From contig NZ_CP053842.1 in NCBI RefSeq assembly GCF_013201645.1, positions 372,001-436,000 on the forward strand: DNA of 64,000 nucleotides, in the 5' to 3' direction. Position numbers and translations under genes: made by a program. Positions within the stretch are counted from its first letter, which is position 1, and each line of letters starts with the position of its first letter. Origin of the DNA: Campylobacter corcagiensis. GTDB lineage: Bacteria; Campylobacterota; Campylobacteria; Campylobacterales; Campylobacteraceae. Positions 1 through 64,000 of this stretch are shown here, one piece after another. Under the pieces are notes generated by a model. The model did no database searches. It was given only the letters and a program-made list of their open reading frames with translations, and had not been told where the DNA came from.

Positions 1-52
1 CATCCGGCTCATAACCGGATGGTCCTAGGTTCGAGTCCTAGTGAACCCACCA
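1..52 (+). tRNA. tRNA-Met (CAT), 3' part only
   Basis: This is the 3' part of a tRNA cut by the window edge. An anticodon stem TCCGG/CCGGA (3-7/15-19) encloses loop CTCATAA with anticodon CAT at 10-12. A T-arm CTAGG/CCTAG encloses TTCGAGT. The 3' acceptor strand is 42-48, the discriminator A is 49 and an encoded CCA is 50-52. The three loop-proximal anticodon-stem pairs are not the G-C run typical of initiator tRNA, so I read it as elongator Met. tRNA-Ile2 (CAT with modified C) cannot be fully excluded without the 5' half. Confidence 0.9.
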
Positions 53-637
53 CATACAATCCTTAAGACTCCAAATCAATCTTTTTTATATAAATCAACC
101 CCTAAAAATAGGGATTTTAAGATTACTTTAAGCCAAATTGATTTGAAATAATGTGCATCAATATTATAAAAAAGAATACCTAAAAGGCTACCTAATCAGC
201 TAGAAGTAAGTCTAACATTCGAGGTAAATTTTACTGATAAATAAAAAAGCGTTATTGATGAAAAGATTATATTTGTAAGAGGCAAAAGTTCTAAATTTAC
301 CATTATATACAATAAATTATAATGTAAAAATATAATTAAAGAAGTTAAAGGCTGCTAAAGCTACTTTAATACTTGATTATAATAATTTTTATGCGTTTAA
401 TGATGTTGGGCATAATCTAGGCAAAGCTAATAATTGATATTTGAAAAAATAGATAATTTAACTTAGATAAAAACAGTTACAAGTTTAAACTCAAAATTTT
501 AAAATTTGATATGATTAAAAATAAGCAAATTCTGATATATAAAATAAGTGTAAATAGTGTTGCTGTTAAATTCTAAATAAACATAAAAGGATTTCTCTAA
601 AATTTATTAGAGAAATCCTTAATATAACTAAGCAAAA
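53..637. other. Non-coding stretch with a decayed coding remnant
   Basis: This is 585 bases without an intact gene. A small hairpin (CCCTA/TAGGG, 100-113) may end the tRNA transcript. Stop-riddled but protein-like segments remain, for example 336-437 on the plus strand, which reads an ungapped stretch including FNDVGHNLGKANN before a stop. Another piece near 154-200 reads HQYYKKEYLKGYL. This looks like a gene or element fragment decaying next to a tRNA. I cannot name its family. Confidence 0.4.
587..620 (-). terminator. Hairpin terminator downstream of bamA
   Basis: A perfect 14-bp inverted repeat (AAGGATTTCTCTAA / TTAGAGAAATCCTT) with a 6-nt loop lies 18 nt beyond the bamA stop. On the minus strand it is followed by TTTTATG, a short U-run. 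Confidence 0.7.
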
Positions 638-2881
638 TTAAAATCTTGCTCCGATAGTAAATTCTATATTGTTTGTTTTATCATACTCTTCATCATTTAG
701 TGGATTAACCCAGAAAAGTTGTAGTGGTCCAATAGGCGTAGTCCACTCGATTCCAGCACCAACGCTATATCTTGTAACTTCATCAAAGCTATCATCACCG
801 ATAGTTCCCCAGTCAAAAAACGTTACAAATCTCATATTTATACGCTCTATTAGTGGTAAGCTTATCTCAAATGAATTATTAAAGCTCTTATTGCCACCAA
901 TCTCTATATATTTGCACCCTCTACCTTCAAGGCAAATTTGCTGTTGTGGAATGCTTCTGCCATCATAGCCTCTAATGCTCTTCATGCCACCAAGAAAGAA
1001 TTTTTTATTTACAGGAAGCTCGCTATCATCAAAGAAGTAACCGATGTTGGACTTGTATCTAAATATTGCATCATATCCTATATAATCCCTTAATCCAAAA
1101 TACCAATTAAAGCTTCCCATACCTTTAAGATACTCCATATCTCCACCGAGTCCAGCATATTCTAGTGCAAGAGAAGCTGAAATACCACTTCGTGGAATAT
1201 AATAATCATCAGTATTATCAAATCTAATACTAGGAATTAATGAACTTCTTATATTTTTGCCATTTTGATAACCAGCAGCCTTATAAAACTCATCAAGACC
1301 TTCTATTTTAGAACTTTCAATATCATATGTTAGGTATGCTGATGTATATCTATTTAGCTTTCTACCAGCTGTTATGCTAAAGCCATAAGCAGTCTCTTCA
1401 TAATCATCCCACTCCCAATCTCTTGCATAAATTTGCCCACTTAAACTATACTCTGAGTTAAAAACTCTAGGGTTTGTTAAGCCAATAGCTCCACTTAAAT
1501 CATCATCGCTTTTTTCTATGCTTACATGTCCGCCAATGCCACTACCAAATATATTTTTCTCAGACAAGCTTGCACTTAGTAAAAGTCCATCATCGCTTCC
1601 ATACCCTATACCACCAGTTATACTTCCTGTTGGAGCTTCGGTTACTTTTACATTTAAATCTATCTCGTTTTGACTAACTCTAGTTTCTTCTATCTCTACA
1701 TTTTCAAAATACCCAGTTCTTCTAAGAGCATTTCTTGAATCAACTAGGTCGGTTCTATTGTAAAGTTGACCCTCAGTTAAATACATCTCTCTTCTTACTA
1801 CCGAATCAGCTGTTTTTTCATTTCCAGAAATTGTCACCTTTCTTACATATATCTCTTTATATGGTATAACAACATAGTTTATATCTACAGTGTGGTTTTC
1901 ATAGTCTTGTGATAGATGTGGTTCAACTTCTGCGTAAGCATAACCCATATCAGCTACATGATTTGATAGTTTTGTTATATCTCTTTTTAAAAAATCTGAG
2001 TTAAATCTATCTCCACTATCTAACTTAAGTTTTTTTATAAGTTTTTCTTTATCTAAATTTAAAAAATCAGGGGCTTCTATAGATATATCTTTAACTCTAT
2101 ATCTTTCACCTTCTTCTATGTAGTATGTAAGCTCAGCTCTATAGTTTTTCATATCTGCATTTAGGTAAGGCAAAGATACATTAGCATCAAGATAGCCCTT
2201 TTTTAAGTACTCATTTTTTATCCTATCTGGGTCTTTTGGAAGGTCAATAGTTTTTAATTTTCCATCATTAAATCCCCACATCCAACCAAGTACTTCTCTT
2301 TGTTTGTTTGCTACGGCTGGCTGTATGTCGCCATAGTCTAGCTTTTTAGCTCCTATCATGTTGACTTTATCTATTATTATATTTTCGCCCCTATTTACAA
2401 TGGTTGTTAGGTGAAGTGAGCTGCCATCACTATTAAGTGGTTCTTCATCTACTTCTACAACTGTATCAAAATACCCTTTTACTTCATAGTATTGTCTAGC
2501 TCTTTCTCTAGCTCTATTTAAGGCAACTTTATCATATCCTTGACCAGGTCTTAAACCGATAATTTGTTCCATGGCTTTTCTGTCGTTTGTAACAACGCCT
2601 TCAATGTCAAGCTTTGCAATTATTGGCTTTTCTTTTACATGAATTACAACATTACCGCCACTATAATCAATATAAATATCATCAAAATATCCCTGATCAA
2701 ACAGCCTTTTAATAGCTGCATCTGTATTTGCACCAGTAATTTCATCACCTATTCTAAGACCGCTCATTTCTTGCGCAACTAGTGGGGAAAGTTGATTTAA
2801 ACCTTCAAATCTTATAGACTCAATGCGGGCTGCAAATAAAAAATTTGCACAAACCAGTAAAAAAACTAAACTTTTTTTCAT
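638..2881 (-). CDS. bamA: Outer membrane protein assembly factor BamA
   Basis: BamA is the Omp85 core of the machine that folds beta-barrel proteins into the outer membrane. The 747-residue product has a Sec signal peptide (about 1-17, ending LFA before ARIES). A run of POTRA-like alpha/beta repeats follows to about residue 415, and then a 16-strand-type barrel. The loop-6 motif appears as the SIRGYDGRS segment, equivalent to the conserved VRGF/Y. The protein ends in Phe (GARF), the usual barrel C-terminal signal. It is transcribed away from tyrA, with only 79 bp between them. The ribosome-binding site before the ATG is weak. Length and architecture are normal for the family. Confidence 0.96.
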   Translation of the reverse strand: MKKSLVFLLVCANFLFAARIESIRFEGLNQLSPLVAQEMSGLRIGDEITGANTDAAIKRLFDQGYFDDIYIDYSGGNVVIHVKEKPIIAKLDIEGVVTNDRKAMEQIIGLRPGQGYDKVALNRARERARQYYEVKGYFDTVVEVDEEPLNSDGSSLHLTTIVNRGENIIIDKVNMIGAKKLDYGDIQPAVANKQREVLGWMWGFNDGKLKTIDLPKDPDRIKNEYLKKGYLDANVSLPYLNADMKNYRAELTYYIEEGERYRVKDISIEAPDFLNLDKEKLIKKLKLDSGDRFNSDFLKRDITKLSNHVADMGYAYAEVEPHLSQDYENHTVDINYVVIPYKEIYVRKVTISGNEKTADSVVRREMYLTEGQLYNRTDLVDSRNALRRTGYFENVEIEETRVSQNEIDLNVKVTEAPTGSITGGIGYGSDDGLLLSASLSEKNIFGSGIGGHVSIEKSDDDLSGAIGLTNPRVFNSEYSLSGQIYARDWEWDDYEETAYGFSITAGRKLNRYTSAYLTYDIESSKIEGLDEFYKAAGYQNGKNIRSSLIPSIRFDNTDDYYIPRSGISASLALEYAGLGGDMEYLKGMGSFNWYFGLRDYIGYDAIFRYKSNIGYFFDDSELPVNKKFFLGGMKSIRGYDGRSIPQQQICLEGRGCKYIEIGGNKSFNNSFEISLPLIERINMRFVTFFDWGTIGDDSFDEVTRYSVGAGIEWTTPIGPLQLFWVNPLNDEEYDKTNNIEFTIGARF

Positions 2882-2911
2882 TAACTAACCTAAAATTTTA
2901 AAATAATTTCG

Positions 2912-2917
2912 TATAAT
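2912..2917 (+). promoter_or_regulatory. -10 box for tyrA
   Basis: TATAAT lies 44 bases before the tyrA start in the 79-bp bamA/tyrA divergent gap. An AAGGA ribosome site follows at about 2952. Confidence 0.6.
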
Positions 2918-2960
2918 ACCATAAAAAAACTATAAATTAGATAATTGTATAAGGAAATTT

Positions 2961-3791
2961 ATGAAAATAGGCATTATTGGGCTTGGACTTATTGGTGGCT
3001 CGCTTGGGTTATGTTTAAAAGATATGAAATTAGTTGATAGAGTATATGGATATGATTTAAGCAAAGAAAATGAAAAAGAAGCTTTAAATTTGGGACTTAT
3101 TAATCAAATTTTACCATTTGATGAGCTAAAAGAAATTTGTGATATTATTTTTCTTGCTATACCTGTTAAAGCAATTATCTCAACTCTTAAAAATTTAGAA
3201 GATGTAAAAGAGTCAACCACTATAATTGATCTAGGAAGTACAAAATCTGAGATTATACAAAATTGTCCAGATAAAATTCGCCCAAATTTAGTGGCAGCTC
3301 ACCCTATGGCAGGAACTGAAAACTCAGGTCCAAAAGCGGCTTTTAAGACACTATTAAAAGATGCTGTTGTGGTTATTTGTGATGAAGATAAAAGTAGTGG
3401 TTTTCATTTAAAAAGAGCAGTTGAACTTTTATCATATGCTGGCATGAGAATAATTTTTATGGACTCTAAGAAACACGATCATCATGTGGCTTTAATCTCT
3501 CACTTGCCCCATGTTGTTAGCTACTCACTTGTAAATAGCGTTTTAAAAGAGGAAAATAAAAGAAATATCATAAATCTCTCAGGTGGAAGTTTTTCGGATA
3601 TAAGTCGTATAGCAAAGAGCTCACCCGAGATGTGGGTGGATGTTTTTAGACAAAATAGAGATAATGTGTTAAATTCTATAGAATCATTTAAAAAAGAGCT
3701 TGAAAATTGCGAGAGTATGATCAAAGACAAAAGATGGAATGATCTTAAAGAGTGGCTTTATGAAGCTAGGGTAATAAGAGATTTTTTATAG
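2961..3791 (+). CDS. tyrA: Prephenate dehydrogenase
   Basis: This enzyme catalyses NAD-dependent oxidative decarboxylation of prephenate to 4-hydroxyphenylpyruvate in tyrosine synthesis. The 276-residue protein opens with a Rossmann motif GLGLIGGSLG (6-15). It contains the family signature AAHPMAGTENSGP and the His-rich helix start SHLPHVVSYSLVNS. No chorismate mutase or ACT domain is attached, so it is the monofunctional form. It starts the plus-strand envelope/translation block, next to bamA as in C. jejuni (from memory). Confidence 0.95.
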   Translation: MKIGIIGLGLIGGSLGLCLKDMKLVDRVYGYDLSKENEKEALNLGLINQILPFDELKEICDIIFLAIPVKAIISTLKNLEDVKESTTIIDLGSTKSEIIQNCPDKIRPNLVAAHPMAGTENSGPKAAFKTLLKDAVVVICDEDKSSGFHLKRAVELLSYAGMRIIFMDSKKHDHHVALISHLPHVVSYSLVNSVLKEENKRNIINLSGGSFSDISRIAKSSPEMWVDVFRQNRDNVLNSIESFKKELENCESMIKDKRWNDLKEWLYEARVIRDFL

Positions 3792-3851
3792 ATGTTGACT
3801 GAGTGTTTAACACTATAAGTTAGAATTATTCAAAAATATTAAGGTGTAAAT

Positions 3852-5228
3852 TTGAGAAGACGAAGTAGTCAAAGTGGCGGTTTTAAAGGTTTTTTTGGAT
3901 TTTTTATTCTACTTTTAGTAGCGGGCTGTGTTTTTTATGTATACTCATCTAAAACTTTTGAGAGAAATTCACCAACTTCAAATTTAGGTGATAGTATTTT
4001 TTGGAATTTAAAAACTCCTATACCATTAATTATTGAAGATGATAGTGGAATTAAAAGTATAAAAATTACATTAAGCGATGGAAAACAAAACATAGTTTTA
4101 GCTGATCAAAAATTTAATATCATGCAACCAAAGCTCGCTCTTGAGATAACTCTTCCGCAAGGCTCACTTTTAGATAGAAATTCTAACTATTCGCTCTCTT
4201 TAGAAGTTGGTGATGCAAGTAGGTGGAATTTCTTTCAAGGAAACAGGCTAAAGCAAGATGTAAATATTATTGTAGATACAAAACGCCCTGAAGTTTATGC
4301 AATCAATCAGTCATATAAGATTACAAAAGGCGGTGCAGCAGTTGTGGTATTTAGAGCTAGTGATGAGATGCTTAAAGATGTTTATATCCAAACAAATTTT
4401 GGTAAACGCTTTGAAGTTGTTCCATTTCATGCTAAAGATTACTACGCAGCACTTGTAGCTTGGCCAGTTGGAGAAGATAATTTTAGAGCTGATATAGTGG
4501 CTACTGATATGGCAGGAAATGAGACAAAAACTCGTATAAGGTATTACTTGCAAGATAAAAAATATAAAATTTCAAATATCGAACTAACTGATGATTTTAT
4601 AGATGGCAAAATAACTGATCTTACAAATCACTACGCTAAAAATCCAGATGATTTAGAAGGCGTTGAAAAGTTTAAATTTGTAAATGAAACCTTAAGGCAA
4701 AGTAGCCCAGTAGGAACTCATGCTGTAAAAATTCATGAAAATCAACTTGATGAGTTCTTTTTAAAAAAATTTTATCCTCTTAAAAATGCAGCAGCAGTTG
4801 CGAGTTTTGGTGATCACCGTTTTTATGAAAAAAATGGCAAAGACGTAAGCCAAAGCTGGCATTTAGGGCTTGATCTTGCAAGTATAGCTGGGGCTGATAT
4901 AGTTAGTTCTAACCCAGGAACTGTTGTATTTGCTGGAGATAGTGGCATATACGGCCTAAGTGTTGTTTTGTATCATGGTTTTGGTCTTTATACGCTTTAT
5001 TCTCACTGTAGTACTACTTTAGTAAGTGTTGGCGATAAGGTAGCAGCTGGAGATATTATAGCCCATACTGGTAAAACTGGTCTAGCTTTTGGAGATCATC
5101 TTCACTTTGGCGTGATAATTCAAGGAGTCGAGGTAAGACCTGAGGAGTGGATGGATAGTAAGTGGATGCAAGATAACATATATCAAATACTTGATAACTC
5201 AAGTAAGGTTATAGACAATAAAAAGTAA
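3852..5228 (+). CDS. M23 family peptidoglycan metallopeptidase, membrane anchored
   Basis: This is a LytM-type zinc endopeptidase expected to cut peptidoglycan crosslinks in the periplasm. An N-terminal Arg-rich start is followed by one membrane segment (about 15-31). A long linker domain runs to about 330, and the C-terminal M23 domain carries the zinc motifs HLGLDLA (HxxxD) and HLHFGV (HxH). It is 458 residues with a TTG start preceded by AAGGTG. The family includes helical-shape proteases of Helicobacter and Campylobacter (Csd/HdpA type). Which cell-shape role this one plays cannot be read from sequence, so no symbol is given. It lies between tyrA and lpxC in conserved order. Confidence 0.9.
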   Translation: MRRRSSQSGGFKGFFGFFILLLVAGCVFYVYSSKTFERNSPTSNLGDSIFWNLKTPIPLIIEDDSGIKSIKITLSDGKQNIVLADQKFNIMQPKLALEITLPQGSLLDRNSNYSLSLEVGDASRWNFFQGNRLKQDVNIIVDTKRPEVYAINQSYKITKGGAAVVVFRASDEMLKDVYIQTNFGKRFEVVPFHAKDYYAALVAWPVGEDNFRADIVATDMAGNETKTRIRYYLQDKKYKISNIELTDDFIDGKITDLTNHYAKNPDDLEGVEKFKFVNETLRQSSPVGTHAVKIHENQLDEFFLKKFYPLKNAAAVASFGDHRFYEKNGKDVSQSWHLGLDLASIAGADIVSSNPGTVVFAGDSGIYGLSVVLYHGFGLYTLYSHCSTTLVSVGDKVAAGDIIAHTGKTGLAFGDHLHFGVIIQGVEVRPEEWMDSKWMQDNIYQILDNSSKVIDNKK

Positions 5229-5252
5229 TTTTTTTGTTTACTGAAATTTAGA

Positions 5253-5258
5253 TATAAT
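5253..5258 (+). promoter_or_regulatory. -10 box for lpxC
   Basis: TATAAT lies 31 bases upstream of the TTG start of lpxC, followed by a TTAAGGATAAG ribosome-binding region. It implies that lpxC and downstream genes can be transcribed separately from the M23 gene. Confidence 0.6.
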
Positions 5259-5289
5259 TTTGGAAGTAAAGAAATTTTAAGGATAAGAA

Positions 5290-6177
5290 TTGAAACAAAC
5301 AACTATCGCTAAAAGAGTAGAAGGGGTTGGTATAGGGCTTCACAAAGGTGAGCCGATAAATATCATTCTTGAGCCATTAGATGCTAATCTTGGCATAGTT
5401 TTTTATAGAAAAGATGTCGGGGTTAGTATAAAAGCTGAACCAAAAAGCGTTATAAATACACAAATGGCAACAGTTATTGGAAATGATAAAGGCGTTTATG
5501 TATCTACGATAGAGCATCTTATGAGTGCTATATCAAGCTATGGGATTGATAATATTAGAATTATCCTAGATGCAAATGAAGCTCCTGTAATGGATGGAAG
5601 CTCAGTAAGCTTTTGTATGATGCTTGATGAAGCTGGTATTAAAGAGCTTGATGCACCTAAAAAGATTATAGTTATAAAAGATGAAGTTGAGATTAGAGAG
5701 GGTAAAAAATTTGTAAAAATTAGCCCATCAAATAGCCCAAAATTTGACTATACTATTAAATTTGATCATCCACTTATTGGTACGCAAAGGTATGTGTTTG
5801 AGTTTTCTAAGAAAAAGTATATTGAAGAGATCTCAAAAGCTAGGACTTTTGGATTTTTAAAAGATGTTCAGATGTTAAGGGCTAATAATCTTGCGCTTGG
5901 TGGCAGCTTAGAAAATGCTGTTGTTATGGATGATTTTAGTATTTTAAATCCAGAAGGTTTAAGATATAAAGATGAGTTTGTAAGGCATAAAATTTTAGAT
6001 GCTATTGGTGATTTATCGCTTATGGGAATGCCTATTCTTGGAGATTATACATCATTTGCTGGAAGTCATAAACTAAACCATGAGTTAACTCTTGCTATTT
6101 TGGCTGATGCTAAAAACTTTGAAGTTGTTGAGCTAAATAGATCGGCTTTAAAAGAGTACGCAAAAGCTTTTGCTTAA
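5290..6177 (+). CDS. lpxC: UDP-3-O-acyl-N-acetylglucosamine deacetylase
   Basis: LpxC performs the committed, zinc-dependent deacetylation step of lipid A synthesis in the cytoplasm. The 295-residue protein has normal length. Zinc ligands are visible as His76 (STIEHLMSA), His233 and Asp237 (RHKILDAIGDL), and the catalytic His260 lies in GSHKLNHEL. The MDGSSVSF and KARTFGF family motifs are also present. The start is TTG. It ends 9 bases before a candidate start of the tsaB-like gene, with which it probably shares a transcript. Confidence 0.96.
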   Translation: MKQTTIAKRVEGVGIGLHKGEPINIILEPLDANLGIVFYRKDVGVSIKAEPKSVINTQMATVIGNDKGVYVSTIEHLMSAISSYGIDNIRIILDANEAPVMDGSSVSFCMMLDEAGIKELDAPKKIIVIKDEVEIREGKKFVKISPSNSPKFDYTIKFDHPLIGTQRYVFEFSKKKYIEEISKARTFGFLKDVQMLRANNLALGGSLENAVVMDDFSILNPEGLRYKDEFVRHKILDAIGDLSLMGMPILGDYTSFAGSHKLNHELTLAILADAKNFEVVELNRSALKEYAKAFA

Positions 6178-6207
6178 GGAATTAATATAAAAAAAATTGA
6201 TATTTTA

Positions 6208-6633
6208 GTGATATCTCTTAGCTCTACTTTGGTTGTTGGGATATATACAGGTGGCATTTTAGAAAAAAAGATCTCACCAGATAATATGGCTAGTGAAGCT
6301 TTGATTGAAATCTTTGATAATATTTTAGATAGTTATGAAATTTCACGCATTATCTATACAAATGGACCTGGTAGTTTTATGGGCATAAAGGTATCTTATA
6401 CCATACTTAAAACAATATCTATAGTAAAAGATATTAAATTTTATGCAGTTAGTGGTTTTGAGTTAAATGGTGGTGGTCCTATAAAAGCAAATAAAACCAT
6501 GAGCTTTGTTTTAAATAATGGTGAAATTTTACTTAAAAAAGCACTGCCAGTAGAATTTAAGCTACCTACAAATTTAAATACTTTAAATTTAGAAAATGAT
6601 ACACTTCCAAACTACATTTTAGGAGCGGTTTAG
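6208..6633 (+). CDS. TsaB-like tRNA threonylcarbamoyladenosine (t6A) protein, short form
   Basis: This is probably the scaffold partner of TsaD in t6A modification of tRNA. It is an ASKHA-fold fragment of 141 residues, against about 230 in E. coli, so the C-terminal half is reduced. Recognisable are an N-terminal ISLSSTLVVGIY strand pair and a YTNGPGSFMGIKVSYTILK segment, equivalent to the TsaB GPGSFTGLR motif. The conventional GTG start has no Shine-Dalgarno sequence. A TAAGGA lies at 6175-6180, six bases before an in-frame ATA (6187), which would add KKIDILV and complete the first strand. It is followed by thrB with a TAGTG overlap. Assignment rests on the motif and conserved position. Confidence 0.7.
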   Translation: MISLSSTLVVGIYTGGILEKKISPDNMASEALIEIFDNILDSYEISRIIYTNGPGSFMGIKVSYTILKTISIVKDIKFYAVSGFELNGGGPIKANKTMSFVLNNGEILLKKALPVEFKLPTNLNTLNLENDTLPNYILGAV

Positions 6634-7526
6634 TGCGAATTTTAATACCAGCTACCAGTGCAAATCTTGGACCTGGGTTTGACTCTCTTGGGCTTAGTTT
6701 GGGACTGTTTAACGAAGTAAGTATTACAAAACAGTCTATTTTAAGCATATCTGTAAAAGGTGAAGGAGAAAATAGAGCAAATGTTAAGAAAAATAATACA
6801 TTTGTTAATATTTTTAATGATGTTTTTTTATCCTTAACAGGTGAAAATGAAAATTTTAAATTTGCTTTTGATAATAAAATACCATTTTCAAGAGGTCTTG
6901 GTAGTAGCTCTTCGGTCGTTGTAGGTGCTATAGCAGCAGCTTATCATATGGCGGGATTTAGGGTTGAAAAACAGCTTGTTTTAAATAGGGCTTTAACATA
7001 TGAAAATCACCCTGATAATATAACGCCCGCTGTTTTTGGTGGATTTACAGCCAGCATTGTAGTTAAAAACGAAGTTCATACACAAAAAGCAGAAATTCTA
7101 GACTCTATCAAAGCTGTAGTTGTTATACCAGATAAACCTATGTCAACAAATGAATCAAGAAGCAAACTTCCTAAAAAAATAAGCCTTAAAGATGCAGTAT
7201 CAAATCTATCTTGTTCATCTTTTTTATCAGCATGTTTTATGAATAAGGATTATGATAATTTAAAATACGCAGCTTATGATAGAATTCATGAGTATCTAAG
7301 GATGAAAACTTTACCTGAGCTTTTTAAAGTTAGAGATGTAGCTTACGAAAATGGAGCACTTATGAGTACGCTTTCTGGGAGTGGGTCGTCATTTTTGAAT
7401 ATCGCTTATCGTGATAGTTCTTCAAAATTAGCTAGAACATTAGCTCTGAAATTTCCAAATTTTAGGATTTTAGAGCTTGAATTTGATAATAATGGCTTTA
7501 AAATAGAGCCTAAAAGCAAAAAATAA
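6633..7526 (+). CDS. thrB: Homoserine kinase
   Basis: A GHMP-family kinase that phosphorylates homoserine on the way to threonine. The 297-residue protein shows an N-terminal ATSANLGPGFDSLG and the GHMP ATP-binding loop PFSRGLGSSSS (84-94). It also has ENHPDNITPAVFGG and a C-terminal TLSGSGSS motif. The GTG start overlaps the previous stop by one base (TAGTG), with AGGAG upstream, so it is translationally coupled to the tsaB-like gene. Confidence 0.95.
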   Translation: MRILIPATSANLGPGFDSLGLSLGLFNEVSITKQSILSISVKGEGENRANVKKNNTFVNIFNDVFLSLTGENENFKFAFDNKIPFSRGLGSSSSVVVGAIAAAYHMAGFRVEKQLVLNRALTYENHPDNITPAVFGGFTASIVVKNEVHTQKAEILDSIKAVVVIPDKPMSTNESRSKLPKKISLKDAVSNLSCSSFLSACFMNKDYDNLKYAAYDRIHEYLRMKTLPELFKVRDVAYENGALMSTLSGSGSSFLNIAYRDSSSKLARTLALKFPNFRILELEFDNNGFKIEPKSKK

Positions 7527-7541
7527 AGAAAAAATGGTATA

Positions 7542-7787
7542 ATGACGCGTTATAAACCAATGAGAACTTGCATAGTTTGCAGGGCTAAATTTGCTCAATG
7601 TGATCTTTTTAGATTTCACTATAAGGAGCAAAAGCTACTTTGTGGTGGAGGTAGAAGCTTTTATATTTGCAAAAAGTGCAGTACAACAGAAGATAAAATT
7701 TTAAATAAAAGCATATCTAAATATATTAAAAATTTTAGTTTAGATGAGTTAAAGGAGAGCGTTTTATATGGCGGAAGTTCAGATTAG
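7542..7787 (+). CDS. ylxR: YlxR family RNA-binding protein (DUF448)
   Basis: A small basic protein of 81 residues with the YlxR signatures [10 protein letters not shown] and [12 protein letters not shown]. The family is a putative RNA-binding or nucleoid-associated factor usually encoded beside infB. It overlaps infB by 20 bases, which supports co-translation in the ylxR-infB-rbfA-rimP translation operon. Four cysteines arranged as two CxxC pairs may bind metal; that part is inference. Confidence 0.88.
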
Positions 7788-10461
7788 TGATATAGCACTA
7801 GAGCTAGGTTATGATAACAAAGAGATCATTAAAAAAGCCCATGAAATGGGGCTTAAAAAGGTAAAAGCTGCAAATAGTAAAGTAAGTGTTGATGATGCTG
7901 AAGCTATCTATAACTATATTCAAACAGGCGAATTGCCAAAGAAAAAAAAGACTACAAGGGCTAAGAAAAATGTTGTGGTTGATGAAGATATTGATATAGT
8001 TGAGCCTAAAAAAGAGGAACTTGAAGCTAAAAAACCGGTAAAAAAAGCAAAGCCTGATGTTAAAAAACCATCTAAAGAGCCTGCTGTGGAAGTAGAAAAA
8101 ACAGAACCAGCAAAACAAGATGTTAAAAAAGAAAAGATTGTAGAAGCTAAAAAATCTACTCCTACTGAGAGTGAAAATTTAAAGCCAAAAGAGCCTACAA
8201 AAGTTGAAGACAAAATTCCAGGCGTTACAAAAATCAAAAAAGAAAGCGTTGCATCTTCACTTGGCAAAAGAAAAGGTATAGTTATTCTTAAAAAGAAAAA
8301 AGAAGATAAAGAGTCAAATACTTCAGTTAAAAAACCTTCTACAAAGTTAAATGTAGGGCTTGATACGCTTTTTTCAAATGCTGAAACATCACTAAATAAA
8401 AAGAAAAAAGAGAAGCAAAAAATACATCAAACTCCTAAAAGAGAAGGGGTTAAAAAGGTTGAACTTCTTGATGATAGAGGTATGGCAGATATAAATTTTG
8501 AAGATGACAATGAAGTAGTTTTACCCGATCTTACTGTTAAGCCTATCCAAGTAGAAGAAAGAAAAGAGACCAAAAAACAGCAAATTTATAAAAATTCTCA
8601 AGCAAGTTATACAAATCAAGATAACGCTCCTAGAAGTATAAGTAGAGGTTCTAGAAAAAAACATAAAAAAACTGTTAAAGTTGAGAATAATCAAGAGATT
8701 AAAAGTTTAGATATCCCAAAAGAGATTAGGGTTTATGAATTTGCTGATAAACTTGGTAAATCTCCAAGTGAGATTATCTCAAAGCTATTTATACTAGGGC
8801 TTATGGTTACTAAAAATGATTTCCTTGATGAAGATGCGATGGAAATTTTGGCTAGTGAGTTTGATATTGAGATAAATATCATTGATGAAGCAGAAGAATT
8901 TGACTATGTAAGTGCTTATAATCAAACAGATGATGATGAGAAAGATTTAAAACAAAGAGCTCCAGTTGTGACTATAATGGGACATGTTGATCATGGTAAG
9001 ACAAGCCTTCTTGATTATATAAGAAATTCTCGTGTTGCTACTGGCGAAGCTGGCGGTATTACACAACATGTTGGTGCTTATATGGTAACTAAAAACAATA
9101 GAGCTATCACTTTTATTGATACTCCAGGTCACGAAGCATTTACTGCTATGCGTGAAAGGGGTGCTCAAGTAACAGATATTGTTATTATAATTGTAGCAGC
9201 TGATGATGGTGTAAAGCCTCAAACAAAAGAAGCTGTTGCTCATGCAAAAGCGGCTGGTGTTCCTATAATAATTGCTATCAATAAAATGGATAAGCCTACT
9301 GCAAATCCAGATAAGGTTAAAACAGGTCTTTCTGAGCTTGATATTATGCCAGTTGATTGGGGTGGCTCATATGAGTTTGTTCCTATTTCAGCTAAAACTG
9401 GAATGGGCGTTGATGATCTTTTAGAGATAGTCTTGCTTCAAGCCGATCTTTTAGAGCTAAAAGCAAACCCAAATAGAAGTGCAAAAGCTACAGTTATAGA
9501 AAGCTCACTTCAAAAAGGAGTTGGAACTGTTGCTACTATTATAGTGGAAAATGGAACTTTAAGAGTTGGCGATAATGTAGTGGTTGGCTCAAGTTATGGC
9601 AGAGTTAGAGCTATAACTGATGATAGTGGTAAAGCTCTTAAAGATTTAAAGCCTGGTGAGTGTGGCGTTATAATAGGACTAAATGAAGTTCCAGAATCAG
9701 GCGAGACGCTTGTTTGCGTTGAGAACGAGAAGGTAGCTAGAGAGTATGCAAAGAAAATTTATGATCATAATAGAGCTCTTGAGTTATCTCGTTCGACAAA
9801 AGTTAGTCTTGAAGAACTTGGTGCAAAAATCGCAGAAGGTGAGCTAAAAACTCTTCCTGTTATTGTAAAAGCTGATGTTGGTGGAAGTTTAGAGGCTATT
9901 AAAGCTAGTCTTGAAAAACTTAGAAATGATGAGGTTAAAGTTGATATTATCCACAGTGGTGTTGGTGGTATTACTCAAAACGATATAAGTTTAGCAAGTG
10001 CTAGTGAAAACTGTGTGATTTTAGGATTTAACATACGCCCAACAGGTGATGTAAAAGAGAGCGCAAAACAAAAAGGCGTAACAATTAAAACTTATAATGT
10101 CATCTACTCGATGCTTGATGATGTAAAAGCTGTGCTTGGCGGACTGATGAGTCCTATAATTAGTGAAGAAGAGATTGGTCAAGCTGAAATTCGTCAAGTT
10201 ATAAATGTTCCAAAAGTTGGTCAAATTGCTGGATGTATGGTTACTGATGGCAAGATTGTTCGTGGAGCAAAGATTAGAGTTATTCGTGAAGGTATTATTA
10301 AATTTGAAGGCGAGATAAGCTCTCTTAAACGCTTCAAAGATGACGCAAAAGAGGTAGCAAAAGGTTTTGAGTGTGGTGTTGGAATTGTTGGATATGATGA
10401 TATGCAAGTTGGGGATTTTATTGAGAGCTTTATAGAAAAAGAGCAAAAGGTTGTCTTGTAG
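7768..10461 (+). CDS. infB: Translation initiation factor IF-2
   Basis: This GTPase delivers initiator tRNA to the ribosome. It is 897 residues long. An N-terminal IF2N domain (about 1-55) is followed by a long Lys/Glu-rich linker (about 56-310), a second IF2N-like segment ([18 protein letters not shown]) and the GTPase core. G motifs seen are GHVDHGKTS (about residue 405), DTPGH, NKMD and SAK. The C-terminal IF2 domains II-IV follow, ending [10 protein letters not shown]. The start has a strong site (AAGGAGAG) inside ylxR. The stop abuts the rbfA ATG. The linker's low-complexity lysine coding explains the long antisense open frames opposite it. Confidence 0.97.
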
Positions 10462-10824
10462 ATGAGCGATAACATCAAGCTTTTAAGAACACAAAGCATT
10501 TTAAAAGAGATTATTCCTGAAGCACTTTCTCAGCTTAATGACCCGCTTTTAAGGGGGCTTTGTGTTGTAGATGTTGAGTGCAAAAGAGGCAAATATGATG
10601 CTTTTATCTATCTTGATAAGATGGGTCTTAGTGAGTTAGAACAAGCTGAAATTTTAAATAAATTAAAAAAAGTAAATGGCTACCTACAGAGCTATTGTCG
10701 TGAAGCTGAAGGGTGGTTTAGAGCACCAAAATTTCACTTTAAATTTGATGATACTTTAGAGCGTCAAAATCAAATGGATGCCTTGTTTGATAAAATCTCA
10801 AAGGAGCTTAAAAAAGATGATTGA
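10462..10824 (+). CDS. rbfA: Ribosome-binding factor A
   Basis: A 120-residue KH-fold protein that binds the 30S subunit during late 16S rRNA maturation. The N-terminal RTQSILKEIIPEALSQL helix and the following strand region fit RbfA. It begins directly after the infB stop and overlaps rimP by 8 bases. Identification leans partly on its fixed place between infB and rimP. Confidence 0.88.
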   Translation: MSDNIKLLRTQSILKEIIPEALSQLNDPLLRGLCVVDVECKRGKYDAFIYLDKMGLSELEQAEILNKLKKVNGYLQSYCREAEGWFRAPKFHFKFDDTLERQNQMDALFDKISKELKKDD

Positions 10825-11236
10825 TTTACAAGCTTTAGCTAAAGAGTGTGGTTTGGATTTTTATGATAGTGAGATAGTAAATGAAAACAACAAAACCATA
10901 TATAGAATTTATATTACAAAAAACGGTGGTGTGACTCTTGATGATTGTGAGAAATTTAGCCGCCTTTTAAGTCCTATTTTAGATGTTACTCCTCCAGTAA
11001 ATGGTGATTACACACTAGAAGTTAGTAGTCCTGGGCTTGAGCGAAATTTAAAAAAAGAAGAGCATTTTATAAGTAGCATTGGTGAAAAAATTATAGTTAC
11101 ACTAAATTCAAAAGAGAAATTTGAAGGTGAAATTTTAAGTTTTGAAGATGAAATTTTAACTATTAAAACCCAAAGCGAAAATTTAAAAATAAAATTTAGT
11201 GATATTAAAAAAGCTAGAACATTCATAGAGTGGTAA
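10817..11236 (+). CDS. rimP: Ribosome maturation factor RimP
   Basis: A 139-residue factor for 30S assembly. The motifs YRIYITKNGGVTLDDCEKFSR and YTLEVSSPGLERNL are diagnostic. I chose the ATG at 10817 because AAGGAG sits at 10801-10806 and the family starts close to this point. An upstream in-frame start at 10778 would add residues encoded inside rbfA. The stop shares a base with the zupT ATG (TAATG). Confidence 0.93.
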   Translation: MIDLQALAKECGLDFYDSEIVNENNKTIYRIYITKNGGVTLDDCEKFSRLLSPILDVTPPVNGDYTLEVSSPGLERNLKKEEHFISSIGEKIIVTLNSKEKFEGEILSFEDEILTIKTQSENLKIKFSDIKKARTFIEW

Positions 11237-12015
11237 TGGATGCTTTTGTTTTTGCTCTTTTAATAACAACTCTAGCAGGATTAAGTACGGGCATTGGTGG
11301 ACTTATAGCTGTCCTTGTTAAGCAAACTAATAAAAATTTTCTTACATTTAGCTTAGGTTTTTCAGCAGGAGTTATGATCTATGTCTCATTTGTTGAAATT
11401 TTGCCAAACAGTGTTGAAATAGCAACTAATACAAATAGTGTATATGGCAAAGCGTTTGCTACTTTTGCATTTTTTATTGGTATAGCTATAATTGCAGTTA
11501 TTGACAAGCTTATCCCAGAAAGTAGCAATCCGCACGAATTTAGTGCCTCTTTAGATGAAAAAAGATCACTTATGAGAACTGGAATTTTTACCGCCATTGC
11601 CATTGCTATACATAACTTTCCAGAAGGACTTGCTACTTTTATCGCGTCTTATTCAGACCCTAAATTAGCTCTTCCCATAGCTTTTGCTATAGCACTTCAT
11701 AATATACCAGAAGGAATTGGCGTAGCAGCCCCGATTTATAAAGCCACAAACGATAAAAAAAGAGCACTCATTTACTCTACAACTTCAGGTTTTGCTGAAC
11801 CAGTTGGTGGAGTTATTGGATTTTTGGTTTTAGCGCCATTTTTAAATGAATTTATCCTTGCTATGGTTTTAAGTATAGCAGCTGGAATTATGGTATTTAT
11901 ATCAATTGATGAGCTTTTACCTGCTGCTAGAGCATATGGCAGACACCATGTAAGTATAGCTGGTTTCATAGCTGGTATGCTTATTATGGCTATATCTCTT
12001 TTAATCATCAATTGA
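11236..12015 (+). CDS. zupT: ZIP family zinc/divalent metal transporter ZupT
   Basis: An inner-membrane importer for zinc and other divalent metals. The 259-residue protein has about eight hydrophobic segments and the paired ZIP motifs HNFPEGLATF and HNIPEGIGVAAP, whose His/Glu residues form the metal site. I prefer the ATG overlapping the rimP stop (TAATG). A GTG two codons earlier is possible. It looks like the last gene of the infB operon. The 12-bp palindrome CCTAAATTTAGG at 12074-12085 may help end the transcript. Confidence 0.93.
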   Translation: MDAFVFALLITTLAGLSTGIGGLIAVLVKQTNKNFLTFSLGFSAGVMIYVSFVEILPNSVEIATNTNSVYGKAFATFAFFIGIAIIAVIDKLIPESSNPHEFSASLDEKRSLMRTGIFTAIAIAIHNFPEGLATFIASYSDPKLALPIAFAIALHNIPEGIGVAAPIYKATNDKKRALIYSTTSGFAEPVGGVIGFLVLAPFLNEFILAMVLSIAAGIMVFISIDELLPAARAYGRHHVSIAGFIAGMLIMAISLLIIN

Positions 12016-12152
12016 TACAAATCAATAAATCTAACACTAACTTATTGTATACTAAAAAGAATGATTTTAATATCCTAAATTTAGGTATTTAACTCAAGGG
12101 CAGTTATTGTTAAAATAGTAAAAATTTAAACCTAGTTTAAAATATTATCTGA

Positions 12153-12158
12153 TATAAT
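12153..12158 (+). promoter_or_regulatory. -10 box for nrfHA
   Basis: TATAAT in the 211-bp gap after zupT, 69 bases before the nrfH TTG start. The leader ends in a strong AAGGAGG (12215-12221). No convincing Crp/NssR-type dyad was recognised around it. Confidence 0.55.
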
Positions 12159-12226
12159 TTTTGCCCAAGTTACTTTTTTTAAATTAAATTTTTATAAAAG
12201 TAAACAAATTTGATAAGGAGGATCTT

Positions 12227-12727
12227 TTGAGTAAAATCATAGATAAGATCAAAAAGTACCCCTCTACTTTTGCAGCTTTACTGCTTATTGTAAGCTTTGG
12301 AGTTGTAATAGGTCATGGACTTTTTACCTTTGTGTATGCAAAAGGGTTTTCATATATGAGTGACGATCCTTTAGCCTGTAAAAACTGTCATGTTATGAAT
12401 CAAGTCTATGAGAACTGGATGAAAGGTGGACACCAACAGGTTGCCACCTGTAATGATTGTCATGTTCCTCATGATTTTATTGGTAAATGGATGATGAAAG
12501 CTGAAAGTGGACTTCATCATGGATATGCAGTTACTTTCAAGGAAAATCCAGTATCTTTTACAGCTACACCAAAAAGTAAAAAAATAGTTCAAGACAACTG
12601 TATTCGTTGTCATGGAGATTATGCTGCTTTCTCAGTAGATGCTACCCAAAAAGCCGGTAGTTCTATAAGCGAGCCACTATCATGTATCTCTTGCCATAGG
12701 CAAGCTGGACATGCACATAACTTTTAA
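12227..12727 (+). CDS. nrfH: Cytochrome c nitrite reductase small subunit, tetraheme quinol dehydrogenase
   Basis: NrfH is a NapC/NirT-type membrane-anchored cytochrome that takes electrons from menaquinol and passes them to NrfA. The 166-residue protein has one N-terminal membrane helix (about 14-36). It has four CxxCH heme sites: CKNCH (51-55, followed by Met57, matching the CxxCHxM ligand arrangement of NrfH), CNDCH (75-79), CIRCH (125-129) and CISCH (153-157). The start is TTG behind AAGGAGG. It lies 21 bases upstream of nrfA, forming an nrfHA operon. Confidence 0.96.
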   Translation: MSKIIDKIKKYPSTFAALLLIVSFGVVIGHGLFTFVYAKGFSYMSDDPLACKNCHVMNQVYENWMKGGHQQVATCNDCHVPHDFIGKWMMKAESGLHHGYAVTFKENPVSFTATPKSKKIVQDNCIRCHGDYAAFSVDATQKAGSSISEPLSCISCHRQAGHAHNF

Positions 12728-12748
12728 ATTTGATAAGGAGATATAAGT

Positions 12749-14431
12749 ATGAAGAATAAAGCTTTATACGTGGTTGCATTTTTAATTGCTGTTGTTTTAG
12801 GTGGTGCGATGTTTGCACTATTTGCCGATATTGGCGAAAAAAGAAGTGAAGAAAAGTCATACCCTATGATGCTTCATAAAGTAAGTGATACCAAGCCAGA
12901 TGTTAGAGAGTGGGGTAAGAATTTTCCTGTTCAGTATGACTCTTTTATAGGTATGGAAACATTTAATATCGAAACTCCATTTGCTGGTTCAGTTCCATAT
13001 AGTAAGCTTATTAGATGGCCAGCATCTACAGTTTTTTGGGATGGATATGCATTTTCTGTTGATTATAACCGCCCAAGACTTCACTTTTACTCTCAAATAG
13101 ATCAAATAGAGACTATGAGAAACAATAAAGAGTATTTAAATTCTCATGGACTTCCTAATTTTAAAGGCCAACCAGGTGCCTGTGTAAATTGTCATACAGG
13201 TCACTTAACTGCGATAATGGTTGATGAAGATTATACTAAACTTCATGAAAATCCTGTAGAAGCATCAAAAGATCCTATGCCATTTTTTGATGTAAAAGGT
13301 AAGGATGGACAAAAAGAAAAAGCTGCGTGGACAAAGATGAACTCAATTCCTTACTTTGATGTTATGGAGATGGTTGCTAACAAACATGGCGAAGATCCAT
13401 ATGGTGGTTCTCATCTAGGAAGTAGCTGTGCTGATTGTCATCACCCTGATGATATGAGTTTAAGAGTTACAAGACCAGCTTTTGTAAATGCAATGGTTGC
13501 AAGAGGTTATGAAGCTGATGCAAAAAGTGGCTTAAAAGCTACAAGACAGGAGATGAGAAGCTATGTTTGTATGCAGTGCCATGTGGAGTATTACTTTGCT
13601 GGAAAAGACTCAACTTTAACATTTCCTTGGACAAAATGGCCAAAAGATGAGCCATTTAAGATAGAGATGTTTGATGAGTATTATGATGAGATGTATGAAA
13701 ATGGAAAATTTCCACAAGATTATAAACACAAAACTACAGATGCGCCAATTGTTAAAATGCAACACTCAGAAGCTGAACTTAGCTCAACTGGAATTCATGC
13801 TAGAAGTGGTGTAGGGTGTGCCGATTGTCATATGCCTTATAAAAGAAGTGGAGCTCAAAAAGTTACAAGCCACCTTATAACTAGTCCATTTGCTGATATA
13901 ACAGGAAGTTGTAAAACTTGCCATATGCAAAGTGAAGAGAAGTTAAAAGAGAGAATTGATTTTATTCAAAATCGCCATGCTTATAGCCTTAGAGAGTGTG
14001 AAAACGCACTTTTATCTCTCATTCAAGATATTACTACAGCTAGAGAAGAGCTTGCAAATCATCCTAATTTTGCTAGTTTAGAAGCTGATGCTAAAAAAGC
14101 AGCTATTAGTGAAGCATTAAAAGGCTCACTTTGGAATCAAAGAAGAGCTCATATGAGATGGGACTTTGCATTTAGTGAAAACAGCTATGGTTTCCATGGT
14201 CCAGATGAAGCTGCTAGAGTTATTGGTCAGTGTAAAGAGTATGCTAGAAAAGGTCAAGTTGAGTTAGCTAATGAGCTAAAAGCTTATGATATAGCTATAA
14301 CTCTTACTCAGCAAGCAGATGAGGTTCAAGCACCTGAAAGAATCGAGCTTCATAAAGGTGATGTTGGTAGCGTGCCAAGTGATAGACTTCAAAAGATAGA
14401 CCAAGACGTTAAAAACCTTAACTTCTTTTAA
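12749..14431 (+). CDS. nrfA: Periplasmic ammonia-forming cytochrome c nitrite reductase
   Basis: This pentaheme enzyme reduces nitrite to ammonium in the periplasm. The 560-residue protein has an N-terminal signal/anchor (about 6-26). It has five CxxCH motifs: CVNCH (145-149), CADCH (227-231), CMQCH (274-278), CADCH (357-361) and CKTCH (388-392). The first replaces the CxxCK of classical NrfA, so the catalytic heme should be His-tethered, a variant I recall for Campylobacter. HVEYYF and CADCHMPY match the family. It is preceded by AAGGAG and follows nrfH directly. Confidence 0.96.
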   Translation: MKNKALYVVAFLIAVVLGGAMFALFADIGEKRSEEKSYPMMLHKVSDTKPDVREWGKNFPVQYDSFIGMETFNIETPFAGSVPYSKLIRWPASTVFWDGYAFSVDYNRPRLHFYSQIDQIETMRNNKEYLNSHGLPNFKGQPGACVNCHTGHLTAIMVDEDYTKLHENPVEASKDPMPFFDVKGKDGQKEKAAWTKMNSIPYFDVMEMVANKHGEDPYGGSHLGSSCADCHHPDDMSLRVTRPAFVNAMVARGYEADAKSGLKATRQEMRSYVCMQCHVEYYFAGKDSTLTFPWTKWPKDEPFKIEMFDEYYDEMYENGKFPQDYKHKTTDAPIVKMQHSEAELSSTGIHARSGVGCADCHMPYKRSGAQKVTSHLITSPFADITGSCKTCHMQSEEKLKERIDFIQNRHAYSLRECENALLSLIQDITTAREELANHPNFASLEADAKKAAISEALKGSLWNQRRAHMRWDFAFSENSYGFHGPDEAARVIGQCKEYARKGQVELANELKAYDIAITLTQQADEVQAPERIELHKGDVGSVPSDRLQKIDQDVKNLNFF

Positions 14432-14437
14432 TTAAAG

Positions 14438-14457
14438 TCGCCCCTAAACTGGGGCGA
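14438..14457 (+). terminator. GC-rich hairpin after nrfA
   Basis: TCGCCCC / GGGGCGA with a 6-nt loop, 7 bases after the nrfA stop. No U-run follows, so termination may be partial or the hairpin may protect the 3' end. Confidence 0.5.
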
Positions 14458-14500
14458 TACTCATATATAAATTCTTAAATTTAATTTAAATTTTAATCCA

Positions 14501-14534
14501 TAGTAAGAACTTAGTAAGAACAATTTTATATAAT
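14501..14534 (+). promoter_or_regulatory. assT1 promoter with tandem direct repeat (putative OmpR-family operator)
   Basis: The 10-mer TAGTAAGAAC occurs at 14501-14510 and again, identically, at 14512-14521. That is an 11-bp repeat period, the spacing usual for OmpR/PhoB-class binding sites. A TATAAT -10 box follows at 14529-14534, so the repeat covers the -35 region. Seven of the ten bases are A/T, but an exact 10-mer at helical spacing in this place is notable. The cognate regulator could be the OmpR-type protein encoded at 23846-24529; that link is inference. Confidence 0.55.
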
Positions 14535-14562
14535 TCAATTTGAAATATATTAAGGAGAAAGT

Positions 14563-16410
14563 ATGAAAAAAATTCTTAGTTCAGCACTTGTTGCTGGTAT
14601 GTTACTTACAGTTAGCACTACGGCTTCTTTTGCTATCGGCGGTGCAAGTGGACCAAAGATTGATTATGCAGTTCAAGGCAAGCTTGGAGAGTTGGTTGTA
14701 AATCCTTATGATGTAGCACCTCTTACAGCAGTTATTAAAAATGGCGGATACAATATCAAAAACGCAACTGTTAGAATCGTTCCAAAAGAGAACGGTCAAG
14801 AGATAAAATATAAAGTTGCTGATGGTGAGCTAAAAACTCATGGTGGAATTCCTGTTTTTGGTCTGTATCCTGATTATGTAAATAAAGTTGAAGTTGAGTA
14901 TACAAAGAGCTACAAAGGCAAAGATGAAACCCTTAAAGAGACTTATGAAATTTACACAGCACCAGTTTTCCTAGATGTTTCTGGTCATAAAGGACAAAAA
15001 GGTGTACTGTTTGATGATATTGAAGTTGTAACTCCTGCAATTGATAAATTTAAAGATAGACTATATTTTGTAAATAACTTTCAAAATAAAACTGGAAAAG
15101 GTACAAAAGTTGTATGGAACAACCCAATGGGCGGAGCATTAGAGTGGAACTATAACCCACAAATTTTTATCCTAGATACAAAAGGCGAAGTTAGATGGTA
15201 TCTAGACCCAGCTAAAATTTATAACTTAAAATCAGCTTTTAATGCTGGTGTTATGATGGGCTTTAAACAAAATGAAGATGGCGATTTAACTTGGGGATAT
15301 GGTCAAAGATACGCTAAATATGACATCATGGGTAGAGAAATTTGGAATAGAGAACTTCCAGCTGGATATGTTGATTTTTCTCACTCACTTGATGATAGTC
15401 CAAATGGAAACTATTTCTTAAGAGTTGCAAATGCAAATTTAAAAAGACTTGATGGTAAAAATGTAAGAACTGTTAGAGATGTGATCGTTGAGGTTGATAA
15501 AAACGGACAAGTTGTGGATGATTGGAGACTTTATGAAATTTTAGATCCTTATAGAGATAATGTCTTAAAAGTTCTTGATCAAGGTGCAGTTTGTTTAAAT
15601 ATTGATGCAAGTCAAACAGGTCATACTTTAAGTGAAGAAGATTTAGCTAAGATGGATGATAATAATAACTTTGGTGATATCGTTGGAAGCGGACCTGGTA
15701 GAAACTGGGCTCATGTTAACTCAGTAGATCATGACGCAGAAGATGATAGCATCATCATCTCAAGCCGCCATCAAAATGCAATTATCAAAATCGGTAGAGA
15801 TAAAAAAGTTAAATGGATTTTAGGAAATCCAGTTGGTTGGAAAGATGAGTTTAAATCAAAACTTCTAACTCCAGTTGATAGCAAAGGAAATAAAATTTCT
15901 TGCGGTGCTGATGGTGCAAAATGCCCTGGTTATGAAAATGACAAAGGCGGATTTGATTATACTTGGACACAACACACAGCATTTAAAATCGATGAAAAAA
16001 GTAAAGGCGATATCATCTATGTAAGTGCGTTTGATAATGGTGATAGCCGTGGTATGGAACAACCTGCTCTTCCAACAATGAAATACTCACGCGCTGTTGT
16101 TTACAAAATCGATCAAAAGAAAATGACAGTTGAGCAGGTTTGGGAATACGGCAAAGATAGAGGATTTGACTGGTATAGCTCAGTTACAAGCTTAACAGAG
16201 TATCAAGCTGATAAAGACTCTATTATGACTTATTCAGCTGTTGCCGGAATGCAGTTTGATATAGCAACTGGAGCACCAACAGGTCTTCCAAGTCCACATA
16301 TTAACGAATTTGAGTGGGGTTCAACAACTCCTGGCATAGAGATTAAAATGACAAATGCAATGGGCTATCAAGCGTGGCCATTTAGCATTGAAAAGGCTCT
16401 TTCAAAATAA
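14563..16410 (+). CDS. Aryl-sulfate sulfotransferase AssT, copy 1
   Basis: AssT is a periplasmic PAPS-independent enzyme that moves sulfate from one phenolic ester to another phenol through a sulfo-histidine intermediate. The 615-residue protein has a Sec signal peptide (cut after SFA, about 24). By motif comparison with E. coli AssT the active-site residues are present: His274 (DFSHSLDD), His384 (NWAHVNSV), Arg402 (SSRHQNA) and His471 (WTQHTAF). A CX6C pair (447/454) lies near the last His, where the E. coli enzyme has a disulfide. It is the first of four tandem copies and is closest to copy 2 by eye. It has an AAGGAG site and its own promoter. Confidence 0.93.
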   Translation: MKKILSSALVAGMLLTVSTTASFAIGGASGPKIDYAVQGKLGELVVNPYDVAPLTAVIKNGGYNIKNATVRIVPKENGQEIKYKVADGELKTHGGIPVFGLYPDYVNKVEVEYTKSYKGKDETLKETYEIYTAPVFLDVSGHKGQKGVLFDDIEVVTPAIDKFKDRLYFVNNFQNKTGKGTKVVWNNPMGGALEWNYNPQIFILDTKGEVRWYLDPAKIYNLKSAFNAGVMMGFKQNEDGDLTWGYGQRYAKYDIMGREIWNRELPAGYVDFSHSLDDSPNGNYFLRVANANLKRLDGKNVRTVRDVIVEVDKNGQVVDDWRLYEILDPYRDNVLKVLDQGAVCLNIDASQTGHTLSEEDLAKMDDNNNFGDIVGSGPGRNWAHVNSVDHDAEDDSIIISSRHQNAIIKIGRDKKVKWILGNPVGWKDEFKSKLLTPVDSKGNKISCGADGAKCPGYENDKGGFDYTWTQHTAFKIDEKSKGDIIYVSAFDNGDSRGMEQPALPTMKYSRAVVYKIDQKKMTVEQVWEYGKDRGFDWYSSVTSLTEYQADKDSIMTYSAVAGMQFDIATGAPTGLPSPHINEFEWGSTTPGIEIKMTNAMGYQAWPFSIEKALSK

Positions 16411-16414
16411 CACT

Positions 16415-16439
16415 AAAGCCCTAAAATTTAGGGCTTTTT
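16415..16439 (+). terminator. Hairpin between assT1 and assT2
   Basis: AAAGCCCTAAA / TTTAGGGCTTT followed by TT and an A-rich stretch. It starts 5 bases after the assT1 stop. No -10 box is apparent before assT2, so it probably leaks and sets an expression gradient. Confidence 0.65.
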
Positions 16440-16501
16440 AAATTTAGACCAAAGTTTCAAATTTAAACTAAATTTAAAGATGAAATTTTAATCTAAATTT
16501 A
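16440..16501 (+). repeat. assT spacer repeat, copy A
   Basis: This 62-nt leader segment of assT2 is nearly the same as 20333-20394 before assT4. The first 29 bases are identical, and differences are confined to a few positions plus one 6-base patch. It marks duplication or gene conversion within the assT array. Confidence 0.75.
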
Positions 16502-16520
16502 TTTTTTTAAGGAGAAAACT

Positions 16521-18380
16521 TTGAAAAAGATTTTAAGTTCAGCTTTGGTTGCTGGTTTATTACTTTCAGTTGGCGTAACAAATGCTCTTGCTATGGGTGG
16601 TCCAAGTGGTGCAAAAGTTGACTGGGAAATTCAAGGCAAAATAGGAAGCATTAAGATAAATCCTTACAACCTAGCCCCACTAACAGCTGTTATAATGGAT
16701 GGTGGGTATAATCTAAGCGATATCGAAGTTACTATCGTTCCAAAAGAAAATGGTCAAACCATAAAATACAAAGTTGGTGAAAAAAGAGCAAAAACTTATG
16801 GTGGAATTCCGATTTTTGGTCTTTATCCAAACTACCTAAATACCGTAAAAGTAAGCTATACAAAAGAAAGCTTTGGCAAAAAAGAAAGCGTTAAAGATGA
16901 AGAGTATAAAATCGTAACAGGTGGAGTAAATTTACAACCATCTGGATATACAACCCAAAGAGGCGTTCCGTTTGAAAAAGTAAATGTTTTAAAAGTAGAT
17001 GATGAGTTTAAAAATAGACTTTATTTGGTAAATAATGCCCCTGGAAAAAGCCTAGGAAAAAGCTCAAATTCAGTTTGGAATAACCCAGCTGGTGGAGCGA
17101 TGGAGTGGGATGAAGAATCAAGTGCGTTTATAGTTGATACAAAAGGCGAGATTAGATGGTTTTTTGACAACGCAAAACTTATGGACTGGCATAATATCTA
17201 TAACCGAGGACTTATGATGGGATTTCATCAAAATGATGATGGCTCACTAACTTGGGGCTTTGGTCAAAGATATGTAAAATATGACTTAATGGGAAAAGAG
17301 AGCTTCAACCGCCAACTTCCACTTGGATACATCGACTTTTCACACGCGATGGATGATATGCAAAATGGAAATTATCTCTTAAGAGTAGCTTCAGCTAATA
17401 CTTTACGCCCTGATGGTAAAAATGTTCGCACCGTTAGAGATGTTATCGTTGAGGTAAATCAAGATGGTGATGTGATCGATGAGTGGAAACTTTTTGAAAT
17501 TTTAGATCCATATAGAAGCGATGTTATTAAAGCACTTGATCAAGGTGCAGTTTGTTTAAACATCGATGCAAGTATGGCTGGAAAAACTTTAAGTGATGAA
17601 GATCTAGCAAAAATGGATGCTAGCGATAATTTTGGCGATATCGCAGGAACTGGTATTGGTAGAAACTGGGCTCATGTAAATTCAGTTGATTATGACCCAA
17701 CAGATGATAGTATTATCATTTCAAGCCGTCACCAAAGTGCGATTATAAAAATCGGACGCGATAAAAAAGTAAAATGGATAATTGGAGCACACAAAGGCTG
17801 GAATGATAAATTTAAAGATAAACTTCTTCAACCAGTTGATAACAAAGGAAATAAAATCGTTTGCGAAGATGGATATTCAAAATGCCCTGGCTATGAGAAT
17901 GAAAAAGGTGGATTTGACTGGACTTGGACACAACATACTGCTTGGAGAATTGATGAAAAATCAGACAAAAGATATGTTTATGTAACAGCTTTTGATAACG
18001 GCGATGCAAGAGGTATCGAACAACCTGCTTTACCAACTATGAAATACTCACGCGCTGTAATTTACAAAGTCGATCAAGAAAAAATGACAGTTGAGCAAAT
18101 TTGGGAATATGGCAAAAACAGAGGAAATGAGTGGTATAGCCCAGTTACAAGCTTAACAGAGTATCACGGCGATACAGATAGTATCGTTGTTTATTCAGCA
18201 ACTGCTGGAATGAGCTTTGATCTAAATGCTGGAGTAAGCGTTGGGGAGCCTAAGCCTGAGATTGATGAGTTTAAATGGGGAGCAAGCGAGCCATCAGTTC
18301 AAATTCAATTTATCGGCTCAGATGCAGGATATCAAGCAATGCCAATTAGTCTTGAAAAAGCATTTGGTAAAACAAAATAA
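16521..18380 (+). CDS. Aryl-sulfate sulfotransferase AssT, copy 2
   Basis: A 619-residue paralogue of copy 1 with the same layout. A signal peptide is cut after ALA, followed by an N-terminal immunoglobulin-like region with TIVPKENGQTIKYKV, shared with copy 1 and not copies 3-4. The propeller carries the catalytic motifs DFSHAMDD, NWAHVNSV, SSRHQSA and WTQHTAW. The CX6C pair is kept in the segment from C-EDG to SKC. The start is TTG, unlike the other three copies, behind AAGGAG, which may lower its translation. It is preceded by spacer repeat A. Confidence 0.93.
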   Translation: MKKILSSALVAGLLLSVGVTNALAMGGPSGAKVDWEIQGKIGSIKINPYNLAPLTAVIMDGGYNLSDIEVTIVPKENGQTIKYKVGEKRAKTYGGIPIFGLYPNYLNTVKVSYTKESFGKKESVKDEEYKIVTGGVNLQPSGYTTQRGVPFEKVNVLKVDDEFKNRLYLVNNAPGKSLGKSSNSVWNNPAGGAMEWDEESSAFIVDTKGEIRWFFDNAKLMDWHNIYNRGLMMGFHQNDDGSLTWGFGQRYVKYDLMGKESFNRQLPLGYIDFSHAMDDMQNGNYLLRVASANTLRPDGKNVRTVRDVIVEVNQDGDVIDEWKLFEILDPYRSDVIKALDQGAVCLNIDASMAGKTLSDEDLAKMDASDNFGDIAGTGIGRNWAHVNSVDYDPTDDSIIISSRHQSAIIKIGRDKKVKWIIGAHKGWNDKFKDKLLQPVDNKGNKIVCEDGYSKCPGYENEKGGFDWTWTQHTAWRIDEKSDKRYVYVTAFDNGDARGIEQPALPTMKYSRAVIYKVDQEKMTVEQIWEYGKNRGNEWYSPVTSLTEYHGDTDSIVVYSATAGMSFDLNAGVSVGEPKPEIDEFKWGASEPSVQIQFIGSDAGYQAMPISLEKAFGKTK

Positions 18381-18384
18381 CATT

Positions 18385-18410
18385 AAAGCCCTAAATTTAG
18401 GGCTTTTTTT
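18385..18410 (+). terminator. Hairpin between assT2 and assT3
   Basis: AAAGCCCTAAATTTAGGGCTTT followed by a run of T. This is the strongest terminator-like signal of the array, so copies 3 and 4 may be expressed less than 1 and 2 unless a promoter lies in the 104-bp gap. I see no clear -10 box there. Confidence 0.75.
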
Positions 18411-18484
18411 AAATTTATATAAAAATCCTTAAATTTAAAGAGTTTTTATCTAAATTTAATCAAATTTAACAAAAAGGAGAGTAT

Positions 18485-20305
18485 ATGAAAAAAGTTTTTA
18501 GTTCAGTTTTAGTCGCTGGAATGCTACTTAGCGTTGGAGTGACAACTTCTTTTGCTATTGGTGGAGCAAGTGGTCCAGTTAGCTATAAACCCGCTGGAAA
18601 ACTTGGTGCTATTTTTATGAATCCTTACAAAGTTGCCCCACTGACTGCTGTTATACTAAATGGCGGATATGATGTTACAGATGTAAGCGTTACAGTAAAA
18701 GGTAAGCCAAATGGCGGAATTGATATAAGCTATAATCCATCAAATAACGCAGTTAGATTACATGGTGGAATTCCAATTTGGGGACTTTATCCTGAGTATC
18801 AAAACGAAGTAGAAGTAAGCTATAAAAGAGATGGCGAAGCTATAAAAGAAACTTATAAAATTTATGGACCAGCTGTTTATATGCCAGGACCCGGAAATAA
18901 TCAATTTGGCACACTTCCAAAAGCAGAAGTTGTAAAAATGGATGATAAATTTAAAGATAGATTATATTTGATGAATCACATTATAAGAGCCTCAACTCCA
19001 AATTCAGGTCAAGCAGTTTGGAATCATCCAGTTGGCGGTGCGATGGAGTGGGATAATGAACCATATAATTGGATCATAGATGCAAATGGTGATATTAGGT
19101 GGTATATGAAAGCTGATGAGATAAGAGATCCTGAAAATATCTATAAAAAAGGTAATATTATGGGATTTTCTCAAACTGATGATGGGGCACTACTTTTTGC
19201 AATGGGACAAAGATATATGAAATATGACCTTATGGGAAGAGAGATATTTGATAGAAGGCTTCCGCTATCATATATAGATTTCTCACACCACATAGAACAA
19301 ACTCCAAAAGGCACATATCTAATAAGAGTTGCATCAGCTGATGAAAAAAGAAAAGATGGCAAAAATGTAAGAAGCGTTAGAGATGTTATAGTTGAACTTG
19401 ATGAAAGCGGAAGAGTTGTTGATGAGTGGAAAATTTATGATATTTTAGATCCATATAGAGATAATAACATTTTAGCAATGGATCAAGGTGCAGTTTGTTT
19501 AAATGTTGATGCCACGCTCGCAGGTCAAACGCTAGACAAAGAAGACCTTGAAGATGATTCTATGCCATTTGGCGATGTTGCAGGAGTTGGAGTTGGTAGA
19601 AACTGGGCTCATATAAACTCTGTAAATTATGACGCAACTGATGATAGTATAATACTATCAGTTAGACATCAAGGTGCAGCTGTTAAGGTTGGAAGAGATA
19701 AAAAAGTTAAGTGGATTTTAGGCTCACACGAGGGTTGGAGTGATAAATTTAAACCATATCTATTAAAGCCAATTGATGAAAATGGAAAAGAGATTATTTG
19801 TGAAGCAGATGGATCAAAATGCCCAGGATATCTAAATGAAAAGGGTGGATTTGACTGGACTTGGACTCAACACACTGCTTATGTAGTGCCAGAAAAATCA
19901 AAACCAGGACTTCTTAGAGTAACTATCTTTGACAATGGCGATAGCCGTGGTATGGAACAACCTGCACTTCCAAATATGAAGTACTCAAGGGCTGTTGAGT
20001 ATGAGGTTGATGAAAAAAATATGACTGTAAAACAGGTCTGGGAGTATGGTAAAGATAGAGGATTTGATTGGTATAGTCCGATAACTTCAGTTGTTGAGTA
20101 TCAACCAGATAGAAATACAATGTTTATCTACTCAGCAACAGCTGGACTTGGTAAATTTCTAATTGGAGAGGGCGAAACTGAGCCTATTTTAAACGAAATA
20201 GAAGATGAAACTCAAAATGTAAAGGTTGAAATTCGCCTAAAAGGTCTTGGTGGAACTATCGGATATAGAGCACTTCCAATAGATATCAAAAAAGCCTTTA
20301 ATTAG
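18485..20305 (+). CDS. Aryl-sulfate sulfotransferase AssT, copy 3
   Basis: A 606-residue paralogue with a Sec signal (cut after SFA). The catalytic motifs are DFSHHIEQ, NWAHINSV, SVRHQGA (Arg and His kept) and WTQHTAY, with a CX6C pair. The N-terminal region (VTVKGKPNGGIDISY) and SKEDLEDD-type segment (DKEDLEDDSMPFGDVAG) group it with copy 4 rather than copies 1-2. The C-terminal tail (NEIEDETQNVKVEIRLKG) differs most from the other copies, so its acceptor or donor range could differ. ATG start behind AAGGAG. Confidence 0.93.
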   Translation: MKKVFSSVLVAGMLLSVGVTTSFAIGGASGPVSYKPAGKLGAIFMNPYKVAPLTAVILNGGYDVTDVSVTVKGKPNGGIDISYNPSNNAVRLHGGIPIWGLYPEYQNEVEVSYKRDGEAIKETYKIYGPAVYMPGPGNNQFGTLPKAEVVKMDDKFKDRLYLMNHIIRASTPNSGQAVWNHPVGGAMEWDNEPYNWIIDANGDIRWYMKADEIRDPENIYKKGNIMGFSQTDDGALLFAMGQRYMKYDLMGREIFDRRLPLSYIDFSHHIEQTPKGTYLIRVASADEKRKDGKNVRSVRDVIVELDESGRVVDEWKIYDILDPYRDNNILAMDQGAVCLNVDATLAGQTLDKEDLEDDSMPFGDVAGVGVGRNWAHINSVNYDATDDSIILSVRHQGAAVKVGRDKKVKWILGSHEGWSDKFKPYLLKPIDENGKEIICEADGSKCPGYLNEKGGFDWTWTQHTAYVVPEKSKPGLLRVTIFDNGDSRGMEQPALPNMKYSRAVEYEVDEKNMTVKQVWEYGKDRGFDWYSPITSVVEYQPDRNTMFIYSATAGLGKFLIGEGETEPILNEIEDETQNVKVEIRLKGLGGTIGYRALPIDIKKAFN

Positions 20306-20310
20306 TCTTT

Positions 20311-20332
20311 AAAGCCCTAAATTTAGGGCTTT
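20311..20332 (+). terminator. Hairpin between assT3 and assT4
   Basis: AAAGCCCTAAATTTAGGGCTTT, a perfect palindrome 5 bases after the assT3 stop. It lacks a U-run (AAATTT follows), so termination is probably weak. Confidence 0.55.
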
Positions 20333-20394
20333 AAATTTAGACCAAAGTTTCAAATTTAAACCAAATTTTAAATTGAAATTTTACTCTAAATTTA
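20333..20394 (+). repeat. assT spacer repeat, copy B
   Basis: Near-copy of 16440-16501. It begins directly after the hairpin and ends just before the assT4 ribosome-binding site, the same arrangement as copy A before assT2. Confidence 0.75.
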
Positions 20395-20409
20395 ACAAAA
20401 GGAGAAAAC

Positions 20410-22260
20410 ATGAAAAAAATTCTTAGTTCAGTTTTAGTTGCTAGTATGCTTTTATCAGTTGGCGTTAGTACTTCATTAGCAGCTGGTGGTGCAAGTGGTC
20501 CAAAAAGCTATAACGCAGTTGGCAAAATCGGTGCAGTTATAATGAACCCTTACGGCGTTGCCCCGCTAACTGCTATTATAAATGACGGCGGATACGCTAT
20601 AAAAAATGCAAAAGTCACAGTTAAAGGAAAAGGTGAAAAAGGCATCGATATAAGCTATGATGTTAGTGATTTAAATGTCTTACAACACGGCGGAATTCCA
20701 GTGTTTGGGCTTTATCCTGATTTTGTAAATACAGTTGAAGTAAGCTACAAAAGAGAAAATCCAGTCGCAGGTGGAATCAATAGCGAAGATATAAAAGAGA
20801 CTTATCAAATTTATGCTCCACCAGTTGTAACTTATGGCTCAGGAACAGCTCAAAAAATGGCCCTACCAAAAGCAGAAGTTGTAGTTCCAGCTAGTAAAAA
20901 TGTAAAAAATAATCTTTATTTGATGAATCATCTAAGCTCAACTATGCCAAACGCTTCTCAAGTTGTTTGGAATTTACCAGCTGGTGGAGCTTTGGAGTGG
21001 GATTATGAAAGCTATGTTTGGATGATAGATACAAATGGCGACATTAGATGGCAACTTGATGTTAGTAAATTTAGAGATCCTTATGATATCCGCAAAAAAG
21101 GAAATTTAATGGGCTTTGACCAGACAAAAGATGGAAACATCATGTGGGGTCAAGGACAAACTTATAAAAAATATGATCTTATGGGTAGAAAAATCTTTGA
21201 TAGAATGCTTCCAAGAAGTTATATCGACTTTTCTCACCACCTAGAAGAGACAGTTAAAGGCACTTATCTTTTAAGAGTTGCAAACTCAGACTTAAAAAGA
21301 CGAGATGGTAAAAATGTAAGAACTGTTAGAGATGTGATTGTTGAACTTGACAAAGAGGGAAATGTGCTTGACCAGTGGGATTTAAGTGCGATTTTAGATC
21401 CATATAGAGATAATAACATTTTAGCTATGGATCAAGGTGCAGTTTGTTTAAATATAGACGCTGATAAAGCTGGAAAAACTCTATCAAAAGAAGATCTTGA
21501 AGATGATTCTATGCCATTTGGAGATGTTGCAGGAGTTGGTGCTGGTAGAAACTGGGCACATGTAAATAGCGTAAATTACGATCCACATGATGATAGTATT
21601 ATAATTTCAAGCCGTCACCAAAGTGCAGTTATAAAAATCACACGAGATAAAAAAGTTAAGTGGATTTTAGGCTCACCTGAGGGCTGGAGTGAAGAGTTTC
21701 ATAAATATCTTTTAAAGCCAGTTGATAAAAATGGCAAAGAGATCGTTTGCGAGGCTGAGGGTTCAAAATGTCCAGGATATTTAAGCGATAAAGGTGGCTT
21801 TGACTGGTCATGGACACAGCACACCGCTTATGTTATCCCTGAAAAGTCAAAAGATCATCTCCGTCATGTAAGCACATTTGATAACGGAGATAGCCGTGGT
21901 ATGGAACAACCTGCTCTTGTTACTATGAAATACAGCCGTGCGGTTGAGTATGTTGTAGATGAGAAAAATATGACCGTGCAGCAAATTTGGGAGTTTGGAA
22001 AAGAAAGAGGGCTTGACTGGTATAGTCCAATTACTTCTGTAACTGAGTATATGCCAAAAACTGATACTATGATGGTTTATTCAGCAACTGCTGGAATGGG
22101 CGATTTAGTCGCATTTAGAGCTGGAACAGCACAGCTTACCCCGTATCTTCACGAGTTTAAATACGGTACAAAAGAGCCTGAACTTGAGATAAAAATGGTT
22201 GGTGGAAATATCATCGGATATAGAGCTTTAGTAATTGACTATAAAGACTCTTTTAAATAA
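20410..22260 (+). CDS. Aryl-sulfate sulfotransferase AssT, copy 4
   Basis: A 616-residue paralogue with a Sec signal (cut near SLA/AGG). The catalytic motifs are DFSHHLEE, NWAHVNSV, SSRHQSA and WTQHTAY, plus the CX6C pair. It shares VTVKGKGEKGIDISY and the KEDLEDDSMPFGDVAG segment with copy 3, so copies 3 and 4 form one sub-pair. ATG start behind AAAAGGAG. It is followed by its own hairpin and then by the histidine kinase gene 77 bases downstream. Confidence 0.93.
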   Translation: MKKILSSVLVASMLLSVGVSTSLAAGGASGPKSYNAVGKIGAVIMNPYGVAPLTAIINDGGYAIKNAKVTVKGKGEKGIDISYDVSDLNVLQHGGIPVFGLYPDFVNTVEVSYKRENPVAGGINSEDIKETYQIYAPPVVTYGSGTAQKMALPKAEVVVPASKNVKNNLYLMNHLSSTMPNASQVVWNLPAGGALEWDYESYVWMIDTNGDIRWQLDVSKFRDPYDIRKKGNLMGFDQTKDGNIMWGQGQTYKKYDLMGRKIFDRMLPRSYIDFSHHLEETVKGTYLLRVANSDLKRRDGKNVRTVRDVIVELDKEGNVLDQWDLSAILDPYRDNNILAMDQGAVCLNIDADKAGKTLSKEDLEDDSMPFGDVAGVGAGRNWAHVNSVNYDPHDDSIIISSRHQSAVIKITRDKKVKWILGSPEGWSEEFHKYLLKPVDKNGKEIVCEAEGSKCPGYLSDKGGFDWSWTQHTAYVIPEKSKDHLRHVSTFDNGDSRGMEQPALVTMKYSRAVEYVVDEKNMTVQQIWEFGKERGLDWYSPITSVTEYMPKTDTMMVYSATAGMGDLVAFRAGTAQLTPYLHEFKYGTKEPELEIKMVGGNIIGYRALVIDYKDSFK

Positions 22261-22267
22261 TATCAAT

Positions 22268-22286
22268 AGGGGCAAATTTCGCCCCT
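22268..22286 (+). terminator. Hairpin after assT4
   Basis: AGGGGC / GCCCCT with a 7-nt loop, 7 bases past the assT4 stop. It separates the array from the kinase gene. A possible -10 box (TAAAAT, 22312-22317) for the kinase follows. Confidence 0.6.
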
Positions 22287-22337
22287 TTACTAAAAGATTT
22301 ACAAATTTTGCTAAAATGCTTATAAAAAAGGCAAAAT

Positions 22338-23849
22338 TTGAAAAATTTCTTAAAAACTATCTTTTTTACCATTAAAAATCTTAAGATAAATAAACTGTTA
22401 TTTGCATTTACCATATTTTTAGCATTTACTGGGATATTTAGTTACTTTCATATAAAGTCTGAAATTTCAAAAATTGGTTCTGAATTTGGCGAAAGCCTAA
22501 GCAAAGAGATTGTTTTTAGTATGAATGAGTGGCTAGATACGAGAACTGAATTTATAAAAACTATATCTAGTTCTTTTAAGAATTTATCAAAAGATGAGCT
22601 AATAGGTATAGAAATCGATAAAAGTAGAGTATTTTTTCAGCACTATCAATTTATATTAGATGATAAAAGTGCAATATTTGACGGCAAATATTATGATCTT
22701 AATAATTCATTAAATCCAGCTAAAATTTCAACTTGCAAAGAGCATGAAATTTTAAAAAAAACAACAATTGATATATGCCATACCATAGGACAAAATCGCC
22801 AGTTTTGTGGTGTTGTAGAAGCTAATGCTCTTTTTCCAAGCATAAGAAAGCAAATTCATGCATTTGTAGAAAATGCTTATCTTTTTGATGAAGATGGAGA
22901 GATACTTGCTATGTTAAATTCAGCAAATAAAATACCAAATTTAAACGACCCACGCCTTACAAAAGTTGAAAAAATAGGAAACTGGGGAACGGCTATAGAG
23001 GTTAGTAATCAAAAAATATTAGAAAAAACTCTAAAAATTTTACTAAATAACTCACTTATTTTACTTCTACTTTTTTCAGCACTTTCAATTACTTCTGGAC
23101 TTATATTTTCTTTTATAAATAGTACTTTTTTAAAAAAGCAAAAAGAGTACGAGGTTTTACTATCTCACAAGCTAAAAGTTTCTGAAACTGGTGAGCTTTT
23201 ATCTGCTATTTCTCATCAGTTAAGACAGCCAATAAATTCATCTTTACTTATGCTAACTTCTATTGTAAAACTCAAAAAAGATGGAAAACTTAGCGAAGAT
23301 GAACTGATAAATAATATAAATTTATGCATAAGATCAACAAAAATGATGGATGAGACGATCCAAAATTTTAGAAATTTTTATAAATTTAGTGATGATATTG
23401 TTGAGTTTGAACTAAACTCATCTATAAAAAATCTACTCTCGCTTTTACATATTGAATTTAGTAGAAAAAATGTCTCGGTTCAGGTTGAAAATTTTGAGAT
23501 ATGGTTAAAAACTAGTCAAAGCTATCTTTGGCAAGTACTTTTAGTTCTTCTTCAAAACTCAAAAGATGCTCTATCTTTTAAGAGAGGTTTAAAAACTATA
23601 ACCGTTAAAGCTAAAAATTTAGACGATATTGTTAAAATTTCAGTTATAGATAATGGAATTGGTATAGAACAAGATATGATAAAAGGAATTTTTAATAAAC
23701 AAAAAGTAAGCACAAAAATACACGGTAGTGGTATTGGGTTAAATTTGGCTAAGATGATAGTTGTAAAAAAGTTAGGTGGCGATATCATACTTAAAAGTAA
23801 CAAAAATCCTACAATATTTGAACTTACTATTAAAAAGGAGATTGTGTGA
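22338..23849 (+). CDS. Membrane sensor histidine kinase
   Basis: A two-component sensor of 503 residues. Membrane segment 1 is about 20-37 and segment 2 about 238-262. They bracket a periplasmic sensor region of about 200 residues with three cysteines (133, 147, 157). The cytoplasmic part has the phospho-acceptor His293 in ISHQLRQPINSS, N-box LLQNSKDAL, G1 DNGIGIEQDM and G2 HGSGIGLNLA. The start is TTG. It overlaps the response regulator gene (GTGTGA junction). Its position beside the assT array suggests it senses something tied to that array. The signal is unknown. Confidence 0.88.
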   Translation: MKNFLKTIFFTIKNLKINKLLFAFTIFLAFTGIFSYFHIKSEISKIGSEFGESLSKEIVFSMNEWLDTRTEFIKTISSSFKNLSKDELIGIEIDKSRVFFQHYQFILDDKSAIFDGKYYDLNNSLNPAKISTCKEHEILKKTTIDICHTIGQNRQFCGVVEANALFPSIRKQIHAFVENAYLFDEDGEILAMLNSANKIPNLNDPRLTKVEKIGNWGTAIEVSNQKILEKTLKILLNNSLILLLLFSALSITSGLIFSFINSTFLKKQKEYEVLLSHKLKVSETGELLSAISHQLRQPINSSLLMLTSIVKLKKDGKLSEDELINNINLCIRSTKMMDETIQNFRNFYKFSDDIVEFELNSSIKNLLSLLHIEFSRKNVSVQVENFEIWLKTSQSYLWQVLLVLLQNSKDALSFKRGLKTITVKAKNLDDIVKISVIDNGIGIEQDMIKGIFNKQKVSTKIHGSGIGLNLAKMIVVKKLGGDIILKSNKNPTIFELTIKKEIV

Positions 23850-24529
23850 ATGCTTTGCTTAAAGATATCTCAGTTTTAGTTGTTGAAGATGATGAACTTA
23901 CTGGAGTTGCTATTTTAACTGGGCTTAAGGAGTATTGTAAAGAGGTTTTCTTAGCAAAAGATGGACTTCAAGGCTTTGAAATGTTTAAGCTTCATAAAAT
24001 AGATGTTATAGTTACTGATATACATATGCCAAATTTAAACGGTCTTGATATGATAGAAGAGATTTTAAAACTAAAACCAGAGCAAAATTTTATCGTAGTA
24101 TCATCTTATGATAGTGATGAAAATTTACTTAAAAGCTTTAAAAAAGGTGCTATTTCATTTATAAAAAAGCCCATTTCTATGGACTATCTTCATCACTCTA
24201 TCGTAAAAAGCGTAGTTAGCAAAACTCAAAAGATACTAAATTTAAGTAAAGATGTCAAAGCCGATATGCTAAGCCAGAGAGTTTTTAAAGGTGAAAAAGA
24301 GGTATATCTCTCAAGGCTTGAAAGTTCTATTTTTTGGCTACTTTGTTACAATATCAACAACCTTGTAAGCTATGATATGATAGAAGAGTATGTTTATAGT
24401 GGTGATAGCGTTAATATTGGTCAAATTCACACAGCAATTGCCAGGATAAAATCAAAGCTCAAAGGAATAGACATATCAAATATCCAAAGCATGGGATATA
24501 AGCTAAATTTAAAGGCCGGTAATGAGTGA
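23846..24529 (+). CDS. OmpR-family response regulator
   Basis: A DNA-binding response regulator of 227 residues. The receiver domain has acidic residues Glu14-Asp15-Asp16, phospho-acceptor Asp58 (VIVTDIHMPN) and a conserved Lys in IKKPIS. The C-terminal winged-helix domain (about 145-225) ends with the SMGYKLN beta-hairpin typical of Trans_reg_C. The GTG start overlaps the kinase gene and AAGGAG precedes it. Its 3' end overlaps ribD by 8 bases. It is the natural candidate to bind the direct repeat at 14501-14521. Confidence 0.88.
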   Translation: MNALLKDISVLVVEDDELTGVAILTGLKEYCKEVFLAKDGLQGFEMFKLHKIDVIVTDIHMPNLNGLDMIEEILKLKPEQNFIVVSSYDSDENLLKSFKKGAISFIKKPISMDYLHHSIVKSVVSKTQKILNLSKDVKADMLSQRVFKGEKEVYLSRLESSIFWLLCYNINNLVSYDMIEEYVYSGDSVNIGQIHTAIARIKSKLKGIDISNIQSMGYKLNLKAGNE

Positions 24530-25562
24530 TGAGTTTTATATGGATTTAGCCATAAAAGAGGCATGGAAATGGCAAATTTTAACATACCCAAATCCAGCAG
24601 TTGGGTGCGTTATAACTGATAAATTTGGCAAAATTTTAAGTATACAAGCTCATAAAAAAGCAGGCTTTGCTCATGCTGAGTTAAATGCTATTTTAACTGC
24701 TCTTTTAAATTTTAGTGAGTTTAAAACTAAATTTGAGATGAAATTTGAAAATAGAGTTTTTTTAGCTAGTGAAATTTATGACTTTATCTTAAACAACCAT
24801 AACTATCTTTTAGAAAATGCCACAGCTTATGTTACGCTTGAGCCTTGTTCTCACATTGGGAAAACCCCACCTTGTGCAAATTTACTCAAAGAGCTTAAAT
24901 TTAAAAGAGTTGTTATAAGTATAAAAGATAGTAGCGATATCGCTGGTGGTGGGGCTGAAATTTTACAAAAAGCTGGAGTAGAAGTTAAATTTGGTGTTTT
25001 AAAAGATAAAGGAGATGAGCTTATAGAGCCATTTTTAGCGTGGCAAAATGGAAATTTTAGCTTTTTAAAACTAGGAAGTAGCATAAATGGCATTTTAAAA
25101 GGCGGACTTATCACAAATAAAGCTTCAAGAAAAAAGGTTCATGAGATTAGGGAAGTTTTAGATCTTTTAGTGATTGGCGGAAATACAGTTAGAGTTGATA
25201 GACCTAGGATTGATACAAGACTAGCCAGTGGTAAAAACCCGCCAGATGTTCTTATATACTCAAAAGAGCGTAGTTTTGATACAAAAATTCCACTTTTTAG
25301 TGTAAAAAATCGTGAAGTTATGATAACTAGCGATATCAATCAAGCTCTTAAAAGACGCCTTGTTATGTTTGAAGGTGGAGATGGCATGATAAAGAATTTA
25401 CCAAATTTTGTAACCCATTTACTCATATTTTTTTCGCCAAATTTAGGTGTTTTAGATAATTTTAAAGTAAATTTAGATTTAAAACTTTTGAATTTAGGTA
25501 CTATTGATGGGAATTTTTATGGATGGTTTAAAAGGAGTGATACAAATTGTAACTTATTTTAG
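24522..25562 (+). CDS. ribD: Riboflavin biosynthesis deaminase/reductase RibD
   Basis: A bifunctional enzyme for two successive steps of riboflavin synthesis. The 346-residue N-terminal deaminase domain has the zinc motif HAE (51-53) and PCSHIGKTPPC (108-118). About 35 extra residues separate the two halves of the zinc site compared with the usual spacing. The reductase domain follows (LKLGSSINGIL; LLVIGGNTVRVDRPRIDTRL) and is somewhat shortened at its end. It overlaps the response regulator gene by 8 bases, so it may be co-transcribed with it although functionally unrelated. Confidence 0.92.
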   Translation: MSDEFYMDLAIKEAWKWQILTYPNPAVGCVITDKFGKILSIQAHKKAGFAHAELNAILTALLNFSEFKTKFEMKFENRVFLASEIYDFILNNHNYLLENATAYVTLEPCSHIGKTPPCANLLKELKFKRVVISIKDSSDIAGGGAEILQKAGVEVKFGVLKDKGDELIEPFLAWQNGNFSFLKLGSSINGILKGGLITNKASRKKVHEIREVLDLLVIGGNTVRVDRPRIDTRLASGKNPPDVLIYSKERSFDTKIPLFSVKNREVMITSDINQALKRRLVMFEGGDGMIKNLPNFVTHLLIFFSPNLGVLDNFKVNLDLKLLNLGTIDGNFYGWFKRSDTNCNLF

Positions 25563-25613
25563 TTAAAAATATTAAATGCAGTACTTTTTAAAGATAAAAG
25601 AGTTTTTCTCTGT

Positions 25614-25619
25614 TATACT
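25614..25619 (+). promoter_or_regulatory. -10 box for the DASS transporter gene
   Basis: TATACT, 30 bases before the ATG, with TTAAGGAG as the ribosome site. Confidence 0.5.
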
Positions 25620-25649
25620 TACCTTATTAAATCAAATTAAGGAGTATTT

Positions 25650-27059
25650 ATGGAAGAAAAAGCTATAAATGGTTTTCAAGCAGGAACCATAAAAGGGCTT
25701 ATTATAACAGCAATAGCTGCTGTGATAGCCATTATAATTGCAAATATCTTACCATATGATGTCAATGTCAACAAAGCTTTAGCACTTCTATTTTTTATAG
25801 CAGTCCTGTGGCTGAGTGAAGCTATTCATATAACAATCACAGCACTACTTGTGCCTGTTCTTGCTGTATTGTTTGGTATAGGTTCAGGAAGTGTTGCTGA
25901 GGGAACTTATAAAGCAATAAGCGTTGGTTCAGCTCTTGCTCACTTTGCAAACTCAACCATTTTTCTTTTCTTTGGTGGTTTTGCACTTGCAACTGCACTA
26001 CACATCCAAAAGCTAGATACAAAAATAGCTATGAAGCTTATCTCTTTATCTGGAAATAAGCTAGGTTACGCAGCTATTTTGATATGTCTTGCAACAGCAC
26101 TTTTGTCTATGTGGGTTTCTAATACCGCAACAGCAGCTATGATGCTTCCACTTGCTATTGGAATTTTAGGTGGAAAAGGAGAAGAAAAAGACCATGGAAC
26201 AACAGTTTTCTTGCTTTTAGGTATTGCATACTCTGCAAGTATCGGCGGACTTGGTACGATTGTTGGATCACCACCAAATGCTATAGTTTCAGCTGAATTA
26301 AAATATGGATTTTTTGACTGGATGAAGATAGGAATTCCGATGTTTTTAATCCTTTGGCCTTTGATGATGATAACTCTATATTTTATGTTTAAGCCAAATT
26401 TGACTAAAGTCGTAGATATAGATGCAAGTGTTAATATTCCATGGACACTAAGTAGGATTGTAACTATTATTGTTTTTGCTACTATTGCTCTACTTTGGAT
26501 ATTTTCACCACAAATTAAAGCAGCAACAGGTCTTGCTTTAAATGATGGTCTTATAGCTGTAGTGGCGGCAATTTTAGTTGTAATACTAGGGCTTTGTAGT
26601 TGGAATCAAGTAGCAGAAAATACTGAGTGGGGGATTTTAATGCTATTTGGCGGTGGACTTTGTTTGAGTGCTATACTTAAAGATTCTGGTGCTTCACTTG
26701 TTATTGGTCAAACTGTTGCTTCTGTATTTGGCACTTCACACCCACTTGTAATTATCTTTGTTGTTACGATATTTATCATTATCTTAACTGAATTTACAAG
26801 TAATACTGCTTCAGCTGCACTTTTAGTTCCTGTTTTTGCAGGTGTTGCTGAGCAAATGGGTATGCCAAAAGAGGTTTTGGTTATGGTAATAGGTGTTGGT
26901 GCAAGTTGTGCATTTATGATGCCAGTTGCAACTCCACCAAATGCTATAGTTTTTGGCACAGGACTCTTCCCACAAAGAGATATGCTTAGAGCAGGTGGAG
27001 TTTTAAATATAGTGTGTATACTTGTTATTGCACTATTTGGATATTTTGTACTTCTATAA
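25650..27059 (+). CDS. DASS family (SLC13) sodium-coupled anion symporter
   Basis: An inner-membrane secondary transporter of 469 residues with about eleven hydrophobic segments. It carries the two SNT motifs that build sodium/substrate sites in this family: VSNTATAAM (157-159) and TSNTASAAL (384-386), with GSPPNAI and ATPPNAI repeats. The family moves di- and tricarboxylates or sulfate, and substrate cannot be decided from sequence. It converges on sdaA across a shared terminator, in the place where I remember C. jejuni having the serine transporter sdaC. Confidence 0.9.
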   Translation: MEEKAINGFQAGTIKGLIITAIAAVIAIIIANILPYDVNVNKALALLFFIAVLWLSEAIHITITALLVPVLAVLFGIGSGSVAEGTYKAISVGSALAHFANSTIFLFFGGFALATALHIQKLDTKIAMKLISLSGNKLGYAAILICLATALLSMWVSNTATAAMMLPLAIGILGGKGEEKDHGTTVFLLLGIAYSASIGGLGTIVGSPPNAIVSAELKYGFFDWMKIGIPMFLILWPLMMITLYFMFKPNLTKVVDIDASVNIPWTLSRIVTIIVFATIALLWIFSPQIKAATGLALNDGLIAVVAAILVVILGLCSWNQVAENTEWGILMLFGGGLCLSAILKDSGASLVIGQTVASVFGTSHPLVIIFVVTIFIIILTEFTSNTASAALLVPVFAGVAEQMGMPKEVLVMVIGVGASCAFMMPVATPPNAIVFGTGLFPQRDMLRAGGVLNIVCILVIALFGYFVLL

Positions 27060-27065
27060 ATTTAA

Positions 27066-27088
27066 AAAAGGGGCCTAATGCCCCTTTT
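27066..27088. terminator. Bidirectional terminator between DASS gene and sdaA
   Basis: AAAAGGGGC / GCCCCTTTT with a 5-nt loop, A-run on one side and T-run on the other. It serves both converging genes. Confidence 0.85.
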
Positions 27089-27095
27089 ACCCTTT

Positions 27096-28457
27096 TTAAC
27101 AACTTACTATTTTAGCTAAGCCTGCAAGTGAAGTCTCTTTATATCTTGAGTCCATATCTTTTCCTGTTTTATACATTGTAAGTATAACTTCATCAAGTGT
27201 TACAAGGGCACTATAAGAGCTTTCCATTGCTAATTTGACAGCTGATATTGCTTTTATGGCTCCAAGTGTGTTTCTTTCTATACAAGGAATTTGAACAAGA
27301 CCACGAACAGGATCGCAAGTTAGCCCTAAGTGGTGCTCCATAGCTATCTCAGCTGCGATTAAAATTTGTTCAGTTGTACCGCCACTTACTGCAGCCATGC
27401 CAGCTGCTGCCATAGATGAAGCAACGCCTACTTCAGCTTGACAACCAGCTTCTGCACCGCTAATGGAGGCGTTTTCTTTATACAAATACCCTATAGCACA
27501 GCAAGTTAAAAGATAGTTTAAAATTTGATCTTTACCCATATAAAAGCGGTGATTTTGGATATATAGCATAACGGCTGGAACTACTCCACATGCACCATTT
27601 GTAGGAGCAGTTACAACTCTAGCTCCACTTGCATTTTCTTCAGCTACAGCTCTTGCATACATTGATATAAAATCAATCGCTGCTAGTGGGTCTTTCTCGT
27701 GGATTCTTCTGTTTTCTTTAAGGCGTTTATAAATTTGAGGGGCTAGTCGCTTTACATTTAACCCACCAGGAAGTATAAGATCAGTTGCGCTTATGCCATT
27801 TTCATAACATTTAACCATAGTTTCATAAATTTCTAAGATATAGTTTATAACATACTCTTTGCTTCCGTGATACTCTACCTCTCTTAAAAGTGCTATTTGT
27901 GAAATGCTTTTGTTGTGAATTTGACATAACTCTTTTAGTTTTAAAGCACTTTTAAAATCAAATTTAAGCTTTTTATCTGTGGATTTAAAATTTCTGTTTT
28001 TAAGTTCATCTTCACTATAAACATACCCACCCCCAGTTGAGTAAAAGGTCTCTTTTTTAACAAGTTTACCGTCTTTAAAAGCCTCTAGTGTAAAGCCATT
28101 TTCATGAAGTAAGAGCATTGAGTTGTTAAAAATGATATCTTTTGTAGGATCAAATTTGATAGCTTTAGTTCCGCCTAAATTTAGGGTATTTTTCTCATTT
28201 GCTAAATTTAAAATTTCAAGCTTTTTAGATTTGGTTAGATTTTTTGCAGTCACGCCACTAAGACCTATCATGATAGCAACATCGCTCATATGCCCTTTGC
28301 CTGTTAATGACAAAGAGCCATAAAGAGTAGCTTTTACTCTATCAATATCTAAATTTTCAACTAACTTTGTAAATTTTAAAGCTCCACTTATTGGACCTAT
28401 AGTATGAGATGAGCTAGGTCCAACGCCGATTTTTAGTATAGAAAGGATAGAGTCCAT
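27096..28457 (-). CDS. sdaA: L-serine ammonia-lyase (iron-sulfur type)
   Basis: This enzyme converts L-serine to pyruvate and ammonia using a [4Fe-4S] cluster, a main carbon entry in Campylobacter. The 453-residue single-chain form contains GVGPSSSHTIGP (about 12-23). Cysteines in NGACGVVPA, GAEAGCQAEVG and TCDPVRGLVQIPC are expected cluster ligands. It is transcribed away from the flavoprotein gene and ends 8 bases from the shared terminator. Confidence 0.95.
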   Translation of the reverse strand: MDSILSILKIGVGPSSSHTIGPISGALKFTKLVENLDIDRVKATLYGSLSLTGKGHMSDVAIMIGLSGVTAKNLTKSKKLEILNLANEKNTLNLGGTKAIKFDPTKDIIFNNSMLLLHENGFTLEAFKDGKLVKKETFYSTGGGYVYSEDELKNRNFKSTDKKLKFDFKSALKLKELCQIHNKSISQIALLREVEYHGSKEYVINYILEIYETMVKCYENGISATDLILPGGLNVKRLAPQIYKRLKENRRIHEKDPLAAIDFISMYARAVAEENASGARVVTAPTNGACGVVPAVMLYIQNHRFYMGKDQILNYLLTCCAIGYLYKENASISGAEAGCQAEVGVASSMAAAGMAAVSGGTTEQILIAAEIAMEHHLGLTCDPVRGLVQIPCIERNTLGAIKAISAVKLAMESSYSALVTLDEVILTMYKTGKDMDSRYKETSLAGLAKIVSC

Positions 28458-28513
28458 AAAAATCCCAAATTTAAAATTTGATCTATTTTATAATTTTATC
28501 TCTTGATAAATAC

Positions 28514-29869
28514 TTAAGCTCTTGCTTTTAGCATTCCATAAAAATACATAGGTTTTAAAAGATATGCTTTTACTAACCACCATATCCATCTTTCCTTTGC
28601 TGGATCAAGAAAAGGAAGTGAAGGGGCTGGTTCGTTTTGGTAGTTAAACTCAGCCATCATAACTCTACCTATATCAGTGATTAGTGGGCAAGCTGTATAA
28701 CCATCATACTTAGCTTTTAGCTCTTTTCCATCTATTCTAGAGATTAAATTTTCTCCAAGAACTTTATATTGCTCTCTAATAGCAGCTCCTGTTTTTGAAG
28801 TAGGCAGACTTGAGTTATCCCCTATGGCAAAAATATTATCATATTTTTTATGAATAGTGCTAAATTTATCCACATCTACCCAGCCTTTTTCATTTGCTAA
28901 ATCGCTATTTTCTCTTACAGCTTTAACTGTTCTCATCGGCGGAACGATATGGATAAAATCATAGTTAATTTTGTTTAATCCTTCGTTTTCATCCTTAAAT
29001 GTAGCTGTTTTAGAGCCCACATCAACTGATACCAGAGTTGATTTAAAATTAAAATAAATATTTCTATCGTTCATATATTTTATGGTAGAGTCGTTATAGA
29101 CTTTGGTTCCAAAGAAATTTCCTTTATTTGTTCTAAAATTTAGAGTTGCTTGTTTTTTTGCTTCTCTTAGTCTAGCTGAGGTTAGAAATGCTATTTTTTT
29201 AGGAGCTCCACCGCACTTTATAGATCCTGCTGGTTCGCTAAATAGTGCTACTTTGTCAGGAGTGGCAGAATTTACGAACTTTGATATCTCACCCCAAGTT
29301 TTTTCAGCTCCACTAAAAAGATATATAGAACCAACGCCATTTGTGCCAATGATATCTTTACTAATGCCTTCAATGCCCTCAAAATTTAGTTCAAGTCCAG
29401 TTGCACAAATCAAGAAATCATAGCTGAGTTTACCACTATTTTTCGTTTTTACAAGGTTGTTATCAGGATTAAATTCCACAACTATATCTTTTATCCACTT
29501 TGCATCTTTTGGCAAGAAATCTTTTGTATCTTTTAAGATATCTTCACTCTTCCAAAGTCCGCCACCTATCATGGTTTGACCAGGTTGGTATTTGATGCTA
29601 TTTTCATCTGGTTCTATGATGGTTATGGTAGCATTTGGTATGTTTTTAGATATAAAATTTGCTACTGTGCATCCAGCGGCTCCACCACCTACTATAAGGA
29701 TATTTGCTGAAGCACTGCTTTGGCTTTTTGCACTAACAACGCTTGGTGTAGCACTTAGCATAAATGGCACTAAGCCCAAAAGCTTTAGAGCATCTCTTCT
29801 TGAAAGACCAGAATTTGTAAGTTCATTTACTAGATCTGTTTTTAAATCTAAAATTTGATCTTGATTCAT
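28514..29869 (-). CDS. Sulfide:quinone reductase-like FAD flavoprotein with twin-arginine signal
   Basis: A 451-residue flavoprotein of the SQR/flavocytochrome c sulfide dehydrogenase group. An N-terminal SRRDALKLLG (RR at 24-25) plus a hydrophobic stretch suggests Tat export. The FAD-binding GGGAAG is at 61-66. Cys residues include Cys67, Cys155, Cys219 in IKCGGAPKKIAF (an SQR hallmark) and Cys394 in YTACPLITD. The GDNSSLPTSKTGAAIREQ segment is the second FAD motif. It probably oxidises sulfide or a related sulfur compound and reduces quinone or a cytochrome; acceptor and substrate are inference. It has its own promoter. Confidence 0.82.
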   Translation of the reverse strand: MNQDQILDLKTDLVNELTNSGLSRRDALKLLGLVPFMLSATPSVVSAKSQSSASANILIVGGGAAGCTVANFISKNIPNATITIIEPDENSIKYQPGQTMIGGGLWKSEDILKDTKDFLPKDAKWIKDIVVEFNPDNNLVKTKNSGKLSYDFLICATGLELNFEGIEGISKDIIGTNGVGSIYLFSGAEKTWGEISKFVNSATPDKVALFSEPAGSIKCGGAPKKIAFLTSARLREAKKQATLNFRTNKGNFFGTKVYNDSTIKYMNDRNIYFNFKSTLVSVDVGSKTATFKDENEGLNKINYDFIHIVPPMRTVKAVRENSDLANEKGWVDVDKFSTIHKKYDNIFAIGDNSSLPTSKTGAAIREQYKVLGENLISRIDGKELKAKYDGYTACPLITDIGRVMMAEFNYQNEPAPSLPFLDPAKERWIWWLVKAYLLKPMYFYGMLKARA

Positions 29870-29896
29870 TTTAAATCCTTTAAAAATAATGATTAA

Positions 29897-29902
29897 ATTA
29901 TA
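29897..29902 (-). promoter_or_regulatory. -10 box for the SQR-like gene
   Basis: ATTATA on the plus strand reads TATAAT on the minus strand, 27 bases upstream of the ATG, with AAAGGATT as ribosome site. Confidence 0.55.
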
Positions 29903-29969
29903 ACTATTTTATTATTATTAAGCGATAAATTAAAATTTTAAGGATTTATTTTAAGCTTATTTTAATTAA

Positions 29970-29987
29970 AGGGCTAAATTTAGCCCT
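29970..29987 (-). terminator. Hairpin after sppA
   Basis: AGGGCTAAATTTAGCCCT, a perfect 18-base palindrome, between sppA and the SQR-like gene. It has the same CTAAATTTAG core as the assT and thiF-like terminators. Confidence 0.6.
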
Positions 29988-29991
29988 GTTT

Positions 29992-30858
29992 TTATCTAAC
30001 TTTTAGACTAAATTCAGCCATTATAAGACTTGCTATTTTAGTTGACATAGAATCAACAAATTTATCATATTTGCTCTTTTGTTTCCAGATTTGTTCGCTA
30101 ACTTTTGCCGCTTTTGCTACTTCATCTTTTACTTTTGAGTAAGTTGAAATTCCATCGATTAGCCCAACATTTACAGCATCACTTGCGATAAAAACTCTAG
30201 CATTTGCCCAGTTTTTGTGATTGTTTATATCCAACTTTCTAGCACTTGCTACTTCATTTGTAAAAAGAGCGTAACTTTGATCTGTTAAAAACTGAAGGCT
30301 TTGTTTTTCTTCAGGCGTCCACTCTCTTGTCATTGTTCCAGCTTCTTTATACTCACCAGCTTTTATTGTTTGAGTTGAAATTCCTATTTTTTTATTAAGT
30401 TCAGCAATGTTCATTCCTTGCATTATAACTCCGATTGATCCTATAAAAGCCCCCTTATTTGCGTAAATTTTAGTAGCCCAAACGCCACTTAGATAACTTC
30501 CACTTGCCATTGTCCCGCTTGCATAAGCAATGACAGGTTTTTTAAAATTTAGCTCTTTTATCGCTTCTGATATCTCAACACTTGGACTTAATGCCCCGCC
30601 TGGGCTATCTATATTTAAAAGCACGCCTTTTATGTTTTGGTTGTTAGCTATATTTTCTATCTCTTTTAAAATTTCAAGTTCATCCATTATCGCCCCCTCT
30701 AGCTTTATCTCAGCTAAATTTGGGCTTTTTGTGGTTGTAAGTTCACCAACACTAAAGGCTGATATAAAAATAGCTATCATAAAAAGAACTATAAATACCT
30801 TTATTGTAAAGCTTAAAATTTTTAGAAAAAACTCCCCAATGCCTTTTAGAAATTCCAT
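29992..30858 (-). CDS. sppA: Signal peptide peptidase SppA
   Basis: A membrane-bound S49 serine protease that degrades cleaved signal peptides. The 288-residue short form has one N-terminal membrane segment (about 14-38). NIDSPGGALSPSVE and YASGTMASGSYLSG contain the nucleophile region. IKAGEYKEAGTMTREWTPEE carries the likely catalytic Lys, and GAFIGSIGVIMQG follows the family pattern. The 5' end overlaps the upstream amidohydrolase gene by 13 bases, so the two are coupled. Confidence 0.93.
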   Translation of the reverse strand: MEFLKGIGEFFLKILSFTIKVFIVLFMIAIFISAFSVGELTTTKSPNLAEIKLEGAIMDELEILKEIENIANNQNIKGVLLNIDSPGGALSPSVEISEAIKELNFKKPVIAYASGTMASGSYLSGVWATKIYANKGAFIGSIGVIMQGMNIAELNKKIGISTQTIKAGEYKEAGTMTREWTPEEKQSLQFLTDQSYALFTNEVASARKLDINNHKNWANARVFIASDAVNVGLIDGISTYSKVKDEVAKAAKVSEQIWKQKSKYDKFVDSMSTKIASLIMAEFSLKVR

Positions 30859-32060
30859 CTTTTCCCCTTTATAAACATCTCTTTTACTTTGTTTGTTTGA
30901 AGTATTAATTGAAGTGCTACTTCATCTTTACTTTCAACTTCAAAACCTTCAAAAACAGCTATATCAGCTATTTTACCATTTTTTATTTCACCTAAATTTA
31001 ACCCCAAAGCATCTCCATTTGTAGCTGCTAAGAGCAAAGTTTTAGCTAAATTTTGTAAATTTAAATCACTATGAACTAAAAGATTTGTTCTTAATTCATC
31101 AAAGAAATTTAGACTTATATTTGAACTAAGACCATCTGTTCCTAAGCTTAAATTTACGCCACTTTTTATAGCTTTTTTAAGGTTTAGCTTCTTTTTACTA
31201 AGAAGTCTATTTGAAAAAGCACAAGTTGTAATAGAGTGTAAATTTCTATCTAAAAGTTCAAACTCTTTTAGGTAAACACAGTGCGTAAAAAGCGTTTTTA
31301 TGCCTTTGAAATTTGATATAAAGCTTTCTACGTTATACATCGGTTTTGGGTTTGGATTAAAGGCTTTTAGCCAGTTTTTAAACTCACCTTTACCATCTCT
31401 TATCCAGCGATTTTCATAATCGCTTTCTAAAAAGTGAGTAGAGACTGTTAAAGAGTTAAGCCTAGCAAATTCACAAGCTTTTTTAGTTAAATTTGGGTGA
31501 GTTGAGTAGGGTGAGTGGATAGAAACAGCTGGTATAAATTTATCACTTTTTAGCTCATCACTTCTTTTAAATCTATCTTTAAATTTCTCCCAGTTTTGAG
31601 TAACTACATCTTTACTAGCTCCAAGAATTTCATTAAAAAATACAACTCTTAAAGGCGAGTTTGCACACACTTCCATCTCGCCACCAAAGCTTGAAATTTC
31701 ACCTATTGTAGAAATTCCACTTCTCATCATCTCATAAATTTTGTTTTTTATTAGACTTTCATTTGCCTCTTTGCTTAAGTTATCTCGGCTTTTTACGATA
31801 CTATTTACCCATTTTATGAAGTCTCCATAAACAAGTGTGGTTTTGTTTGAGCTAAATTCAAGGTGAACATGAGGATTTATAAAACAAGGCATAGCTATAT
31901 CGCTACCATAGTCTAAAATTTCAGCTTCTTGAAATTTTGCACTAAGTTTATCAAACTCGCCAACTTCTTTAATCTCTTCATCAAACGCAATAGCGCAATT
32001 TTCTAAAATAGTAAAATCTTTATCACAAAGTAAAATAAATTTAGCTTTTAAAATTTTCAT
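30846..32060 (-). CDS. Amidohydrolase, aminofutalosine deaminase-like
   Basis: A metal-dependent hydrolase of the TRZ/ATZ amidohydrolase family, 404 residues. Metal ligands are visible in NPHVHLEFS (HxH), STHFLESDYE, TLFTHCVYL and SLGTDGLSSN. The place next to aroQ and sppA matches the Campylobacter gene usually called an aminofutalosine deaminase family hydrolase, which would act in the futalosine route to menaquinone. In Campylobacter that step may be bypassed by direct hydrolysis of aminofutalosine, so the physiological substrate is uncertain. Confidence 0.8.
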   Translation of the reverse strand: MKILKAKFILLCDKDFTILENCAIAFDEEIKEVGEFDKLSAKFQEAEILDYGSDIAMPCFINPHVHLEFSSNKTTLVYGDFIKWVNSIVKSRDNLSKEANESLIKNKIYEMMRSGISTIGEISSFGGEMEVCANSPLRVVFFNEILGASKDVVTQNWEKFKDRFKRSDELKSDKFIPAVSIHSPYSTHPNLTKKACEFARLNSLTVSTHFLESDYENRWIRDGKGEFKNWLKAFNPNPKPMYNVESFISNFKGIKTLFTHCVYLKEFELLDRNLHSITTCAFSNRLLSKKKLNLKKAIKSGVNLSLGTDGLSSNISLNFFDELRTNLLVHSDLNLQNLAKTLLLAATNGDALGLNLGEIKNGKIADIAVFEGFEVESKDEVALQLILQTNKVKEMFIKGKRWNF

Positions 32061-32108
32061 TTTTGCTCCTAGTTTCGCAATTGTATCTAAATTTCAGTTA
32101 CTTTTTGA

Positions 32109-32114
32109 TATAAT
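32109..32114 (+). promoter_or_regulatory. -10 box for the aroQ operon
   Basis: TATAAT preceded by CTTTTTGA, the T-rich/TG pattern of Campylobacter promoters, 30 bases before the aroQ ATG. Confidence 0.65.
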
Positions 32115-32144
32115 CAGGCTTTAAATTTTAACAAAAGGATAAAA

Positions 32145-32597
32145 ATGAAAATCGTCGTAATACAAGGACCAAATATCAATATGCTAGGCACTAGAGAGAG
32201 AAATATCTATGGTGTGATGAGTATGGAAGATATTCACGCTCAAATGAAAGCAGTAGCTGAACAAAACAGCGTTGAGATTGAGTTTTTTCAAAGCAATCTA
32301 GAAGGCGAAATAGTTGATAGAATTCAAGAGTGCTTAGGCGATGCTGATGGAATTATCATAAACCCAGCAGCTTATAGTCATTCATCAATTGCCATAAGAG
32401 ATGCTATAGCAGCTGTTAACCTGCCAGCAATTGAAGTTCATATATCAAATATCGCGCGCCGTGAAGAATTTCGCCAAAAAAGCGTGATATCAGCCGTAAC
32501 AGCAGGACAAATCATAGGCTTTGGACCTGTTGGATATCATCTTGCGATGGTTGGAATGCTTCAAATTTTTAGCCAAATAGAAGCGTTTAAAAAATAA
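32145..32597 (+). CDS. aroQ: 3-dehydroquinate dehydratase, type II
   Basis: This enzyme catalyses the third step of the shikimate pathway. The 150-residue protein fits the dodecameric type II family. [11 protein letters not shown] (8-18), the flexible-loop Tyr at 22, [15 protein letters not shown] with the catalytic His, and [14 protein letters not shown] are all present. It is the first gene of an apparent operon aroQ-pepP-folK-flhG-like-LOG-mnmA with very short gaps or overlaps throughout. Confidence 0.96.
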
Positions 32598-32604
32598 AGA
32601 GAAA

Positions 32605-33627
32605 ATGACGAATAACTTTATTTTAAAAAATGAAAATGCCGTATTTTACGAGTGCGGATATAGTTGTGATAATTTAGTTTTTCTAAATTTAAAGGGCGAG
32701 AAATTTTTAATAACTGACTCAAGATATGCTATAGAGGCAAAACAGAGCGTAAAAGAGTGTGAAGTTATTGAAAGTAGTGAACTTTTTAAAGAAGCTAGAA
32801 AGCTTATTAGAAAATTTAGCGTAAAAGATATCATCTATGACCCTAATGATTTTAGCGTTTATGAGTTTGGAAATTTAGCTAAATTTGGTTATATAAACTA
32901 TAAAAAAAGGCTAAATTTTTCTAAAAAAAAGCGAATGATAAAAAGTAGCGATGAGCTTGAAATTTTAAGAAGTGCTGCTAAATTTGGAGCTTTAGGGTTT
33001 GAAAAGTTTTCTAAATTTATAAGTGAAAATGGACTAGATTTAGATGAAAAAGAGCTCTTTTTTGAAGCTGAAAATATTCTAAAAGATAGAGGGAATTTGG
33101 GGCTATCTTTTGAGCCGATTGTAGCTATAAATGAAAATGGCGCAAAAGCACACGCTTTGCCTAGTGATAAAAAGCTTAAAAATGGCGATTTATTGCTCTT
33201 TGATGCTGGGGTTAAATTTAAAAGGCATTGTTCTGATAGGACAAGAACAGCTATTTTTGATAATGGACTAAATTTCACAAAAGATCAAAATTTCACGGGC
33301 AAAAAAGCTGAAATTTATGAAATCGTAAAAGAGGCACAAAATTTAGCCATAAAAGTAGTAAAACCTGGCGTTATGGCGTGTGAAATAGATGCTGTAGCAA
33401 GGGATTTTATAAAAAAAGCTGGGTATGAAAAGGAGTTTTTCCACTCAACTGGGCATGGCGTAGGTCTTGATATCCACGAACTGCCAAATATCAACCAAAG
33501 AGATAAAACCATACTTGAAAAAGGGATGGTTTTTAGCATAGAACCTGGCATTTATATAGAAGGTGAGTTTGGCGTTAGAATAGAAGATGTGGTAGCTGTA
33601 AGTGAAAACGGGTGTGAAATTTTATAG
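32605..33627 (+). CDS. pepP: Xaa-Pro aminopeptidase (M24 family)
   Basis: An aminopeptidase that removes N-terminal residues before proline. The 340-residue protein has an N-terminal creatinase-like domain (about 1-115) and a pita-bread catalytic domain. The five metal ligands are visible in LFDAGVKFKRHCSDRTRT (two Asp), HSTGHGVGLDIHE (His), SIEPGIY (Glu) and RIEDVVAV (Glu). It is shorter than E. coli PepP. It overlaps folK by 26 bases. Confidence 0.88.
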   Translation: MTNNFILKNENAVFYECGYSCDNLVFLNLKGEKFLITDSRYAIEAKQSVKECEVIESSELFKEARKLIRKFSVKDIIYDPNDFSVYEFGNLAKFGYINYKKRLNFSKKKRMIKSSDELEILRSAAKFGALGFEKFSKFISENGLDLDEKELFFEAENILKDRGNLGLSFEPIVAINENGAKAHALPSDKKLKNGDLLLFDAGVKFKRHCSDRTRTAIFDNGLNFTKDQNFTGKKAEIYEIVKEAQNLAIKVVKPGVMACEIDAVARDFIKKAGYEKEFFHSTGHGVGLDIHELPNINQRDKTILEKGMVFSIEPGIYIEGEFGVRIEDVVAVSENGCEIL

Positions 33628-34096
33628 ATTTGAGGATGCTTTATCTATAAAAAAGAGCAGGTTTTATCCATATAAAGCCAGCAAAAGAGTAGGCTTTAAG
33701 CATGAGTTTTATCTAGGTGTTGGGGGAAATTTAGGCGATACAAGGCTGATATTTGATAGGTTTTTTAAAAAATTTAGAAGTGATAAAAGATTTCATATCG
33801 TAAAATCATCGCCGCTTCTTTTAAATAAAGCTTTTGGCTTTAAAGACCAGCCTGATTTTTTAAACGCTGTGATTTTGGCTCAAACATCGCTTAGTCCTAA
33901 AGCAACGCTTAAAGTTACTGCGCATTTTGAGAGAATTTTTAAACGCAAAAGAAGTTTTAAAAATGCTCCAAGAACGCTTGATTTAGATATTTTGTGGCAT
34001 AGTGCTAAAACCCTGCCAAGAGATAAAAGACTTATTTTGCCTCATCCTGGCGTGATGAGTAGAGTTAGTGTGATAGTGCCATTTGGGCTTATGTAA
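33602..34096 (+). CDS. folK: 2-amino-4-hydroxy-6-hydroxymethyldihydropteridine pyrophosphokinase
   Basis: HPPK transfers pyrophosphate to 6-hydroxymethyl-dihydropterin in folate synthesis. The 164-residue protein has YLGVGGNLGDT (about 38-48), RTLDLDILWH and LPHPGVMSR, the three core family motifs. Two in-frame GTG starts (33602 and 33614) inside the pepP 3' end are both plausible. An extra basic N-terminal segment of about 35 residues precedes the HPPK fold. In other Campylobacter genomes flhF normally follows; here it is absent. Confidence 0.9.
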   Translation: MKTGVKFYRFEDALSIKKSRFYPYKASKRVGFKHEFYLGVGGNLGDTRLIFDRFFKKFRSDKRFHIVKSSPLLLNKAFGFKDQPDFLNAVILAQTSLSPKATLKVTAHFERIFKRKRSFKNAPRTLDLDILWHSAKTLPRDKRLILPHPGVMSRVSVIVPFGLM

Positions 34097-34106
34097 GGAG
34101 GTATTT

Positions 34107-34901
34107 GTGAGAGTTGTTTCAGTAGTTAGCGGTAAAGGTGGCGTTGGAAAAAGCATAATAGCCATAAATTTAGCTGAGATTTTATCACAAAATGGCTATA
34201 AAGTTTTGCTTGTAGATGCTGATTTGGGGCTTGGAAATTTAGATATTTTGCTGAATTTAAAGCCTAAATTTACTCTTTTTGACTTTTTTAAAGGCGGGGT
34301 GAGTTTAAATGAAGTTGTAGCAGATATTAAGCCAAATTTAAGCCTTTTGCCTGGTTTTAGCGGAGAGGAAATTTTAGAGTTTTATAGTAATGAAATGATG
34401 GCTAGGCTTAGCTTTGAGCTTAGAACGCTTAAAAGCTTTGATTTTGTCATCATTGATACCATGAGTTCGCTTCATAAGCCAACAAAAGATATTATAAATT
34501 TAAGTGATAAAACCATCATATTAGCAACTCCTGAGCCAACTTCTATCATAGATACTTATGCGATGATGAAGGTTGTTTTAAAATTTAAAAACGAGATTTT
34601 ACTATCTATAAATTTAAGCCAAAACTCAAATATTGCTGAAAATCTAGAAAAAATATTGCGTGATAATATAAAAAGTGAGTTTAGTTTTAAGCTTTTAGGA
34701 GAGATTAGAAAAGATAGTGCTTTTATAAATTGCTCAAGGCTAAGAGCTTTTGTAAGTGATGAGTATCCATACTCTTTGGGGCTTTATGATGTTAGAGTGA
34801 TTGCTTCAAATTTGCTTTTAAATTTTGGATTAGAGCCTTTAGAAATAGAGAATTTAAATGGAATAAACGGACTTATTAGAAGAGTTTTAAATTTAATATA
34901 G
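34107..34901 (+). CDS. FlhG/MinD-like P-loop ATPase
   Basis: A deviant-Walker ATPase of 264 residues with SGKGGVGKS (about 8-16), DADLGLGNLDILL and an SLLPGFSGEEIL segment that fit flagellar-number regulator FlhG (YlxH). I chose GTG at 34107 because AAGGAGG lies five bases upstream. With that start the protein lacks the N-terminal DQAxxLR-type helix that FlhG uses to activate FlhF. The flhF gene that normally sits between folK and flhG is also missing, and no other flagellar gene is in the window. The retained role is unknown; a MinD/ParA-like positioning function is possible. Confidence 0.8.
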   Translation: MRVVSVVSGKGGVGKSIIAINLAEILSQNGYKVLLVDADLGLGNLDILLNLKPKFTLFDFFKGGVSLNEVVADIKPNLSLLPGFSGEEILEFYSNEMMARLSFELRTLKSFDFVIIDTMSSLHKPTKDIINLSDKTIILATPEPTSIIDTYAMMKVVLKFKNEILLSINLSQNSNIAENLEKILRDNIKSEFSFKLLGEIRKDSAFINCSRLRAFVSDEYPYSLGLYDVRVIASNLLLNFGLEPLEIENLNGINGLIRRVLNLI

Positions 34902-34909
34902 GGGAAATT

Positions 34910-35500
34910 TTGTACGAGAGTTTACTAAGTGATGCTTTAATAACAAAAAATTTGATGTTTCCAGAAAACTGCGTGACATTTTTTGGTTCTGCTAGGTTTG
35001 ATGATGATAATTTTTACTCCAAACAAGCATATGAACTCGCTAAAATGTTAGCAAATGATGATTTTACTATCATCACAGGTGGTGGTGGTGGGATAATGAA
35101 AGCTGCTAATAAAGGCGCATATGACGCTAAAAAAGAGAGCTATGCTATAAATGTCGTCCTTCCAAATGAGCAAAAGGTTAATGAGTTTGCAACTTATAAA
35201 AGTGAGTTTTCAAATTTAGCCCTTAGAAAAATCGCTCTTATTAAAAATTCTCAAAATTTTGTGATTTTTCCTGGTGGATATGGGACTATGGATGAGCTTT
35301 TTGAAATTTTAGTGTTGGTGCAAAATGGAATAAAAGATGCTCATATTTATCTATATGGTGTTGAGTTTTGGACGCCGTTAATTGAGTTTTTACATAGTTC
35401 TTTAGTAAGAGAAAAAGCAATCTCTAAGGTTGATACAGCTATATTTTCGCTTCACGACCAAGTGAAAGAAATTTATAAAAGTATCAAGGAAAATAGATGA
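34910..35500 (+). CDS. LOG family protein (nucleotide 5'-monophosphate phosphoribohydrolase-like)
   Basis: A Rossmann-fold protein of 196 residues with the LOG signature PGGYGTMDE (121-129) and an ITGGGGGIMKAANKGA nucleotide-binding loop. Members were once called lysine decarboxylases, and plant and bacterial relatives hydrolyse N6-modified AMP to base and ribose phosphate. The TTG start follows GGGGAAA. The 3' end overlaps mnmA by 4 bases. The natural substrate in Campylobacter is not known. Confidence 0.88.
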   Translation: MYESLLSDALITKNLMFPENCVTFFGSARFDDDNFYSKQAYELAKMLANDDFTIITGGGGGIMKAANKGAYDAKKESYAINVVLPNEQKVNEFATYKSEFSNLALRKIALIKNSQNFVIFPGGYGTMDELFEILVLVQNGIKDAHIYLYGVEFWTPLIEFLHSSLVREKAISKVDTAIFSLHDQVKEIYKSIKENR

Positions 35501-36531
35501 AAATAATGGTTGCGATGAGTGGCGGTGTGGATAGTTCATATGTAGCAAAAACCCTAAAAGAAGCTGGTCATGAAGTAATAGGTTGTTACATGGTACTTCA
35601 CGATAAGGCTGGATATCACGAAAAAAACATACAAAATGTTAGATCAGTAGGTGAGTTTTTAGGTATAAAAACAGAAATTTTAGATCTAAGAGATGAGTTT
35701 AAAAAAGAGGTTTATGACCCTTTTGTTGAAATTTATAAAAGTGGCAAAACTCCAAATCCATGTGCGATGTGTAATCGTGAGATAAAGCTTGGAAAAATGC
35801 TTGAATTTGCTCTAAATTTAGGCTGTGATAAGCTTGCTACTGGGCATTATGTAAGAGTAGAAGATGGTCTGCTTAAAGTCTCTCTTGATGAGAGTAAAGA
35901 CCAGAGTTATTTTTTAGCTAATATAAAGCCAGAGTCCTTAAAATACATGCTATTTTTGCTTGGAGATAGACTAAAAAGCGACATAAAAGCTGAAATTTCA
36001 AAATTTAGTGAAATTTCAAATATAGCAAAACAAAAAGAAAGCAGTGAAATTTGCTTTGTTGATAAAAGCTATATTGATATTTTAAATCAACACATTAACA
36101 CTAAAATTCCAGGAAATGTAGTAGATAAAGATGGAAAAATTATCGGAAAACACGATGGATATATGCACTATACTATTGGCAAAAGACGGGGTTTTACTGT
36201 AGATGGTGCTCATGATCCACACTTTGTAACATCTATAAATCCAGAAAAAAACGAAATAACAGTTGGGTTAAAATATGATCTAAAAAGCACAAAATTTAGT
36301 ACTGAAAATTTAAATGATTTTATAAATTTGGGTAGTGAGTTTGAAGCTAGTGTTAAGATAAGATATAGAAGTCCAAAAGTAGGGGCTAAGGCTAAGGTTT
36401 TGAAAAATGAAAATGGCGATAAATTTCTAGAAGTAAATTTAAAAGATAGTGTTTATGGCATTGCTTCAGGACAGCTAGCGGTATTTTATGATGAACAAAA
36501 TAGAGTAATAGCAAGTGGTTTTATTAACTAA
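35497..36531 (+). CDS. mnmA: tRNA-specific 2-thiouridylase
   Basis: This enzyme adds sulfur at C2 of the wobble uridine in tRNA for Glu, Gln and Lys. The 344-residue protein has the PP-loop SGGVDSS (8-14) and the catalytic Cys pair Cys92 (PCAMCNREIK) and Cys186 (SSEICFVDK). LATGHYVR and a C-terminal beta-barrel are also present. It overlaps the LOG gene by 4 bases and is likely the end of the aroQ operon. Confidence 0.96.
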   Translation: MKIMVAMSGGVDSSYVAKTLKEAGHEVIGCYMVLHDKAGYHEKNIQNVRSVGEFLGIKTEILDLRDEFKKEVYDPFVEIYKSGKTPNPCAMCNREIKLGKMLEFALNLGCDKLATGHYVRVEDGLLKVSLDESKDQSYFLANIKPESLKYMLFLLGDRLKSDIKAEISKFSEISNIAKQKESSEICFVDKSYIDILNQHINTKIPGNVVDKDGKIIGKHDGYMHYTIGKRRGFTVDGAHDPHFVTSINPEKNEITVGLKYDLKSTKFSTENLNDFINLGSEFEASVKIRYRSPKVGAKAKVLKNENGDKFLEVNLKDSVYGIASGQLAVFYDEQNRVIASGFIN

Positions 36532-36581
36532 AAAGATAAATTTTGATAAAATAAGCCAAAATTAAATTTATAAGGTATATT

Positions 36582-37517
36582 ATGCGTGGTTATAAGATCT
36601 TTTCAGGTACTGCAAATGTTGATTTTTCTAAAAAAATCTCTAAATATCTCTCTTTGCCATTAAGTGAAGCAAGTATTAAGCGTTTTAGCGATGGTGAAAT
36701 TTCTGTTCAAATAGGCGAGAGTGTTCGTGGTAAAGATGTTTTTGTTATCCAGCCAACTTGTGCTCCAGCTAATACTAACTTAATGGAACTGCTCATACTA
36801 ACTGACGCGCTCAAAAGAAGCTCAGCTAATTCTATAACGGCTATTGTTCCTTATTTTGGATATGCAAGGCAAGATAGAAAAGCTGCTCCAAGGGTGCCAA
36901 TTACTGCAAAACTTGTGGCAAATATGATGCAAACTGCAGGCATAAACCGCGTTGTTACGATGGATCTTCACGCAGGACAAATTCAGGGATTTTTTGATGT
37001 GCCTGTGGATAATTTATATGGCTCTATTGTTTTTAATGATTATGTAAAAAGTAAAAATCTCAAAAGCCCAATTGTCGCAAGTCCTGATGTAGGCGGTGTG
37101 GCAAGAGCTAGAAGCTTAGCTAAAAAGCTAGGTCTTGATATGGTTATCGTCGATAAAAGAAGAGAAGAGGCAAATAAAAGTGAAGTTATGAATGTCATCG
37201 GTGATGTAAATGGTAAAGATGTGATATTAGTTGATGATATGATAGATACTGGTGGAACTCTTATAAAAGCTGCTGAAGCGTTTAAAGAAAGAGGTGCAAC
37301 GAGCGTGATGGCGTTTTGTACCCATGCGGTTTTAAGTGGTAAAGCGTATGAAAATCTTGAAAATGGTGCATTAGACGAGCTTGTCGTAACTGATACGATA
37401 CCACTAAATAGCGAAAAAAATCACGATAAAATCAAAGTCATAAGCGTAGCACCGCTTTTTGGCGAAGTTATAAGAAGAGTTTATCACGATGAGAGCGTGA
37501 ATAGTTTGTTTAGTTAA
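36582..37517 (+). CDS. prs: Ribose-phosphate pyrophosphokinase
   Basis: This enzyme makes PRPP from ribose 5-phosphate and ATP for nucleotide, His and Trp synthesis. The 311-residue protein has the expected length. It has the ATP-binding YFGYARQDRKAAPRVPITAK region, DLHAGQIQGFFD and the PRPP loop VILVDDMIDTGGTL. AAGG precedes the ATG. Its stop overlaps the 3' end of the converging helicase gene by 8 bases. Confidence 0.97.
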   Translation: MRGYKIFSGTANVDFSKKISKYLSLPLSEASIKRFSDGEISVQIGESVRGKDVFVIQPTCAPANTNLMELLILTDALKRSSANSITAIVPYFGYARQDRKAAPRVPITAKLVANMMQTAGINRVVTMDLHAGQIQGFFDVPVDNLYGSIVFNDYVKSKNLKSPIVASPDVGGVARARSLAKKLGLDMVIVDKRREEANKSEVMNVIGDVNGKDVILVDDMIDTGGTLIKAAEAFKERGATSVMAFCTHAVLSGKAYENLENGALDELVVTDTIPLNSEKNHDKIKVISVAPLFGEVIRRVYHDESVNSLFS

Positions 37518-40500
37518 GTTTACTCATTGATATTAAGCAGAGTGGATTTAGATAGTAAGAGTTATCTTCGCTATATCTTCTAACTATAAATTCCACTTGT
37601 GCTTCTTCATCTAAACTATATCCAAGGAGTTGAAATTTTTCTATTTTATCACTTACTCTGTTACCATTTTTGCTTGCTAGAAGTCCAACTAAATTTCGGT
37701 CTTTAAAAAGCAAGATTTTATTATTTTTTTTAACAACTTTTACATAATCGCCAGCTTTTAAATTTGATTTTATAATGTTTTTAGTAGCAGCACTATTTTC
37801 TATAAAAATATCACTTAAACCCATCATAAAAACCAATTTTTTGCTTTCATTGTCAAAGTTTGTAGTTTCATACTTAGCGGTATAAAATTCTTTATATTTA
37901 TCAAAAATTTCTAAATTTGAAATTATATGAAGAGCTGATTTTGCTCTAGTTATACCAACATATAAAAGTCTTTTTTCATACTCATCTTTTGGTTTAAAAT
38001 TTGCTACTATATATACAGAGTCAAATTCCTTGCCTTTTGATTTATGTATAGTTGTAACAACAACTTTTTGAGTTGTTTTTTCAAATTCTTCAAACTCAAT
38101 ACTGTGTAAATACTCCCCAAATTTAGCTCTTATATACTCTAGATTTTCCCAATACTCTTCATTATCATTTTTGAATTTATCTATAACTAAGGAGACAAGG
38201 GCGAGATTTTTAGAGTTTTTAAATTTTTGCCATAATTTTTGATATGCTTTTTCAAAGCTTAATACCAAAAATTCATCATAAAAAAATCTAAGTTCATCCA
38301 AATTACCAAGCCTAAATCCATCTTTTGAAGTTATATAATCAGCCTTTATGCCAGCTTCTTTAAGATTTGAGTAAATTGATATAACCTCATCGTTTGTTCT
38401 AGCTAAGATAGCTATGGATCTATTTTTATCTTGCTTTATAAGATTACTCAAATTTGGAATATTTTTACTAAATTTTGTTAGTGTTATATCTGCATTGCCA
38501 TTTTGATGAGATATAAGATCTTTGGCTTTAAGTTTGTGTTTAAACTCATTTCTAAAAGAATTTGCAAATTTCACTAAATTTGCCATGCTTCTGTAGTTTG
38601 TAATAAGCGAGTAGGAGTTAAAAATTTCATTTTTATCATCTAACAACTCACTAAAATCATCCTTAAATTTTGCTATAAATTCTATATTTGCTGCATCATT
38701 ACCAAAGTTTTTGATGCATTGATCATCATCTCCAACTGCTATTATTCGTCTATCTTTACTCATTTTTTTATAAATTTCTTTTATAAATTCATAGCTTTCT
38801 TTTCCTACATCTTGATACTCATCAATAACCATCATTTCAAGATATGGAAAATTTATTTTATTATCCTTTAAAAGCTTAGTAGCATCTTTTATGCAGTTTT
38901 TTAGTTCCTCGCTACTTTTAACGCCCTTATCTAAAAGATCAAGAGCAAAAGCGTGAAATGTAACTATTTTAATGCCACTCATTATCTCAGCTCCCACCAA
39001 ATCTTTAAGTCTTTGTCTAAATTCATTAACTGCAACTCTTGAGTGGGCTAACATTAAAAAGTACTCTGGGTTTGCTCCTTCTGCTGTGATAAGAGATGCT
39101 ATTTTATGAACTAAAGTTTTTGTTTTGCCACTTCCAGGACCTGCTAAAACCATGATTGCTGAACTATTTTTATCATCAAATACTGCTTTTTGTTCGCTAT
39201 TTAAGTCAAATAAAATCTCTTCATATTTATCTTTTGTAAGTGGTAGTTTTATAAGTTTTTCATCAAACTTATACTTCTTCTTGAAAAAAGAGTAATCAAG
39301 ACTGAAGTAGTCTTTTATAAAGTTATTAGCTAGTTCATTATCCTTGTTTTTTACAATGTCCAAAAATCTAAGCTGTATATGAAGGGCTTCTACTTTTCTT
39401 GCATAGTAGTTTTTAAGTGTTGTATAGTGCTCTTTATCTTTATAAATAACACCACTACCATTTAAAAGTGGTTCAAGCTTTTCTATGCAAAACGCTTTAT
39501 AATAAATCAGCCTTCCACGCCTTAACTCAAAGCTATCAAGTATATCATTAAGATAAACTATAGTATGATGAATGCCATCTATAGTAAATTTAAACTCTCC
39601 TGTTATATCATTTAGTGCAACTTCTATCTCTGCTTCTTTTTGGTTTCCAAGCTCAACTCTAAGCATTTCTACTATATGCTCACATAAATTAATTCTACAA
39701 TTAACTATTTTTTTTAAAGTTTTTTTATCTGAAATTTCAAAAGTGCAAATGTTTTCTTTAAAACTAGCATTAAAACAGTTTGTTTTAAGTTTTGAAAGGT
39801 GAGTCCAACTTTGAATTACTTCTTTTGCAACTTTTCCATAAATATCTTTAACATTAAAACTTTTTTGATACTCTGGCAAACTTAGAATAAAGTTTAAAAT
39901 TTCTCTCTCTTTTAAGAAATGCTCATTTAACTCAGCTTTGATTTTGTTTTTGATATTTATAGAAATTTGATCATCAAAGGCTATTAAATTTTCACTTTGT
40001 AAAGCGTTTAAAGACTCAAAAACTTCACCTTTTTTAAAGCCTAAAATTTCAGCTAAATCATAAATTTCAATAGGCTCTTTTTTACTTCTTTGAATGATAT
40101 TTTGCATTATAAGAATCATTTTTTCTTTAAGTTCTTTAAGGGTTTTATATTTTGCTTCTATTGTACTTGAAATTTCATCCATATTAGAGCTTACTGAAGT
40201 TGCAAAAATTTGCGTTTTATCTCTAAGACGCCTTATAATACCAGCTTTTTCAAGCTCTAAAATAGCTGTTTTTATAATTATTTCATGCTCATCTAGGTTA
40301 AGACCTATACCTTTTGCTATCTCCTTTGAAGATACTCTTACTATGGTTTGCTTTCTTTTTTTAAGGAAATTTACAACAGCTTGAATTTGTGCTCTTCTTA
40401 CTTTATTTCTATTTAAGTGATTAAAAGAGCGGTTAAATTCATCTGATGTATAGATTATGATGCACATTGCTCTTATGTTCTTATCTCTTGCTCCTCGTCC

Positions 40501-42267
40501 ACTTTCTTGAAGATAACTTTCAAGCGAATCAGATTGCTCATAGTGAATAACTGCTCCTATGTTTGGTTTATCTATGCCCATACCAAAGGCAGTTGTTGCT
40601 ACAACAATATTAATCTCATCTTTAATAAAGCCATCTAAAATTTCATTTTTATTTCTTCCTGTTCTGCTACCATTTTCTATGTCATTATCGAGGTTAGAAT
40701 AAAACGGCTCTATGACTAAATTTAGCTCACTTAGCCTTTCGTCATCATTTAGTTTTTGGCTTAGTGTTTTGCATCCAAGTGCATTTTGTGGTAGGTATAT
40801 AATAGTTGGAATTTTACCAATTTTTAAAATTTCTTTAACTAATGTATCAAATTTTTCCTCTTTTTTGTCTAGTTTGATTGCTGTGTAATCAAGATTTGAG
40901 CGAATAGCTGAAGCGATAAACTCACAAAAGTTTAAGTTTAAAAAATCTTTAAAGTAATTTTTTATATCATCTATAACTTCAGGTTTTGCAGTTGCTGTAA
41001 AGCATGATACTGGAATTTTGTGTTGAAATTCATTGATGCTTTCTAGTTCTTTGATGGTTGGAGCTATGAAATAGTAATCATGTCTAAAATCATGCCCCCA
41101 AGCTGAAAAACAGTGAGCTTCATCTATTATAAATCTATCTATTATACGCCTTTTTATAGCATTAAATACACTATTTGATCTAAGGGCTTCTGGAGCGATG
41201 TATAAAACATCAACTGTGCCATTTGCAACTTCTGTAAGTATATTTGAACGCTCAACTGGGCTTAGATATCCACTTAGTGCTTTTACAGAGAAATTATTAT
41301 TTTTTTCTTTAAAGCTATCGCAGTGATTTTTCATAAGTGCTTGCAGAGGAGATATAACTATAGTTAGTGCTTTATAGATACTAGCTTTAATAAGAGCTGG
41401 AAGCAAAAAGACAAAAGTTTTACCTCCACCAGTAGGTAAAACTGCTAACAAACTCTCATCTTTAAGTGCTGAGTTGATAATGTCAGCTTGTGAAATTTTA
41501 GCATTAAAAAGAGTTGGATCATTTGGTTCAAATTCCTTAAATGTATCAAACCCAAACTCATTTTTACTAAATTTATAAATATCTGGCTGTTTGTAGGTTA
41601 AAATTTTTAGCATTTTAGCTATAAGTGGATATTTTTGCAGTAGGGCGTATGAAAAAGATGCTTTTTTATCGGTATATAAAAAAGCTATACAAAAGGCTAG
41701 CTCTAAAGGATTTGTAAGCTCTAAAATTTCAAATTCATCACTTTTGCAATGAACTAAGTTTTTAATATTTTCAAAGATATTGATATTAGTAAAATTTATA
41801 CTTTTATAAAGAAAATATCCACTAAAATACTCATTTTTGCTTAGAAGTTTAGCATAAATTTGTTTTAAATTTTCTGGTAAAGAGCTGAATTTATCATCTA
41901 AAAAGCTAAAAAGAGCATGTGTTTCTTTAACATCACCAAGTGGTTGATTTTCTATATTTATCTCTGTTTTGTATGGTTTAGAAAGTTTATGGGTTTTCTT
42001 GCAAGGAAAAAGCAGCATTGATAAATAAAGAGTATCAATGATCGGGATTTTAAGGTGCGGATTAAATTTGGTGTTTGATAAAAAAATCTTATCAAAATTT
42101 ATAAAGTTATGTCCACAAATAAACTCAGGCTTAACTCTATCAAAAAAAGTACACAGCTCATCTATTGAGGTTGTAGTTATTTCATGAAAGTCAAATTTAG
42201 CACCAATTTTATAAATACGCTTTGAGATAACTCCAACTTCTAGATCTACAAATGCAATTGTTTCCAA
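37510..42267 (-). CDS. Giant exonuclease-RecQ-UvrD fusion helicase
   Basis: A 1585-residue protein joining three DNA-processing modules. Residues 1 to about 180 resemble a DEDD 3'-5' exonuclease (Asp8/Glu10 in FVDLE, GHNFINFD ending at Asp59, possibly Asp112), though the usual last His is not evident. Then comes a RecQ-type SF2 helicase: LPTGGGKT near 283, IIDEAHCFSAWGHDFR near 384, CFTATA, and QESGRGARD. It has a winged-helix-like stretch but no RecQ four-Cys zinc site. From about 1025 a UvrD-type SF1 helicase follows: AGPGSGKTKTL, VIDEYQDVG, VGDDDQCIKNF, TTIHKSKGKEFD and YVGITRAKSALH. It likely acts in repair or genome defence; no partner genes adjoin it. Confidence 0.85.
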   Translation of the reverse strand: METIAFVDLEVGVISKRIYKIGAKFDFHEITTTSIDELCTFFDRVKPEFICGHNFINFDKIFLSNTKFNPHLKIPIIDTLYLSMLLFPCKKTHKLSKPYKTEINIENQPLGDVKETHALFSFLDDKFSSLPENLKQIYAKLLSKNEYFSGYFLYKSINFTNINIFENIKNLVHCKSDEFEILELTNPLELAFCIAFLYTDKKASFSYALLQKYPLIAKMLKILTYKQPDIYKFSKNEFGFDTFKEFEPNDPTLFNAKISQADIINSALKDESLLAVLPTGGGKTFVFLLPALIKASIYKALTIVISPLQALMKNHCDSFKEKNNNFSVKALSGYLSPVERSNILTEVANGTVDVLYIAPEALRSNSVFNAIKRRIIDRFIIDEAHCFSAWGHDFRHDYYFIAPTIKELESINEFQHKIPVSCFTATAKPEVIDDIKNYFKDFLNLNFCEFIASAIRSNLDYTAIKLDKKEEKFDTLVKEILKIGKIPTIIYLPQNALGCKTLSQKLNDDERLSELNLVIEPFYSNLDNDIENGSRTGRNKNEILDGFIKDEINIVVATTAFGMGIDKPNIGAVIHYEQSDSLESYLQESGRGARDKNIRAMCIIIYTSDEFNRSFNHLNRNKVRRAQIQAVVNFLKKRKQTIVRVSSKEIAKGIGLNLDEHEIIIKTAILELEKAGIIRRLRDKTQIFATSVSSNMDEISSTIEAKYKTLKELKEKMILIMQNIIQRSKKEPIEIYDLAEILGFKKGEVFESLNALQSENLIAFDDQISINIKNKIKAELNEHFLKEREILNFILSLPEYQKSFNVKDIYGKVAKEVIQSWTHLSKLKTNCFNASFKENICTFEISDKKTLKKIVNCRINLCEHIVEMLRVELGNQKEAEIEVALNDITGEFKFTIDGIHHTIVYLNDILDSFELRRGRLIYYKAFCIEKLEPLLNGSGVIYKDKEHYTTLKNYYARKVEALHIQLRFLDIVKNKDNELANNFIKDYFSLDYSFFKKKYKFDEKLIKLPLTKDKYEEILFDLNSEQKAVFDDKNSSAIMVLAGPGSGKTKTLVHKIASLITAEGANPEYFLMLAHSRVAVNEFRQRLKDLVGAEIMSGIKIVTFHAFALDLLDKGVKSSEELKNCIKDATKLLKDNKINFPYLEMMVIDEYQDVGKESYEFIKEIYKKMSKDRRIIAVGDDDQCIKNFGNDAANIEFIAKFKDDFSELLDDKNEIFNSYSLITNYRSMANLVKFANSFRNEFKHKLKAKDLISHQNGNADITLTKFSKNIPNLSNLIKQDKNRSIAILARTNDEVISIYSNLKEAGIKADYITSKDGFRLGNLDELRFFYDEFLVLSFEKAYQKLWQKFKNSKNLALVSLVIDKFKNDNEEYWENLEYIRAKFGEYLHSIEFEEFEKTTQKVVVTTIHKSKGKEFDSVYIVANFKPKDEYEKRLLYVGITRAKSALHIISNLEIFDKYKEFYTAKYETTNFDNESKKLVFMMGLSDIFIENSAATKNIIKSNLKAGDYVKVVKKNNKILLFKDRNLVGLLASKNGNRVSDKIEKFQLLGYSLDEEAQVEFIVRRYSEDNSYYLNPLCLISMSKLN

Positions 42268-42415
42268 ATTTAGCCTTTTATTAGTTGTTTCGATTATATC
42301 ATAATTTAGGCTATATTTAAGATTTTTAAGCTTATAAATTTATTAAAATTATATAAATCTAATATACTAAAAATTTAGTGCAGATAAATTAGCAAAATAA
42401 AAATTTACCTAAATC

Positions 42416-43474
42416 TTACGAAGTTTGCTTTTTAAAAAGTAGCCACGCCATAACAAATGAAAGCCCTCCAAGTCCAATCATCGGTAAAATATACTCTAAG
42501 CTTTGAAAAAATGATATATCTTTTAGAAAAATACCTTTAGTAAATGATAGATAAAATTTAAGTGATATAAAATCTGTAAATGGTATAAGCCAAGATGGCA
42601 TATTATCCACCGCTGTGGCAAAACCTGAAAGTAAAAATGACGGAATTAAAAATATAAAAGCATAAAGCGTGGCTTGTTGCTGTGAAAATGATATCGTTGA
42701 GATAAAAAGTCCGATGCTACATATGCTAAATAAAAACGCCATCACACCAAGATATAAAAGCCAAAGAGGTCCAAGAAGTGGGACTTTAAATCCAAAAAAT
42801 ACAATTCCTAGCATAAGCGTTGATATTATCATGCTTATTAAAAATGGCGGAATTAGCTTTCCAATGAGAATTTCTAAAGATGAAAGTGGCGATACTAAAA
42901 TCTGCTCAAAAGTGCCTATCTCACGCTCTCTTGCTATACTCATGGCTGTAAGCATTATAGATGATGTTAGCGTTATGGCACCAAAGATATTTGGAAGTAT
43001 CCACCAGTAGTTATTTAAGTTTGGGTTGTATAAATTTCTAATTATCAGCTTTGAGTTTTCTTCTTTATTAAGCGTATTTTGTATGATGCTATTTAGGTAG
43101 TTTAGCGTGATCCCAGCGTTGTTTGAACGCCTTCCATCAAGAAAAATCCCAACCCCATCATTTTCTAAATTTTCTCCAAAAACAACTACTCCAATCACCT
43201 CTTTTTTATCTATTAAATGCTTTGCTTCGTCCATGCTTTTTACTGTTTTTATAGTTCTTACATAGTTTGAGCCTTTGAAATTTCTTAAAATTTCTAAACT
43301 AGTATCGCTTCCGCTGTGGTTTAAAACAGCAATATCAATGTTTTTAACATCCAAATTTATAGCAAAAGCAAAGATAAAAAGCTGTATAAAAGGTGTAACA
43401 AATATCAAAAAAAGGCTTTTTTTATCATTTTTAATAGCTAAAAATTCCTTTATAATAAGTGCAGCTAATCTCAA
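42416..43474 (-). CDS. ABC-2 type permease (YbhR/YhhJ-like), second of pair
   Basis: A membrane subunit of 352 residues: one N-terminal helix (about 20-38), a large periplasmic domain and five C-terminal helices. AREREIGTFEQILVSPLSSLEILIGK split across the fourth region is the ABC-2 coupling helix pattern. It overlaps the upstream permease gene by 4 bases and is last of a four-gene operon. The family exports drugs or other amphiphiles together with a fusion protein and TolC. Confidence 0.88.
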   Translation of the reverse strand: MRLAALIIKEFLAIKNDKKSLFLIFVTPFIQLFIFAFAINLDVKNIDIAVLNHSGSDTSLEILRNFKGSNYVRTIKTVKSMDEAKHLIDKKEVIGVVVFGENLENDGVGIFLDGRRSNNAGITLNYLNSIIQNTLNKEENSKLIIRNLYNPNLNNYWWILPNIFGAITLTSSIMLTAMSIAREREIGTFEQILVSPLSSLEILIGKLIPPFLISMIISTLMLGIVFFGFKVPLLGPLWLLYLGVMAFLFSICSIGLFISTISFSQQQATLYAFIFLIPSFLLSGFATAVDNMPSWLIPFTDFISLKFYLSFTKGIFLKDISFFQSLEYILPMIGLGGLSFVMAWLLFKKQTS

Positions 43475-44538
43475 TCCAAACTCCTTTTTAATCTCCTTGA
43501 AACAAGGAAAATAAACACCATTCCAATGCCTATCATCCCAGCTACTTCATAAAGTAAAATTTCATATAAATCCCCAACTAAAAATATAGTTTGAAGTGAG
43601 CTTACAAAGTATCTTGCATGTATTGCGTATGATAGATACTGAAGTGCCTTTGGCATAGCATCTATCTCAAAAACAGCCCCTGATATAAGAAACGCTGGTA
43701 AAAACCCAACTATAAGTGATGCCATTGAGGCGATGAATTGATTTTTAGCGATGGTGGAAATAAGTAATCCAATGCTTAAAGCTGGAAATAGATAAAAAAC
43801 GCTTATTAAAATAAGCATCCCAATACTTCCGCGAAACGGCACTTCATACCAAAAATACGCCACTACAAAGCATATAAACATTGATATTAGTGATAAAAAA
43901 AAGTAAGGTATGGTTTTACCAATTAGTATCTCACTAAGTCTAACAGGCGTTGAAAGAAGTGCTTCCATAGTTCCTCTTTCCCACTCTCTAGCTATTACCA
44001 AAGCAGTTAGAAGAGTGCCTATTAAAGTCATAATAACAGCAATGGATCCTGGTATTAAAAAATAGCTACTATTTGCTGTTTCGTTAAACCAAATTCTTGA
44101 TTTAATCTCCAAATTTGGCGTATTTTCAAAACTTTTGCTAAAAATATCAGCTGTGTATTTAGCTATATAACCTGCTGTGTTTGGCTCAGTTCCATCTACT
44201 AAAAGCAAGGCTTTGTAGTTTGTGCTAAATTTTGGATCTAATATAAGCACAGCTTGTAAGGATCCGCTATCAAGCTTTTTTAACATTTCGTTTTTATCTC
44301 TACCAGTTTCTAAGTCAAAGTATTTTGAGCCTAAAAAATTTGAAATAATGCTTTTTTCTATTTTTGAGTTTTCGTAGCTAACAACGGCGTAATTTATCTT
44401 TTTAGGATCAAGCGAGACAGCATAACCCATCAAAAAAAGTAAAATCATCGGCATTACAAATGCGATTAGTATAGAACTAACATCTCTAAAAACTCCAATA
44501 GTTTCTTTTATAGCAACTGCTTTTATTCTTCTAATCAT
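43471..44538 (-). CDS. ABC-2 type permease (YbhS-like), first of pair
   Basis: A 355-residue membrane subunit paralogous to the next gene. It shows an N-terminal helix with FVMPMILLFLMGYAVSLDP, a periplasmic region, then EWERGTMEALLSTPVRLSEI preceding the C-terminal helices. The start overlaps the end of the ATPase gene by 8 bases and the end overlaps the next permease by 4. It would form the heterodimeric pore with that permease. Confidence 0.88.
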   Translation of the reverse strand: MIRRIKAVAIKETIGVFRDVSSILIAFVMPMILLFLMGYAVSLDPKKINYAVVSYENSKIEKSIISNFLGSKYFDLETGRDKNEMLKKLDSGSLQAVLILDPKFSTNYKALLLVDGTEPNTAGYIAKYTADIFSKSFENTPNLEIKSRIWFNETANSSYFLIPGSIAVIMTLIGTLLTALVIAREWERGTMEALLSTPVRLSEILIGKTIPYFFLSLISMFICFVVAYFWYEVPFRGSIGMLILISVFYLFPALSIGLLISTIAKNQFIASMASLIVGFLPAFLISGAVFEIDAMPKALQYLSYAIHARYFVSSLQTIFLVGDLYEILLYEVAGMIGIGMVFIFLVSRRLKRSLD

Positions 44539-46144
44539 AACTTTTAATAAGCTCTATAAAAGCTTCCTCCATTGTATCTTTAGCGCTGATTTCTTTAAGC
44601 TTTGCTGATGAGTTTGTGGCTATTGCTTTGCCTTTATAAATAATCATTATATTATCACAAAACTCAGCTTCGTCCATTAAATGAGTTGTTACCATTATGC
44701 TAACTCCAGCTTTTGCGTAACTTGTGATAAAGCCCCAAAACTCCCTTCTAGTAGCTGTATCAACTCCGCTTGTTGGCTCATCTAAAAAAAGCACTTTTGG
44801 ATTATGAAGTGTAGCGCAAGCTAGACTTAAGCGTTGTTTTGTGCCTAGGGATAGATCATTGACTCTTTGATTTAGGTATTTTTCAAACTCAAAATTTTTA
44901 ATGGCACTTTGGATTGCACCTTTTTTAGCTAGATAAACTCCTGCGAAAAATTTAAGATTTTCAATCACACTCAACTCACCATAAAGTGAAAATTTTTGTG
45001 CCATATATCCAATATTTTGCTTTACATTATAGATATTTTGCCCTAAAACTAAGGCTTTTCCATTAGTTGGGCGGATAAGCCCACAAAGCATCTTAAAAGT
45101 TGTTGATTTTCCAGCTCCATTTGGTCCTAAAAGTCCAAAAATTTCACCACTTTTTACTTCAAAGCTTATGTTATCAGCTGCTGTAAATGAGCCAAATTTT
45201 TTGGTTAAATTAATAGCTTGTATTCTTATTTCGTTACTATTTTGATCACTATTTTTTAAATTTAAATTTATCTTTTTACTAGGACCAGCAAGATCTAAAA
45301 AAACATCTTCAAAATTTGGATTTGCTAACTTATGATCTTTTGGCAGAGTAAAATTTGAGCCTTTTTTTAAAGTTAGTTTTATATCATCGCCGATCACACT
45401 GGCATTTAAAATTTCACTATCATTCATAAATTTTAAAAGATCAGCTTTTTTATCACTACTTTTTATTAAAAAAACCCTTCCTTTTAGTCTATTTATAGCA
45501 TCTTGTGGCTTTGAGTGAAGTAAAATTTCTCCCTCATTTAGCATAATAACTTCATCACACAAACTAGCCTCGTCTTGATAAGATGTCGCCCAAATGATAG
45601 TAGTTCCCCCAGTTTGAAGTTTTTTAGCGATACCAAAAAGCTCTTTTCTAGCTATTGGATCAACTCCAACTCCTGGTTCATCAAGAAGTAAAAGCTTTGG
45701 TTTTTTAAGCAGCGTTGCGCTAATTGCAAGTTTTTGCTTCATTCCGCCACTTAAATTTCTAGCAAGTCTATCTTTAAACTGATATAAATTTACAAAATTT
45801 AAAAGTTCATCTATTCTCTCTTTTGGATTATTAATAAGCTTTAAATCCGCATAAAGACGCAAATTTTCATAACAACTCAGCTCCCCATAAAGTCCAAAAG
45901 TCTGAGGCATGTAGCCGATGTTTGATAAAAACTTTTCGCTATGATTTGGCATGGAAAATCCAAGAACTTCTAACTCTCCACTACTTTTACTCATAAGTCC
46001 TGCACAAAGCCTAAGAAGCGTGGTTTTACCAGCACCATCTGGTCCTACAAGACCTATGAATTTACCACTACTTACGCTAAAGCTTATATTTTTTAAAGCT
46101 TGTATATTTTTAAAAGATTTTGATAAATTTAAAGCTTTTATCAT
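44531..46144 (-). CDS. ABC transporter ATPase with two nucleotide-binding domains (YbhF-like)
   Basis: A 537-residue tandem ATPase. Domain 1 has GPDGAGKTT (about 34-42), signature LSGGMKQKL and LLLDEPGVGVDP. Domain 2 has GPNGAGKSTT (about 340), signature LSLGTKQRL and LFLDEPTSGVD. The second signature replaces the canonical second Ser-Gly-Gly with Leu-Gly, so the two sites may be unequal. The start overlaps the membrane-fusion gene by 4 bases. Confidence 0.9.
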   Translation of the reverse strand: MIKALNLSKSFKNIQALKNISFSVSSGKFIGLVGPDGAGKTTLLRLCAGLMSKSSGELEVLGFSMPNHSEKFLSNIGYMPQTFGLYGELSCYENLRLYADLKLINNPKERIDELLNFVNLYQFKDRLARNLSGGMKQKLAISATLLKKPKLLLLDEPGVGVDPIARKELFGIAKKLQTGGTTIIWATSYQDEASLCDEVIMLNEGEILLHSKPQDAINRLKGRVFLIKSSDKKADLLKFMNDSEILNASVIGDDIKLTLKKGSNFTLPKDHKLANPNFEDVFLDLAGPSKKINLNLKNSDQNSNEIRIQAINLTKKFGSFTAADNISFEVKSGEIFGLLGPNGAGKSTTFKMLCGLIRPTNGKALVLGQNIYNVKQNIGYMAQKFSLYGELSVIENLKFFAGVYLAKKGAIQSAIKNFEFEKYLNQRVNDLSLGTKQRLSLACATLHNPKVLFLDEPTSGVDTATRREFWGFITSYAKAGVSIMVTTHLMDEAEFCDNIMIIYKGKAIATNSSAKLKEISAKDTMEEAFIELIKSYD

Positions 46145-47100
46145 TTTATTTTTAAATGCACGGGAATGCCTTGCTTTAGCCTGTCATCGCCGTTTTTTAT
46201 ATCAACTTTAAAGCGGTATACTAAACTACTTCTTAGTTCAATCGTCTCTACATTTTTAGGTGTAAATTCAGCCACGCTTGCTATAAAACTAACCTCGCCC
46301 TCATAAGGCTCATTTCTTAAATCAGTATAAATTAGCATTTTTGTTCCAACTGAAATTTCGCTAAGATAGCTCTCATCTGCGTAAGCTCTAACCCAAAAAT
46401 CCCCACTTTTAGCTATCTCATAAATTCTTTCATTTGGTGATGCTATCTCTCCAACCTCTTTTAGTTTTTTAAGAACTACTCCATCAAGTGGCGAAGTAAG
46501 AGTGCTGTTTTTGATGTCTAAATTTATCTTTTCAAGTGAAACTTTAAGCGAGTTGATAAGTTCTTTTTGAGCTTTTATATCAGCATCTTCGTAGCCATTT
46601 TTTACCATTTCATAGTTTGCGTTTGCGTATTCTAGGTTTGATTTAGCACTTTCAAAGGCCGCTTTTGCTCTATCGTAAATCTCTTTTGATGTGGATTTTG
46701 ATGGTAAAAGTTTTGCTTGCCTATCAAAACTTTGCTTTGCATCTACTAAATTTGCCTCGGCTACTTTTACATTAGCTTGAGCTTTTAAAATTTCTTCGTT
46801 TCTATATCCGCCTACAAGTTTTTCTAGCTTTATTTCGTTTATTTTTATCTCTGAATTTAGGCGTTTTAGTTCGTTTTGTAAATACTCATCGTTTAGTTTG
46901 GCTACGACTTCGCCTTTTTTAACACTTTCACCTTCTTCTTTTAAAAGCGAGTCAATCTCTCCTAAAAAACGAAACGAAAGCATAGTGGTATCTGTGTCGA
47001 TATTTCCATAAAATATCAGCTCGTTTTCTTTCGGCTTTGTTTTGTAAAAAGCAAACACAGCTATGGCTACTATAACGGCTACAAATATGAGTTTTTTCAA
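46141..47100 (-). CDS. HlyD/YbhG-type periplasmic membrane fusion protein
   Basis: A 319-residue adaptor with an N-terminal membrane anchor (about 3-20) and a lipoyl-like half (LKEEGESVKKGEVVAKLND). A long coiled coil spans about 75-190, followed by a second lipoyl half (SPLDGVVLKKLKEVGEIAS) and a beta-barrel. It should link the ABC-2 permeases to an outer-membrane TolC-type channel, which is not in this window. It is first in the operon and is transcribed divergently from lepA with a 142-bp gap holding both promoters. Confidence 0.88.
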   Translation of the reverse strand: MKKLIFVAVIVAIAVFAFYKTKPKENELIFYGNIDTDTTMLSFRFLGEIDSLLKEEGESVKKGEVVAKLNDEYLQNELKRLNSEIKINEIKLEKLVGGYRNEEILKAQANVKVAEANLVDAKQSFDRQAKLLPSKSTSKEIYDRAKAAFESAKSNLEYANANYEMVKNGYEDADIKAQKELINSLKVSLEKINLDIKNSTLTSPLDGVVLKKLKEVGEIASPNERIYEIAKSGDFWVRAYADESYLSEISVGTKMLIYTDLRNEPYEGEVSFIASVAEFTPKNVETIELRSSLVYRFKVDIKNGDDRLKQGIPVHLKIK

Positions 47101-47242
47101 AATAATTCCTTTGGTTTTTGTAATTATAGCATTAAATGTTAATAGTTAAGCAGTTAGCAACCTTGCTTAAATTTAGCAGCTATTAAATTTAAGAATTTTT
47201 TGCTAGAATAAAAGATTATTTTAGAAATTTTATAGGGATTAT

Positions 47243-49033
47243 ATGAAAAATATACGAAATTTTAGCATCATCGCTCACATTGACCATGGAAAAAGCACTT
47301 TGGCTGATCGCATAATTCAGGAGTGTCAGGGCGTAAGTGATAGACAGATGAGTGCTCAAGTTATGGATAATATGGACATTGAAAAAGAGCGTGGAATTAC
47401 CATAAAGGCTCAAAGTGTCCGTCTTAACTACGAACTTGACGATCAAAAATACATTATAAATTTAATCGACACCCCAGGACATGTGGATTTTAGCTATGAA
47501 GTTAGTAGGAGTTTGGCTAGTTGTGAAGGGGCTTTACTAGTAGTTGATGCTGCTCAAGGAGTTCAAGCTCAAACCATCGCAAATGTCTATATCGCACTTG
47601 AAAATAACCTTGAAATAATTCCAGTTTTAAACAAAATTGACCTTCCAGCAGCAGAACCAGAGCGAGTTAAAGATGAGATTGAGCATATTATAGGTCTTGA
47701 TTGCAGTGATGCAATAGAAGTTAGTGCAAAAACTGGAATAGGCATAAAAGAGCTAATGAAAGCTATCATTACTAGAATTCCAGCACCTAAAACTGATGAT
47801 GAAAAGCCTTTAAAGGCGTTAATTTACGATAGTTGGTTTGATAATTATTTAGGGGCTTTAGCGTTAGTTAGAGTTTATGATGGGGTTATAAAAAAAAGCG
47901 ATGAGGTTTTAGTAATGGGAACAAATGGCAGACATGAAGTTCTTGATTTATTATATCCAAATCCAGTTGCACCGATTAAGACAAAAGAGATAGCAAGTGG
48001 TGAGGTTGGAATCGTGGTTTTAGGGCTTAAAACAGTTAGCGATGTGCAAGTTGGAGATACTATAACTAACTACCGAAAAAAAGCAAATGAGCCAATAGGT
48101 GGGTTTGAGCCAGCAAAATCATTTGTTTTTGCAGGAATTTATCCAATAGAAACGGATAAATTTGAAGATTTAAGAGATGCACTTGATAAGCTAAAATTAA
48201 ATGATAGCTCACTAAGTTATGAGCCTGAAACATCGGCAGCTTTGGGTTTTGGCTTTAGAGTTGGGTTTTTAGGACTACTTCATATGGAAGTTATCAAAGA
48301 AAGGCTTGAGAGAGAATTTGGGCTTGATCTAATAGCAACAGCACCAACGGTAACATATGAGGTTTATAAAACAGATGGCGAAAAACTAGAAATTCAAAAT
48401 CCAAGCGAACTACCGCCTGTAAATGAGATAGAAATGGTAAAAGAACCATATGTAAAATCAACCATAATAACTCCAAGTGAGTATTTAGGTAACATTATGA
48501 CTCTTGTAAATAACCGCCGTGCAATTCAAACAAAAATGGACTATATCACGCCTGAGAGGGTGCTTTTGGAGTATGATATACCGATGAATGAGATAATTAT
48601 GGATTTTTATGATAGATTAAAATCTTGCTCAAAAGGTTACGCTAGTTTTGACTATGAGCCATGTGGATATAGACAGGGCGATCTTATAAAGCTTGATATA
48701 AAAGTCGCTGGAGAAAATGTGGACGCTTTATCTATCATAGTACCAAGAGAAAAGGCGTTATCAAAGGGTAGGGCGTTAGTTGAAGCTATGAAAGAGATCG
48801 TTCCAAGACAGCTTTTTGAAGTGGCTATCCAAGCAAGTATAGGAAATAAAATAATAGCGCGTGAAACGGTTAAATCAATGGGTAAAAATGTAACAGCAAA
48901 ATGTTATGGTGGTGATATTTCTAGAAAAAGAAAGCTTTTAGAAAAGCAAAAAGAGGGTAAAAAAAGAATGAAATCAATCGGCAAGGTAAATTTACCAAGT
49001 GAGGCGTTTTTGAGTGTGTTAAAGATTGATTAA
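47243..49033 (+). CDS. lepA: Elongation factor 4 (LepA) GTPase
   Basis: A ribosome-associated translational GTPase of 596 residues. G1 AHIDHGKST (about 11-19), G2 region [11 protein letters not shown]3 DTPGHVD and G4 NKID are present. The LepA-specific C-terminal domain holds [17 protein letters not shown] and [17 protein letters not shown] -10-like box lies at 47204-47209. It is followed by a 276-bp structured intergenic region. Confidence 0.97.
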
Positions 49034-49309
49034 GAAGGAGTGATTATATCATTTGTTAAAATTTGCGTTACAAAAGAGCAATAGGTTTTAATCTATCAAA
49101 ATTTAGCAAAATTAAACTTAAAAATTTTGCTAAATTTTTAAGTTTAATTAAAAATTACAGCAATTTATAGTATAAATTTAAACACTTTTATATTGATTTT
49201 AAAAATAACTAAATTTGTTAGTTTGTTTTCTAAAATCAAATACTTATAAAGAATACCCGATTAAGCTCTATTTAATTTTTAAAAGCTTTTGTAACGATAT
49301 TATTTTGAA
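49034..49309. other. Structured intergenic region between lepA and a converging small gene
   Basis: No gene is seen in these 276 bases. They hold three inverted repeats: 49098-49113 with 49123-49138 (16 bp perfect), 49110-49127 with 49132-49149 (18 bp perfect, 4-nt loop, mutually exclusive with the first), and 49193-49201 with 49231-49239 (9 bp) enclosing 49207-49212 with 49218-49223 (6 bp). The first two can act as a terminator for either strand. The third could belong to an untranslated RNA. Confidence 0.5.
49098..49149. terminator. Overlapping alternative hairpins, probable bidirectional terminator
   Basis: The first hairpin (left arm 49098-49113) is followed by TTTTTAAG on the plus strand, suitable for lepA. 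The second (arms 49110-49127 and 49132-49149) uses part of the first's sequence, so only one can form at a time. They sit between converging lepA and the 65-residue HTH gene. Confidence 0.6.
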
Positions 49310-49507
49310 CTAACTATTTGGTGGAATTGCCTCTTTTATGATCTCTTTTATCTTTTTATTTGCCTCTTCATCTTCTTGTATGGCTTCTCTAAGCATAAAA
49401 CTAGCCTCGATAATAGCCGATAACTCCGGTTTTGTTATTTTCCATCTTTGCAAAGTTCTAGTTGTAACTCTTAAAATTCTTGCTTTATCTCTTTGAGTGT
49501 ATTTCAT
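49310..49507 (-). CDS. Small helix-turn-helix-like protein, unknown
   Basis: A 65-residue protein. Residues about 6-22 (RDKARILRVTTRTLQRW) look like an HTH of the kind that reads TTRTLQRWK, and the rest is a charged helix (REAIQEDEEANKKIKEIIKE). I do not recognise a named family. Small phage or plasmid regulators look like this. A 10-bp perfect inverted repeat directly before its start codon (49507-49535) is consistent with autoregulation. It stands alone on the minus strand, converging on lepA. Confidence 0.6.
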   Translation of the reverse strand: MKYTQRDKARILRVTTRTLQRWKITKPELSAIIEASFMLREAIQEDEEANKKIKEIIKEAIPPNS

Positions 49508-49535
49508 AAATTTACCCTTTTTTACGGTAAATTTA
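49507..49535 (-). promoter_or_regulatory. Inverted repeat at the start of the HTH gene
   Basis: TAAATTTACC (49507-49516) and GGTAAATTTA (49526-49535) are exact reverse complements around 9 bases. On the minus strand the loop contains the AAAAAAGG ribosome site and the right arm abuts the ATG. It could be a protein operator or an RNA hairpin that controls translation. Confidence 0.5.
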
Positions 49536-49605
49536 TCTTTTAGGTCATAAAATATTAACAGCGATAATAAGTCGTAAATTTATTTTAAATTTAGACTTTA
49601 TTTCG

Positions 49606-49611
49606 TATAAT
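49606..49611 (+). promoter_or_regulatory. -10 box for the TM2/lipoprotein operon
   Basis: TATAAT preceded by TTATTTCG, 33 bases before the ATG, with an AAAAGGAT ribosome site. Confidence 0.6.
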
Positions 49612-49643
49612 ACAAAAATATATTTTAAATAAAAGGATAAAAA

Positions 49644-49967
49644 ATGGAAAGTTCTCTTTTTTTACAACTTAAAGATAAAGTTCCTACTGGTTTACAACTT
49701 GCTCTTAAAAAGAAACTTGAAAATACAAGTAACGATAAAATAGAAGCGATATCTATGCTTCAATTAAAAGATCCTATAATTGGTCTTATTTTATCTATTC
49801 TGCTTGGTGGACTTGGTATAGATAGATTTTATCAAGGTAAAATTTTACTTGGAATTTTAAAGTTAATTACGTTTGGTGGACTTGGAATTTGGGCGATAAT
49901 CGATTGGTTTTTGATAATGCCTAGCATCAAAAAAGATAATTTTGAGAAAATAGAGCATTTTTTATAG
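49644..49967 (+). CDS. TM2 domain protein
   Basis: A 107-residue membrane protein. After a soluble charged N-terminus (1-48), two hydrophobic helices carry the TM2 pattern LLGGLGIDRFYQGKILLGILKLITFGGLGIWAIID, here read in parts: LGGLGIDRFYQGK, then GGLGIWAIIDWF. TM2 proteins are widespread with no settled bacterial function. It is first of three closely spaced genes (7- and 8-base gaps). Confidence 0.85.
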   Translation: MESSLFLQLKDKVPTGLQLALKKKLENTSNDKIEAISMLQLKDPIIGLILSILLGGLGIDRFYQGKILLGILKLITFGGLGIWAIIDWFLIMPSIKKDNFEKIEHFL

Positions 49968-49974
49968 GAAAAAT

Positions 49975-50583
49975 ATGAAAAATTTATCAAAAATTATACT
50001 TTTAATTATAGTTTTATTTTTTAGTGGTTGTGGTGGAAATATAGACCTTGTTAAAAATGGAGTTTTGATGCTAAATGACAGTATCACAGTTGGAAACGCC
50101 ATAGAAAAATGGAAAGTTTGCGATAGTGTAAAATGGAGTGAATTTGTAAGTGATAATGGAAGAGATATCGTAGAGGCAAATTGTAAAATTAAAAAACAAT
50201 ATCAAAACGATATCATAAAATACTACTCAAAAAATGCAAGACATATAACAAAACAAAAGATTGATGTAAATAAAATTGGCTCTATTTTTATGGATTTTCA
50301 GTTTTCAATTAGCGTAAATTCTAGTGATTTTAACCTTGAATATGTTGGCTTAAATTTAGATAATCTAGATAGTTTAAATCTTGATATGCTAGGAACTTTT
50401 GAATACATCTATCAAAATAGTGGAAATCTTAATGAAATACTAAATAATACCTTTGAGGGCGATGTATTTGTTGGCAAGATGGATGATGAACTAGATGCAT
50501 TAGATAAAGAATTTGAAAAAGATATGAAAGATTTTGATAGAGAAATGCAAGAACTTGACAATATGTTTAACGATTTATTTTAG
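49975..50583 (+). CDS. Lipoprotein of unknown function
   Basis: A 202-residue protein with a lipoprotein signal: a hydrophobic run and lipobox FSGC at about 16-19, so Cys19 would be acylated. The mature part has no family I recognise. It begins with a segment containing KVCDSVKWSEFV, and its C-terminus is strongly acidic (EKDMKDFDREMQELDNMF), a likely coiled helix. It lies 7 bases after the TM2 gene and 8 before the next exported protein, so the three probably act together at the envelope. Confidence 0.7.
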   Translation: MKNLSKIILLIIVLFFSGCGGNIDLVKNGVLMLNDSITVGNAIEKWKVCDSVKWSEFVSDNGRDIVEANCKIKKQYQNDIIKYYSKNARHITKQKIDVNKIGSIFMDFQFSISVNSSDFNLEYVGLNLDNLDSLNLDMLGTFEYIYQNSGNLNEILNNTFEGDVFVGKMDDELDALDKEFEKDMKDFDREMQELDNMFNDLF

Positions 50584-50591
50584 GGATAAAG

Positions 50592-51275
50592 ATGAAATTT
50601 GAAAAGAAAGTTATAATTGGGTCAATTACTAGTTTTATAATCACAGCAGTTGGAATTGTGGCTGTGTTTTTTCCTGATTTGTTTAATTTGCAAAAAGAAA
50701 AAGTCATTAGCTTAACAATGGATATAAACACGCAAGAAGATGTTAGTAAATTTCAAGATTTTTTACTACAAAGAGCAAAGGATGGAAAAATATTTAAACT
50801 TGATGTTTGTATGCCAGATTTTTTATGGACTGGTAATGGATGGTCTAAAACCTATGTTGGAGATAAAAAACCAGCAAAAAATCAACCAAAAAATATATCG
50901 CATGACTTCTTAAAGTGGTATTCTTTAGAATATTCGTTAGAAAATCAAGGTCTAGAAAATGATGATTACAGAATTTGTATAGGTTTACCAAATACTCCAG
51001 AAGATCATTATGGTCAAGGTTGGTGTGGTGAATTGCCGGGATACTATAAAGATGATAAAGGAAATATAGTTGGACATGCTGCTTTTAATTTTGCTGGAGA
51101 AGATTTTTTAATAGGTCCTGATGCTAATGGGGTTATTAGAAGCAAATTAAATAGTGACGAAAGCTGTTTAGTGCAAATGTATGGATTTTTTTATAAAGTA
51201 CCATCAAATATAGATGAAAACTGGTATGACTTTGAAGCAATAGATAAAAAAGAATTTTTAATGAAAAACTACTAA
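50592..51275 (+). CDS. Membrane-anchored extracytoplasmic protein, unknown
   Basis: A 227-residue protein with one N-terminal membrane helix (about 8-30, VGIVAVFFPDLF) and an extracytoplasmic domain. The four cysteines (in DVCMPDF, RICIGLP, GWCGELP, ESCLVQ) could form two disulfides. The domain is rich in Trp, Tyr and Gly. No family recognised. It is the last gene of the TM2-lipoprotein cluster, closed by a terminator. Confidence 0.65.
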   Translation: MKFEKKVIIGSITSFIITAVGIVAVFFPDLFNLQKEKVISLTMDINTQEDVSKFQDFLLQRAKDGKIFKLDVCMPDFLWTGNGWSKTYVGDKKPAKNQPKNISHDFLKWYSLEYSLENQGLENDDYRICIGLPNTPEDHYGQGWCGELPGYYKDDKGNIVGHAAFNFAGEDFLIGPDANGVIRSKLNSDESCLVQMYGFFYKVPSNIDENWYDFEAIDKKEFLMKNY

Positions 51276-51296
51276 GCTTAGGATTTCTCCTAAGCT
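51275..51296 (+). terminator. Terminator of the TM2/lipoprotein cluster
   Basis: AGCTTAGGA / TCCTAAGCT with a 4-nt loop, beginning at the stop codon of the preceding gene. Confidence 0.7.
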
Positions 51297-51385
51297 GTTA
51301 GAATACCACTTATACTTTAAATAAAATCGTCATCTATAAATTATCATCTTTTAAGACTGATAACCAAAATATAACATTTTTCAGT

Positions 51386-51391
51386 TATAAT
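51386..51391 (+). promoter_or_regulatory. -10 box for the 48-residue membrane protein gene
   Basis: TATAAT, 28 bases before the ATG at 51419, after TTTTTCAG. Confidence 0.5.
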
Positions 51392-51418
51392 TAAACCATA
51401 TCATTAAAAGGAGAAAAG

Positions 51419-51565
51419 ATGAAAGGTTTAGGAATTGGCGGTTTTTCTTTAGGAACTGTTGTAGCAGTAGCTCTTTCTTGGTCAGCAAATAAAAGCATTT
51501 TATGGGCTATAATTCACGGATTTTTGAGCTGGTTTTATGTTATATATTACTTTTTATTCAGATAA
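51419..51565 (+). CDS. Small 48-residue membrane protein, unknown
   Basis: The reading frame starts at ATG behind AAGGAG (51408-51413) and encodes two hydrophobic segments: GGFSLGTVVAVALSW and ILWAIIHGFLSWFYVIYYF. The clear ribosome site, an upstream -10 box and the coherent membrane profile support a real gene. I do not know its function. The YajG-like lipoprotein gene begins 22 bases after its stop. Confidence 0.65.
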   Translation: MKGLGIGGFSLGTVVAVALSWSANKSILWAIIHGFLSWFYVIYYFLFR

Positions 51566-51587
51566 GGCAAAAAGGATAGGGCAGAAT

Positions 51588-52145
51588 ATGAAAAGATCTC
51601 TTTTACCACTTATTTTAGTTCTATTTTTTGTAGGATGTCAGTCAAAAAATAATGTAATAAATTTATATAGTTACAACGCTATGCCAAAAGTTTCAACTAG
51701 CTTAAAAAGCGTCTATATTGAAGGCGTTAAAGATAGCAGAACTAATGATAATTTAGTAGGAGTTATTAAGGCAAATGATGGCAGCATAAAGGAGTATGTA
51801 GTTCTTGAAAACGATCTTTCCTTATGGCTAAAAGATGCTATTACTAAAGAGCTAAACTCAATTGGTATAAGCGTTAAAGCAGACCCGTCAGTTGATGCTA
51901 GTGTTTTGCTTGATATCAAAGAATTTAGTGCAGTGCTTGAAGGTTTTGATAAAGACAATCTAAAAGCTAGTGCAAATGTTGAGGTTATTGTTACTAAAGG
52001 TAACACAATTATCAAAAATCAAGTATCTCAAAAGCAAAGTGAGTTTGTAGTTATGAAAAAAGGTAGCGCGTTTAGCCCATTTATGCAAAATTTGCTTAAT
52101 GATATAGTTAAAAAATCAGCCCAGCAGATAAAAAATTCTATATAA
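51588..52145 (+). CDS. YajG-like lipoprotein
   Basis: A 185-residue protein with a lipoprotein signal, lipobox FVGC about 14-17. The mature domain pattern (VYIEGVKDSRTNDNLVGVIK, LSLWLKDAITKELNSIGISV) resembles the YajG lipoprotein family of unknown function. I start at ATG 51588 because it places the signal peptide at the N-terminus. An upstream in-frame start would put 17 extra residues before the signal, overlapping the 48-residue gene. Confidence 0.72.
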   Translation: MKRSLLPLILVLFFVGCQSKNNVINLYSYNAMPKVSTSLKSVYIEGVKDSRTNDNLVGVIKANDGSIKEYVVLENDLSLWLKDAITKELNSIGISVKADPSVDASVLLDIKEFSAVLEGFDKDNLKASANVEVIVTKGNTIIKNQVSQKQSEFVVMKKGSAFSPFMQNLLNDIVKKSAQQIKNSI

Positions 52146-52179
52146 ATTTAAAAGAATTTGAACCAAATTTAGGCTAGTT

Positions 52180-52749
52180 ATGAGATGCCAAAGTTGTGGA
52201 TGCTTTGCTTTAAGGACATTTTGTTCAGACTGTACGCGAATTTTAAGCCAGCATAGTCTTGGCTTTAGAGATGATGCTGGGTTTAAGGTTTATTACTTTT
52301 ATAAATACTCAGATATCAAGCATATCATCCACACTAAACACCATCTGCATGGGCTTTTCACACTAAAAGCTTTGGCAAATCTTAGTTTTTCTAAATTTGC
52401 TAAGGAGTTTAAATTTGGCGAAAAAATCCTAGCCATACCGCTTGATGATAGCATAAATAGTGGATATTCTCACACGGCAATACTTGCAAATTCTCTTAAA
52501 TCCAAAGAGATAAAACCAAGCTTTAACACGATAAAAGCTATGTCAAATATTAAATACAGCGGACAAAGCCTTAGTTACAGAAAGAAACACAAACGAAATT
52601 TCAAGCTTTTTAAAAAGGTGGATAAACCAGTCATCTTAGTTGATGATCTAATCACAACAGGACTAACGATGAAAGAAGCTTTTGAAGTGTGTCAAAAAGC
52701 AGGAATTAGCGTACTTTTTGGACTAACTTTGGCTGATGCTAAGCCATAA
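52180..52749 (+). CDS. ComF family phosphoribosyltransferase-like protein
   Basis: A 189-residue protein with an N-terminal zinc-finger-like CQSCGCFALRTFCSDC (3-18). It has a type I phosphoribosyltransferase fold with PRPP loop VILVDDLITTGLTMKEA. ComF proteins take part in DNA uptake for natural transformation in several bacteria. Whether that applies here is inference, and no other competence genes adjoin. The 3' end overlaps the converging DUF3137 remnant. Confidence 0.88.
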   Translation: MRCQSCGCFALRTFCSDCTRILSQHSLGFRDDAGFKVYYFYKYSDIKHIIHTKHHLHGLFTLKALANLSFSKFAKEFKFGEKILAIPLDDSINSGYSHTAILANSLKSKEIKPSFNTIKAMSNIKYSGQSLSYRKKHKRNFKLFKKVDKPVILVDDLITTGLTMKEAFEVCQKAGISVLFGLTLADAKP

Positions 52750-53686
52750 ATTCTAGGACTGTTGAGTTTAAGTTCATCTATTAAACTCAAAATTTCTAAA
52801 ATTTCATCACGGAAATTTTTAGCATCATCTAAATTTGGCTCTACACTGTATATTGGTAAAAATTTATTCTTAAATCCATTTAAGAAAATGTAACATTTGT
52901 TATCCATAAAAGATATGCTTATATTTCTAGAGTGTTTGAAATTTAAGATTTTTTCCATAAAATTTGGACTTAAAATATACCTTGTCTGCATCATCGCTAT
53001 AAACTCTGAAATTTTTATTGAATAAAGTGTTATCTAAAACATCATAGTTTGACCTAAATTTCACACTTTTATCATTTTTATTGGCTATAATTGTGTGAGA
53101 ATTGAAATTTTTATAAAATTGACAAATAAAGGCATAACCGCTAAATTTAACATCTTCTTCGTGTGCAAAAACCAGTAAAAATAGTACAAAATTTAGGATT
53201 GTGCTTTGAGAATTTGCATCATCTTCTTTTTTGGTTGTTACAAATGATAGCTTAAAATGAGTGCCATCTTTTACGCCAGTTATCAAATTTCCCACTAGAA
53301 AGAAATTCTCTTTTAAGCTGGGTGTTTTTGTTAAATTCATCTTGACTTATCCCTTCAAATGGGTCATATTTAAACGAGTTATCAATGTATAAAATTATCG
53401 CTTTTATAAAATTTTCTTTGAAAAAAAGCGAGTATTCTTCGTATTTGTCTCCCCAGATAAACATAGCTGGCATGAAAATGATTATTAAAAATATAACAAA
53501 TGTAGCTATGCTGATATAAAACAGCTCTAAGCTTCCTTTTAAAAAGGCTATTAGTGGAAAATAAACAAAGATAAAAATCAAAAAATACCCCGAATAAATA
53601 AAAAATTTATAAAATTTAATATATTTTTTAAATTTTTGCTTTGTTAATTTTAGTGGTTCATCTATAGCTTTTTCAAATTCACTCAT
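52692..53686 (-). pseudogene. DUF3137-like membrane protein, broken by two frameshifts
   Basis: Three overlapping minus-strand frames together read as one protein. Frame 1 (53686 to about 53290) has a charged N-terminus, two membrane helices and GISQDEFNKN. Frame 2 (about 53290 to 52985) continues with GNLITGVKDGTHFKLSF and VYSDDADK. Frame 3 (about 52985 down to 52692) continues with RYILSPNFMEKIL and ISISFMDNKCYIFLNG. The order and motifs fit DUF3137 (GE/D-x-x-G-x-x-GxT, then ARY-hydrophobic-P-x-F). The shifts lie near 53285-53320 and 52975-52990. It is the third gene after cinA-like and a secreted protein. Sequencing error remains possible. Confidence 0.72.
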
Positions 53687-54252
53687 TAGTATAGTCCGCT
53701 AAATTTCACAAAATCATTAAAAACATAAACTCTTACTTTTTCTTTAGAAGCGTGAGTAGAGCGGATGATATCAGCTGTTTTTTTAGCTAAATCATTAAAA
53801 CTCTCTTTTGAGATCGGCTCATTTGTATAGATATCAACCTCAAAAATATCGCCATTTTTACTAATTTCAGCAAAATTTATCAAATTTGGAGCCAAATTTA
53901 TGATGGCTTTTATATCATCTTTTTTAGGGCTAAATTTGCTCATACCGTTTGTATTTAAGGTGTTTAAATTTGAACTATTAATTTGCGAGTTCATGGCACT
54001 TATAAGCCCAAAAGCTAAAATTCCAAGCTCATCACCTATAGCATTAAAGCTTGAGTTTAAATCGCTCAAGCTTTTTGTTAAATTTGCCTCAAGTTCTTTC
54101 ATTTTTGGCTCGTTATTTTTCAAAAAACTATCCACAACTCCAATCATAACTTTGCTTTTATAAGATAGCTCATCTACGCTTTGGTTTGCATCTTTAAAAT
54201 TTAAACCAAAAGCAAAAACAGCACTTGCTAAAAATAGTATAAACCTTTTCAC
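53686..54252 (-). CDS. Secreted protein of unknown function
   Basis: A 188-residue protein with a Sec signal peptide (about 1-16, ending FAFG before LNFK). A long helical region (about 30-105) is followed by a small alpha/beta domain (KNGDIFEVDIYTNEP through RVYVFNDFVKFSG). No family recognised. Its start overlaps the cinA-like gene by 4 bases and its stop touches the start of the DUF3137 remnant, so the three form an operon. Confidence 0.7.
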   Translation of the reverse strand: MKRFILFLASAVFAFGLNFKDANQSVDELSYKSKVMIGVVDSFLKNNEPKMKELEANLTKSLSDLNSSFNAIGDELGILAFGLISAMNSQINSSNLNTLNTNGMSKFSPKKDDIKAIINLAPNLINFAEISKNGDIFEVDIYTNEPISKESFNDLAKKTADIIRSTHASKEKVRVYVFNDFVKFSGLY

Positions 54253-55343
54253 TCTATCTCCTTAAAAAATTCTCCTACCTCAAAAAGCAGGCTAAAAGCT
54301 ACATTTGTGCTTTCTTCTCTTATATAATTTCTATCTCCACTAAATAAAAATCTTTTTACTATTACATTTTTATCTCTTCTCATAGCTCCTATAAAGACCG
54401 TTCCTACAGGCTTTTCATCACTTCCGCCAGTTGGACCAGCTACCCCGCTAACTGCTAAAGCATAATCAGCCCCGCTCATTTTCAAAGCCCCTTCTAGCAT
54501 CTTTAAAACGCACTCTTTGCTAACTGCACCGTTTTCTTGTAAAATTTCATCACTAACTCCAAGCCATGAGTTTTTGATATGGTTTGCATAAGTGACAACT
54601 GAGCCATCAAATACATCACTTGCCCCTGAAATTTCACCTATTTTAGATGCTATCAGCCCAGCAGTACAACTCTCAGCAAAACTTATCTTTTGAGCTTTTT
54701 GTTTTAGTATGGTTACTACAAATTCTGCTAAATTTTTATTAAAGATGATTTTGTTTTTAAAAAGAGTTTTACACTCATCTAAAAAGCTACTCATATCGCC
54801 AAATTTACGCTCTTTAACCTTAACAAAAGCTATAAATTTTGAGTAATTTGTAATATCTATATCCATATCAAATTTGCTGCTTAACTCTTCAAAGGTCTCT
54901 TTTATGCTCTCATACTCAAAACCATATATATAAAATTTTGTATAATCATCAGATTTATCTAAAAGTAGCTTTGGAAGTTTATCAAGCGGGTTTGCTTCTA
55001 CTAAATTTATAAGAGCTTTATTTAGAGTTATGACAAAACTTTTTTGGGATGTTTTTTTAGCTAAAGTTGGAGTTAGAAAACCATCTTTTATCTCAAGCAT
55101 ATCGTTTGTTAAACTTGCGATAATCTTAGCTATCAAAGGAAAATTCTCACTACTTGCATAAGCGGTGATTTTATCATACTCAAGGCTTAAATTCTCTAAA
55201 ATTTTAAAAATTTCAGCCCCTGTTTCTATAAATTTTATATCAGCTAAAGAGCCAAAATTTTCCACATAATCTTTTAAAATATAGTTAAAAAAAGGTCCAT
55301 TTATCTTGATATCTGAGCCAATTATCAATATAAGTTCTTGCAT
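54249..55343 (-). CDS. CinA family protein (nicotinamide-nucleotide amidase domain)
   Basis: A 364-residue protein. The C-terminal about 160 residues form a PncC/CinA domain (FAESCTAGLIASKIGEISG; SGVAGPTGGSDEKPVGTVFIG) that deamidates nicotinamide mononucleotide. The N-terminal part sits where other CinA proteins carry a MoCF-like domain, but the motifs there are weak, so it is probably degenerate. It is divergent from ileS, as in C. jejuni (from memory). Confidence 0.85.
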   Translation of the reverse strand: MQELILIIGSDIKINGPFFNYILKDYVENFGSLADIKFIETGAEIFKILENLSLEYDKITAYASSENFPLIAKIIASLTNDMLEIKDGFLTPTLAKKTSQKSFVITLNKALINLVEANPLDKLPKLLLDKSDDYTKFYIYGFEYESIKETFEELSSKFDMDIDITNYSKFIAFVKVKERKFGDMSSFLDECKTLFKNKIIFNKNLAEFVVTILKQKAQKISFAESCTAGLIASKIGEISGASDVFDGSVVTYANHIKNSWLGVSDEILQENGAVSKECVLKMLEGALKMSGADYALAVSGVAGPTGGSDEKPVGTVFIGAMRRDKNVIVKRFLFSGDRNYIREESTNVAFSLLFEVGEFFKEIE

Positions 55344-55426
55344 GCCTTACTCCATAAATTTTAAAGATTATACAAGTTTTATGTAAATTTATCTAAAGTT
55401 TTACCCAAATTTCAGAACTATTTAGG

Positions 55427-55432
55427 TAAAAT
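55427..55432 (+). promoter_or_regulatory. -10 box for ileS
   Basis: GGTAAAAT context, with TAAAAT 28 bases before the ileS ATG, in the divergent gap with the cinA-like gene. Confidence 0.5.
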
Positions 55433-55460
55433 CAACGAATTTTTATTACAAGAGGCACAT

Positions 55461-58211
55461 ATGGATTATAAAGATACACTTTTTTTACCAAAAACAGAAT
55501 TTGCGATGCGTGGAAATTTGCCAGAAAATGAGCCAAAAAGGTTTAATAGCTGGTATAATGAGCGTAAAATTTATGAGAAAATGAAGCGTGAAAATGTTGA
55601 TTTTACACTTCATGATGGACCACCTTATGCAAACGGACACCTTCACATCGGACATGCACTAAATAAAATTTTAAAAGATATTATTCTAAAAACCCACTAC
55701 TTTTTTGGAGAAGGCATAAGATACACTCCAGGCTGGGATTGTCATGGTTTGCCTATAGAGCAACAAGTTGAAGTAAGTCTTGGCGGAAAAAAAGATAGCG
55801 TATCAAAAGGTAAACTCAGAGAACTTTGTAGAGATCACGCTACTAAATTTATAGATATACAAAGAGATGAGTTTAAAACTCTTGGAGTTATTGCGGATTG
55901 GGATAATCCTTATATGACTATGAAATTTAAATTTGAGGCTGAAATTTATAGAACGCTTTGTAAGATAGCTAAAAAGGGGCTTTTGGTTGAAAGAAGTAAG
56001 CCTGTGTTTTGGAGCTGGGCGGCAAAGTCAGCTTTGGCTGAAGCTGAAGTTGAGTATAAAGATAAGGAAGATTACTCACTTTATGTGGCATTTGATTTAA
56101 GTAAAGAGGCAAATGAAAAACTTGGCGTAAATGACGCAAAAGCAGTTATCTGGACCACAACTCCATGGACACTTTTAGCTAATCAAGCCATAGCTTTAAA
56201 TCCAAATGAAAAATATGTCGTTGTGGCTGAAAAATTTATCTTTGCTAAGCCACTTTTGGAAGTTATGGTAGAAAAAGGCTTTACAAATGGTGAAATTTTA
56301 AAGGAATTTAGCTCTTGTGAATTAGAAAATTTAAACGCGATAAACCCACTAAATGGCAGAAATTCAACTTTTATCTTAGGCGAACATGTTTTGATGGATG
56401 GAGGAACTGGTCTTGTTCATACCGCACCAGGACATGGTGAGGATGATTATTTTGCAGCTCTTAAATACGGCATAGAAGTTATCATGCCAGTATCAGAAGA
56501 TGGCACATATGATGAGACTTTAAGAACTAAAGCTCTTATAAAAGAGGAATTTTTAGATGAGTTTATAGGGCTTCATATCTTTAAAGCTAATGAGAAGATC
56601 ATTGAAATTTTAGGTGATAGCGTGGTAGGAGTTAGTAAATTTACCCACTCATATCCATTTTGTTGGAGAACTAAAAAACCAGTGATTTATAGAGCTACAA
56701 AGCAGTGGTTTATCGCTATGGATGAGCCAAAACTTAGTGATGGTAAGACTTTAAGGCAGTTGGCACTAAGCGAGATAAAAAATATAAAATTCTATCCTGA
56801 AAGCGGAGTAAACCGCCTAACTACAATGATAGAAAATAGACCTGATTGGTGTATATCAAGGCAAAGAGATTGGGGCGTTCCGATTGCGTTTTTTAGAGAT
56901 AAGGCTACCAAAGAGCCGATTTTTGATACAGAAATTTTAGATCATATTGGTAATATCTTTGAAGAAAAAGGTTGTGATGCTTGGTGGGAGTATGAGATAA
57001 AAGATCTTCTGCCACAAGGCTCAAACTATGATCCAGAAAATTTAGAAAAAGTTATGGATATTTTAGATGTTTGGTTTGATAGCGGTTCTACTTGGAGTGC
57101 GGTTTTAGCAAGTGGGGATTATGATGCTGGAAATTATCCAGCTGATATGTATCTAGAAGGAAGCGATCAGCACCGTGGCTGGTTTCAAAGCTCACTTTTA
57201 GTAAGTTGTGCAGCAAATGAAAAAGCTCCATATAAAACAATCCTAACTCATGGTTTTACCGTTGATGATAAGGGTCAAAAGATGAGTAAATCCATAGGAA
57301 ATGTCATCTCTCCTGATGAAGTTGCTAAAAAATATGGCGTTGAAATTTTAAGGCTTTGGGTTGGACTTAGTGATTATTCAAGCGATCTTAAAATAAGTGA
57401 TTCTATCTTAAAACAAGTAAGTGAGCAATACCGCAAAATACGAAATACAATAAGATTTTTACTAGCAAATGTTAGCGATTTAAAAGAGGTAGAAAGCCAA
57501 AATTTCACCATGCTTGATAAGTGGATACTTACTAGAGCAACTAAGGCTTTTAAAGAGACAAGTTTGGCATTTAGAAATTATGATTTTTCAAAAGGCTTTA
57601 ATACGCTTTTAAATTTCTTAAGTGCCGATTTAAGTGGCGTGTATCTTGATATATGTAAGGATAGGTTGTATTGTGATGACTTAAATGAAGCTCGCAGAAT
57701 TTCAGCTCAAAGCACGATGGTAATCATTGCTAGAGAGCTTTTAGCACTTATCGCTCCAACGCTAACTTATACAGTTGATGAGGTTATGGAGTACGCGCCT
57801 GATGTTATAAAAGATGGTAAAAAAGATGCTTTTGATTTGGTATATAAAGGTTTGGAATTTGAATTTGACAGTGAGCTGAATGATGAAATTTTTATAGATG
57901 CTAGAGAGAAATTTTTTGAAGTTATTGATTCTTTAAAGAAAGATAAAACTATCAAATCAACTCTAGAGTTGGTTTTGCAAACAAGCTCAACTGAGATAAT
58001 GTCTGCTGATATGAGTGAGATAGTAGATTGGTTTATGGTAAGTAAGGTAGAAGGTATAAGTGATGGCGATAGTTTGGCTGAGTTTAGGGTAGATGGAGAG
58101 CTATTTAGACTAGTAATTTCACCTAAATTTAAATGCCCAAGATGCTGGAAATTTGATGCAGATGCAGAAGGTAGCGTCTGTCCAAGATGTGCGAAGGTTT
58201 TAAATGTTTAA
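55461..58211 (+). CDS. ileS: Isoleucyl-tRNA synthetase
   Basis: A class I synthetase of 916 residues that charges tRNA-Ile. The HIGH motif is HLHIGH (60-65) and KMSKS is at about 608-612. The editing CP1 domain contains [15 protein letters not shown] and [17 protein letters not shown]. The C-terminal zinc site has CPRCWK and CPRCAK. It overlaps the downstream microprotein gene by 8 bases. Confidence 0.97.
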
Positions 58212-58314
58212 TGAGCCTTTGCCGTTTATTGTAGTTTTTATAACAGTTTTTGTTCTAGCTATTTTTATAGCTTTAGGAGTATTTTTTGTAAATAAATTTA
58301 AGGAGAGAGTGTGA
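58204..58314 (+). CDS. 36-residue membrane microprotein between ileS and gatA
   Basis: The frame starts with ATG inside the ileS end (8-base overlap) and its stop overlaps the gatA GTG start (GTGA, 4 bases). It encodes one strongly hydrophobic helix ([22 protein letters not shown]) flanked by Asn/Glu and by NKFKERV, so the C-terminus should face the cytoplasm. Coupling on both sides argues that it is translated. C. jejuni has, as I recall, a similarly small gene at this spot. Function unknown. Confidence 0.7.
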
Positions 58315-59669
58315 TAAGCTTAAAAGAGGCACTAAATTTAAGCAGTAGCGATATAGCTGAGCTTAGAAAAGAACTTAAAGAGCGTATTATAAAACAAAAA
58401 GTTTTAGGTGCTTATGTGGAGCAGTTAACGGGTGAAGAGATAAATGAAAGCGGTGATGGAATTCCACTAGCTATAAAAGACAATATCCAAGTAAAAAACT
58501 GGAGCGTTACTTCAGCTTCTAAAATTTTACAAGGATACATCGCTCCTTATGATGCAACAGTTATAACAAAGCTAAGAGCAGCTGGAATTTCACCATTTGG
58601 TAGAACGAATATGGATGAATTTGCTATGGGATCAACAACTGAAACATCATTTTATGGCAAAACTCTAAACCCTACAAACCACAACCATGTACCAGGTGGA
58701 AGTAGCGGTGGAAGTGCAGCGGCTGTGGCTGGTGGGATCGCTATAGCAGCTTTAGGAAGTGATACTGGTGGAAGTATTAGGCAACCAGCGGCATTTTGTG
58801 GATGTGTGGGATTTAAACCAACATATGGAAATGTAAGCAGATACGGTCTTGGAGCTTACTCAAGTAGCTTAGATCAAATCGGACCTATTACTCAAACAGT
58901 AGAAGATGCTGCTATTATTTATGAGATAATAAAAGGTCATGATGATATAGATAGCACAAGTTTTAACGGCGAACTTCAAAGCGTTTCAAATTTAGATAAA
59001 AATAGAAAATTTACAATCGCAGTTATACAAAACTATATAAATGATGCAAGTTCTGAAGTAAAAGAAGCGCTTTTAAAAGGTGTAGAAAAGCTAAAAGCTG
59101 ATGGTCATAAGGTAGTTTTTAAAACTCTTTCAAACGCTAAAATAGATATAGCAACTTATTATATCATCGCAAATGCTGAAGCAAGTGCGAATTTAAGTAG
59201 ATTTGATGGCGTAAGATATGGCAGAAGAGCAAGTACTAAAGATTTAAATGAGATGTATGTTAAAACTCGCTCAGAAGGCTTTGGTACTGAAGTAAAAAGA
59301 CGCTTGCTTTTAGGGACTTTTGTGCTAAGTAGTGGGTATTATGATGCTTACTATGTAAAGGCTCAAAAGGCTAGAAATTTTATAAAACAAGAGTATGAAG
59401 AGATTTTTAAAGATGCTGATGTTATATATAGCCCAGTTGCACCAACAACGGCTTACAAATTTGGTGAGATTAAAGACCCACTAAGTGTGTATTTGGGTGA
59501 TCTTTACTCTGTAGGAGTAAATTTAGCAGGACTTCCAGCTATAACAGTTCCGATTGCAAAAGATAGTAATGGATTAAATATATCAGCTCAGATAATTGGT
59601 AAAGCAAGAGATGATAAAAGTGTCCTAGAAGCAGGACTGGTGTTAGAAAAAATTGCAAAGGAAAAATAG
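58311..59669 (+). CDS. gatA: Aspartyl/glutamyl-tRNA amidotransferase subunit A
   Basis: GatA is the amidase subunit that makes Gln-tRNA and/or Asn-tRNA by transamidation. The 452-residue protein has the amidase triad: Lys56 (LAIKDNI), cis-Ser131 (GGSSGGS) and nucleophile Ser155 (DTGGSIRQ). The GTG start behind AAGGAGAG overlaps the microprotein stop. Its stop directly precedes guaB. Subunits B and C are not in this window. Confidence 0.96.
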   Translation: MISLKEALNLSSSDIAELRKELKERIIKQKVLGAYVEQLTGEEINESGDGIPLAIKDNIQVKNWSVTSASKILQGYIAPYDATVITKLRAAGISPFGRTNMDEFAMGSTTETSFYGKTLNPTNHNHVPGGSSGGSAAAVAGGIAIAALGSDTGGSIRQPAAFCGCVGFKPTYGNVSRYGLGAYSSSLDQIGPITQTVEDAAIIYEIIKGHDDIDSTSFNGELQSVSNLDKNRKFTIAVIQNYINDASSEVKEALLKGVEKLKADGHKVVFKTLSNAKIDIATYYIIANAEASANLSRFDGVRYGRRASTKDLNEMYVKTRSEGFGTEVKRRLLLGTFVLSSGYYDAYYVKAQKARNFIKQEYEEIFKDADVIYSPVAPTTAYKFGEIKDPLSVYLGDLYSVGVNLAGLPAITVPIAKDSNGLNISAQIIGKARDDKSVLEAGLVLEKIAKEK

Positions 59670-61112
<1,443 letters not shown>

Positions 61113-61124
61113 GTTTTATAAAAA

Positions 61125-61159
61125 CATTTGCTTTTATGCTTGAGTCAAAATAGCAAATG
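61125..61159 (+). terminator. Imperfect hairpin after guaB
   Basis: CATTTGCT / AGCAAATG (8 bp) with extra T-A pairs beyond a one-base bulge, 12 bases past the guaB stop. It may end the guaB transcript or act in the metX leader; there is no strong U-run. Confidence 0.4.
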
Positions 61160-61197
61160 CTTTAAATAGCTTTAGCAAAGAAAATATATAGGAATTT

Positions 61198-62304
61198 ATG
61201 GTTACTAAAACTGAGTATTTTAACGAACCACTTCATTTAGAGAGTGGACGAATTTTAAATAGCTTTAAGCTTAAGTACGAAAGCTATGGCAAACTAAACG
61301 CGGATAAAAGTAACGCTGTAGTGGTTTGCCATGCTTTAACAGGAAGTCATCACGCAGCTGGAAGATATGAAAATGAGACTAAAAGTGGCTGGTGGGACGC
61401 TATGATAGGAAGTGGCAAGGCTATTGATACAGATGAGTTTTTTGTAATATGCGTAAATATTTTATCTTCTCCATTTGGTTCAACTTGTCCGCTTGATATA
61501 GATGAGAGTAGTGGAAGTGAATATAGACTGAATTTTCCAGTTATTACAATCACTGATGTAGTAAATGCTCAAATGAAACTTTTTTCTAGAATCGGTATAA
61601 AAAAAGCTCACGCTATAGTGGGTGGAAGCTTAGGCGGTATGCAGGCACTTTGTTTTGCTATAGAACACCCTGAATTTAGCGATAGAGTAATAATGTTAGC
61701 ATCAACTTATCAAACCAAAGCCTGGGCGATAGCGTTTAATCGTATAGTCATACATGGTATATTAAATGATGTTCACTTTGATGGTGGTAACTACGATAAA
61801 AATTTAGTTAAAATTCACGGCTTGGTTGGTATGGAATTAGGGCGTATGGCGGGGCATATTAGCTTTTTAAGTCCTTATTCTACTGAAGTAAAATTTGGTA
61901 GAAACTATGTTGAAACAGATGGTCTTTATGAGTTAAAAGGTAGGTTTCAAGTAGATAGATATATGGAGTATAACGCTTCAAATTTTGCTAAAAGATTTGA
62001 TCCACTTTGTTATTTGTATATCGCTAAAATGATGAATATCTTTGATGCAACTCGCCACTATGATGACTTAAAAGATGCTTTGTCTAACATAAAAGCAAGA
62101 CTTACTCTTATATCTTTTCGTGGTGATATGCTTTTTATGCCTAGTGAAATGGAAGAAATTTACTCTACCATGCTTGATCTTGGTAGAAAAAATATGGTAG
62201 AGTATTTCAATATAGACAGCAGTTACGGGCATGATGCATTTTTAGTGGAGATAGATAAATTTGATTTTTATGTAAAAAGGGCGATAAAATGGAAGAGAAA
62301 TTAG
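61198..62304 (+). CDS. metX: Homoserine O-acetyltransferase
   Basis: This alpha/beta-hydrolase acetylates homoserine for methionine synthesis. The 368-residue protein has the nucleophile elbow GGSLGGMQA (Ser144), the acid in FRGDMLFMP and the His in SSYGHDAFLVE. TGSHHAAGRY and SPFGSTCPLD are typical of MetX. It overlaps xseB by 16 bases. An O-succinyltransferase activity cannot be excluded from motifs alone. Confidence 0.93.
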   Translation: MVTKTEYFNEPLHLESGRILNSFKLKYESYGKLNADKSNAVVVCHALTGSHHAAGRYENETKSGWWDAMIGSGKAIDTDEFFVICVNILSSPFGSTCPLDIDESSGSEYRLNFPVITITDVVNAQMKLFSRIGIKKAHAIVGGSLGGMQALCFAIEHPEFSDRVIMLASTYQTKAWAIAFNRIVIHGILNDVHFDGGNYDKNLVKIHGLVGMELGRMAGHISFLSPYSTEVKFGRNYVETDGLYELKGRFQVDRYMEYNASNFAKRFDPLCYLYIAKMMNIFDATRHYDDLKDALSNIKARLTLISFRGDMLFMPSEMEEIYSTMLDLGRKNMVEYFNIDSSYGHDAFLVEIDKFDFYVKRAIKWKRN

Positions 62305-62495
62305 AAAAAAGCTTTGAAGAAAATGTTGAAATTTTAAACTCTTATCTTGAAAAGCTAAAAGATGAGAATTTAAACCTAAATGATAGCGTTGAAATTTATA
62401 AGCAAGCTTTGAAAATCTTAGTTGAAGCAAAAAATCAACTTCAAGATGCTAAGCTAGAGATCATTGAGATAGATAAGGAGTTAGGCGTTGAGTAA
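62289..62495 (+). CDS. xseB: Exodeoxyribonuclease VII small subunit
   Basis: A 68-residue helical protein with the XseB pattern: LEKSFEENVEILNSYLEKL, then NLNDSVEIYKQALKIL. It partners with XseA, which is not in the window, to degrade single-stranded DNA. Start inside metX, end overlapping the next gene by 8 bases. Confidence 0.85.
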   Translation: MEEKLEKSFEENVEILNSYLEKLKDENLNLNDSVEIYKQALKILVEAKNQLQDAKLEIIEIDKELGVE

Positions 62496-63285
62496 AGTAG
62501 CTATCCTTCAGCTTCCTACGCTATCAATGAGCGAGGGTAGGATTGATTATTATATAAGGGCTGTTGTTGATAGTGGGGCAAGTTTAGCTTTAATTGGTGA
62601 GTATGTGCTAAATAGCTTTTTTAGTGAGCTTATTAAGATGCCAAAAGCGATGATAAATGAGCAAATCTCACATAAATTAGAGCTTTTTAAAGATATTGCC
62701 AAAAGATATGAGATTGATATAGTTGCTCCTTTTATTATAGAAAAAGCAGGTGGATACTATAAAGTTATAGCCAAATTTAGTCCAAAAAGCGTAAGATTTG
62801 TTGAACAAAATTTCCTTATGAACTATAGTCATTGGGATGAGAAGAGTTTTTTTAAGAACAAATTTGAAAAAGCAAAATTTTTATGTTTTAATCACAACGG
62901 CTTTAAAATAGGAGTTATGGCTGGGTTTGAGACACATTTTGATATAAGCTGGAAGTATATGAGAGATGCTAAAGTGGACGCTGTTTTGGTTCCAACAGCA
63001 TCTACATTTGAGTCAAATTTAAGATGGGAAAAACTTTTGTCAATGAGAGCTTTTACAAATTTAGTCTATGTTTTAAGGGCAAACCGTGTTGGAAAAGTTA
63101 AAATTTCAAACAATCAAAGCTGGGAGTTTTACGGTGATAGTTTTGCAGTTTCACCAAATGGCAAGATTAGTAGTAGGCTTAGTTTTGAAGAGGGGGTTTT
63201 ACTTTTTGAGTTGTCTAAAAAAGAGATAAAAGATGAGAGAAAACTGTGGAAATTTACAGAAATTTTAAAGGGTATTGATGAGTAA
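62488..63285 (+). CDS. Nitrilase/carbon-nitrogen hydrolase-fold protein lacking catalytic residues
   Basis: A 265-residue protein with the fold of the CN-hydrolase superfamily (start VAILQLPTLSMSEGRIDYYI, core KIGVMAGFETHFDISW, tail FYGDSFAVSPNGKI). The usual catalytic Glu is kept (Glu38, LIGEYV). The catalytic Lys position reads Gln107 (VEQNFLMNY, normally K-x-H-L/I) and the catalytic Cys position reads Gly146 (GVMAGFE, normally GVLICYD). It is probably an inactive relative with a binding role. The TTG start overlaps xseB, and the 3' end overlaps the ThiF-like gene by 8 bases. Confidence 0.75.
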   Translation: MSKVAILQLPTLSMSEGRIDYYIRAVVDSGASLALIGEYVLNSFFSELIKMPKAMINEQISHKLELFKDIAKRYEIDIVAPFIIEKAGGYYKVIAKFSPKSVRFVEQNFLMNYSHWDEKSFFKNKFEKAKFLCFNHNGFKIGVMAGFETHFDISWKYMRDAKVDAVLVPTASTFESNLRWEKLLSMRAFTNLVYVLRANRVGKVKISNNQSWEFYGDSFAVSPNGKISSRLSFEEGVLLFELSKKEIKDERKLWKFTEILKGIDE

Positions 63286-63946
63286 CTATTTTCATAGACA
63301 AATTCAGCTTTGGGGTGAGCAAACTCAAAATTCTTTAAAGCATAAAAAAATTCTTATCATCGGTAGTGGCGGGCTTGGAAGTTCATTTGCATATGCTTTG
63401 GGTGCTAGTGGGATAGGAGAAATTCAAGTTGTTGATTTTGACACTGTATCGCTTCATAATATCCATAGGCAGATTCTTTTTACTTTAAATGATGAGGGTA
63501 AATTTAAGGCTGATATCTTTAAAAGTGTGGTTCAAAGCAGATATGATGGCGTAGAAGTTATAACTCACAAGATGAAATTTAGTGAATTTGTATCTAAAAA
63601 CAGTACTAAATTTGATCTTATTTTTGATGCAACTGATAATTTAGAAACAAGGTCTTGTATAGATAAATTCGCAAAAAACACAAATACACCTTGGATTTAT
63701 GCATCTACTCAAGCTTTTCACTCTCAGGTTTGCTTTTTTGATAAAGCAAGCTTTAAACCGCTTTTAAAAGATGGTATAAATCCTGAGGGTTTGGCAGCAC
63801 CGATTGTAATGTTTGCAGCTAGTTTTAGTGCAAATTTAGGGCTTAGGTATTTAGCAAATTTAGATGTTAAAAAAGATACTCTTTACTATCTAGACATAAG
63901 TTCAGGCGAATTAAAAGTCAGTAAATTTAGTTTACAAAAGCCCTAA
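63278..63946 (+). CDS. ThiF/MoeB/HesA family adenylyltransferase-like protein
   Basis: An E1-like protein of 222 residues. It has the Rossmann ATP loop GSGGLGSSFAYALGASGIG, DFDTVSLHNIHRQIL with the adenylation Arg, and DATDNLETRSCIDKF with the catalytic Asp. The two CxxC zinc pairs of MoeB/ThiF are not present. Members activate the C-terminal Gly-Gly of sulfur carriers or modify peptides; target unknown. I start at ATG 63278, overlapping the previous stop; a TTG one codon earlier is possible. Its stop codon lies inside a terminator hairpin. Confidence 0.82.
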   Translation: MSNYFHRQIQLWGEQTQNSLKHKKILIIGSGGLGSSFAYALGASGIGEIQVVDFDTVSLHNIHRQILFTLNDEGKFKADIFKSVVQSRYDGVEVITHKMKFSEFVSKNSTKFDLIFDATDNLETRSCIDKFAKNTNTPWIYASTQAFHSQVCFFDKASFKPLLKDGINPEGLAAPIVMFAASFSANLGLRYLANLDVKKDTLYYLDISSGELKVSKFSLQKP

Positions 63947-63959
63947 ATTTAGGGCTTTT
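63936..63959 (+). terminator. Terminator overlapping the ThiF-like stop codon
   Basis: AAAAGCCCTAA / TTAGGGCTTTT, a perfect palindrome around AATT-like core, spans the stop codon at 63944-63946. The remaining 41 bases to the window end show no feature. Confidence 0.75.
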
Positions 63960-64000
63960 AATAATTAAAATTCCAAATTTTTTATAATGTATGGTTTTGT

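Follow-up and report, generated by a model that had tools for sequence, protein, structure and literature searches.

A 10-bp tandem repeat with an 11-bp period before an arylsulfate sulfotransferase array of Campylobacter corcagiensis: a very probable binding site of the adjacent sensor-regulator pair

Results

Gene content and promoter of the sulfotransferase array

The window analysed here (the whole stretch of 64,000 nucleotides of the Campylobacter corcagiensis genome) carries an array of four arylsulfate sulfotransferase genes, assT1-4, preceded by a short tandem repeat (Table 1). Upstream of the repeat lie nrfH and nrfA, and downstream the four assT genes are followed by genes for a histidine kinase and an OmpR-type regulator, a ribD-like gene and a gene for a sulfate/dicarboxylate-type symporter. 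Such sulfotransferase arrays occur across Campylobacter and Sutterella-like bacteria. Part of the second contig matches a plasmid of C. corcagiensis with 100% identity, in keeping with a Campylobacter genome. Among the matches listed from named genomes, where entries for this genome or a very closely related one may be missing, the closest relative of AssT1 is found in C. portucalensis (88%).

Table 1. Coordinates of features at the assT locus (positions within the window)
Feature	Position	Strand	Basis or remark
Upstream half-site	14501..14510	+	TAGTAAGAAC; conserved core GTAAGAAC at 14503-14510
Downstream half-site, 11-bp period	14512..14521	+	TAGTAAGAAC; core GTAAGAAC at 14514-14521
-10 hexamer	14529..14534	+	TATAAT; 7 bp (14522-14528) past the second half-site
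Ribosome-binding site of assT1	14552..14557	+	AAGGAG; sequence reading
assT1, arylsulfate sulfotransferase, first gene past the repeat	14563..16410	+	Pfam Arylsulfotrans, 1.8e-136
assT2, own operator not found	16521..18380	+	Domain; motif search of the window
assT3, own operator not found	18485..20305	+	Domain; motif search of the window
assT4, own operator not found	20410..22260	+	Domain; motif search of the window
Sensor histidine kinase	22338..23849	+	Two membrane segments (~17-39, ~231-261), periplasmic domain, HisKA + HATPase_c
OmpR-type response regulator, proposed binder of 14501-14521	23846..24529	+	Receiver + Trans_reg_C

As the original prediction described, the repeat consists of two exact 10-bp copies, separated by the single base T14511 and followed after 7 bp by a TATAAT box. 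The promoter region reads CATAGTAAGAACTTAGTAAGAACAATTTTATATAATTC, and transcription of assT1 probably starts near 14541, which would place the repeat at about -40 to -20. No recognisable -35 hexamer is present at this site, where AGAACT stands at 17-bp spacing. A -35 box is generally missing from Campylobacter sigma-70 promoters (PMC3656092), so the earlier description of the repeat as lying over the -35 region holds for its position only.

The tandem TAGTAAGAACNTAGTAAGAAC, searched with up to three mismatches, has a single match in the window (shuffle mean 0.01) and a single match in the whole 1.69-Mb genome. It is also the only exact 10-bp repeat with an 11-bp period in the window; because 0.17 such repeats are expected from a second-order Markov model of the same length, the repeat alone is suggestive and no proof, and it is conservation that makes the case convincing. 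The window search agreed with the prediction that the repeat does not recur before nrfH, assT2-4 or the kinase gene, and separate operators before assT2-4 or the kinase gene were not found in this genome.

Each gap between assT genes (16415-16501, 18385-18470 and 20309-20390) contains a terminator-like hairpin (AAAGCCCTAAATTTAGGGCTTT) and then a long A/U-rich hairpin that ends just 5' of the ribosome-binding site, with fold z-scores of -6.4, -3.6 and -5.9 in this order. Twin hairpins of other sequence occupy the same places in genome G001 and partly in G009, and they possibly tune or protect the message of each assT gene. We infer that assT1-4 are transcribed from the assT1 promoter; a single transcript across them is not assured, because the terminator-like hairpins separate the genes.

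The kinase and the regulator

An OmpR-type regulator was predicted 3' of assT4, and it is present there together with its kinase. Pfam matches cover its receiver (Response_reg, 9e-21) and its winged helix (Trans_reg_C, 28.1 bits with a cut-off of 26.2), and the residues of phosphorylation, i.e., the acidic pair D15 and D16, the acceptor Asp D58 and K108, are invariant in 13 homologs. By these features it is a response regulator of the OmpR/PhoB type. The genome has 11 matches to this regulator.

The periplasmic domain of the kinase gives weak dCache matches in orthologs. Two periplasmic cysteines, about 10-14 residues apart in the sequences inspected, are kept in all 12 aligned orthologs (xICxx...xCGxx). 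In the kinase of the window these cysteines stand in an ICH...FCGVV context, a third cysteine is present besides, and the sensor region is shorter (503 aa versus about 550 in orthologs).

Conservation of the site and of the gene neighbourhood

In most relatives the kinase-regulator pair has assT or dsbA as a neighbour: it adjoins assT and/or a dsbA-dsbB-like gene pair in G008, G011, G015, G005, G007, G016, G055, G068 and the g4 genomes, with three such loci in G015, two in G016 and regulator identities of 41-61%. Both G011 and the genome of the window (G000) have dsbB-like genes that pass the NCBIfam cut-off for DsbI. In G009, an array of dsbA, dsbI and five assT genes and the kinase and regulator genes are on separate contigs. 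G015 and G016 contain several paralogous kinase-regulator pairs, each adjoining its own assT genes (L088, L090, L091).

Where the regulator is retained, the element is kept before assT or dsbA. In G011 it precedes assTa (GTGAGAACTTCGTAAGAAC-N7-TATAAT), assTb (ATTAGAACTTTGTGAGAAC) and dsbA (GTGACGACTTCGTAAGAAC-N7-TATAAT), and one dsbA paralogue of this genome has no site at its promoter. The dsbA gene of G009 is preceded by GTGATAATTTAGTAAGAAT-N7-TATAAT; G055 and G068 carry sites of the GTAAGAGT/GTAAGATT type before dsbA and GTAAGAGATATGTGACAAC before assT; and the site of G008 is weak (leave-one-out score 9.5, p=0.008). The genome of the window itself has a second site, GTTAGAAGTTTGTTAGAGT-N7-TATAAT, before dsbA-dsbI (C1:1620867), outside the window and 1.23 Mb from the assT1 site.

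Further copies were seen near these genes. Weaker ones precede the kinase gene and a TonB-dependent receptor gene in G055 and G068 (L147, L146; ~12284-12315, ~8380-8411), the receptor gene lying between dsbI and assT; the copy before the kinase gene may possibly reflect autoregulation. A good site in G015 precedes a gene for an OprD-type porin, perhaps a substrate channel, just upstream of the assT array (L084, 71-102).

Genome-wide searches and statistical tests

The exact pattern GTDAGA-N5-GTDAGA-N9-TATAAT has two matches in the genome of the window, at assT1 and dsbA-dsbI. Across 153 family genomes it has six, all before assT (G000, G011) or dsbA (G000, G055, G068, G060); only the G060 match is independent, as the genomes with the other five had contributed sites to the pattern. 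The sites behind both this pattern and the matrix used below were first chosen by eye. With one mismatch, the same 153 genomes gave 11 matches versus 12 for a reversed control, no excess, and it is thus exactness and location, not number, that carry the argument. The exact element with its -10 was found only before assT or dsbA, and not at unrelated places, in its own genome and in the 153 family genomes. A third exact half-site pair in the same genome (C1:912228) was rejected; it lies just inside an ABC-exporter gene and has no -10. A wide regulon was likewise rejected, as patterns with two or three mismatches or lacking the -10 match only at background level.

In leave-one-genome-out tests, a half-site matrix was trained on the other genomes, with G055 and G068 held out jointly, and about 200,000 positions were ranked in the genome of the window, whose two sites came 1st and 2nd. 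The three G011 sites ranked 1st-3rd, the G009 dsbA site 1st, and the three G015 sites 1st, 2nd and 4th. In G055 and in G068 the dsbA and assT sites took the first two ranks. Promoters belonging to the group of this regulator reached p <=0.0122 in 18 of 20 cases against 4,000 random windows, which include true sites and set a floor of about 0.0005 on p. Control assT and dsbA promoters, i.e., those beside regulators with another helix or not beside this group, including G001, which has no ortholog, gave p >0.05 in 15 of 16 cases, and 0.041 in the remaining one.

Among the periods compared for the half-sites, an 11-bp period sums to 262.7 and the runner-up, 13 bp, to 118.6; this control and the conserved sites agree with the earlier proposal that the repeat has the format of OmpR/PhoB-family operators, that is, tandem direct half-sites with a period of 11 bp (10-12). 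The distance to the -10 among the 18 best sites across relatives is 7 bp in 15 and 6 bp in three (G015 oprD, G015 assTa and G011 assTb). The element thus abuts the core promoter at a fixed distance without a good -35, as class II operators do.

Co-occurrence of the site and the recognition helix

The site co-occurs with one regulator subfamily. It is found with orthologs that carry an (I/V)HT(A/V) helix in G000, G008 (weak), G009, G011, G015, G055 and G068. G081 and G022 also have this helix, but no assT or complete dsbA-dsbI pair beside the regulator, and stand outside the comparison. With another helix (G005, G007, G016, g4) or without an ortholog (G001), there is at best a weak site. Promoters of assT and dsbA associated with IQN-type regulators often have an element with 11-bp spacing in the corresponding position, for which no clear consensus was obtained.

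In G060 (locus L199, ~8129-9627) the kinase match is split, and the regulator match falls into two pieces that cover nothing before residue 151; the dsbA operator is still exact despite these broken genes. This persistence is compatible both with recent decay of the regulator and with another reader of the site.

Discussion

A proposed operator shared by sulfotransferase and disulfide-forming genes

The TAGTAAGAAC tandem very probably serves the adjacent sensor-regulator pair as its docking site, because in Campylobacter relatives with a retained regulator the site precedes assT/dsb genes and is nearly confined to these places. We consider it highly probable that it serves as the operator of the 23846-24529 regulator, which would respond to the 22338-23849 kinase, activate assT1 and also control dsbA-dsbI. 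The link between the two-component system and the sulfotransferase array, proposed from the window alone, has gained support from gene neighbourhood, conservation and the co-occurrence of helix and site, and these comparisons point strongly to the adjoining regulator as the binding protein.

The phosphorylated regulator would bind as a head-to-tail dimer, with one subunit on each GTRAGAAC-like half-site, since the half-sites are direct, not inverted, and one helical turn apart, as for PhoB (PMC4415409). Bound just upstream of the -10, it would most likely touch sigma region 4 and activate in the class II, PhoB-like manner. The 7 bp to a good -10 and the missing -35 hexamer fit such activation; the absence of a -35 does not in itself prove dependence on an activator, because Campylobacter promoters are generally without one (PMC3656092). 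The same regulator would also drive the distant dsbA-dsbI operon, and sulfotransferases would then be made together with the disulfide-forming machinery on which they depend. Joint control would be sensible because AssT-type enzymes are Dsb substrates, as is stated for C. jejuni AstA (PMC3167755).

Alternative explanations

The simplest alternatives deny the repeat a specific regulator. A functionless 10-bp duplication could have arisen by chance, the repeat being only modestly rare for 64 kb, but other species conserve its position and sequence before assT and dsbA, and the same genome has a second site; we give this explanation practically no credence. Scarcely more credible is that the repeat represents nothing but the periodic A/T-rich pattern by which Campylobacter sigma-70 promoters make up for the -35 box, a pattern documented in about 89% of the promoter regions of C. 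jejuni (PMC3656092). That signal is A/T-rich, whereas much of the information in the half-sites is in G1, G5 and C8; the remaining promoters of these genomes do not score, and GTDAGA tandems at many unrelated promoters were sought and not found. Both explanations were rejected on the leave-one-out ranks, the locations of the exact matches and the promoter tests.

Other alternatives accept the operator and change its reader or the sign of its action. Another transcription factor, e.g., a second OmpR-type regulator, might bind it; the 11 regulator matches in the genome and the intact site of G060 beside a broken regulator would allow this, but the recognition helix of the subfamily tracks the site across genomes, and G001, which has four assT genes and an AssT of 88% identity, lacks both the regulator ortholog and the site. 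We regard a different reader as improbable. Repression, in which the regulator would block RNA polymerase over the -35 zone until a signal removes it, is somewhat less improbable but still unlikely. Many repressors bind at about -40 to -20, a perfect TATAAT is what a strong promoter needing repression might have, and the sign of regulation is read from geometry only. Yet activators of the PhoB type have this very geometry, with head-to-tail 11-bp sites just upstream of the -10, and PceP of Sulfurospirillum, an OmpR-family protein whose repeats overlap the -35, is described as an activator (PMC7755780). Activation is the reading that the geometry suggests.

A possible signal may be proposed for this regulator and its kinase. 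The two invariant cysteines of the kinase make periplasmic redox sensing possible, if speculative. The further suggestion that their thiol/disulfide state reports Dsb capacity, so that the regulator would set dsbA-dsbI and assT jointly in a disulfide feedback loop, is a doubtful one; if true, it would represent a dedicated two-component disulfide sensor coupled to sulfotransferases that need disulfides. The sensed signal could reveal the purpose of the sulfotransferase arrays, and a defined operator, a kinase-regulator pair and a second target make the regulon directly testable.

Comparison with known systems

The PHO box sits upstream of the -10, where it replaces the -35 element. PhoB and its box resemble the present system in having head-to-tail 11-bp direct-repeat units, about seven conserved positions and a regulator with receiver and winged helix (PMC4415409). 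They differ in the half-site, CTGTCAT in E. coli and GTRAGAAC here, and the present system has AssT/Dsb targets, another kinase input and 7 bp to the -10. PceS/PceP, which serves tetrachloroethene respiration in Sulfurospirillum, likewise has an OmpR-family regulator of the Campylobacterota whose gene adjoins those under its control, and -35-overlapping direct repeats in 11-bp steps (CTATA with 6-nt gaps) (PMC7755780). Its sequence, CTATW-N17-CTATW, and its regulon are different, and the likeness stands at the level of the OmpR family.

RacRS of C. jejuni is also a two-component system and directly activates metabolic genes (PMC4456614). At ggt, however, the binding site of RacR lies some 80 bp before the start, in contrast to the position next to the -10 here. 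In g2, the family genus that we take to be the one holding C. jejuni, there was no kinase match at 1e-60 and no operator match with up to one mismatch. The dsbA2-dsbB-astA operon of C. jejuni similarly places a sulfotransferase and Dsb genes under common control, but this control is described as dependent on iron and Fur, and no two-component operator is described in the accessible part of the source (PMC3167755). In the open-access literature searched we found no description of two-component control of assT/dsb in Campylobacter, and no regulator of the AssT/Dsb gene set besides Fur in C. jejuni. The operator described here is of the well-known OmpR/PhoB kind, and the AssT/Dsb regulon that it would define appears to be new.
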